A stretch of DNA of 31,855 bases from a virus: the IMG/VR virus record IMGVR_UViG_3300025732_000171, positions 1 to 31,855 of that record; one strand, written 5' to 3'. Below the pieces are notes generated by a model that ran no database searches, was not told the origin of the DNA, and saw nothing but the letters and a program-made list of their open reading frames with translations. The position numbers and the translations under genes were made by a program. Of the stretch, positions 1 to 31,855 are shown in pieces (positions within the stretch are counted from its first letter, which is position 1; each line of letters starts with the position of its first letter).

Positions 1-49
1 TTCGTTTGATTGGGTCCACTACGCAGCGTGAGAGGTACTCGTCTTGCAT
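1..49 (-). CDS. 5' end of an unknown leftward gene (partial)
   Basis: Sixteen codons run off the left edge of the window (MQDEYLSRCVVDPIKR) with no stop. The function cannot be recognised from so short a piece. The start is the ATG at 49-47, chosen because an ATG further upstream (about position 72) is in another frame that soon stops. There is no strong ribosome binding site. A near-perfect sigma-70 promoter lies just upstream, so I infer an early gene, unlike its late structural neighbours. The DNA here looks more GC-rich than the rest of the window. Confidence 0.5.
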   Translation of the reverse strand, partial: MQDEYLSRCVVDPIKR

Positions 50-74
50 TCGGTCGTCCGTTGATTACCCATGT

Positions 75-103
75 ATCATAGCACGGTCATGGGTCCGTGT
101 CAA
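75..103 (-). promoter_or_regulatory. Sigma-70 promoter TTGACA-N17-TATGAT
   Basis: On the minus strand TTGACA (103-98) is followed after exactly 17 bases by TATGAT (80-75). This is a full -35 match and a 5/6 match at -10. It reads leftward into the partial gene starting at 49, with transcription expected to begin near 68. It resembles T4-type early promoters that use unmodified host polymerase. Confidence 0.75.
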
Positions 104-108
104 GGGTC

Positions 109-801
109 CTACCTGTTTATGCTGTAAATTGAGTTATCTCCAGGATAGTCATCAATAGAAGTTCCTTCATATTCCACAATTAACTTTTCGCCATCTTTTC
201 TTTCACCATTAATCATAAAGTAACAATCAATAGCAGATGCATTTCCAGACTTGATAACAACTTTCCTTCCCCATTCAATTCTTTCTACGATTAAATCTTG
301 GGATGATCCAATTTGTGTAAGAGTAACTGTAATTGTTTCTGGGTCAACAAGACCAACCCAATATTCTGGTAACTCAATTACATTAGAACTTGTCAATCTA
401 CCACGATAATATACTCCAGATTCTGGACCCTCTAAACAAACATGGCGAAGTCTATACCCAGATTTAGTTGGGTGAGGAATATCAAAAGGTTTTCTGGAGG
501 TAAGAGTAACGCCACCAGCACTTACTTCTGATGCCCTTACTATTCCATCAATCTTAATATCTCCGTTTCCAATAATACCTGGAGAATTTATCTGTAAACC
601 ATCAATCTGAGCTGTCCTATGATAGTAGGGGCGGCAAGCATCTGGAGGATAAGTTCTCTCATCAACATTGCCCTTAAAAATATATGAATAAAGATTTGAG
701 GGAACACCCCAAGCATATCTATCAGTACAATCGGGGTCTCCTGTTGATGGAATAAATTCCCCAGGAAATTCTGCGTCTTTCGGTTGTCCTGGTGATGGCA
801 T
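109..801 (-). CDS. Fibre-like virion structural protein, paralogue of its neighbour
   Basis: This is a 230-residue protein. Its C-terminal half (from about residue 105) closely matches that of the upstream gene: both carry FDIPHPTK, then GYRLRH or GWRLRH, EGP, VYYRGR, ITV.LT, and end DGE.L..EYEG followed by DYPG.N. Cyanophages carry such sequences among tail fibre or baseplate appendage proteins, and the conserved half may be a terminal attachment or folding domain. The N-terminal half differs and has short beta-type repeats. The start follows an AGAGAGG ribosome binding site 8 bases upstream and sits 2 bases after the previous stop, so the pair is likely co-translated. The precise role is unknown. 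Confidence 0.6.
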   Translation of the reverse strand: MPSPGQPKDAEFPGEFIPSTGDPDCTDRYAWGVPSNLYSYIFKGNVDERTYPPDACRPYYHRTAQIDGLQINSPGIIGNGDIKIDGIVRASEVSAGGVTLTSRKPFDIPHPTKSGYRLRHVCLEGPESGVYYRGRLTSSNVIELPEYWVGLVDPETITVTLTQIGSSQDLIVERIEWGRKVVIKSGNASAIDCYFMINGERKDGEKLIVEYEGTSIDDYPGDNSIYSINR

Positions 802-803
802 AA

Positions 804-1592
804 TTAAACCTCTCTTTTATCGTAGTGGTATCCAGAAACAGAATATTCATCATTGTTTCCTGGATAATCTGCTGGACTTTCGCCTTCATATTCGGGAATT
901 AATCTTTCCCCATCTGCTCTTGTTCCATAAATGTGGAAGAAGCAATCAATTGGCATACCTCCATGAGATTGAAGGTAAATTTTTTCTTCATCAATTCTCT
1001 TAACAATTACATTTTGATGTGCTCCTACTGGAGTCAGATTAACTGTGATTGTTGTCCAGTCAACTAACTTTTTCCAGTATACAGGAAGAAGAATTTCTTT
1101 TCTATTCGTAACTCTTCCTCTGTAATAAACATCGTTTGAAGGACCTTCTGGGCAAGTGTGGCGAAGTCTCCAACCTTCTTTAGTTGGGTGTGGAATGTCA
1201 AAGTTTTTCTTTGCGGCAAGAATATGTCCACCACAGTTTGATATGATGTTTCCACCAGCAACAATATCTCTTCCAGCTTGAAGTCTGAAGTTAACATCCA
1301 AATTTCCCATAACAGCAGCATTATCGGAAACGCATAATGCGTAAGGATTACTTACAGGTAAGCACAAAGAACCTGGTACAAATGGAGGAACAGAATCTTC
1401 ATCACTATTCTGCAGTGGTCCAATATTTACAGTAGCATATGCCGTTGGAAAGTGAGTAGGTGCTCCGAAAACCACCGGACCTTCAGCAAACATCGATCCA
1501 TTGATTTTATTGTTACCTTCTTTAATAGCAGGACAAATACCAGCACCAACTCTGAGTTGCCCTCCTGTAGTAACATCTGGAAAATCAGCCAT
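804..1592 (-). CDS. Fibre-like virion structural protein, second paralogue
   Basis: This 262-residue protein has a C-terminal half (from about residue 128) that is clearly homologous to the downstream 230-residue protein, with shared blocks FDIPHPTK, RLRHTCPEGP, VYYRGRV and EYEG. The N-terminal half is different and contains repeated short Gly/Asn/Ile-rich strands (GNLDVNFRLQAGRDIVAGGN) of the kind found in trimeric beta-helical fibres. AGGAGA lies 9 bases before the ATG. The tandem pair suggests a duplication in which the conserved domain is kept and the distal part diverges. That is inference from the sequence; no receptor is known. Confidence 0.6.
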   Translation of the reverse strand: MADFPDVTTGGQLRVGAGICPAIKEGNNKINGSMFAEGPVVFGAPTHFPTAYATVNIGPLQNSDEDSVPPFVPGSLCLPVSNPYALCVSDNAAVMGNLDVNFRLQAGRDIVAGGNIISNCGGHILAAKKNFDIPHPTKEGWRLRHTCPEGPSNDVYYRGRVTNRKEILLPVYWKKLVDWTTITVNLTPVGAHQNVIVKRIDEEKIYLQSHGGMPIDCFFHIYGTRADGERLIPEYEGESPADYPGNNDEYSVSGYHYDKREV

Positions 1593-1603
1593 TTTTTAGT
1601 CTC

Positions 1604-2359
1604 CTATGCTTGATTGTTTTTTTGAACATCTTTCTTTCCACCATTTTTAGCATCTTTTACAGCACAAGAATCATCAACTGCCTTAAAAATAGAACCATAC
1701 ATTTTTAAAATACTGTTTGCGATAACTTCACCTGTACCAGAACTCACTATACTATAATTAACTTTAGAATCAACTATAAACTTCTTAGATTCAACACTAA
1801 CATTTTCTGAGGCAAACATTCTAATGTTTCCTTTACTTCCCCCCTCACCAGTAGCAATTAATTCAATATCCTTTGCTTCTAGTCGTATTTTACCATTAGA
1901 AGCTACAATAAGTATATTACCATTTTTTGAGTTTATCATCAAGCTGTCTTGGGATTCCTCATTATCAGACCCAGCTTCCATCTGAATATTTCCAGGTGCT
2001 GTAAGAGTAGTCCAACCTTTTCGTTGACCATCCTTATCCATAAAGAAAGCATGTCTTGCGTCAGAAGACTGAAGCATAACCGCAGCAGTCACATCACCCT
2101 GCTTATGGATACCACCCAAAGTTAATGATCCATGATCATTACCATATCTAACAGCAGTATAGTTTTGCTTAGCAGTATCTGTAGGAAGTCTTGATGAAAC
2201 TAAGTCAGAAGCAGCAGCAACAATATTTCCTGCCGAGTCAACAACATTTCCAGCAGCATCTAAAACATTACCAGCATTTGCTAATAAACCAGCAATATCA
2301 TCTGTAGAAAGAGCACCTTTCTTTACCCTATCATTATTACAATTTTTTGAAACTGGCAT
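1604..2359 (-). CDS. Beta-helix needle-like structural protein (gp5 C-terminal-like)
   Basis: This 251-residue protein has an Ala/Asp/Asn-rich N-terminus and a middle and C-terminal region of short alternating strands (NGNILIVASNGKIRLEAKDI, KGNIRMFASENVSVESKKF). That pattern resembles the triple-stranded beta-helix of T4 gp5, VgrG and phage spike proteins. The gp5 homologue upstream in the same operon lacks an obvious beta-helix, so this gene may supply a needle or an appendage. The last residues are Lys/Asn-rich. A weak TTAAATAG late-like motif lies upstream near 2381, and no strong ribosome binding site is visible. The fold is judged only by pattern, so the name is tentative. Confidence 0.5.
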   Translation of the reverse strand: MPVSKNCNNDRVKKGALSTDDIAGLLANAGNVLDAAGNVVDSAGNIVAAASDLVSSRLPTDTAKQNYTAVRYGNDHGSLTLGGIHKQGDVTAAVMLQSSDARHAFFMDKDGQRKGWTTLTAPGNIQMEAGSDNEESQDSLMINSKNGNILIVASNGKIRLEAKDIELIATGEGGSKGNIRMFASENVSVESKKFIVDSKVNYSIVSSGTGEVIANSILKMYGSIFKAVDDSCAVKDAKNGGKKDVQKNNQA

Positions 2360-2393
2360 AATTATAAACTACTTTGTATACTATTTAAGAGAA

Positions 2394-5300
2394 TTATATA
2401 AGTGTGTCTGGAGTTCCTGGAAGATTAAGTCTTGGATTATTACTACTGATGTCAGTACCCTGACGTAGGATAGCAGAAGGTCTCGTGACAACCTGAGCAG
2501 TAATGCTCTCCTGTAGAGTGTCATATACTTGTACAAGTTCTCCAGGAGTCTCATAGAATCCAGCATAACGAACTCCATCCTTATAGAACACTGCTCCAAA
2601 ATACGCTCTACCATCAACATATCCAGTCTGTTTAAGACCAACTAAGTCTGTAACCTGAATAAGTTTTGCTGGGTCCGCTACAATTGGATCTCTAACAACT
2701 TCAAATTGTGGTCTGAATGAAGCATTAATACCTGTATCAGTAACCATTGTTATATCAGGATAAGTTGTAAATCCAAGACCGGGATCTAAAACATTTACAG
2801 ATTTAATCCTACCAAAACTGTCACAATCATAACTTAAAACTGCCCCATTACTTGGAGTAATTTGTATTTCATCCACTCCACAATTATGATTTATACCAGG
2901 ATTTTCTACAATGACTGATTTTAATCTCAATGTGACTGGATACGATCGACCACCTGATGGGGGAACATTATTTGGAAGAGATGGATTACCATTTCCTGGA
3001 TCATCAACAATAACCTCTTTAATTACACCTTTTCCTCTAATTCTTTTTGGGCAGGGTGGTGGAATAAGAATGGCAGATATACCAACAGGATTTATTGTCC
3101 ATGGTCTTGATAGTCCAGTTGATTGATCAACAGGAACTGTAATGATAGCATTAAAAACTGTAGGATTACTATCAAAAGTAGCTTGATTGGATGTATGTGT
3201 ATTATACAACTCCATTTCAACAGTTCTTTTTCCTTTAGTAACATTAAAATTAAAAGTTCTCACTCCTTCAAATACTCTTGCTACTCCAACTTCTATCCCA
3301 TCAACTCTTACAATCACATAGTCATCAGCTTCTGCTCTTAATGTGTATTGACCGTCAACAGGAAAATCAACATTATTCCAAGTTAATGTCCAAGTTTTAT
3401 CTTGATAATTTGTGCGATAATCTTCAACATTAGAGAAGGAAGGTGTTAAGAAAGGACCTAAAGAACCATTTCTGTAACTAGCAAGAACAGGACCAGAATA
3501 GGATACTCCATCTTTCACAGTTCCACTAGACAATCCACCACTTGTTGTTGTTTTTGTTGACCCTTGCACATTTCCTATATTAGAGATTATTATTTTAATA
3601 TTTTCATCATCGCCATCAGCATCACGAATACCTAATCTATTACTAGAATTTAGAATAGGACCTCTTGCACCAGCAGCAGCACCTATGATTTCAATAGGAC
3701 CATAGGTTTTACCTGCGGTAAACTTACCGGACTTTTTAATAGTTTCCTTTTGGGGAATAGCAGATTCTTGTATGCGTAATATATTTGGATCATTTGTGGT
3801 GCCGGCAGGAAAAGATGGGACCGATCTTTTGAATTTAATCTTATCTCCATCACTAGGCAAGATAACTTCTTTTGCAGCAAGACCAGCAATATAAGGGGCA
3901 TCATCAACCTCCATAACAAATTCAATTTCACCAGACCCATTTCCAGTAACATCCAAATAAAATTGTTTTCCTTTTTGAACAAATTTTGCTTTTATCTTGG
4001 ACGTAGAAGTAGCAGTGGATATTGTGTGTGAAACAACCCAATCAGAAGTATTAAAAACTTTTTGATCTACCTTAGAAAATATTTCTGTTTTTTCATTTTC
4101 AACTTCAACTTCAATAGAATGCATTCCTTTTGTTAAAAATACCTTAGTTGTCTGAGGACTTTCCGTTCCAAATCCATCAAGTTTTCCAGATGATCCTCCT
4201 TTGAAACTCAGTCCACCACCTCTCGCTATTTCCTTTCCATCAATAAGAATTCTACCACCATTATCTACAGTTCCTCTCAAAGCATAGAATCCATCATAAG
4301 GAATATCAAGATTCCAAGAATTCTTATAAACAATACCACCACCATCAGATCCATTTTCTGATATAGGAATAACTGGAGAGATGGCATAGCGATTCATAAA
4401 CTGACTCCAACCAGAAACTTGATATGTTTTTGTTTCCGTGGTCGTCTGTGGTTCTACTCCTGGAGCAGAATCTAACCTAAAAGTTAAATCATAAGTGTTT
4501 CTTTTGCTATTAGGAATAGTTCTTTTATTTGAACTCTTAAAAGTTCCAATAGAGGCAGTAACTTGAATATCATCATTATCATTCTTCGTAGAAGTATAAT
4601 CAGCAAAAATCTTTTTAGATTCTCCAATACCTTTTTCTTTTGCTTTTGTTCCACCTTTAATTAAACCTTGCTCTACAGACGTATATTTTTTAGAATCTTC
4701 CTTAGCATAGACAACATAATTTGTATTTTTTAATATTTTTATTTTTTCCGTTCTAGTTTTTTTATTTTTTTCAGCGCCATTTAGTGTAAAAGTATGACTT
4801 CCAGTTACTGCAGTAAACACAAACGAAAGATCTTTAAATGCACCTTGTCCATAAATCGTAAATTCAACTTCTTGTGTATTAGAGGATGATGTCGTTGTAG
4901 TTTCAGTAGTTTCAGTAACTGTTTTAAGACTAGAAAAATTAACAGGATACCATTTATTAGCAGCACCAGGAAATCTAGTTGACCAAATTGGATTTCTTGG
5001 ACATCTACCTTCTTGCTCTACGATTGGCTCTTGAGGGACTGGTGGGAGGGGAGCATCAATAACAAGAGCAACTCCCATTGGGTTTTCTATCCATGATTTG
5101 GGAGAAATAATTTCTTCTTCGTAGAAAGATGCGGTGTTTGATTCTCCTCCCACTATGAACGTTAGGTCATAAGTGCTTCTTCTACCACCTTTTGCGGTTC
5201 TTTTATTTTTAGATTCAAAATTTCCAGATCCTGCAGTAATTTGTATGTCATCATTATCATTTGCTGATGCTATATAATCTGCAAATATTTTACTTGAAGA

Positions 5301-7160
5301 TCCTATACCCCCTTCTTTATTTTTCTTGCCATTTTGAATAATCCCCTGCTCAATCTCACCTCTTGTAGATATCGCAACGACTTTATACTTTATATTGGGT
5401 TTTACTTTAATCGTTTCATTTCTACTTTGCTTGCTTTTTTCATTCCCCTTTAATGTAAATGAATGCGATCCATCTTCAGAAGTAAAGGCAAACTTTAGCG
5501 TTCCAGTCTTTTTGCCTTGACCAAAAACTTTGAAGTCAACATCAATCAATCCAGCAGGATTTTGTTTTATAACTTTTTCAGTAATTGGAACATTATATAA
5601 ATCAACTTTAATTCTATGGACTCCTTCTTTAACAGTTTTCTTTACTTTACTTGGCGGTTGATCTTTTCTAAATTCTGTTGTTGTAAATAAAAGTTCATTA
5701 TCAAGATATATTTTTGCTATGTTATCTCCCATACCTTTAAAGGTATACTCTCCCGAATATGGGAAATCTTTTTGCCATTCCATAACAAATGGAATACCAG
5801 CAAAATCAGTTCCGGGAACATTTGAAGGGGGAACTGGAGATACAGCATTATTATTCATGAAGCTGTCTTCAAAAACTTCTGGTTTGTATACCGAGTTATC
5901 ATTAAATACATACTTTACATTATAAGTGCTTCTTCCCTTTTGAGCACCAATTCTTGTAGCAGAAAACTTACCAATGCCAGCTTCTGCTTGTAAGTCATCA
6001 TTATCATTTGCGGTATTTAAGAAGTCAGCAAAAATAGATTTTCCAGAAAGTTCTTCTTTTGTTTTGGTATTAACTTCTTTTGGTTTTTTGCCCAATCCTT
6101 CAACAATTCCAATCTCACTACCAGCTCCCTTATACTGTCCCTCCGATGATACAAGATAAACTGTATTTGGTTTTACTTTTATTCTAACTTCCTGTCCAGT
6201 CTGATTATTTTTAAAATCACTTGCTCTAATTTTAAAGGCATGTGATTTGTCTTCTGTAATGAAATTAAAAGCTAGATTATTTCCTCCTTTTTTGGCACCA
6301 CCACCAGAAGTAAAAATCTTAAAGGTTTCCTCTTTAAGCAGACTTCCTTGAGCATACTCTCCACCCCACCCTGGATGTCTAACATCATGCTTAACTCTAG
6401 TGATTCTTGTAGAAGATTTTACTGATATTGGAGATTCAGTTCTAGTTGTCCACCATTTTTTAATCGTATTATCAGATTGATTGATTCTAGAACCACCACG
6501 AAGAGAAGTTAAGAATTTTTGATACTTTTGTATCTCAAGACGAATAGGATCTTTAGATAGATTAGCATAAAGAGTTGGGTCCCACTCACCAATATCTTTT
6601 CCATCCGCAGAATAGATTCTGCCATATCCAGCATCGGTTGGCAAACAAATCTCATAATCTTCAAAGTCATCTTCTTGGTCATAATATTCTACAGTCTCTA
6701 CAACCTCACCAAGAATAGAACGAACAACAACACCTGCTCCAATTCCACAATTATCTTTTACTTCAGTAATTGGAGCATATTGATACCCAAATCCTCCAGA
6801 AACAAGATCTACAGCAAGGAGAGATCCATCTTGACCGATGATGGGATTTGCTTTTGCTCCTACTCCTCCGCCACCATAAAAGTAAACCTTAGAAGGTCCA
6901 CAATCAGATTCTAATTCAATTCCAGGACAATCTTTTGAACTTTTTGGCAAAAGATCATCAGGATTTAATGTATTAATTTCATTTATACTAAGATATTTAA
7001 TTTCGTCTCGTGTTTTAAAAACAAATTGAGTTCCAGGATTTTTTTTAGCATAGTCATTTGCTCGACACACAGAAACTCCATCAACAAAACCTCTAGTAGT
7101 TGATATGTAACCAACCCTAATATCATCTCTTGATGCAGATCCAAATATATTAAATGACAT
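2394..7160 (-). CDS. Giant repeat-containing virion structural protein (PA14-like modules)
   Basis: At 1588 residues this is the largest gene in the window. Three clear copies of one module lie at about residues 278-422, 540-672 and 764-897. Each has a core IFADY or IFADF, then NDNDDIQ, then a TYDLTF-like end; a degenerate copy may lie near 1054-1200. Between them are beta-rich blocks near 455-525, 945-1020 and 1255-1325 with the FP.DG.Y...VD...VDG..G.H/R.VE pattern of PA14-like lectin domains. The ends (about 95-150 and 1375-1480) carry DPG.GF..YP-type repeats common in cyanophage tail proteins. I infer a tail or baseplate adhesin that may bind surface sugars, perhaps with calcium at NDNDD. 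An AATAAATA late motif lies just upstream at 7197-7204. Confidence 0.65.
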   Translation of the reverse strand: MSFNIFGSASRDDIRVGYISTTRGFVDGVSVCRANDYAKKNPGTQFVFKTRDEIKYLSINEINTLNPDDLLPKSSKDCPGIELESDCGPSKVYFYGGGGVGAKANPIIGQDGSLLAVDLVSGGFGYQYAPITEVKDNCGIGAGVVVRSILGEVVETVEYYDQEDDFEDYEICLPTDAGYGRIYSADGKDIGEWDPTLYANLSKDPIRLEIQKYQKFLTSLRGGSRINQSDNTIKKWWTTRTESPISVKSSTRITRVKHDVRHPGWGGEYAQGSLLKEETFKIFTSGGGAKKGGNNLAFNFITEDKSHAFKIRASDFKNNQTGQEVRIKVKPNTVYLVSSEGQYKGAGSEIGIVEGLGKKPKEVNTKTKEELSGKSIFADFLNTANDNDDLQAEAGIGKFSATRIGAQKGRSTYNVKYVFNDNSVYKPEVFEDSFMNNNAVSPVPPSNVPGTDFAGIPFVMEWQKDFPYSGEYTFKGMGDNIAKIYLDNELLFTTTEFRKDQPPSKVKKTVKEGVHRIKVDLYNVPITEKVIKQNPAGLIDVDFKVFGQGKKTGTLKFAFTSEDGSHSFTLKGNEKSKQSRNETIKVKPNIKYKVVAISTRGEIEQGIIQNGKKNKEGGIGSSSKIFADYIASANDNDDIQITAGSGNFESKNKRTAKGGRRSTYDLTFIVGGESNTASFYEEEIISPKSWIENPMGVALVIDAPLPPVPQEPIVEQEGRCPRNPIWSTRFPGAANKWYPVNFSSLKTVTETTETTTTSSSNTQEVEFTIYGQGAFKDLSFVFTAVTGSHTFTLNGAEKNKKTRTEKIKILKNTNYVVYAKEDSKKYTSVEQGLIKGGTKAKEKGIGESKKIFADYTSTKNDNDDIQVTASIGTFKSSNKRTIPNSKRNTYDLTFRLDSAPGVEPQTTTETKTYQVSGWSQFMNRYAISPVIPISENGSDGGGIVYKNSWNLDIPYDGFYALRGTVDNGGRILIDGKEIARGGGLSFKGGSSGKLDGFGTESPQTTKVFLTKGMHSIEVEVENEKTEIFSKVDQKVFNTSDWVVSHTISTATSTSKIKAKFVQKGKQFYLDVTGNGSGEIEFVMEVDDAPYIAGLAAKEVILPSDGDKIKFKRSVPSFPAGTTNDPNILRIQESAIPQKETIKKSGKFTAGKTYGPIEIIGAAAGARGPILNSSNRLGIRDADGDDENIKIIISNIGNVQGSTKTTTSGGLSSGTVKDGVSYSGPVLASYRNGSLGPFLTPSFSNVEDYRTNYQDKTWTLTWNNVDFPVDGQYTLRAEADDYVIVRVDGIEVGVARVFEGVRTFNFNVTKGKRTVEMELYNTHTSNQATFDSNPTVFNAIITVPVDQSTGLSRPWTINPVGISAILIPPPCPKRIRGKGVIKEVIVDDPGNGNPSLPNNVPPSGGRSYPVTLRLKSVIVENPGINHNCGVDEIQITPSNGAVLSYDCDSFGRIKSVNVLDPGLGFTTYPDITMVTDTGINASFRPQFEVVRDPIVADPAKLIQVTDLVGLKQTGYVDGRAYFGAVFYKDGVRYAGFYETPGELVQVYDTLQESITAQVVTRPSAILRQGTDISSNNPRLNLPGTPDTLI

Positions 7161-7196
7161 GCTTTCTGTATCTGTTATACTTTCTTGTCATAAGGA

Positions 7197-7204
7197 TATT
7201 TATT
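7197..7204 (-). promoter_or_regulatory. T4-type late promoter motif AATAAATA
   Basis: The minus-strand octamer matches the T4 late -10 box TATAAATA at 7 of 8 positions. It overlaps the gp5 stop codon and lies 36 bases before the start of the 1588-residue structural gene. Confidence 0.45.
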
Positions 7205-8738
7205 ATGCTATTCCAGAGGTTGAAGAAACAATTTGGTCGGTGGTTCTAGCATCACTGAGAACTACATTCTGAGTTGCTTTTGATGGTTCTGCGTATGGAA
7301 CTTCGGATACTGATGCCACAGTTGATTGTTTTTGTGCTGCATTATCAGTAGCGGCTGCACTTGGTTGTTCAGAATCTGGAGTTGCTGCTCCACCTTTAGC
7401 AAAGGTATAATAATCTGATACAGCAACATTTGGTTTAAGTTCGCATCCAAAAATATTAATAGAAATATTTACAAAGGAAAGTGCTGAAGTTAAACTTCCA
7501 TTAATACCACCAATTTGAGAAGCAATACCTGATAGAGAATCAGAAACTCCAGCAACCTGACTTTGAATATCTCCCAAAAATGCATTTACATTATCTAAAA
7601 TAGCATTATTTGCATCATCAATTTCATCTTTATTATGAGCAATAATTTGACCGACAATATCTTCCGCATAACACATAGGAACATTAGGTGTTTTTTGGCA
7701 AGAATCTAATCCAGCCGCACCAATGGATTGAAGTTCTTTTGGTTTAAATAATTTATCAAGGATTCCCCTTATCAAGTCACAAAGTTTCTCAATAATTTTA
7801 TTATATAAACATAAAATTAATTCGGTTAAAATCTCTTTAACATCTCCAAACAAGTATCTATAAGAAGCTGGAGTGGATGAAACTGCTTTTGTAAGTTCTT
7901 TATTGAGTATCTTAAGCACATACTGCATTATTTTATCAAAAAGAATCTTCATGTATTTTGCTATTTCACATGCAGCATCAGAAACAAGTTTTTCTAAATC
8001 AGTAATTACATTTGAAACAGCATCAATGTAACTTGTAATCGCATTCAGGTACTTATTAATTTTCTGAGACAGGTTATCAAGAACTGTTTGTATTCCTTTA
8101 ATCGCAGAATTAGTAGTATCATCTGGTTTGAGTAAAGGTATTTTTTCTTGTAACTTTTCTTCTCTCTTAACATCTCCAGCACTAGTTCTATGAACAGCAT
8201 CAGGATCTTCTTTTGTTGGGGTCTTTCCCTGAGATACTACAAGACCTTCATCAGGAGCGGTCTCTTTTGTTGTTCCTGTTTTTGCTTCTTTTGTTTTTGC
8301 GTATCCACTTTGTGGAGTATAATTTTTTCCGCCACTGAATCCAGTTTTTCTTTTAAGTTCTGTCTGAGCATTATTTCCAAGAACTCCCATAATGACAGGA
8401 ACTTGCTGTTCTTGTCCATCAAGAAAAAATCCAAATACAAAATTACCCTGACGAAGGTTTGGAGTTTGTGCTGAGTTTGTTTGCCCACCACCAGCGGTGA
8501 TGGGGTACATAACCTGAGCCCAAGGAAGTTCTTCAGAATTAATTGTTTCTTCTTCTTGATCATGAAGACCAATAATTCTTACTTTATATCTTCTCCCCCA
8601 TCCAGGAATAGATTTTTTATCTTCAAACTTTCCAGGAACGATATTATCTCTCCAGGTAGAATCATCGGCAATCTGTCCGATCCACCAATTAAAACTTGCT
8701 CCTAAGAATCCTGGATTAAATAATGTTCCTTCACTCAT
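7203..8738 (-). CDS. 5: Baseplate hub / central spike protein gp5 (OB-fold, no lysozyme domain)
   Basis: This is a 511-residue protein. Residues 1-130 match the N-terminal OB-fold of T4 gp5, with WWIGQI, GWGRRYKVRIIG, ELPWAQVMYP, and NFVFGFFLDG followed by VPVIMGVLGN. In T4 a lysozyme domain and a beta-helix follow. Here the linker at about 130-210 is Lys/Thr/Glu-rich, residues 210-330 are long amphipathic helices (LSQKINKYLNAITSYIDAVS), and the tail is Ala/Ser-rich. I see no lysozyme Glu/Asp/Thr triad. Enzyme domains instead sit in two large proteins upstream in the operon. The ATG shares one base with the stop of the preceding CP12-like gene, so translation is probably coupled. It should form the hub under the tail tube. 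Confidence 0.75.
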   Translation of the reverse strand: MSEGTLFNPGFLGASFNWWIGQIADDSTWRDNIVPGKFEDKKSIPGWGRRYKVRIIGLHDQEEETINSEELPWAQVMYPITAGGGQTNSAQTPNLRQGNFVFGFFLDGQEQQVPVIMGVLGNNAQTELKRKTGFSGGKNYTPQSGYAKTKEAKTGTTKETAPDEGLVVSQGKTPTKEDPDAVHRTSAGDVKREEKLQEKIPLLKPDDTTNSAIKGIQTVLDNLSQKINKYLNAITSYIDAVSNVITDLEKLVSDAACEIAKYMKILFDKIMQYVLKILNKELTKAVSSTPASYRYLFGDVKEILTELILCLYNKIIEKLCDLIRGILDKLFKPKELQSIGAAGLDSCQKTPNVPMCYAEDIVGQIIAHNKDEIDDANNAILDNVNAFLGDIQSQVAGVSDSLSGIASQIGGINGSLTSALSFVNISINIFGCELKPNVAVSDYYTFAKGGAATPDSEQPSAAATDNAAQKQSTVASVSEVPYAEPSKATQNVVLSDARTTDQIVSSTSGIA

Positions 8739-8950
8739 CAGTCTTCATACACTCTACATTCTAATGCGTTTGGATTATCATTACAATACAGTTCAAGACC
8801 GGTGGGGTCATGATGGTCTTCTGGATGTGTCTCAACCCATCTCTCTAATGCTTTAAGTTCTTCTTCTGTATGTCTTCTTGCTTGAGAAGATACAAGAGGA
8901 TCGTCAAGAATTTTCTTGTCGTGCTCTATGTGCTTTTCTACGCTTTCCAT
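8738..8950 (-). CDS. cp12: CP12-like peptide (Calvin cycle regulator homologue)
   Basis: This 70-residue acidic, His-rich protein ends LELYCNDNPNALECRVYED. That matches the C-terminus of CP12 proteins, which is Y/F-C-x8-C-R-x-Y-acidic with an NP after the first Cys; here the cysteines are C56 and C65. In cyanobacteria and chloroplasts CP12 clamps GAPDH and PRK together and switches off the Calvin cycle, and cyanophages are known to carry it. The N-terminal part (EEELKALERWV) is only loosely like the CP12 AWD-VEEL core, and the N-terminal Cys pair is absent. The gene overlaps gp5 by one base and lies downstream of a hub gene, so I infer late expression. No ribosome binding site is clear. It could instead be a CP12-derived structural accessory. 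Confidence 0.62.
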   Translation of the reverse strand: MESVEKHIEHDKKILDDPLVSSQARRHTEEELKALERWVETHPEDHHDPTGLELYCNDNPNALECRVYED

Positions 8951-8973
8951 ATTAGTGCGTATTATAATCTTAA

Positions 8974-8981
8974 TTATTTAG
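8974..8981 (-). promoter_or_regulatory. T4-type late promoter motif CTAAATAA
   Basis: The minus-strand CTAAATA contains the TAA stop of the gp27-like gene and lies 24 bases before the CP12-like start. A TATAAT-like box is also present slightly downstream near 8960, so which one is used is uncertain. Confidence 0.45.
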
Positions 8982-10351
8982 ATTGGATTTGGAGATCCTT
9001 TTCTTCCAATAGAATCTCTACACAGAGTCAACTTTGTATATCCACCTGTTCTTGGGCTGATATAATGACACAACTTTGAAATCACATAATATCCACCAAG
9101 TTGTTTATCCATAGAATTTTTATCTTTAGAATTAGTTGGCGGAGAATCTATAAAGATATAATCACCAGCATGTAAACTAAAGTCTCCAGTAATAGTGATT
9201 TCTAAAGTAGATGAGAAGAATTGATTATATCTCATCGTAGACTGATTCAAAATATTTTTTGGATCAAAGTTCTTTTCTTTTGATTTTTGTAATTGTTGTT
9301 TTGTACTTCCTGTAGGTAGAGTACCAGTATCAATTAACATATACTGAGTTCTAGTATAGTCTTGATCTTTTCCATCAACATTAAATTCTTTATTATACTT
9401 TGGCAAATCTTTACCAGCTTTCTGAAGTTTCTGTTCAGAACCCAAATTTCCACCTTGAGTATTTGGATTCACAACTTCATAAAAACAATTGAATGGGTCA
9501 AACAATACAGTTCTTGTAGAGTAAGTGCCAATCTGTAATTTTGACTGTACACTTCCTGCCGTAGTTCCCAGATTATACTCTAATATTTTTCCATCATACT
9601 CTGGAGGAATATCCAATCCTCTTCCATCAGGCGTCTCATTATAGACTAAACTTTTATACTTTTTCTTACCTCCACCAGGTTCATTTTCAGATAACAGACC
9701 CTCAACAGATTTGAATTTAAATCCATCAGAAGTTTCAAAGAAAAAGAATCCAGCAGTATTTCCTTTTGAATTTGCTGTAGCAGGAATTGCTTTTTTTGCT
9801 AAAGTTAAAATAGTAGCAAATGGTCTCATATTAATGCCAGTATAATTAAAAGGTTCAATTGTTTTTTCTATATCTAATTTTTTCTCAGTCTTTAAAGTAT
9901 CCTTCAGTATCTTTTCTACATGGTCAGATATTAATCCATCCAATCTATAATTAACAGATGTTTTATAATTAAATATCATTTCTTTTGAGACTAGATTTAT
10001 AGTCACCAAAGATTTTCTAGGCTGTTTTGCGGGAGCAGATATAAAATCAGAATAAACAGTTACTGATATTTCTTTCTCATTAGGATCTGTCAGTTTAATT
10101 TCAACTTTCTCTGTTCCAACTAGTTGTAAAGCATCTATAACAGTTTTAAGATCATCATTCTTTTCAATTGTTGCGGTGTCAGCAAACATCAAATCAACTT
10201 TTATACAAGGACTTAAAACATCCTCATAGTAATATAAATCAGTAATCAGATTTCCAATATCAGCTTGCGTCTTCTGGTCGTTAGAATATACTAAACATTT
10301 TTTAATGTCAAAGTCTTTAGATTGTGCCGCAGTGATTGGAGTATTAGCCAT
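8978..10351 (-). CDS. Putative baseplate hub protein (gp27-like)
   Basis: This 457-residue protein has the features of gp27/gpD-type hub proteins. It has an N-terminal half of tube-like beta strands (DLYYYEDVLSPCIKVDLMF, EKVEIKLTDPNEKEISVTVY, SLVTINLVSKEMIFNY) and a C-terminal half with STLEITITGDFSLHAGDYIF, then YVISKLCHYISP and GGYTKLTLCRDS, a pattern typical of the last hub domain. It lies directly upstream of gp5, as expected for the gp27-gp5 complex that joins tail tube to spike. The length is close to that of T4 gp27 (about 390 residues). Sequence identity to T4 is not obvious, so the name rests on pattern and position. The start lacks a strong ribosome binding site. Confidence 0.55.
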   Translation of the reverse strand: MANTPITAAQSKDFDIKKCLVYSNDQKTQADIGNLITDLYYYEDVLSPCIKVDLMFADTATIEKNDDLKTVIDALQLVGTEKVEIKLTDPNEKEISVTVYSDFISAPAKQPRKSLVTINLVSKEMIFNYKTSVNYRLDGLISDHVEKILKDTLKTEKKLDIEKTIEPFNYTGINMRPFATILTLAKKAIPATANSKGNTAGFFFFETSDGFKFKSVEGLLSENEPGGGKKKYKSLVYNETPDGRGLDIPPEYDGKILEYNLGTTAGSVQSKLQIGTYSTRTVLFDPFNCFYEVVNPNTQGGNLGSEQKLQKAGKDLPKYNKEFNVDGKDQDYTRTQYMLIDTGTLPTGSTKQQLQKSKEKNFDPKNILNQSTMRYNQFFSSTLEITITGDFSLHAGDYIFIDSPPTNSKDKNSMDKQLGGYYVISKLCHYISPRTGGYTKLTLCRDSIGRKGSPNPI

Positions 10352-10375
10352 TGCTTAAACTTTTCGTATTACTAT

Positions 10376-13300
10376 TTACCTAAGTTCTACAAAGTCCATA
10401 GATGGATCATCATTTTCATCAGAGGAATATCCACCACCTCCAGATCCAACAGAAACAATTTCTGGAGGCATAACAACTACTTGAGATTGTGGTGCTTGAT
10501 AAGTATAATCGTCTTCTGTTTCTGGGAATCCATCTTCAGTGTATTGACTTAAAATAGAGATAAGATTTTCAGATGCTCTTCTTCTCTGTCCTATTGTTTC
10601 TGTTTTGTTAATAATATTATAAAAGTTTATTCCAAATAATTTTACAGAGTCAGCATCAATTACATATTCTCCTGGGTGAGTTAGATAGTCTCCAGTCTCT
10701 TCAATATAACCACCTTCAAACATCATACCTTTAATCATAGAACGAATTTTGTCTCCACCAGATCCAGGACTGTCTCCCTTATACAATTGATATAAATCCC
10801 AACGCTCTCCCGTTCCCCCCCAGGCTCTTGGACCATAATTTTCGTGTCTTCTATTTCCATCTTTATTTGCTCCAGCCTCAGCATGAGTCATTACATTTTT
10901 GATATTAATATCAGAAGCAGACCATCCCCATGCCTTTGCTATTCTAGCAGCCTCTTCTGCCATCTTTTGATATTGAATTGGTTTTACTGGGATTGACCAT
11001 GGATCGGGACTTCCTCCCATCGCAGCAACACTTAAACCTACAGCATTTGAATTTCTACGATAAGTGTGTCCAACATTAAACTTATCATATGGAGTTGTTC
11101 TATTAATCTTACCATCACCAGTGATTGTAGTATGGTAATTGCTAGAAACTCCACCATAACTTCCAGCAGTCCAGTGTAGGTATATCGCACTTCCTTTTCC
11201 TTTTATACCAGAAAGGTCTTCTTTTCCAGATGCTGAAGTTTCTTGATCTCTCTTTGAGCGAATATCAGAATAATCCTGTGGAGTAGCATGAACACCATCG
11301 GAAGTTCCTTTATATCCACCATAAAAATAAAATCCATACTTGCTTGCCATTTGAGCAAGTTTTTCATTTATTCCACCATTAGATTTACTAAAAGGATTAC
11401 CAACACCAAGAATACGAACTCTTGCTCCGATAGACTTCAGATATGATAGTTGTGCTTCAACCGAAGCAAAGTCACTAGGAGAATTGGCAATACCCGTAGA
11501 TAAATCAATCAACATTCCTCTCAAAGAATCTCTCTTTGATTGTAGAATTTTTAAAACATTTGCTGCGCTGCGACCAACTTGTGAGTCACTAGTATCATTT
11601 CCACTACCACTTCTCCCAGCGAATCCGTGAGCAATGCTATCACCAATTACAAACTGAGCTTCACCTCCAAATTGTGCTAAAGGATTTTCACCAGCACCTG
11701 GACCTTTCTGAGCTGATGGCGAAACTGCCGCGCCACCAGTTCCAGATTTCAAAGTAAATTGATACTTTAATGCTTCTCTTAATTCTTCAATCGGACCCAT
11801 CATTATAGTTTGTAATTTTCTTGTTGCCCAACTTAAGATATTGATTGGTCCAATTTCGTCCGCCAATGTTTTTTTCTTTCCCGGAACAAAAACATTAGAA
11901 AGAATTTTATTGAATAAATTATTAACTGCTGCTGCCAGAGAAATTGTATCGCTAGTTGATGAACTATCGCCCATTATCATTTTGATTGGCATCTGTAGAA
12001 ATGGTTTTAAAAATCTAGCAGATGAAGCAATTTTATAGGACTGCGTTAGATAATAATAAGGATCAACATATCTTGGATTTTGTGGATGTGGAAAAAATGT
12101 TTCAATATTTGAATATCCGCTTGGTTTATTTGTAAGTGGACTGTGATATTGTTCTAATCCACTTACATCATCTCCAGGAATAAGAGGAGATAATGGTATT
12201 TCAATTGTTCTTGCTATTGATTTCTTGACTTCTGTTCTTCCAATAACACCACCAACTAATTCTCCTGCCCTGGTTACTTGACCACCAGAGGCATAACCCA
12301 TTGACCTAACTGCTTGATCGCCAAACAAACTTCCAAAAGAACCTTTGTTTTTAGCAATAGTTCCGAAGCTAAGAGTATTAACTATCTCTCTAATCTGCTC
12401 TCTGATTCTAGCATCAAATTTACCAAGATTTTCTCTCTGGTTTTTCATTCCCTCCTGGTCATCAGTAAGGAACATAACTCCATAATTAATCAACTCAATA
12501 GCATATCTGAACGGTGCTCCAACAACATCCAGTAGCGTACCAACACCATTCAACAAGAAATTATAAAATCTCATTCCAGGGATTGCTACAGCATTATAAA
12601 AAGCAGTTTTTATAAATCTTGTAAATGGATTTGGATCATTTTGAGCATCATTTAATCCCTTATAAGCATCCTTCTCAACCTTTGTAGTAAACTTTCTTAA
12701 TTGGAAAGCACCTTCACCTAATGCTGACGAAAGTAATCCAACACCAGCAACGATTCCAGCAGCAGCACGAGCAGAGATTTGAGTTGTTCCGCGAATAACT
12801 GCCTGCTGAGCTGCTCTTTGTCCTGCTTGTTGAACAACTCTATCTTTTACAAATTCTGTTGCTTGCTGTGCGGCACTGGATCTAGAGTCGCTAACAATCA
12901 AATCAGAGAACAACATACCAGCAATGAGCATGGAGTTCATTACTTTGTTTGCCAACCCAAGCATCTTTTCGTAGTTGGCTACACCAGTATCTCCACCTAG
13001 AAGTTTTGCTTGCTGTTTACCAAAATCAATTATCTGATACGCTTTATCAACAAAGGTTGCCATCGCATTCAAGATTGTTCCAGCAAACTCAATTCCAAAA
13101 TTACCAATCTTTAAGGTGGTAATTAATAAACCTTTGAGTTTTGGTAAGTGAGGTAAAAGTTTAAGAGTTAGTGCTCCAAATAAAACAGAGAATAAAAAGT
13201 TTTTTATAACGTCAAGAAATCCAAGTTTTGGTGTAGGTATCTTATTTGATACTAGTTTTTCTTTTCCATTTGCTTCTATTTTTTCTTCTTTCTTTCTTCT

Positions 13301-13441
13301 ATTTTTTACTTCTTGAAGTTTTATCTTTTCTTTAAAGGCAACACCTTTAAACTTATTTTTTTGACCAACAAGTTTTTCAACACGAATTACTTGCTTCTTG
13401 ATGATTGTAGTAGTTGGATTCTTGAGTTCTTTGTATGCCAT
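10376..13441 (-). CDS. Tail/baseplate protein with SGNH-hydrolase and amidase domains
   Basis: This is a 1021-residue multidomain protein. Residues 1-110 are basic and then hydrophobic (FLDVIKNFLFSVLFGALTLK), and 110-400 are helical and related to the upstream 1047-residue protein. Residues 595-727 look like an SGNH esterase: GDSIAHG with Ser602, and DGVH giving Asp715 and His718. Residues 745-890 look like a zinc N-acetylmuramoyl-L-alanine amidase (Amidase_2/PGRP type): LHWTAG with H756, MTHAE with H853, and RWDLYQL with D882. A C-terminal GEYVIDADSVKLFG motif (924-937) and the final ELR are shared with the neighbour. It probably opens peptidoglycan during DNA entry. GAGG and AAGG precede the ATG, inside the last codons of the upstream gene. 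Confidence 0.72.
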   Translation of the reverse strand: MAYKELKNPTTTIIKKQVIRVEKLVGQKNKFKGVAFKEKIKLQEVKNRRKKEEKIEANGKEKLVSNKIPTPKLGFLDVIKNFLFSVLFGALTLKLLPHLPKLKGLLITTLKIGNFGIEFAGTILNAMATFVDKAYQIIDFGKQQAKLLGGDTGVANYEKMLGLANKVMNSMLIAGMLFSDLIVSDSRSSAAQQATEFVKDRVVQQAGQRAAQQAVIRGTTQISARAAAGIVAGVGLLSSALGEGAFQLRKFTTKVEKDAYKGLNDAQNDPNPFTRFIKTAFYNAVAIPGMRFYNFLLNGVGTLLDVVGAPFRYAIELINYGVMFLTDDQEGMKNQRENLGKFDARIREQIREIVNTLSFGTIAKNKGSFGSLFGDQAVRSMGYASGGQVTRAGELVGGVIGRTEVKKSIARTIEIPLSPLIPGDDVSGLEQYHSPLTNKPSGYSNIETFFPHPQNPRYVDPYYYLTQSYKIASSARFLKPFLQMPIKMIMGDSSSTSDTISLAAAVNNLFNKILSNVFVPGKKKTLADEIGPINILSWATRKLQTIMMGPIEELREALKYQFTLKSGTGGAAVSPSAQKGPGAGENPLAQFGGEAQFVIGDSIAHGFAGRSGSGNDTSDSQVGRSAANVLKILQSKRDSLRGMLIDLSTGIANSPSDFASVEAQLSYLKSIGARVRILGVGNPFSKSNGGINEKLAQMASKYGFYFYGGYKGTSDGVHATPQDYSDIRSKRDQETSASGKEDLSGIKGKGSAIYLHWTAGSYGGVSSNYHTTITGDGKINRTTPYDKFNVGHTYRRNSNAVGLSVAAMGGSPDPWSIPVKPIQYQKMAEEAARIAKAWGWSASDINIKNVMTHAEAGANKDGNRRHENYGPRAWGGTGERWDLYQLYKGDSPGSGGDKIRSMIKGMMFEGGYIEETGDYLTHPGEYVIDADSVKLFGINFYNIINKTETIGQRRRASENLISILSQYTEDGFPETEDDYTYQAPQSQVVVMPPEIVSVGSGGGGYSSDENDDPSMDFVELR

Positions 13442-13444
13442 ACC

Positions 13445-16400
13445 TTACCTCAACTCCAGGTTATCATATTCCCAATCACTCTCTCCGCCTGAAGATCCAG
13501 ATCCACCAGAACCAGATGGAACATAAATCGGAGGAGATGATACAATGATATCTTCAGGACTCTCAACTATTATAGTTGGTCTTTGATCAATCTTTCTTCC
13601 GGTATATTTACTTAAGTGCTGTATTAGACTTGAAGACTTTTGTGCTCTTTGTTTTTTATTCTCAACACCATTAATCATATGATAGAAAGAAACTCCACCA
13701 AACAAATCAACAGAATCTTTATCAATTACATATTCACCTTGGTGTAGTAATCTAATACCACCAGTAAATGTTGGACCACCAGATTGTCTAGATGATGAAT
13801 ATTTTCCTGTTGTTGGATTATTTCCCAAGTGGAATAGAGCAGTTTTTCCAGACCCAGGAACTAGAGCATTAACACCTTGTCCTTCATTTGGAGTATATCT
13901 AACATCCTTCAAGGGAAAAGGAACCAAAGGAAATCCTGGCATATTAACGTCAAATCTTGGTCCAGGGCGATGAGTATGTAGAGTTATTCCTTTTTTGATT
14001 AGATCAATATAGTAATTATTATCCTTTCCAGCCAAGATGGGAGTGGTATCAAACAATTCTGGTTTTAATCCAGAAGATGCCATCTTTTTGAGCAGAGGAA
14101 CAGTATCATTTATAATAACATTCTGAGGTGTTCCATTAACAGTATCAAAGTGAGCGTGTGCCCATCCAGCAGCAACACTCATACTACCAGTTCTACCAAA
14201 TCTTAAGGTTCCTCCACCTGGTCCTGGGTCTCCCCCAATTTGTCCAGGATCTCCATCAGGAACACTTGGGTCACAGATACAAGAATCAACATTAGCAGCG
14301 GGAGATCCTGGTGCTATCTTTGCCATTGACGCACTTCCTGTTCCCGCTCCTGCTCTTATCTGTGCCAACCTCGTCATAAAAGCAGGTCTTGACATATGAG
14401 CTTTGTTTCTACCAGCATGTTCGTCAGGATAAGTTCCACCACTACTATGAGGAAGACCTCTCCAAGTCGCAGAAAGCTTATTTCCAAATGCTTCATCACT
14501 TATTTGACCATTTCTCCATTGCCTATAACTATGAGATGTATATAAGAAATGTAATGTAGTTCTGTCCTGAACCTCTGGAGTAAATCTATCACTACCTTTA
14601 AATCCGGCAGCAATCACACGTTCCTTAAAATATCCTGGCATATGTTGATATCTACCAATAGCACCTCTAGCATTTGCCTCCAACCAATCAACAGTCATTT
14701 GAGTTGGTTTTCCCGGTGTTGCTCCTCGTGATACATTCATAGTGTCATAACTTTGAGCCTCAACGGAAGAAATCAAATCAAGAATTGCCTTATCAGTAGC
14801 ATCCCCATAGACCGCTGCTCCAGCAGCAGATGGTCCAGTATCGCAAGCAGTAGCACATGGATCTGCTTCAGAGTTTGATGGATCTCCTGGAACTGGAGCT
14901 AATCCAACTTGAACTCTCAACAAATTAACAATTCCAGAAATCTGTTCCTTCATAGACTTCATCAAAAACAATGACATAAATTTAGTAAATATCATTGTAT
15001 CCATAACAGAAAATAGAGATTGAGCAATGGTTGGATCTGTTTCACTCAACCCTTTAAACATAAAGGAACTTAATTCATTAGCAGCAGAATCATAATCATC
15101 TCCAGTAACTTTATCCCCCAGTAATGATTTGGATGCTAAAGATAATATCGCACCAACATTGGGAATAGATTGAATTGTTTGATGCGAATCTTTCATATAA
15201 GAATAACGATTCATTCTTGATTTATCATCAACATAGGGAAAAACTTTAGAGAAAGCATCAACTCCACCAACCAAAGATCCAATACTCAGTGGAGAAAACC
15301 TTGATACATCTGTTCTTGGTATATCAACATCCTTTACTTCTGTTCTTTGAATTGAAACAGGACCACCAGAAGCATACTTTCCAACCTTTACTTTACCTCC
15401 ACCATAATATCCCATATCTTTAACTGCTTGCTCACCATACAAACTACCAAAAGATCCAGGAGTTTCTAACTTTTGGGAAACTCCTTTCATTCCCATAAAC
15501 TTAAACAGAGGAGAAAGAATGGAAAAATTTTCTCTTATTCCATCACGAATTCTAGCATCAAACTTACCAAGGTTTTTTCTTTGTTGAGCAAGACCTTTAG
15601 CATCATCATTTAACTTCATAAACGCAGCACGAATTAATTCAACTCCATATCTAAATGGAGCACCAACAATATCAAACAACACTCCTGTTCCATTTAATAT
15701 CCAAATTGCTGGACCAAGAGATGTGCTTAACCATCCATAGAATCCTTTCTTTAGAAATCTAGTAAGAGGATTTTTATCTTGGGAGGATTCGTTCATCTTC
15801 CCAGATAACCATCCCTGTAATCCTGTACCAAGTTTCTTTACTTGGTAGGCACCTTCACCGATAGCAGAAGCGAGTAGTCCAGTTCCTAATACTATTCCAG
15901 CTGCTCCAAGAGGACCTACTGCTGCTCTTGCTGCTTGCTTTGCTACCTGCTGCCCTGCTTGTTCTGTAAGGACATTCTTGACTGTATCAACACTAGCATC
16001 AATTGCTTTCTTAGCAACTCCCCCACCTTGACCAACTCCACCAAAATCACTGAATAACATTCCAGCGATAAAGATTGAATTCATAACAGAATTCATTTGA
16101 CTTGAGAGTTTATCCATACTCTCAATAGCCGCTTCACCTCCAATCTTACCTACTATTTTTCTGGCGTGGTCATACGCAGCATATCCACGGTCAACAAATG
16201 TCACCAGACCATCTAATATTTTTCCACTAATTTCTATTATAAAGTTTCCTGCTTTTAGAATAGTAATAAAGACTTCTTTTAATTGAGGAAGATATTTAAG
16301 TAATCTTAAAGCAAAGAACCCTAGTAGAACATTAACTATAAAATTTTTCAAAGCATCAAGAAACCCAAGTCTTTTTGTAATAGACTTTATAGGTTTTCCT

Positions 16401-16588
16401 AAAACTGCTAGAGGTCTCTCTAGAACTTTTTCATAATTAATAAATCTTTCTCTTTCAGAATTCTTCCTTTTATCTTCAGATCTTTTCTGCTGAACTTTCA
16501 AAGAAGACTTCAACAGTTTCTCTTTACTGATAAACTGCGACTTTATAGATTTTAAAGTTCCAGTTAAAGGAGAAACTATTTTTGCCAT
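13445..16588 (-). CDS. Tail/baseplate protein with lambda-type lysozyme (GH104-like) domain
   Basis: This 1047-residue protein is paralogous to the downstream 1021-residue protein over the first 400 residues (GFLDALKNF, VGAPFRY, NLGKFDARIR, GSFGSLYGEQAVKDMGY) and at the C-terminus (GEYVIDKDSVDLFG at 951-964, final ELR). Residues 600-745 resemble lambda R transglycosylase: ISSVEAQSYD with Glu610 as likely catalyst, AIGRYQ at 643-648, and LSATWRGLP. Cysteine-rich linkers (CATAC at 578-582, CIC at 770-772) flank this cassette. Residues 800-885 form a second His-rich unit (GWAHAHFDT, LHTHRPGPRFDV) that I cannot name; metal binding is possible. It likely digests the cell wall at the tail tip. It lies 3 bases after the 785-residue gene. 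Confidence 0.72.
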   Translation of the reverse strand: MAKIVSPLTGTLKSIKSQFISKEKLLKSSLKVQQKRSEDKRKNSERERFINYEKVLERPLAVLGKPIKSITKRLGFLDALKNFIVNVLLGFFALRLLKYLPQLKEVFITILKAGNFIIEISGKILDGLVTFVDRGYAAYDHARKIVGKIGGEAAIESMDKLSSQMNSVMNSIFIAGMLFSDFGGVGQGGGVAKKAIDASVDTVKNVLTEQAGQQVAKQAARAAVGPLGAAGIVLGTGLLASAIGEGAYQVKKLGTGLQGWLSGKMNESSQDKNPLTRFLKKGFYGWLSTSLGPAIWILNGTGVLFDIVGAPFRYGVELIRAAFMKLNDDAKGLAQQRKNLGKFDARIRDGIRENFSILSPLFKFMGMKGVSQKLETPGSFGSLYGEQAVKDMGYYGGGKVKVGKYASGGPVSIQRTEVKDVDIPRTDVSRFSPLSIGSLVGGVDAFSKVFPYVDDKSRMNRYSYMKDSHQTIQSIPNVGAILSLASKSLLGDKVTGDDYDSAANELSSFMFKGLSETDPTIAQSLFSVMDTMIFTKFMSLFLMKSMKEQISGIVNLLRVQVGLAPVPGDPSNSEADPCATACDTGPSAAGAAVYGDATDKAILDLISSVEAQSYDTMNVSRGATPGKPTQMTVDWLEANARGAIGRYQHMPGYFKERVIAAGFKGSDRFTPEVQDRTTLHFLYTSHSYRQWRNGQISDEAFGNKLSATWRGLPHSSGGTYPDEHAGRNKAHMSRPAFMTRLAQIRAGAGTGSASMAKIAPGSPAANVDSCICDPSVPDGDPGQIGGDPGPGGGTLRFGRTGSMSVAAGWAHAHFDTVNGTPQNVIINDTVPLLKKMASSGLKPELFDTTPILAGKDNNYYIDLIKKGITLHTHRPGPRFDVNMPGFPLVPFPLKDVRYTPNEGQGVNALVPGSGKTALFHLGNNPTTGKYSSSRQSGGPTFTGGIRLLHQGEYVIDKDSVDLFGGVSFYHMINGVENKKQRAQKSSSLIQHLSKYTGRKIDQRPTIIVESPEDIIVSSPPIYVPSGSGGSGSSGGESDWEYDNLELR

Positions 16589-16591
16589 CTA

Positions 16592-18949
16592 TCAAAAAAT
16601 CCCAAGGAATTTAGAAGTCTTCTTATTTGGTTTTGAAGCTGGGAATTGTGGGACTGATGGTTTTGCGTTAGCTCCTGATGTACCACCTTGCCCTCTACGA
16701 GTAGATGATGGTGCTGCCACCACCTTTGGTGGTGGTTTTGGTGTTGGAGTAATTGGTTTTTGTGATGGTTTATTTGTTCCCAATTTTGCTACTCTTGCTT
16801 TTCTTGCAGATTCTGCTGCAGCATAATCTTTATAATACTTACCATCAGATGATGAATAGTATCTTCCTTGAGAAGCAGCAACTCTTTGTTTTATTCTAGC
16901 TTCGGATGCTTTATCTGCCGCATCAACTCTTTCAATATCTTTATTTGTACCAAACATTCTAACGCCAGTACGCCATGCCTGACCAAAAATACCACCTCTA
17001 CGAGTATCTTCTATTGCTCCACCTCTGATTTTAGCATCGGCAGCAGATTCTCCTGGTTTAGATTTGGTTGTTTCTCTATTGAGTATGGCTGCTTTATTTT
17101 GCTTTGCCTTTAAATCATTTGTGGCTCTAGCATAACCATTAGGACCAAGACGTTCATTCAACATCTTTTTAATATTATCTTCTGTCATGCCACGGCGTCT
17201 CATATCTTCCAAATCGCCAATAGCAGTAGTACGCATTGTTCTTGCGTTAAGAGTTTCCTCCCTACCTTTAGCACCCTTTGGATCAAAGAAGTCAGCAAGA
17301 GACTCCATCATACCTTTATTTCTTTGAGTCGCTCTCTGATATGTTGGTTCTCCACCTTTAAAAGTTAAGTAAGCAACGAATGGACCGTCTGGACCCATCA
17401 TAATTTTTGTCTTTGGAAGATTCTTCTTATCAAAATCTTTTAATCCTGACCCACCAATAAGACCAGATCCTGCTCCACTATATCCTCTGCTTCTGGCACC
17501 ATACTTATCAACTTGACCAGATAAGCCACTAGCAAAATTTGAAGAGTATATTATATCCTTCCCTCTCTTTTGGGCAAAGTATTCCATTCCACCAACATTT
17601 ATTTTTGGAACTGTGATAGCATCATATCCAGTTCCAGCACCTAGTTTTTGTGTGCCACCTTTAACAAGAATAGACTTTCTTCCTTGATATGTTGTCCCAA
17701 ATCCCATACCAGCAGCAGTTTGAATACCAGAACCAGAAGCAAGTCTTCTTTGGACTTTCATCTGTTCTTCTATTCTTTTCAATCTATCTTCAGTTGATAT
17801 CCTCTTTGTATCTGAAAGAACTGGATCTTGATATGCCATATTTCCTTCAGAAGGATCACTTCCAATCAATCCTCCACCAGCAGCATAAACTCTCTGACTA
17901 ACAACACGAGGGCGATTAGTTCCACCACCAGCGGCGTTCATTGCCTCCAACGCACCCACACCAAACTTCTGAACGGCTCCACGAGACATTACAAACTCAC
18001 CATCGGTAAGCATTGCTGGAACTCTATCAATTCCTTTGGGTCCAGATACTACACCATTCACTCCTGCCATCAAACTAGCAAGACCACCAGATCCAAAGAA
18101 AGATGTAAATGGACTTACTTGAGAAGATATTGCTCCACCGTTAGCAGCAAATATAGTTTTTAAATCAGCAAATCCACCACCAAAAGCACCCATTGAAGGG
18201 ACTGCTGGTGCCTCTGGAACATCAAGTTGTGGTGCTTGTTCATCACCACCCATAAACTTATTGATTGCCATCCCAGCTCCAACTGTGGCAACGGCACCCA
18301 AACCAAGTTTAACTAAACCAAGCTTTCCACCACCTCCACCAGATCCAAGTGCTTGACCAATACCTTTGAGACCTTTCCCTGTAGCAATTGCTTTTGCTAG
18401 TCTGGCAGCAATAACAACAAGTCTTGCTGTTCCTGCTATTGCTACTTTAGCAAGACTTCTTACAACTCTACCAAAACCCGTTCCAAATAAAATGTATCCA
18501 GCAATTAAAGAAGGCCACCAGTCTTTTAAGAATCTGGCAATTGAACGAACCTTACTTTGATTCTCCGGATTCGCAAACCAATTAATTAAGTTTAGTAATG
18601 CCTTTCCTAAAAATAAAGTAACAAAGAACTGAATAATCTGATCTAATATACTTTTTACAGGAGCAATCACTTCTTGAGCAGTATTTTTAACCGCATTAAA
18701 TGCCCCTTCTAATCCTAATTCTATCTTCTTTCTTCTAGCAACTTCTTGATTCTTTTTTTCCTGATTAACTTCTTTTGTGACCTGAGTATTCTGTTGAGTA
18801 AGAAGTTGTATAATTCTCGTTAAAGACTTTGATATATCTTGAAGAGCAGCAGTATCGGCAGGGGCAGCAACCAGCTGTTGTTGTGGAGCGACAGCAGCAG
18901 ATTGAACTGTGGTTCTTCTGGGCAAAAATTTCTGTTGATTGACTGCCAT
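16592..18949 (-). CDS. Large tail protein, candidate tape measure
   Basis: This is a 785-residue protein. Residues 30-100 are Gln/Lys-rich and probably coiled coil. Hydrophobic segments follow at about 105-125 (IIQFFVTLFLGKALLNLINW) and 144-185, then a Gly-rich hinge. A motif at 313-330 (LTDGEFVMSRGAVQKFG) matches the GEYVID motif of the next two genes. The C-terminal third is basic with Pro/Thr-rich repeats (PTPKPPPK). It is the first gene after gp26 and its frameshift partner, the place where tape measure genes sit behind tail chaperones in many phages. Hydrophobic segments that could enter the membrane also fit a tape measure. No catalytic domain is seen. The role as ruler is inference; the two following related proteins are alternatives. 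Confidence 0.5.
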   Translation of the reverse strand: MAVNQQKFLPRRTTVQSAAVAPQQQLVAAPADTAALQDISKSLTRIIQLLTQQNTQVTKEVNQEKKNQEVARRKKIELGLEGAFNAVKNTAQEVIAPVKSILDQIIQFFVTLFLGKALLNLINWFANPENQSKVRSIARFLKDWWPSLIAGYILFGTGFGRVVRSLAKVAIAGTARLVVIAARLAKAIATGKGLKGIGQALGSGGGGGKLGLVKLGLGAVATVGAGMAINKFMGGDEQAPQLDVPEAPAVPSMGAFGGGFADLKTIFAANGGAISSQVSPFTSFFGSGGLASLMAGVNGVVSGPKGIDRVPAMLTDGEFVMSRGAVQKFGVGALEAMNAAGGGTNRPRVVSQRVYAAGGGLIGSDPSEGNMAYQDPVLSDTKRISTEDRLKRIEEQMKVQRRLASGSGIQTAAGMGFGTTYQGRKSILVKGGTQKLGAGTGYDAITVPKINVGGMEYFAQKRGKDIIYSSNFASGLSGQVDKYGARSRGYSGAGSGLIGGSGLKDFDKKNLPKTKIMMGPDGPFVAYLTFKGGEPTYQRATQRNKGMMESLADFFDPKGAKGREETLNARTMRTTAIGDLEDMRRRGMTEDNIKKMLNERLGPNGYARATNDLKAKQNKAAILNRETTKSKPGESAADAKIRGGAIEDTRRGGIFGQAWRTGVRMFGTNKDIERVDAADKASEARIKQRVAASQGRYYSSSDGKYYKDYAAAESARKARVAKLGTNKPSQKPITPTPKPPPKVVAAPSSTRRGQGGTSGANAKPSVPQFPASKPNKKTSKFLGIF

Positions 18950-18961
18950 TCTACCAAACTA

Positions 18962-19144
18962 TTAGAAACTTGACTTTTGTTGCTGCTGTTTCAATTGCTC
19001 CTCTTCAAGATGTTGTTGTAATAACCCAACATACACATCCCTTTCCCAAGGTATCATATTTTCAATTTCCCATAATGAATATTTATGGTACTGTATCAAG
19101 GCAAAGTTGAGTCTGAAATAATTTTCAAGGTCCATATGGACCAT
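18962..19144 (-). CDS. Short ORF, likely expressed as a -1 frameshift extension of gp26
   Basis: The ORF has 60 residues, rich in aromatic residues then Gln/Glu: NYFRLNFALIQYHKYSLWEI, IPWERDVY, and a Gln-rich tail. The ATG at 19144 has no ribosome binding site (upstream GCGTAGCA) and follows the gp26 stop by two bases. It is in the -1 frame of gp26, open back to a TGA at 19174-19172, and a slippery T-TTT-TTC lies in that short window. The product would be the C-terminal part of a fusion of about 301 residues, like the T part of phage G/GT tail assembly chaperones that bind the tape measure protein. Free translation by reinitiation at the ATG is the alternative. Confidence 0.7.
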   Translation of the reverse strand: MVHMDLENYFRLNFALIQYHKYSLWEIENMIPWERDVYVGLLQQHLEEEQLKQQQQKSSF

Positions 19145-19159
19145 TGCTACGCGAAAAAA
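19129..19159 (-). promoter_or_regulatory. Programmed -1 ribosomal frameshift signal
   Basis: On the minus strand the heptamer T TTT TTC (19159-19153) is in the correct phase for -1 slippage: the gp26 codons are TCT TTT TTC. After a 10-base spacer a perfect inverted repeat GGTCC-ATAT-GGACC (19142-19129) can form a hairpin. Slippage would add CGC GTA GCA and enter the 60-residue ORF without meeting a stop. The gp26 stop TAG (19149-19147) lies in the spacer. Confidence 0.7.
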
Positions 19160-19866
19160 GATGCTAAGCCCTCAAGAACAACTTCACTTTCTACTTTAGT
19201 TTTTGGATTGGTAACCGCAATCTTATGAGAAAGTTTAGGCATTGACTCAAAGAACTTCTCAATATCTTTAAACTGAGAAGAATTCATAGACTCCAAGAAC
19301 TCGGTAAGTTCCTTTTTAGTTACATCTGCAGCAGACCATACTTCATCTTCAGTATAAATTTTATCAATACAAGATGAAATCAAATCAAAAGATTGTTCCA
19401 TCGCATTTTCATTATTAAAGTCAAAGTTATTTTTAATAAACTGCTCAAGTGATGGATACTTCATTTCCATCATAATATTACCATCAACTTTAATTTTGTT
19501 TGTATGCTCTTCATTCTTTTGAACTTGTATATCATCCAGATTAATACTAACGGTCACATTAGTTTCACCATCATCTGGACAAATGATATTAACTTCAACC
19601 TCTTCACCAACAGACTTTCCTCTAATATTCAAAAACAAATATTCAATATCAAAAGTTGGTAAAGTTTCTACTTTAATATCTTTTGTAGAAATACAGTTTT
19701 TAATTACTGCTTTAATAGCATTAGTAATTTGCTTTGTATCTTCGCTCTCTAAAGCAATTACTAATAACTTTTCTTCTTTAACTAGAAATGGTCTGTATCT
19801 AATTGTCTGTCCTGATGATGGCAACTCAAGTTCATAAGTTGGCGTAGAAATCTTTGGTAATGGCAT
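19147..19866 (-). CDS. 26: Baseplate hub assembly protein gp26 (tail chaperone candidate)
   Basis: This 239-residue protein matches the T4 gp26-type baseplate family (PF12322 as I recall it). It starts with an ELPSSGQTIRYRPFLVKEEK motif, followed by ALES and VIKNCI, and has a Cys-containing centre (NIICPDDGETNVTVSINL). The C-terminal half is helical. In T4 this gene is required for hub assembly and is not a major virion part. Here it ends in a slippery site leading into a 60-residue ORF, an arrangement seen in tail assembly chaperones. ATAGG lies 6-7 bases before the ATG, and an AATAAATA late motif lies at 19895-19902. Confidence 0.75.
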   Translation of the reverse strand: MPLPKISTPTYELELPSSGQTIRYRPFLVKEEKLLVIALESEDTKQITNAIKAVIKNCISTKDIKVETLPTFDIEYLFLNIRGKSVGEEVEVNIICPDDGETNVTVSINLDDIQVQKNEEHTNKIKVDGNIMMEMKYPSLEQFIKNNFDFNNENAMEQSFDLISSCIDKIYTEDEVWSAADVTKKELTEFLESMNSSQFKDIEKFFESMPKLSHKIAVTNPKTKVESEVVLEGLASFFA

Positions 19867-19894
19867 AATAACCTATAGAAATTTCAGATGTGAT

Positions 19895-19902
19895 TATTTA
19901 TT
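19895..19902 (-). promoter_or_regulatory. T4-type late promoter motif AATAAATA
   Basis: The minus-strand octamer overlaps the stop codon of the gp54-like gene and lies 29 bases before gp26. It could drive the hub gene block to its left. Confidence 0.45.
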
Positions 19903-20737
19903 AAGCAATATTTGAGTTCGCTCCAACAGTAAACCCAGAAACAGTATTTCCAGAAGCATTTGCTGATGAAGTGGGAATACCACCAATATTGAGTCCAGTT
20001 CCAGAAGTTGCCAACGCACCAGTTCCAGAAAGGTTCGTGGCTACCTGATTTAAAGCTGCTTGTTGTGTTGGATTGGTTTGTGTAGGTTCTGCTGTTGGAG
20101 ATCCTGGTGCTACATAATATCTGATGTACGAAAATGACACTGTACATTTTAATAAAGAAGAACTATCATAGGACACTGCCATAGATTGTAAAGCTATTGG
20201 AAAAGCATTTACAAAATTGTAAACTAAGCTGGATGCTGGGGTTCCTTTAGCACCACCAAGACTACTTCTCTCAAATTTAGTTACAGTTAATCCTTGGTTA
20301 CAAATATAGAGATTTGGATAATTCATTCTATAAAAATATCTTTCTTCAGCAACACCTGGTCTTCCAGATTCAGCAGCAGCGATTTGTTCTCCAGAAATAT
20401 ACTTCATCCAAGTTTCAAAGTATCTGATAGGTAAATAATTTTCAGCATCAACATAAAAACTTAAATCAATTCTATCATCATACAATCTTCTGTAAGCATG
20501 GCGATGAATAGTTCCATGGTAATCCCCAGAAATATCATGAGTAGCAAAAGTAGATCCAGGAAGTATAGCGTCAGAGCAAAGAAGATTTAATTTATCTTGA
20601 TTTAATTTTACTCCATTTTCAATAAGATATCTTGTAGAAAGACCAGATGGCCTTGGAATTTCTACTTCAAAATGAGATGTTGTTGCTGGATTTAAAAGTG
20701 CTGATTTGATATCAGCAATGCTCTTTGAGGAGGGCAT
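19901..20737 (-). CDS. 54: Baseplate tail tube initiator (gp54-like)
   Basis: This 278-residue protein has a tube-protein pattern near the N-terminus: HFEVEIPRPSG, then LNLLCSDAILPGSTF, and later RIDLSFYVDAE followed by FETWMKYI. These resemble the T4 gp19/gp54 tube family, in which gp54 primes tail tube polymerisation on the baseplate. It ends in an Ala/Ser/Thr/Gly-rich tail of about 80 residues. gp48, its partner tube cap, lies on the other strand at 21623. No ribosome binding site precedes the ATG, which lies next to the divergent late promoter of gp4. It could instead be another tube-like baseplate protein. Confidence 0.58.
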   Translation of the reverse strand: MPSSKSIADIKSALLNPATTSHFEVEIPRPSGLSTRYLIENGVKLNQDKLNLLCSDAILPGSTFATHDISGDYHGTIHRHAYRRLYDDRIDLSFYVDAENYLPIRYFETWMKYISGEQIAAAESGRPGVAEERYFYRMNYPNLYICNQGLTVTKFERSSLGGAKGTPASSLVYNFVNAFPIALQSMAVSYDSSSLLKCTVSFSYIRYYVAPGSPTAEPTQTNPTQQAALNQVATNLSGTGALATSGTGLNIGGIPTSSANASGNTVSGFTVGANSNIA

Positions 20738-20738
20738 T

Positions 20739-20746
20739 TATAAATA
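20739..20746 (+). promoter_or_regulatory. Perfect T4 late promoter TATAAATA
   Basis: The exact T4 late consensus octamer lies on the plus strand 22 bases before the gp4 ATG, in the divergent gap between the gp54-like gene and gp4. It is part of a palindrome ATTTATAAAT (20736-20745), but the minus-strand version (TATAAATG) includes the start codon of the leftward gene and so is unlikely to serve it. Confidence 0.7.
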
Positions 20747-20768
20747 CTTTTTGACTTATATATTATGT

Positions 20769-21212
20769 ATGGCAGAAAGTATCAAAAGTAAATACAAACC
20801 ATCTCATCCCAAAAAATATAAAGGAGATCCGAACAATATTATTTGCCGCAGTAGTTGGGAGAGAAAGTTTTGTCATTGGTGTGATCTAAATGAGAACATT
20901 GTAGAGTGGGGTAGTGAAGAGTTTTATATTCCTTACATCTCACCAGTTGACAAAAGAGTTCATAGATATTATCCAGACTTTCTTATTAAGGTGAAAGAAA
21001 GCACTGGACAAATTAAAACATATGTTGTTGAAGTTAAACCAAAGAAACAAACAAAACCACCTATAAAAAAATCAAGAGTTACCAAATCATATATTCATGA
21101 GTGTGTTACCTATGAGGTAAATCAAGCAAAGTGGAAAGCAGCAAAAGAATTTTGTGATGACAGATTAATAGAGTTTAAAATCATCACAGAAGAAGAGTTA
21201 GGTATTAAGTAA
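20769..21212 (+). CDS. 4: Head completion protein gp4
   Basis: This 147-residue protein is close to the 150 residues of T4 gp4 and starts the same way (KYKPSHPKKYKGDPNNII, then WERKFCHWCD). It has a PD-(D/E)XK nuclease-like pattern: Glu31 in WERKF, Asp70 in YYPDFLI, and VVEVKPKK with Glu88 and Lys90. In T4, gp4 (50/65) acts on the filled head before tail joining. I chose the ATG at 20769 over an upstream in-frame ATG because it matches T4 length and follows the TATAAATA late promoter. The stop TAA shares one base with the next ATG (TAATG). Confidence 0.85.
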   Translation: MAESIKSKYKPSHPKKYKGDPNNIICRSSWERKFCHWCDLNENIVEWGSEEFYIPYISPVDKRVHRYYPDFLIKVKESTGQIKTYVVEVKPKKQTKPPIKKSRVTKSYIHECVTYEVNQAKWKAAKEFCDDRLIEFKIITEEELGIK

Positions 21213-21601
21213 TGGCAGAAGGTTTCGGACAATATAAAGAAACAGGAACCGCAAGAACAAGAGAACTTCTCAAAAGAATTGATCAATCTGGAACCAAAGA
21301 TCCAGAAGAAATCATGTTGATCATTATGGACATCTTTAAAGAAGAAGTATTATATCCAGAACCAGGAAAATTTTATACATTTATATACAATCCAAAGACA
21401 CCAAATATTGAATATGACCAACATCCATTGATTGCTTGTACATCTTTAGAGAGATGGGGATTTAAAGGTATCAATTTTCATTGGAGACAAGGGAGACAAT
21501 ATACTTGGGAAGAAGTAGCAGGGAAACTTCATGTCATAAAATATAATGAGCTTGATGAGTTAATGTCTCTCCAGTATGGAAAGTTCCGTCTAAATAAATA
21601 A
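21212..21601 (+). CDS. Conserved cyanophage protein of unknown function
   Basis: This is a 129-residue protein. A charged helical N-terminus (ELLKRIDQSGTKDPEEIMLI) is followed by a beta/aromatic region, PGKFYTFIYNPKTPNIEYDQ, then HPLIACT, WGFKGINFHWR, and a helical end. I do not recognise a family with a known function. Its place between gp4 and gp48, with a one-base overlap to gp4, argues for late expression and a role in head or tail assembly. Confidence 0.6.
   Translation: MAEGFGQYKETGTARTRELLKRIDQSGTKDPEEIMLIIMDIFKEEVLYPEPGKFYTFIYNPKTPNIEYDQHPLIACTSLERWGFKGINFHWRQGRQYTWEEVAGKLHVIKYNELDELMSLQYGKFRLNK
21590..21600 (+). promoter_or_regulatory. T4-type late promoter motif CTAAATAAATA
   Basis: Two overlapping late-type octamers (CTAAATAA and AATAAATA) contain the stop codon of the preceding gene and lie 23 bases before gp48. 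A short hairpin (AGACT/AGTCT, 21603-21621) lies between the motif and the gp48 ATG. Confidence 0.5.
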
Positions 21602-21622
21602 AAGACTAAAAATACAAGTCTA

Positions 21623-23071
21623 ATGGGTGTTTGGAACACGACTAAAACTACACTTGATAATGATGTAACCTATGTTGGGGGCACATCAGCATGGAAAAGT
21701 GCTAATGGGAATAATAAGCTATCAACAATTACTACTACAAATACAACTGGTTATAAACCAATTGATTCAAATTCAACAGATCCTTTGATAAAAAAATTAA
21801 GTTATGCTGTTCAGAATGATGGCAAAATAACATACCGATATGATGATGGAACTGGTAATAGAGTACAATATAATAGTATCCAAGAAGTAGCAAATGGTCA
21901 ACTACAAGGATACAGTGATCAAACTACATTGAAATTAAAAGATTCCATGCAAAGGAATTTAAATTCTGGAGTAGAATCATATAATCAAGCAAATCCAAAC
22001 TCAAAAATAAACGCAAATCAAGCAACTAGTCCAACACAAACTGGTGATGGTCAGAATAAAGATGGGGATAGTCAAACAGGTGGTAGATTAAATCCAAAAC
22101 AGTCTGAAGCACTTGGAGAAGAAAATAAGTACAAAGATAATACAAGAGCAGGTGCTGGAGCATATAGAGATGATCTAAAGTATCCTTTGAATTTAAAATC
22201 AGAAGTTCAAGATACCATAAGATTCACAATTTTAGAATACTCTCCATCATTATCAAAAGACAATCTATCTAAAGGTAAAACAGGAGAATTTGGTAGCAGT
22301 AAGATAAGAAGAGTCACATTAGAATCAAGTGGAATACCAGTTGTAAAAGGATCTACAAGAATAGGAACAATTACACTTCCAATACCAGCAGGAATTAGTG
22401 ATGGAAATACTGCTGGATGGCAAGATGATAGATTAAATCAACTCCAAGCCGAAGCATCTAAAATTGCTCAAGGATTTTTAACCGGAGGAGTTGAAGAAGC
22501 AGCTGCTAAGACAAATCAAGTAGGAGAAAATCTTCAGGCAGCTGCCGGAAGTGGAGACTTACAAACTGCGGTAACCAGATTATTTTTAGATAAAGCATTA
22601 AATGCTAACGTCGGAACAAGAACTTTCGGAGCAGTAGGAAATAATAATCTAGAGTTGCTATTTAATGGACCATCATTGAGAACTTTTGGTTTTACATTTT
22701 CATTTTATCCAAGAAGTAAAGATGAAGCAAAAATGGTTCGCCAAATTATTAGAGCATTTAAACAGTCTATGTCAGTGAAAAGAAGTAAGACTTCTTTACT
22801 CTTAAAAGCACCACATACCTTTGCTATTTCATATGTGACAGCAGGACAAAAACAACATCCATATCTAAACTCCTTTAAAGAATGTGCCCTGACTTCTTGT
22901 TCTGTTGATTATACTCCAGATGGAACATATATGACTTATGGTGGGACATCCGATGATGATAGATCAATGACAGCATACAGATTATCATTACAGTTTCAAG
23001 AACTTGAGCCTATCTTTGATGATGAATATTTTGAAATTGATGGTAACAAAGACACATTTATAGGTTTCTAA
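21623..23071 (+). CDS. 48: Baseplate tail tube cap gp48
   Basis: This 482-residue protein has a C-terminal half that fits T4 gp48: NLELLFNGPSLRTFGFTFSF, YPRSKDEAKMVRQIIRAFKQ, then SYVTAGQKQHPYLNSFKECA, and VDYTPDGTYMTYGG. The N-terminal 190 residues are Asn/Gln/Thr/Ser-rich and low in complexity, longer than the 364-residue T4 protein needs. gp48 caps the baseplate hub and starts the tail tube with gp54. It is followed by gp53 after one base. No ribosome binding site is visible; a weak hairpin abuts the ATG. Confidence 0.72.
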   Translation: MGVWNTTKTTLDNDVTYVGGTSAWKSANGNNKLSTITTTNTTGYKPIDSNSTDPLIKKLSYAVQNDGKITYRYDDGTGNRVQYNSIQEVANGQLQGYSDQTTLKLKDSMQRNLNSGVESYNQANPNSKINANQATSPTQTGDGQNKDGDSQTGGRLNPKQSEALGEENKYKDNTRAGAGAYRDDLKYPLNLKSEVQDTIRFTILEYSPSLSKDNLSKGKTGEFGSSKIRRVTLESSGIPVVKGSTRIGTITLPIPAGISDGNTAGWQDDRLNQLQAEASKIAQGFLTGGVEEAAAKTNQVGENLQAAAGSGDLQTAVTRLFLDKALNANVGTRTFGAVGNNNLELLFNGPSLRTFGFTFSFYPRSKDEAKMVRQIIRAFKQSMSVKRSKTSLLLKAPHTFAISYVTAGQKQHPYLNSFKECALTSCSVDYTPDGTYMTYGGTSDDDRSMTAYRLSLQFQELEPIFDDEYFEIDGNKDTFIGF

Positions 23072-23072
23072 A

Positions 23073-23741
23073 ATGGCAAAGTATTTCAGTTATCTACCAG
23101 AAGTTGATTATGTTAATAGATTACCTGACGCAAAGATTGGTGATTTTATCAAGGTAAAAAATCTATTTAAAAAAGGAAAGATAAGAGATGATATTTTTCA
23201 AGACTTGTCTTTCTTTACAAAATATAAGATTGTAGGAAACGATAGACCAGATAATGTAGCGTTTGAAGTCTATGGCGATGCTTCTTTAGATTGGGTAGTT
23301 CTTTTGTGTAATAACATTCTGAATATTCAAACAGAATGGCCAATGGAACAAAATAATTTTGATGCTTATCTTTTAGATAAGTATGGAGACTATGATACTT
23401 TGTATAATGGAATTCATCATTATGAAACTACAGAAGTTAGAAACTCTAATAATTTTTTAATTGTACCTGCGGGATTAGAAGTACAGTCAAATTACACCGT
23501 TTCTTTCTATGATGTTGGAACTGATACCCAAATTGACGCAAGAAACATTACAGTACCTGTCACCAACTATGAGTACGAAGACAATATTGAAGATGGTAAA
23601 AGAAATATCTTTATCTTAAAGCAAGAATATCTTGGTATCATCCTAAATGATATGGAAGAAATTATGGCATATAAAGAGGGTTCCACCCAGTATGTGAGCG
23701 AAACCCTAAAACGTGCTGATAATATTAAACTATTTGAATAG
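23073..23741 (+). CDS. 53: Baseplate wedge subunit gp53
   Basis: This 222-residue protein is close to T4 gp53 (196 residues), with MAKYFSYLPEVDY, then DIFQDLSFFTKYKI, a VYGDASLDWVVLLCNNILNI motif, and EWPMEQNNFDAYL. gp53 is a wedge subunit that joins wedges to the hub. TAGG lies 9 bases before the ATG. The gene converges with gp32 and ends 53 bases from it. Confidence 0.85.
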   Translation: MAKYFSYLPEVDYVNRLPDAKIGDFIKVKNLFKKGKIRDDIFQDLSFFTKYKIVGNDRPDNVAFEVYGDASLDWVVLLCNNILNIQTEWPMEQNNFDAYLLDKYGDYDTLYNGIHHYETTEVRNSNNFLIVPAGLEVQSNYTVSFYDVGTDTQIDARNITVPVTNYEYEDNIEDGKRNIFILKQEYLGIILNDMEEIMAYKEGSTQYVSETLKRADNIKLFE

Positions 23742-23755
23742 AAGATTCAGATAGG

Positions 23756-23781
23756 CTGCTACAACTAAAAGAGTTAAGCAG
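23756..23781. terminator. Possible hairpin between converging gp53 and gp32
   Basis: CTGCT (23756-23760) can pair with AGCAG (23777-23781), and AACT with AGTT inside, giving a 9-base-pair stem with a small internal loop. It sits between two converging genes, where a terminator would be expected, but neither side has a T run, so the call is weak. Confidence 0.25.
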
Positions 23782-23794
23782 ATTTGATTATACT

Positions 23795-24709
23795 TCACTC
23801 TTCAGCAAGACGCTGGAAGTAAGACAGAGCATCATCTTCATCTTCATCATTGGAAGAACTTACCACAGGAAGTTCAGGTTCGGGACGGCGTGAAGTAAAG
23901 TCGGGAGTATAAGAACCGCGATCATTATCTTCGTCTTCCACCTCTTCATCCAGACGAGGACGAGGAGCAGTCTTTTGACCTAGAACCATCTTCAGACGAG
24001 TTTCCAGTTGCTCATAAGACTTGAACTGGTCGGGAGCAGTTACAGCAGTCAGAGAATATTGCTTCTTCCAAACTGCTTCCAGAGCATCGTCATCTTCCAG
24101 GAGAGGAGAGACACGATCAAACTCGGACTTATCATAGTTCCAATAACCATCTTTCTTGACCAACTTCAGTTTGAAGTTAGCACCTTGCCAGAAGTCAAAG
24201 GGATTGATAGGGGTTTCATCCTCAAACTCAGGTTGCATGGCTTCCATAACCTTATCAAAGATTTTCTTACCATACTTAAACAGGAAGACTTTACCTTCGT
24301 TGGCAGGATTAGCAGGATCCTTTACAACATAGATGTTGCTGTAGTAAGACAGTTTACGCTTCTGCTTACGAACAGTTTCTTTATCCTTCTCACTACCACT
24401 GTTCCAAAGTTCACGGTTGTATTCGGAAACAGGATCTTTCTGACCTGTTGTAGTCAGAGAGTTTTCAATATACCAACCACCAGGACCTTGGAAGGCATGA
24501 GTATAAAGTTTTGCCCAAGGAAGTTCTTCACCTTCAGGGGCAGGAAGGAAACGAATAATGGCAAAACCATTACCAGTCTTGTCCATTTCGGGTTTCCAGA
24601 GACGCTCATCAGCACCACTGGATGTATTGCTCATCTTCTCTACTTCCTTTACCAGTTTGGAAGTCAGCGAACCAAGAGAAGATTGCTTCTTAAGATCTGC
24701 AAAAGACAT
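23795..24709 (-). CDS. 32: Single-stranded DNA binding protein gp32
   Basis: This 304-residue protein (T4: 301) begins MSFADLKKQSS. The core has FQGPGGWYIENS, then KRKLSYYSNIYVVKDPANPA, NEGKVFLFKYGKKIFDKV and FWQGANFKLKL, as in T4 gp32. The C-terminus is acidic (EEVEDEDNDRG, SSNDEDEDD), as required for partner binding. The T4 zinc-binding Cys and His residues are absent; the region has TTTGQKDPVSEYN instead. I chose the ATG at 24709, 25 codons inside the longest ORF, because GAGG lies 10 bases upstream and the product then matches T4 in length. A strong sigma-70 promoter lies upstream in the end of the previous gene. Confidence 0.9.
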   Translation of the reverse strand: MSFADLKKQSSLGSLTSKLVKEVEKMSNTSSGADERLWKPEMDKTGNGFAIIRFLPAPEGEELPWAKLYTHAFQGPGGWYIENSLTTTGQKDPVSEYNRELWNSGSEKDKETVRKQKRKLSYYSNIYVVKDPANPANEGKVFLFKYGKKIFDKVMEAMQPEFEDETPINPFDFWQGANFKLKLVKKDGYWNYDKSEFDRVSPLLEDDDALEAVWKKQYSLTAVTAPDQFKSYEQLETRLKMVLGQKTAPRPRLDEEVEDEDNDRGSYTPDFTSRRPEPELPVVSSSNDEDEDDALSYFQRLAEE

Positions 24710-24755
24710 TAGATTACCTCGGATTTGTACGGATTTGGCTTGTGTGTACCTTGTT

Positions 24756-24784
24756 ATTCTACAGGTCGGAACCAGTTTTGTCAA
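24756..24784 (-). promoter_or_regulatory. Sigma-70 promoter TTGACA-N17-TAGAAT for gp32
   Basis: On the minus strand TTGACA (24784-24779), a 17-base spacer and TAGAAT (24761-24756) form a near-consensus promoter inside the last codons of the DUF1825-like gene. Transcription should begin near 24749, about 40 bases before the gp32 start. It would give gp32 its own supply in addition to read-through. Confidence 0.72.
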
Positions 24785-25103
24785 TCTGTTCCTTCATCAC
24801 CTCAAGCATTTTGGACATGTTATTTAAAATAATATTCATATCAACATCTGGTGGGAGACCCATCATAGACGCAGATTCAATAATACGTTTTTTCATTTCA
24901 ACTGCTTCTGGGTCATCAGACAAACTTAAACGTGTATAGAGAACTTTTTGTTTATCAAGAAGTTTCTCAAGAAGTTCTACATGTTTTAGTTTATCATCCT
25001 TTGACATCGCAGGAAACTTAAATACATTTTGATAGACTTCTTCTTGAAGTTCGCTTATCTCAGACATCTCTGCACGAACAACTTCAGAATTAAAAAAACT
25101 CAT
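24759..25103 (-). CDS. DUF1825-like cyanobacterial-type protein
   Basis: This is a 114-residue mostly helical, acidic protein. MSFFNSEVV at the start, followed by a helical middle (LEKLLDKQKVLYTRLSLSDD) and the GLPPDVDMN....M.KMLEVMKEQI end, fits my memory of DUF1825, a small family found in cyanobacteria. No function is known. It sits between gp59 and gp32, overlapping the gp59 end by 4 bases (ATGA), with AGGAGA just before the ATG, so it is co-expressed with the replisome genes. A role at the fork or in polymerase takeover is only a guess. Its last codons carry the gp32 promoter. Confidence 0.6.
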   Translation of the reverse strand: MSFFNSEVVRAEMSEISELQEEVYQNVFKFPAMSKDDKLKHVELLEKLLDKQKVLYTRLSLSDDPEAVEMKKRIIESASMMGLPPDVDMNIILNNMSKMLEVMKEQIDKTGSDL

Positions 25104-25696
25104 TTGTCTCCTAGAACAACTTTTTTTAAGATGTTTTTATAATGTGGTACATCAATATTTAGGAATGGGCTGTATTTTTTTATTCTCATACTGACGGTTT
25201 CCCACACTGGGTCTTTCAGTTTCTTATCAAAGTTTTTACCGAACAGGAATATTTGGTTATAGATTACTAGAGTTTCTATACTAATTGTCCCGTTCAGGAA
25301 CTTTTTTAAAATGGGAGGATGACCTTTGGAGCAATCAAAAGCATCATCTACTTTTTGATTCTCAAATAAATTTTGAGTTTCTTCTTTGAAGACATAAGAG
25401 AGAGATTGATTTCTTTTCTTCCATGCTTCATATCTCTCTTCACCTTCTCTCATCATTTCACCAATCCATAATTTACTTGGGTCAGTACATGAAATGAAGT
25501 TTGATACAAAGAAATCAATTACTTCTTGATCTGTTTTTTGTCTGGATACTTTCTCAAACCAAAAACGATCTTTGCGTTTATAAAAAGATTGTACGGTCGC
25601 ACGACTTTTACCACAATACTTGTGATAATCATAACTGTCTTTAGTGAAGTGATTCTTTAAAGACAGATAACAACGATAGGCATCAACAGGCATCAT
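25100..25696 (-). CDS. 59: Helicase loader gp59
   Basis: This 198-residue basic, all-helical protein (T4: 217) fits gp59: AYRCYLSLKNHF near the start, YKRKDRFWFEKVS, VIDFFVSNFISC, then KFLNGTISIETLVIYNQI and a Lys-rich end with FLNIDVPHYKNI. gp59 loads the gp41 helicase on gp32-coated forks. Its place between gp33 and gp32 matches T4 order. It starts 3 bases after the gp33 stop without its own ribosome binding site, suggesting coupling. Confidence 0.8.
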   Translation of the reverse strand: MMPVDAYRCYLSLKNHFTKDSYDYHKYCGKSRATVQSFYKRKDRFWFEKVSRQKTDQEVIDFFVSNFISCTDPSKLWIGEMMREGEERYEAWKKRNQSLSYVFKEETQNLFENQKVDDAFDCSKGHPPILKKFLNGTISIETLVIYNQIFLFGKNFDKKLKDPVWETVSMRIKKYSPFLNIDVPHYKNILKKVVLGDK

Positions 25697-25699
25697 TCA

Positions 25700-25957
25700 T
25701 CAAAGGGGTAATTTCGCTCTGGAACTCCTCTTTAAAAAGTTTAATTCCATTGCTTCATACTTAATTTTTTCTTTCAATGGCTTTGAAATTAACTTCGGAA
25801 CAGATTCAACATCAATGTTGTTCTGCTCACAAAAATAAACAATAGCATCAATGTAGTTCATATCTACATTTGTCTGAACAAGAGATTCTATCTCTTGAGC
25901 AAACCGAGATGGGCAAAAGAATTTATTTTCTAAAACTTTTTCTAATTCATTTTCCAT
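25700..25957 (-). CDS. 33: Late promoter transcription accessory protein gp33
   Basis: This protein has 85 residues from the ATG at 25957, ending KEKIKYEAMELNFLKRSSRA then KLPL; the hydrophobic C-terminus fits the clamp-binding tail of gp33. The family links the sliding clamp gp45 to host RNA polymerase carrying gp55 and activates late genes. The longer ORF uses a TTG eight codons upstream, which I reject since ATG is available and GGGT lies 4 bases ahead of it. It overlaps the nuclease gene by 11 bases. Position next to gp59 and gp32 matches T4. Confidence 0.75.
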   Translation of the reverse strand: MENELEKVLENKFFCPSRFAQEIESLVQTNVDMNYIDAIVYFCEQNNIDVESVPKLISKPLKEKIKYEAMELNFLKRSSRAKLPL

Positions 25958-26627
25958 CTGACCCAGTATTGTGATGTACAAATTCTTTAATATAACGTAC
26001 TAATAATTTAATATAATCCCCTTTGTTTCTTTTGTCAAATACTTTCACTTCACCACCAGGAGTAACCATCAAGGTAATTAACTTCTTAATAGGAATTCCA
26101 GTCATTTCATAATATGCAGAAGCATAAAACATTTCTTGAACAAAGTAGTTCTCAATCCATTTTTCTGGTTTGATCTTTTCAGATGTTTTAAAGTCTATGA
26201 CTGCTAGTTCTCCATCGTATTCAGCAATACAATCAACCCTACCTGCCAATCCAAAGTATTCAGAGTAGAGTGTTCGTTCAATAGCGTGAATATTATTTAT
26301 CTTATCAAGTTCGGGTTTCAAATGATGAAACATAAACTTAGATGCTGGAAGATAGTTATTCCAATCAAGTTCTTTATTCAGTAGATAGTCCTGTGCCACT
26401 TCATGAAAGTCAGTACCACGGGTTGTTGCTTTCTTAGTAATACGATTTGCTTCTTCAATACCAACTTTTTTACGCCAATCAACAAATATTTGTCGGTTAT
26501 AAAAGGAAGTGACAGAAGTAATAGAAGGCACCCAGTCTCCATTGGGAAGATTGTAGAGACGAATGCCATTTGTTTCTTTCTTTTCTAATTCAATTTCACC
26601 CAGATAATTATGATGAATAAAACTCAT
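25947..26627 (-). CDS. RecB/Cas4-type PD-(D/E)XK exonuclease
   Basis: This 226-residue protein has all four RecB-type nuclease motifs: RGTDFH (Gly71, His75), GLAGRVDCI (Asp132), VIDFKTSEK (Asp145, Lys147) and QEMFYASAYY (Gln164, Tyr168 region). Mitochondrial MGME1 and Cas4 are distant relatives, both cutting single-stranded DNA ends. It probably processes replication or recombination ends, or helps degrade host DNA. The ATG overlaps the PhoH stop (ATGA), so the two are translationally coupled. Confidence 0.75.
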   Translation of the reverse strand: MSFIHHNYLGEIELEKKETNGIRLYNLPNGDWVPSITSVTSFYNRQIFVDWRKKVGIEEANRITKKATTRGTDFHEVAQDYLLNKELDWNNYLPASKFMFHHLKPELDKINNIHAIERTLYSEYFGLAGRVDCIAEYDGELAVIDFKTSEKIKPEKWIENYFVQEMFYASAYYEMTGIPIKKLITLMVTPGGEVKVFDKRNKGDYIKLLVRYIKEFVHHNTGSDGK

Positions 26628-27379
26628 ACTCCAATTTCCATTTTAGCCAGAATGTATTCTTTCACCAATCCAGAGCGAACAATATCTTCAACTCCAAATT
26701 CAATAATATCAACTGAAGGCATAATACGAAGTACTTTCATGAAATCAATAATTCCATTCTTTTCATTCGTCTTAATAAGGTCTGATTGAGTGGCATCACC
26801 ACAGAACATAATCTTACTGTTTTCACCTACACGAGTGATTATACTATCAAGTTCATGATAATTCAAGTTCTGAAACTCATCAACGATAATGATAGCATTA
26901 TCAAGAGTTGTGCCACGAATAAATGAAGTGGACCAGAAACTAATAGTTCCTTGAGTTTTAAGATTGCCATAGAGCATTTCAAAATCTGCTTCACTTGGCA
27001 TCTCAAACATATACTTTACCATATTCTTATATGGAATCTGATAAAGAGATGACTTATCTTCATGATCTCCAGGAAGAAAACCAATCTCCCTAGTTGCCAC
27101 AAGAGACCTTACGATATAAATCTTTTCGTAAGGTGTTCTTTCATCAAGAACATCTCTCAATGCATTATACAGAGTGATAAATGTTTTACCTGTACCAGCA
27201 CAACCATAAGCAACAAGATTTTGTTCTAACTTATAACAACGAAAGAGTTCCTCTTGATTCTCAGTAAGAGGTTCAATCTTTCTCATTAAATCTGAACTGA
27301 TTGGTTTTTTTCTTTTCATTTGCTTATTACTCATTCCAAATGGGACCGGAGACTTTGGAGTGTTTCTTTTTGCTGGCAT
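26624..27379 (-). CDS. phoH: PhoH-like P-loop ATPase
   Basis: This 251-residue protein has Walker A GCAGTGKT (59-66), the PhoH signature GFLPGDHEDK (100-109), Walker B IIIVDEFQN (163-171) and GDATQSD (194-200). PhoH ATPases occur in nearly all marine T4-like phages; they are linked to phosphate stress in bacteria and may act in RNA handling, but the phage role is not settled. The N-terminus is Lys/Arg/Pro-rich. No ribosome binding site is clear. The gene lies in a cluster with a nuclease and gp33, which fits nucleic acid metabolism better than phosphate uptake. Confidence 0.9.
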   Translation of the reverse strand: MPAKRNTPKSPVPFGMSNKQMKRKKPISSDLMRKIEPLTENQEELFRCYKLEQNLVAYGCAGTGKTFITLYNALRDVLDERTPYEKIYIVRSLVATREIGFLPGDHEDKSSLYQIPYKNMVKYMFEMPSEADFEMLYGNLKTQGTISFWSTSFIRGTTLDNAIIIVDEFQNLNYHELDSIITRVGENSKIMFCGDATQSDLIKTNEKNGIIDFMKVLRIMPSVDIIEFGVEDIVRSGLVKEYILAKMEIGV

Positions 27380-27387
27380 GTTTTAAA

Positions 27388-27636
27388 TTAAATTGGTTTA
27401 ACGTTGGATCCAGGAACTTTAGATACTCTATGAAGAACATCATTCCATCCAGGTTTACTTTTAACTAATCTGTCGTATATCTCTCCAACTTCTCCAGAAC
27501 TAGGACATGTGGAGGGATCACTCCAATCTCTATCCCAGTCTGGATTATCTTGTTTCCATTGGTCCCAATCATGAACACTTAATATGACTTCTTTTTGTTC
27601 GCCAGTTTGTTTATTAATAACAGGATATGTTGCCAA
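27388..27636 (-). CDS. Small FmdB-like protein, TTG start
   Basis: This is an 82-residue protein. YPVINKQTGE near the start and a C-terminal KPGWNDVLHRVSKVPGSNVK resemble small FmdB-type phage proteins, but the zinc-ribbon Cys pairs are lost (one Cys only). The middle is Trp/Asp-rich (DWDQWKQDNPDWDRDW). The start is TTG at 27636: it has GGAGG 8 bases upstream and no usable ATG exists in frame. Function unknown; the family link is tentative. Confidence 0.5.
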   Translation of the reverse strand: MATYPVINKQTGEQKEVILSVHDWDQWKQDNPDWDRDWSDPSTCPSSGEVGEIYDRLVKSKPGWNDVLHRVSKVPGSNVKPI

Positions 27637-27662
27637 ATTTAATCCTCCATTCTATGTGTCAA

Positions 27663-27670
27663 TATTTATT
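27663..27670 (-). promoter_or_regulatory. T4-type late promoter motif AATAAATA
   Basis: The minus-strand octamer contains the ThyX stop codon and lies 27 bases before the FmdB-like gene. It could add late transcription of the phoH and gp33 cluster. Confidence 0.35.
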
Positions 27671-28355
27671 CAATAGTAATAGACGGGGGATCAATACAAT
27701 CCGAACACCCATCACGAGTCCATCCAAGTGCTTCAGATACAGCAGGAAACTGACAAGTAAAGATACAACGTACTAGTTCAGCAATCTCCATATGCTCCTT
27801 CTGTGTCCCGTGAGCAGACCGCAAATCAATGTAATGGATCCACGACCGCACAGAGCCCGTCATATAGAGGCGTGTGGGGGTCGCTAGAGGCAGTACAAAC
27901 CTAGCACACTCCTTTGCTACTCCAGCGTCCAGGAGACGCTTGTAGATGCGTAGAGAGTGCTCAAAGTGAACGCGAATATCTTCACCAAGAACCAGTTTCA
28001 AATAATCTGGAATGTTATCAATACTATTCTGACGATTCTTATCATCCTGACGACGAAGTTCAGGAAGAGGAATAGAATTACCAAGAAGAGTGCTATCTGC
28101 ATAGCGTTGTGAAAATTCTTGATATGTGAAAGACCTATGCCGGAGAATTTGAGCTGCGATACCACGAGTCGTATTGATCTCTACAGTCATGGTTGCTTGT
28201 TCAAAGATGCTCCAGTGTTGATGCTGAATACAATACTTGAGAAGACCAGAGAACTTTTCATTCTCTTGGTTAGCAGGATTACTCACTCTTGCACAGTAAG
28301 CCATATGCTTCTCTGCATCTGGAGTAACACTAATAAGTTTGACTTCTGGTTTCAT
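27666..28355 (-). CDS. thyX: Flavin-dependent thymidylate synthase ThyX
   Basis: This 229-residue protein has the ThyX signature RHR-x5-EFSQRY (72-85). It makes dTMP from dUMP with methylene-tetrahydrofolate, FAD and NADPH, replacing ThyA. SVRSWIHYIDLRSAHGTQKE near the C-terminus is the other typical active-site block. The end has CSDC. I chose the ATG at 28355 (MKPEVKLISVTP), the usual ThyX beginning; the longer ORF runs back into the preceding gene. GAG lies 6 bases upstream. It supplies thymidine for phage replication and is likely transcribed from the promoter at 28569-28597. Confidence 0.88.
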   Translation of the reverse strand: MKPEVKLISVTPDAEKHMAYCARVSNPANQENEKFSGLLKYCIQHQHWSIFEQATMTVEINTTRGIAAQILRHRSFTYQEFSQRYADSTLLGNSIPLPELRRQDDKNRQNSIDNIPDYLKLVLGEDIRVHFEHSLRIYKRLLDAGVAKECARFVLPLATPTRLYMTGSVRSWIHYIDLRSAHGTQKEHMEIAELVRCIFTCQFPAVSEALGWTRDGCSDCIDPPSITIE

Positions 28356-28365
28356 AAACTCAAAA

Positions 28366-28545
28366 TCAGTCGGGATATCCATCATCGTCTCCATCATAAA
28401 ATACTTCGTCGTAATCAGTAACGTGTTGTGCAATTTCTTCGTAGTTCATCTTATATGAATCTACATCAGAATAAATCTCTGACTTTAGACATTCTACCAG
28501 AGATTCAAGGTTTCTGACAATCAGCTTAAGCTTTTCTCTATCCAT
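28366..28545 (-). CDS. Small acidic protein of unknown function
   Basis: This is a 59-residue protein with a helical N-terminus (LKLIVRNLESLVECLKSEI) and a very acidic end (DYDEVFYDGDDDGYPD). It is not recognised. The ATG at 28545 follows AGGG by 9 bases; an upstream TTG in frame is less likely because the predicted transcript starts near 28562. It is the first gene of the unit that reads into thyX. Confidence 0.55.
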   Translation of the reverse strand: MDREKLKLIVRNLESLVECLKSEIYSDVDSYKMNYEEIAQHVTDYDEVFYDGDDDGYPD

Positions 28546-28568
28546 CTTTATTAACCCTGACAAAGGTA

Positions 28569-28597
28569 ATTATACACAAAAAAAGAGGGGTAGTCAA
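28569..28597 (-). promoter_or_regulatory. Sigma-70 promoter TTGACT-N17-TATAAT
   Basis: TTGACT (28597-28592) and a perfect TATAAT (28574-28569) are 17 bases apart on the minus strand. The -35 box lies in the loop of the terminator of the upstream gene, and the spacer contains that terminator's T run. Transcription should begin near 28562, about 17 bases before the small gene ahead of thyX. Confidence 0.75.
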
Positions 28598-28603
28598 CCC
28601 CTC
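28578..28603 (-). terminator. Rho-independent terminator after the 60-residue ORF
   Basis: On the minus strand GAGGGGT (28603-28597), loop TGACT, ACCCCTC (28591-28585) and seven Ts (28584-28578) form a classic terminator. It ends the transcript of the gene at 28611-28793 and is interlaced with the next promoter. Confidence 0.85.
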
Positions 28604-28610
28604 ACAACGA

Positions 28611-28793
28611 CTATTCTAGAATGCTCCTACATATTTTTTTACATGTTCCCCAATCATCATTACATTCAATTATGCAGTTATAATAATCATTTAGTAAATC
28701 AGATTCATCTGATGCATTATCTAAATTATTATTTAAGCTATTAATGCTTTGTTGCCATCCAGCCAGTTGATTGTAAGACACAAGGTTGTGCAT
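28611..28793 (-). CDS. Small Cys-containing protein of unknown function
   Basis: This is a 60-residue protein with an Asn/Asp/Ser-rich middle and a C-terminal part with spaced cysteines (CIIECNDDWGTCKKICRSIL) that could bind metal or form disulfides. It is not recognised. The ATG at 28793 is preceded by GGAGG with ideal spacing, which decides the start over an earlier in-frame ATG at 28817. It has its own sigma-70 promoter (28862-28890) and terminator (28578-28603), so it is a single-gene early unit. Confidence 0.6.
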   Translation of the reverse strand: MHNLVSYNQLAGWQQSINSLNNNLDNASDESDLLNDYYNCIIECNDDWGTCKKICRSILE

Positions 28794-28861
28794 AATAACC
28801 TCCACGCACAAGGACAATTATGATAAAGATTTGATTTTCAGATCACTTTTCTCACCTCTTT

Positions 28862-28890
28862 ATTCTACCACTATCTATATAAATTGTCAG
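28862..28890 (-). promoter_or_regulatory. Sigma-70 promoter CTGACA-N17-TAGAAT with extended -10
   Basis: CTGACA (28890-28885) and TAGAAT (28867-28862) are 17 bases apart on the minus strand, with TGG directly before the -10 box (extended -10). It lies in the 154-base gap between genes and would start a leader of about 60 bases before the 60-residue ORF at 28793. Confidence 0.65.
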
Positions 28891-28931
28891 GGATTCTTAA
28901 TAAAAATTTATGCCTACTAGTTTATACCTAT

Positions 28932-28958
28932 AAAAAAAGAGGGAGAATTAATCTCTCT
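28932..28958 (-). terminator. Rho-independent terminator overlapping a stop codon
   Basis: On the minus strand AGAGAGA (28958-28952), a five-base loop TTAAT and TCTCCCT (28946-28940) pair with one mismatch and are followed by C and seven Ts (28938-28932). The stop codon of the 105-residue gene lies in the loop (28950-28948). Confidence 0.7.
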
Positions 28959-29265
28959 GTCTCCAGTCATCTGGCTTATCATCAGTAAAGAATTCAATAA
29001 TATCATCAGCACTATAAAATCCTGTTCTATGATTCGATGGGTCAGGATCTCCCAAGTCCATAGCATTCATAAAGTCATCTAAACTACCTTCCTGCATATC
29101 AGGATTAGCAGCACGGCGTCTTGCTTGTCTTAGAATAGTTGATGCAGAACGATTTGCTTTGGCAAGTTTTTCTGCCCAGATCATATCACTTAGCTCTACA
29201 GATTCGCCTCTTACAATTCTTTCACAAATTGCTTCAAGGCGAAGACGGTATTGAGTAGAGAGCAT
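28948..29265 (-). CDS. Conserved hypothetical protein
   Basis: This is a 105-residue protein with a helical, Arg-rich N-terminal two thirds (SASTILRQARRRAANPD) that could bind nucleic acid, and an acidic C-terminus (FFTDDKPDDWRQRD). I do not recognise the family. TGGAG lies 9 bases before the ATG. It begins 27 bases after speD and ends in a terminator, so it closes the speD operon. Confidence 0.6.
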   Translation of the reverse strand: MLSTQYRLRLEAICERIVRGESVELSDMIWAEKLAKANRSASTILRQARRRAANPDMQEGSLDDFMNAMDLGDPDPSNHRTGFYSADDIIEFFTDDKPDDWRQRD

Positions 29266-29285
29266 ATACTTCTCCAGATATAGTG

Positions 29286-29292
29286 TATTTAG
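29286..29292 (-). promoter_or_regulatory. T4-type late promoter motif CTAAATA
   Basis: The minus-strand CTAAATA directly follows the speD stop codon and lies about 20 bases before the next gene. The match may be chance in AT-rich DNA. Confidence 0.3.
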
Positions 29293-29619
29293 TTACCGCT
29301 CAATGTAACTTAAAGTATGTTCTTGAGCATAAAGTTGTTGAATGATAATATCACATCCAATTTTTGGATTACAATCTCCACAGGTATAAACATCAACTGC
29401 TGCTTTACCTTCTTCAGGCCAAGTGTGAATACTAATATGACTTTCAGAAAGCAAACAGACAACAGTGACTCCCTGTGGTTCAAACTTCTTTGAAATAGTT
29501 TGAATCACAGTAGCACCACTAGCTACCGCTGCGTTTTCTAGCAAGTCAATAAGACAACGCTCGTCGTTCAAAAGAACAAACGAGCATCCATACAGATTAA
29601 GAAGATAATGCTTTCCCAT
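29293..29619 (-). CDS. speD: S-adenosylmethionine decarboxylase SpeD
   Basis: This 108-residue protein belongs to the short prokaryotic SpeD type. LLSESHISIHTWPEEG has the Glu59-Ser60 self-cleavage site that makes the pyruvoyl cofactor; His65 and Cys80 (YTCGDC) align with the active-site His and Cys of Thermotoga SpeD. It removes CO2 from SAM to give the aminopropyl donor for spermidine, which may help pack DNA or protect photosynthesis. It is a known auxiliary metabolic gene of cyanophages. No spermidine synthase is seen in the window. The ATG shares one base with the stop of the previous gene. Confidence 0.88.
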   Translation of the reverse strand: MGKHYLLNLYGCSFVLLNDERCLIDLLENAAVASGATVIQTISKKFEPQGVTVVCLLSESHISIHTWPEEGKAAVDVYTCGDCNPKIGCDIIIQQLYAQEHTLSYIER

Positions 29620-29837
29620 TATTCAATTGCTTCGGGGTCTATCCCATATTCGTTGATTAGTTTATCTATCTTCGTTTCTTTTCCTGATAGTTTTTCTATT
29701 TCAAAAATAGATGACTTTTGATATTTTTTTAATTTTTTATATTCTTTGATAAGTTTATTAACTTCTCTATTATTAATATAAAGTCTAAACTCTTTATCAT
29801 CTGCGGATTTGGCAAATCCCTTAAAACCTTCGCTCAT
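29619..29837 (-). CDS. Small basic protein of unknown function
   Basis: This 72-residue Lys/Glu-rich protein is probably mostly helical (VNKLIKEYKKLKKYQKSS), with an acidic short end. It is not recognised. It overlaps the upstream gene by 4 bases (ATGA) and speD by 1 base, so the three genes are translationally coupled. Confidence 0.55.
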   Translation of the reverse strand: MSEGFKGFAKSADDKEFRLYINNREVNKLIKEYKKLKKYQKSSIFEIEKLSGKETKIDKLINEYGIDPEAIE

Positions 29838-30142
29838 CTTTTCTTTTTCTTATCAGGTTGTTTGTATCCCCATAGTTTAGGGTTAACTGATCCATATCCA
29901 AAATCAATCTTCTGGACAGCACCTTTTCCATACTTGTCGTAGTACATATCAAAAAGTTTTGAAACTTTACTGCATCTGGTGAGATCCATATATTGAACAC
30001 CATCTACAATATACCAAATGAGCCTAGCATCATTTGGAAAGCTCTTATCTTTTGCTGCTTCAAGCGTTGTTTTTTCAAGAAGAATTTGACACCCATAATC
30101 AGATTGATCGATATATTTTACATCTGATTCGTAGGATGCCAT
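29834..30142 (-). CDS. Conserved hypothetical protein with Lys-rich tail
   Basis: This 102-residue protein has an aromatic-rich core: RLIWYIVDGVQYMDLTRCSK, then LFDMYYDKYGKGAVQKIDFG, YGSVNPKLWGYK, and a KKKKR end. I do not know the family. The start is the ATG at 30142 (MASYESDV), preceded by CGGAGA with good spacing; the longer ORF overlaps the gene before it. It lies in the operon with speD. Confidence 0.6.
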   Translation of the reverse strand: MASYESDVKYIDQSDYGCQILLEKTTLEAAKDKSFPNDARLIWYIVDGVQYMDLTRCSKVSKLFDMYYDKYGKGAVQKIDFGYGSVNPKLWGYKQPDKKKKR

Positions 30143-30168
30143 ATCTTTCTCCGTGCTAACTGCTACTG

Positions 30169-30744
30169 TCACGAACGACCACCCCACTGAATATCAGGGT
30201 ATGCCTCTTTAACATTATCAAGAGTTATCTTGTATTTATTTGTAAGAATTTTATCTTTTGTAAGAATTAATACTTCTGCTTCTTTTGGATGAAGTCCTTG
30301 AAGTAAATTAATAAACATCATTTCTCTACGAATTGTAGAGAGACTGCTATTGCCACCTTTAACATAATGATAAAGATTTTGATATTCTCTACGAAGAGAA
30401 GTGCGACCTCTACCATTAAGGTCTTGTCCAGTAGCAGACTCGCCACCAGATGCTTCCCTCATTAAGTTATCGGATAAGTTTCCAGAGTAAACGGATTGCT
30501 CATCAGCATTTGCATAAGGAACATCACCTTCGGGAAGAAGGCTGATTACTGTTTCATCAAAATTCCAAATGAAAACAGTTTTTAAAGAATCATGCTCATA
30601 AGTTTTAAGAACTTCAACTTTCTTTGCATTACTTCTTTGCTTTGAAGCAAGTTCTAAAACTTCAAAAACAAAAGGATTTGTTGGAAGAGTTTCGATAGGT
30701 TTTTCAGTCGTCGTCTTCTTCGTCTTCGTAGTCGTATTCGTCAT
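30169..30744 (-). CDS. Conserved cyanophage protein of unknown function
   Basis: This is a 191-residue protein. After a Thr/Lys-rich start it has NPFVFEVLELASKQRSNAKK, a basic helical stretch, then TVFIWNFDETVISLLPEGD and a helical middle, with LHPKEAEVLILTKDKIL near the end. That pattern is familiar from T4-like phages, but I cannot assign a function. I chose the ATG at 30744 rather than a TTG four codons upstream. The first 41 bases overlap the acidic tail of the upstream membrane protein in another frame. Confidence 0.6.
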   Translation of the reverse strand: MTNTTTKTKKTTTEKPIETLPTNPFVFEVLELASKQRSNAKKVEVLKTYEHDSLKTVFIWNFDETVISLLPEGDVPYANADEQSVYSGNLSDNLMREASGGESATGQDLNGRGRTSLRREYQNLYHYVKGGNSSLSTIRREMMFINLLQGLHPKEAEVLILTKDKILTNKYKITLDNVKEAYPDIQWGGRS

Positions 30745-30934
30745 AATTGTTTTCAAATCTCACAGCTAAAATTTCGTCGGGTATTATATTACCATTTGAA
30801 TCAAACATCTCTGGATGTGTATAAACAGGTTGTGTTTGGTAGAAATGCTCCTTTGCTAACCATCCTACCACACCTCCAACAAAAAAGAACATTATTGAAA
30901 TGAGAGTACTGATGGTGAGAGTTACTGCTAACAT
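30704..30934 (-). CDS. Small single-pass membrane protein with acidic tail
   Basis: This is a 76-residue protein. Residues 4-27 form a clear membrane helix (LTISTLISIMFFFVGGVVGW), followed by a short charged domain and an extremely acidic end (DEYDYEDEEDDD). CTGGAG lies 9 bases upstream of the ATG. Its function is unknown. The acidic tail is encoded in the same DNA as the Thr/Lys-rich start of the next protein. Confidence 0.6.
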   Translation of the reverse strand: MLAVTLTISTLISIMFFFVGGVVGWLAKEHFYQTQPVYTHPEMFDSNGNIIPDEILAVRFENNYDEYDYEDEEDDD

Positions 30935-30952
30935 CTTTTTTCTCCAGAGAAT

Positions 30953-31159
30953 TTACTTTTTCCTTATGTCGAAGTGAAAATCAATAAAGAAATGAAATTC
31001 TCTTCGGAAGAGAGAAATCATCTTACCAAACTTCACTTGAAAAGTTTTTGGTCTTTCAGATTTTCTCCTCCTATTGCGTAGTAATAACTCAACACCCCGA
31101 TTAATTTGGGGTTCACTTTTATTTAGTTTGCTTTTTGCGTCGTCCAGGTCGTCTGTCAT
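30953..31159 (-). CDS. Small basic protein of unknown function
   Basis: The protein has 68 residues from the ATG at 31159 (MTDDLDDAKSKL); an ATG six codons upstream is possible, but GGAAG is well placed for the inner one. The middle is Arg/Lys-rich (LLLRNRRRKSERPKTF) and the end is Phe/His-rich (FRREFHFFIDFHFDI). It overlaps the upstream gene by 41 bases. No family recognised; it may bind nucleic acid. Confidence 0.45.
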   Translation of the reverse strand: MTDDLDDAKSKLNKSEPQINRGVELLLRNRRRKSERPKTFQVKFGKMISLFRREFHFFIDFHFDIRKK

Positions 31160-31478
31160 GACTATACTTCCACGCATCTTCTAGGATGCCATACAAATAA
31201 TTTTTAATTTTTCTTGCTTGTGGTTTTGGAATGTGTCCATATCCTTCACGAAGTTGTTTGTGCATTTCATCGCTTCCACCTTCAAGGTATTCTCCAAGTT
31301 CCATTACAAGATCACTCAATTCATGAGCCGTATTACTTTCAATAAATTCTTCTACTTCTATTCTTTTTGCTTTACGAACTTTAAGATAATCATAAAACTT
31401 CATTACAAATTGTCCATTAAAGGCATAGTCAATTGCCTTTTCAACGTCGTTACAAACTTCTTGAAGATTGTTATCCAT
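31119..31478 (-). CDS. Conserved hypothetical helical protein
   Basis: This is a 119-residue helical protein with an acidic middle (SDLVMELGEYLEGGSDEMHK) and a basic end (YSHDRRPGRRKKQTK). It is not recognised. The ATG at 31478 shares one base with the glutaredoxin stop (TAATG); the longer ORF runs back into glutaredoxin and is rejected. Confidence 0.55.
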   Translation of the reverse strand: MDNNLQEVCNDVEKAIDYAFNGQFVMKFYDYLKVRKAKRIEVEEFIESNTAHELSDLVMELGEYLEGGSDEMHKQLREGYGHIPKPQARKIKNYLYGILEDAWKYSHDRRPGRRKKQTK

Positions 31479-31714
31479 TAAACTAGATTTTGCTCCTTGA
31501 GATATTGAACAGTATCTGTGCATCCGCCAAGATGATTATCATCAACAATTACTTGAGGAAAAGTAGAACCTTGTCCAAATTCTGAATAGAATTCTTCACG
31601 GGTAAAATCAACTCCAAGTTTATAAACTACATGCTGTAGTTCTGCTAACTCTAGCACCTGTTGAACTTTTGTGCAATATGGGCAACCATCTTTTGAATAA
31701 ACTGTAAACTTCAT
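31478..31714 (-). CDS. Glutaredoxin
   Basis: This 78-residue protein has the redox motif GCPYC (10-14), the cis-proline block TFPQVIV (51-57) and a C-terminal GGCTD (63-67), all typical of glutaredoxins. Cyanophage glutaredoxins (often named nrdC) reduce ribonucleotide reductase and so support dNTP synthesis; a link to the enzyme is not shown here because nrdA/nrdB are not in the window. It starts 20 bases after a CTAAATA motif. No ribosome binding site is clear. Confidence 0.88.
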   Translation of the reverse strand: MKFTVYSKDGCPYCTKVQQVLELAELQHVVYKLGVDFTREEFYSEFGQGSTFPQVIVDDNHLGGCTDTVQYLKEQNLV

Positions 31715-31734
31715 AATTGTTATAAAACTGAAAG

Positions 31735-31742
31735 TTATTTAG
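31735..31742 (-). promoter_or_regulatory. T4-type late promoter motif CTAAATAA
   Basis: The minus-strand motif contains the stop codon of the partial gene at the right edge and lies 20 bases before glutaredoxin. It may add late transcription, or be chance. Confidence 0.3.
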
Positions 31743-31855
31743 CGTTAACTGGGATTCTTTGATCTTCTGGAAGTCTTAAAATTCCTGCATCTAATAGTTG
31801 TTCTTTTCTTGGAGCACAACCATTCTCCTGTGTATTTGTTGCGGTGATATTTGTA
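31735..31855 (-). CDS. 3' end of an unknown gene (partial)
   Basis: An open frame of 39 codons enters from the right edge and ends at TAA 31737-31735. The visible end includes NGCAPRKEQLLDAGILRLPE and stops at PVNAK. I do not recognise it. It reads in the same direction as glutaredoxin. Confidence 0.45.
   Translation of the reverse strand, partial: TNITATNTQENGCAPRKEQLLDAGILRLPEDQRIPVNAK

Follow-up and report, generated by a model that had tools for sequence, protein, structure and literature searches.

The window, a virus record of 31,855 bases from a marine T4-like cyanophage, carries T4-like tail and baseplate genes. On its minus strand a tail tube gene (19901..20737, 278 aa; phrog_45 tail tube, E 1.9e-32; PF23849 Phage_TTP_2, E 1.2e-13) precedes gp26 (19147..19866, 239 aa, 0 frame). 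The gene that follows (16592..18949, minus strand) encodes a 785-aa candidate tape measure protein, so called from its position and because it weakly resembles a family of tape measure proteins (phrog_23013, E 0.011). Between these two genes lies an ORF of 60 codons (18962..19144, minus strand), named 'gp51' in the annotation of relatives. Both parts of the locus belong to the T4-like gp26/gp51 family: gp26 matches PF12322 (E 3.3e-78) and phrog_150 (E 2.5e-82), and the domain encoded in the -1 frame downstream of it, here called the T domain, matches phrog_634, 'baseplate hub assembly catalyst' (E 3.2e-27). Elsewhere in the window, positions 2394-7160 encode a 1588-residue tail-module protein with a PA14 domain (PF07691, E 1.3e-9), perhaps a carbohydrate-binding fibre or adhesin.

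The 3' end of gp26 reads TCT TTT TTC GCG TAG and contains a slippery heptamer, T TTT TTC, at 19153..19159 in the X_XXY_YYZ phase. A 10-nt spacer, GCGTAGCAAT (19143..19152), includes the gp26 stop TAG (19149-19147) and leads into a perfect GGTCC-ATAT-GGACC hairpin (19129..19142; GGTCCATATGGACC), which is present as a single copy on the minus strand of the window and is a likely frameshift stimulator. A TGA at 19174-19172 closes the -1 frame upstream, so that it is open from 19171 onward only and runs to a TAA at 18964-18962. After a slip, the CGC at 19153-19151 would be the first of 63 codons encoding the T domain (18962..19153, minus strand), the C-terminal part of a predicted fusion. The short ORF has its own ATG at 19144, 2 nt past the gp26 stop, with no Shine-Dalgarno motif before it (...CTTTTTTCGCGTAGCA ATG). 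The original prediction, that gp26 and the 60-residue ORF are joined by programmed -1 frameshifting, had described the heptamer, spacer, hairpin, open frame and absent ribosome binding site as we find them, with every coordinate correct; its estimate of about 301 residues for the fusion agrees with the virtual slip product, which is exactly 301 aa.

We gathered relatives from IMG/VR using five protein queries and added named phages. All 129 distinct junctions in the first set carried an in-phase TTTTTTC, and the offset at which the short ORF follows it in the -1 frame was constant. Of 273 distinct homologous junctions in the wider set, 270 retained both T TTT TTN in phase and the -1 relation between the frames; the three without the heptamer are T4, K493 and Kuja. 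The same arrangement is found in the cyanophages S-PM2, P-HM2, ACG-2014e, S-PRM1, S-B68 and S-SM2, as well as in Moby (Stenotrophomonas), Aeromonas 65 and Aeh1, and Vibrio CZ01 and VH7D. Sinorhizobium phage phiM7 (L165, 2490-2520) has an in-phase T TTT TTT in place of T TTT TTC, with the stop codon 13 bases on. In Vibrio phage K493 (L169, 2430-2620) and Kuja (L170, Ackermannviridae, 2530-2740), the -1 frame is open after gp26 and possibly encodes a T-like domain, judging from weak profile matches; the canonical heptamer is absent (CTTTTC and CTTTTTC, respectively), and a single-codon slip in the P site or another mechanism is possible.

Codon counts over 136 representatives, less than 85% identical to each other, resolved this conservation further. 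The P-site codon was TTT in 136/136, and the A-site codon was TTC in 116, TTA in 14 and TTT in 6, compared with a 29% share for TTC among Phe codons within gp26. The codon holding the first T of the heptamer was AGT in 61 representatives, TCT in 35, AAT in 18 and GAT in 15, the rest having GCT, GGT, CAT or ACT; across these eight codons, and whatever the amino acid, it ended in T in all 136. The naive product of codon frequencies for the slip site is about 10^-49, a figure that overstates the case because the junction sequences are related.

We then examined RNA structure 3' of the slip site. In the window, the folding energy of the 43 nt past the heptamer is -10.4 kcal/mol, with z -2.06 relative to dinucleotide shuffles. 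Comparison of 30-nt windows of the -1 frame with synonymous-codon shuffles in 136 sequences showed the RNA to be more stable than its controls immediately past the slip site, with mean Z of -1.04, -1.33, -1.44 and -1.14 at codon offsets 0 to 3 (n=136). The excess faded past codon 8 and was gone by codon 12, with values near zero over most of the remaining ORF and a mild -0.5 at offset 32. Across all 51 diverse junctions of the nearest clade, 82% of cells in the window's stem were paired, falling to 51% or less when the register was slid. Compensatory changes occurred at 5/5 stem pairs, and doubly changed cells numbered 26 against 10.4 in shuffles, with 0/500 shuffles as high; testing each pair against independence gave weak excesses, bar one pair, and the count with its controls was clearer. 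RNAalifold called no consensus hairpin over the 51 sequences, so the claim of a hairpin rests on the synonymous-shuffle test and the pair counts for the named stem. Some relatives among the 136 representatives were predicted to have a weak hairpin or none. Of the elements whose conservation the original prediction had put at issue, the heptamer, the -1 phase and the ORF held across the wider set, whereas the exact GGTCC-ATAT-GGACC hairpin is typical of the nearest clade only, other clades having different or weaker ones. A second clade (L223, L230, L232, L242) replaces the CATATG-centred hairpin with a 7-bp hairpin straight after the gp26 stop, at a 6-nt spacer; in L223 it reads GGCTCTC-ACAT-GAGAGCC, immediately past the stop codon.

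Further evidence came from T4, in which the two parts occur in one protein. The window's T domain is homologous to the C-terminus of T4 gp51, in which residues 3-248 match phrog_150 and residues 147-246 match phrog_634; the phrog_150 match of T4 gp26 reaches profile position 235 only. Across the join, a virtual-fusion profile scored 44 bits against T4 gp51, compared with 19.1 when the gp26 part was used by itself and 21.5 when the T part was; the fused profile also matched gp51 of four more T-even phages. By these matches, T4 gp51 carries naturally, in one frame, what a slip in the window is predicted to yield as a 301-residue fusion. When the gp26-like part was placed in a tree, gp26 and gp51 of T-even phages formed two well supported branches, split 96/90 from all other phages. 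This pattern is the one expected from a duplication in the T4 lineage, with the reservation of long branches and an unplaced root. We looked in the 31.9-kb window record, which may be a fragment, for a second full-length gene with a T domain, as in the two-gene solution of T4, and found none there, with one PF12322 match and one T match in all. Across 534 phage records, the T domain occupied one place per record.

Three other explanations were weighed. Under the one that public records imply, gp51 is a gene in its own right, occupying the short ORF and either started from its own ATG or coupled to the gp26 stop, and the slippery run is incidental. The ATG beside the gp26 stop in the window fits this reading, as does an ATG before the conserved core (around NFAL/NFSL) in 90 of the 136 representatives, preceded in 18 of these by an SD-like motif. 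Yet 36 of the 136 have no ATG, GTG or TTG at all between the heptamer and the core, although their -1 frame is open from the heptamer, as it is for 58-75 codons among the representatives. Another 10 have only GTG or TTG, an SD-like motif was found in 0 of these 46 representatives without ATG, and the named phages ACG-2014e and Aeh1 have no usable start. These missing starts, the near-invariance of the heptamer at the codon level and the fusion of both parts in T4 gp51 led us to reject a separate gene, which we regard as very unlikely; the 60-codon ORF is better read as a fragment of the fusion. We also think it unlikely, though less so, that clades with an ATG, the window included, make a free T domain as well, by re-initiation past the gp26 stop; the hairpin would then both stimulate slippage and tune a third product.

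Slippage could instead take place during transcription, since an extra U inserted in the mRNA at the six-T run would also yield the -1 frame. RNA polymerase slippage normally needs longer runs, however, and the run comprises six or seven T in the junctions; the strong preference for TTC in the A site counts against this mechanism too, and the selected structure just downstream fits a ribosomal stimulator. We consider transcriptional slippage extremely improbable. A chance origin would make the heptamer the T-rich end of an AT-rich gene that happens to lie beside a small ORF. The genome is indeed AT-rich and Phe-Phe is conserved in the protein, but an in-phase T_TTT_TTN occurs at 2 of 8538 codon positions in the window's main genes and at 17 of 31622 positions elsewhere within gp26, and the codon before the run always has T as its third base, over eight different codons. 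The retention of the motif across the junctions refutes chance, to which we assign a negligible probability.

An AlphaFold2 model of the window's gp26, computed with 80 relatives (pLDDT 89.9), had as its best three matches among solved structures 3fgx (rbstp2171; Z 8.1, 86 residues, rmsd 4.0), 2ob9 (Z 7.9) and 3klu (Z 7.4), covering residues 1-96; the tool cautions that matches with Z values of this size can be commonplace. All three have been identified as TAC (tail assembly chaperone) proteins (PMC9603447), and the fourth-best match, at Z 4.9, scored well below them. The model is suggestive of a TAC-type fold in the N-terminal part of gp26, and we take the match as good evidence rather than proof because a Z near 8 can come from a common arrangement. 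Although HK97 gp13 (2ob9), YqbN (3klu) and rbstp2171 (3fgx) resemble gp26 in fold, they share 5-10% identity with it, and gp26 is about 140 residues longer. Foldseek alone gave no match to the gp26 model at E <= 0.001 and ranked 2ob9 second (probability 0.87). A model of T4-type gp51 gave no chaperone match among solved structures and was uninformative, and sequence searches against solved structures gave nothing useful. A weak match of model residues 6-90 to 5ir0 (Z 4.9), ORF19 of a Vibrio cholerae PICI-like element, hints that this satellite protein may be chaperone-like.

Taken together, the conserved heptamer, the missing starts, the RNA structure, the gp51 fusion and the chaperone fold strongly support -1 frameshifting at the gp26 junction. 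Its fold, position and homology make it very probable that gp26 acts as a tail assembly chaperone, as the original prediction had proposed. We are highly confident in the resulting picture, in which gp26 is the short chaperone form, TAC-N, and a minority of ribosomes, helped by the hairpin, slip at T TTT TTC and add the T domain to give the 301-residue TAC-NC; slippage itself, its lower frequency and the chaperone role are inferences. Most ribosomes would halt at TAG and release gp26. The others would slip back one base at the heptamer, 10 nt before the stop and with the hairpin 10 nt downstream, so that TTT-TTC is re-paired as TTT-TTT and CGC GTA GCA ATG and onward is read through the 63 codons of the -1 frame. 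The predicted junction peptide is ..GLASFFRVAMVHMDLENYFR...

This arrangement resembles gpG/gpGT of lambda, in which a short chaperone and a minor -1 fusion with a C-terminal T domain are encoded beside a tail tube gene and a tape measure gene (in the window, a candidate one). The lambda heptamer is a different one, GGGAAAG, and gp26 is larger, with about 140 residues beyond its chaperone-like first 96; we claim no sequence similarity between the two. In the lambda proteins, G serves to coat the tape measure protein and T to recruit subunits of the tail tube (PMC5009743). By analogy, the phage of the window would use a large number of short chaperones and a small number of long ones to cover its tape measure protein and draw in tail tube subunits. 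Vandenendeviridae and Andersonviridae (phage Adele, PMC12846349) likewise have TAC-N genes with a poly-T -1 slip site at their 3' end and a short ORF usually annotated as hypothetical, but they are other phage families and their motif is GTTTTT instead of T TTT TTN.

T4 gp26 and gp51 have been listed as hub assembly chaperones, gp51 being required and absent from the particle (PMC3004832), and long-tailed phages 'except T4' have been described as conserving frameshifted G/GT chaperones (Atkins et al. 2016, PMC5009743). The original prediction implied that frameshifting had gone unreported for T4-type gp26. This does not hold: according to PMC10885494 and PMC12846349, the chaperone genes of T4-like phages were identified by Vladimirov, Gautam and Davidson (Virology 2022, 566:9-15). 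The citing papers state that T4-like phages are known to have poly-T -1 slip signals in their TAC-N genes (PMC12846349, citing the 2022 work), and that some T4-like phages pair a short gene with a longer one for the fusion, with no frameshifting (PMC10885494). Frameshifting in a T4-like TAC-N is thus not new, since the 2022 paper, as the citing papers present it, covers these genes. Its gp26 (TAC-N) and gp51 (TAC-NC) very probably belong to the same gene family as those of the window and, as far as the citing papers describe them, possibly do not differ in kind. What we add is codon-level and RNA-level evidence over cyanophages and their kin, together with the absent start codons; some of this may overlap with the 2022 paper.

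These results also explain the 'gp51' annotation of cyanophages. Public records present the short ORF as a separate 'gp51' or a hypothetical protein, as a 'gp51' of about 30 codons in P-HM2 (L162), or leave it unannotated, as in ACG-2014e (L163), S-PRM1 (L172) and Aeh1 (L345). The name covers just the C-terminal fragment of the fusion, which annotation often omits, and a joined CDS should replace it. If a free T domain is made where the ATG is kept, the clades without ATG would have given this third product up. Most of the T4 relatives examined, abundant marine cyanophages included, have the frameshift site, and the T4 group has two genes, in agreement with the citing papers' account of how the 2022 work resolved the T4 exception.
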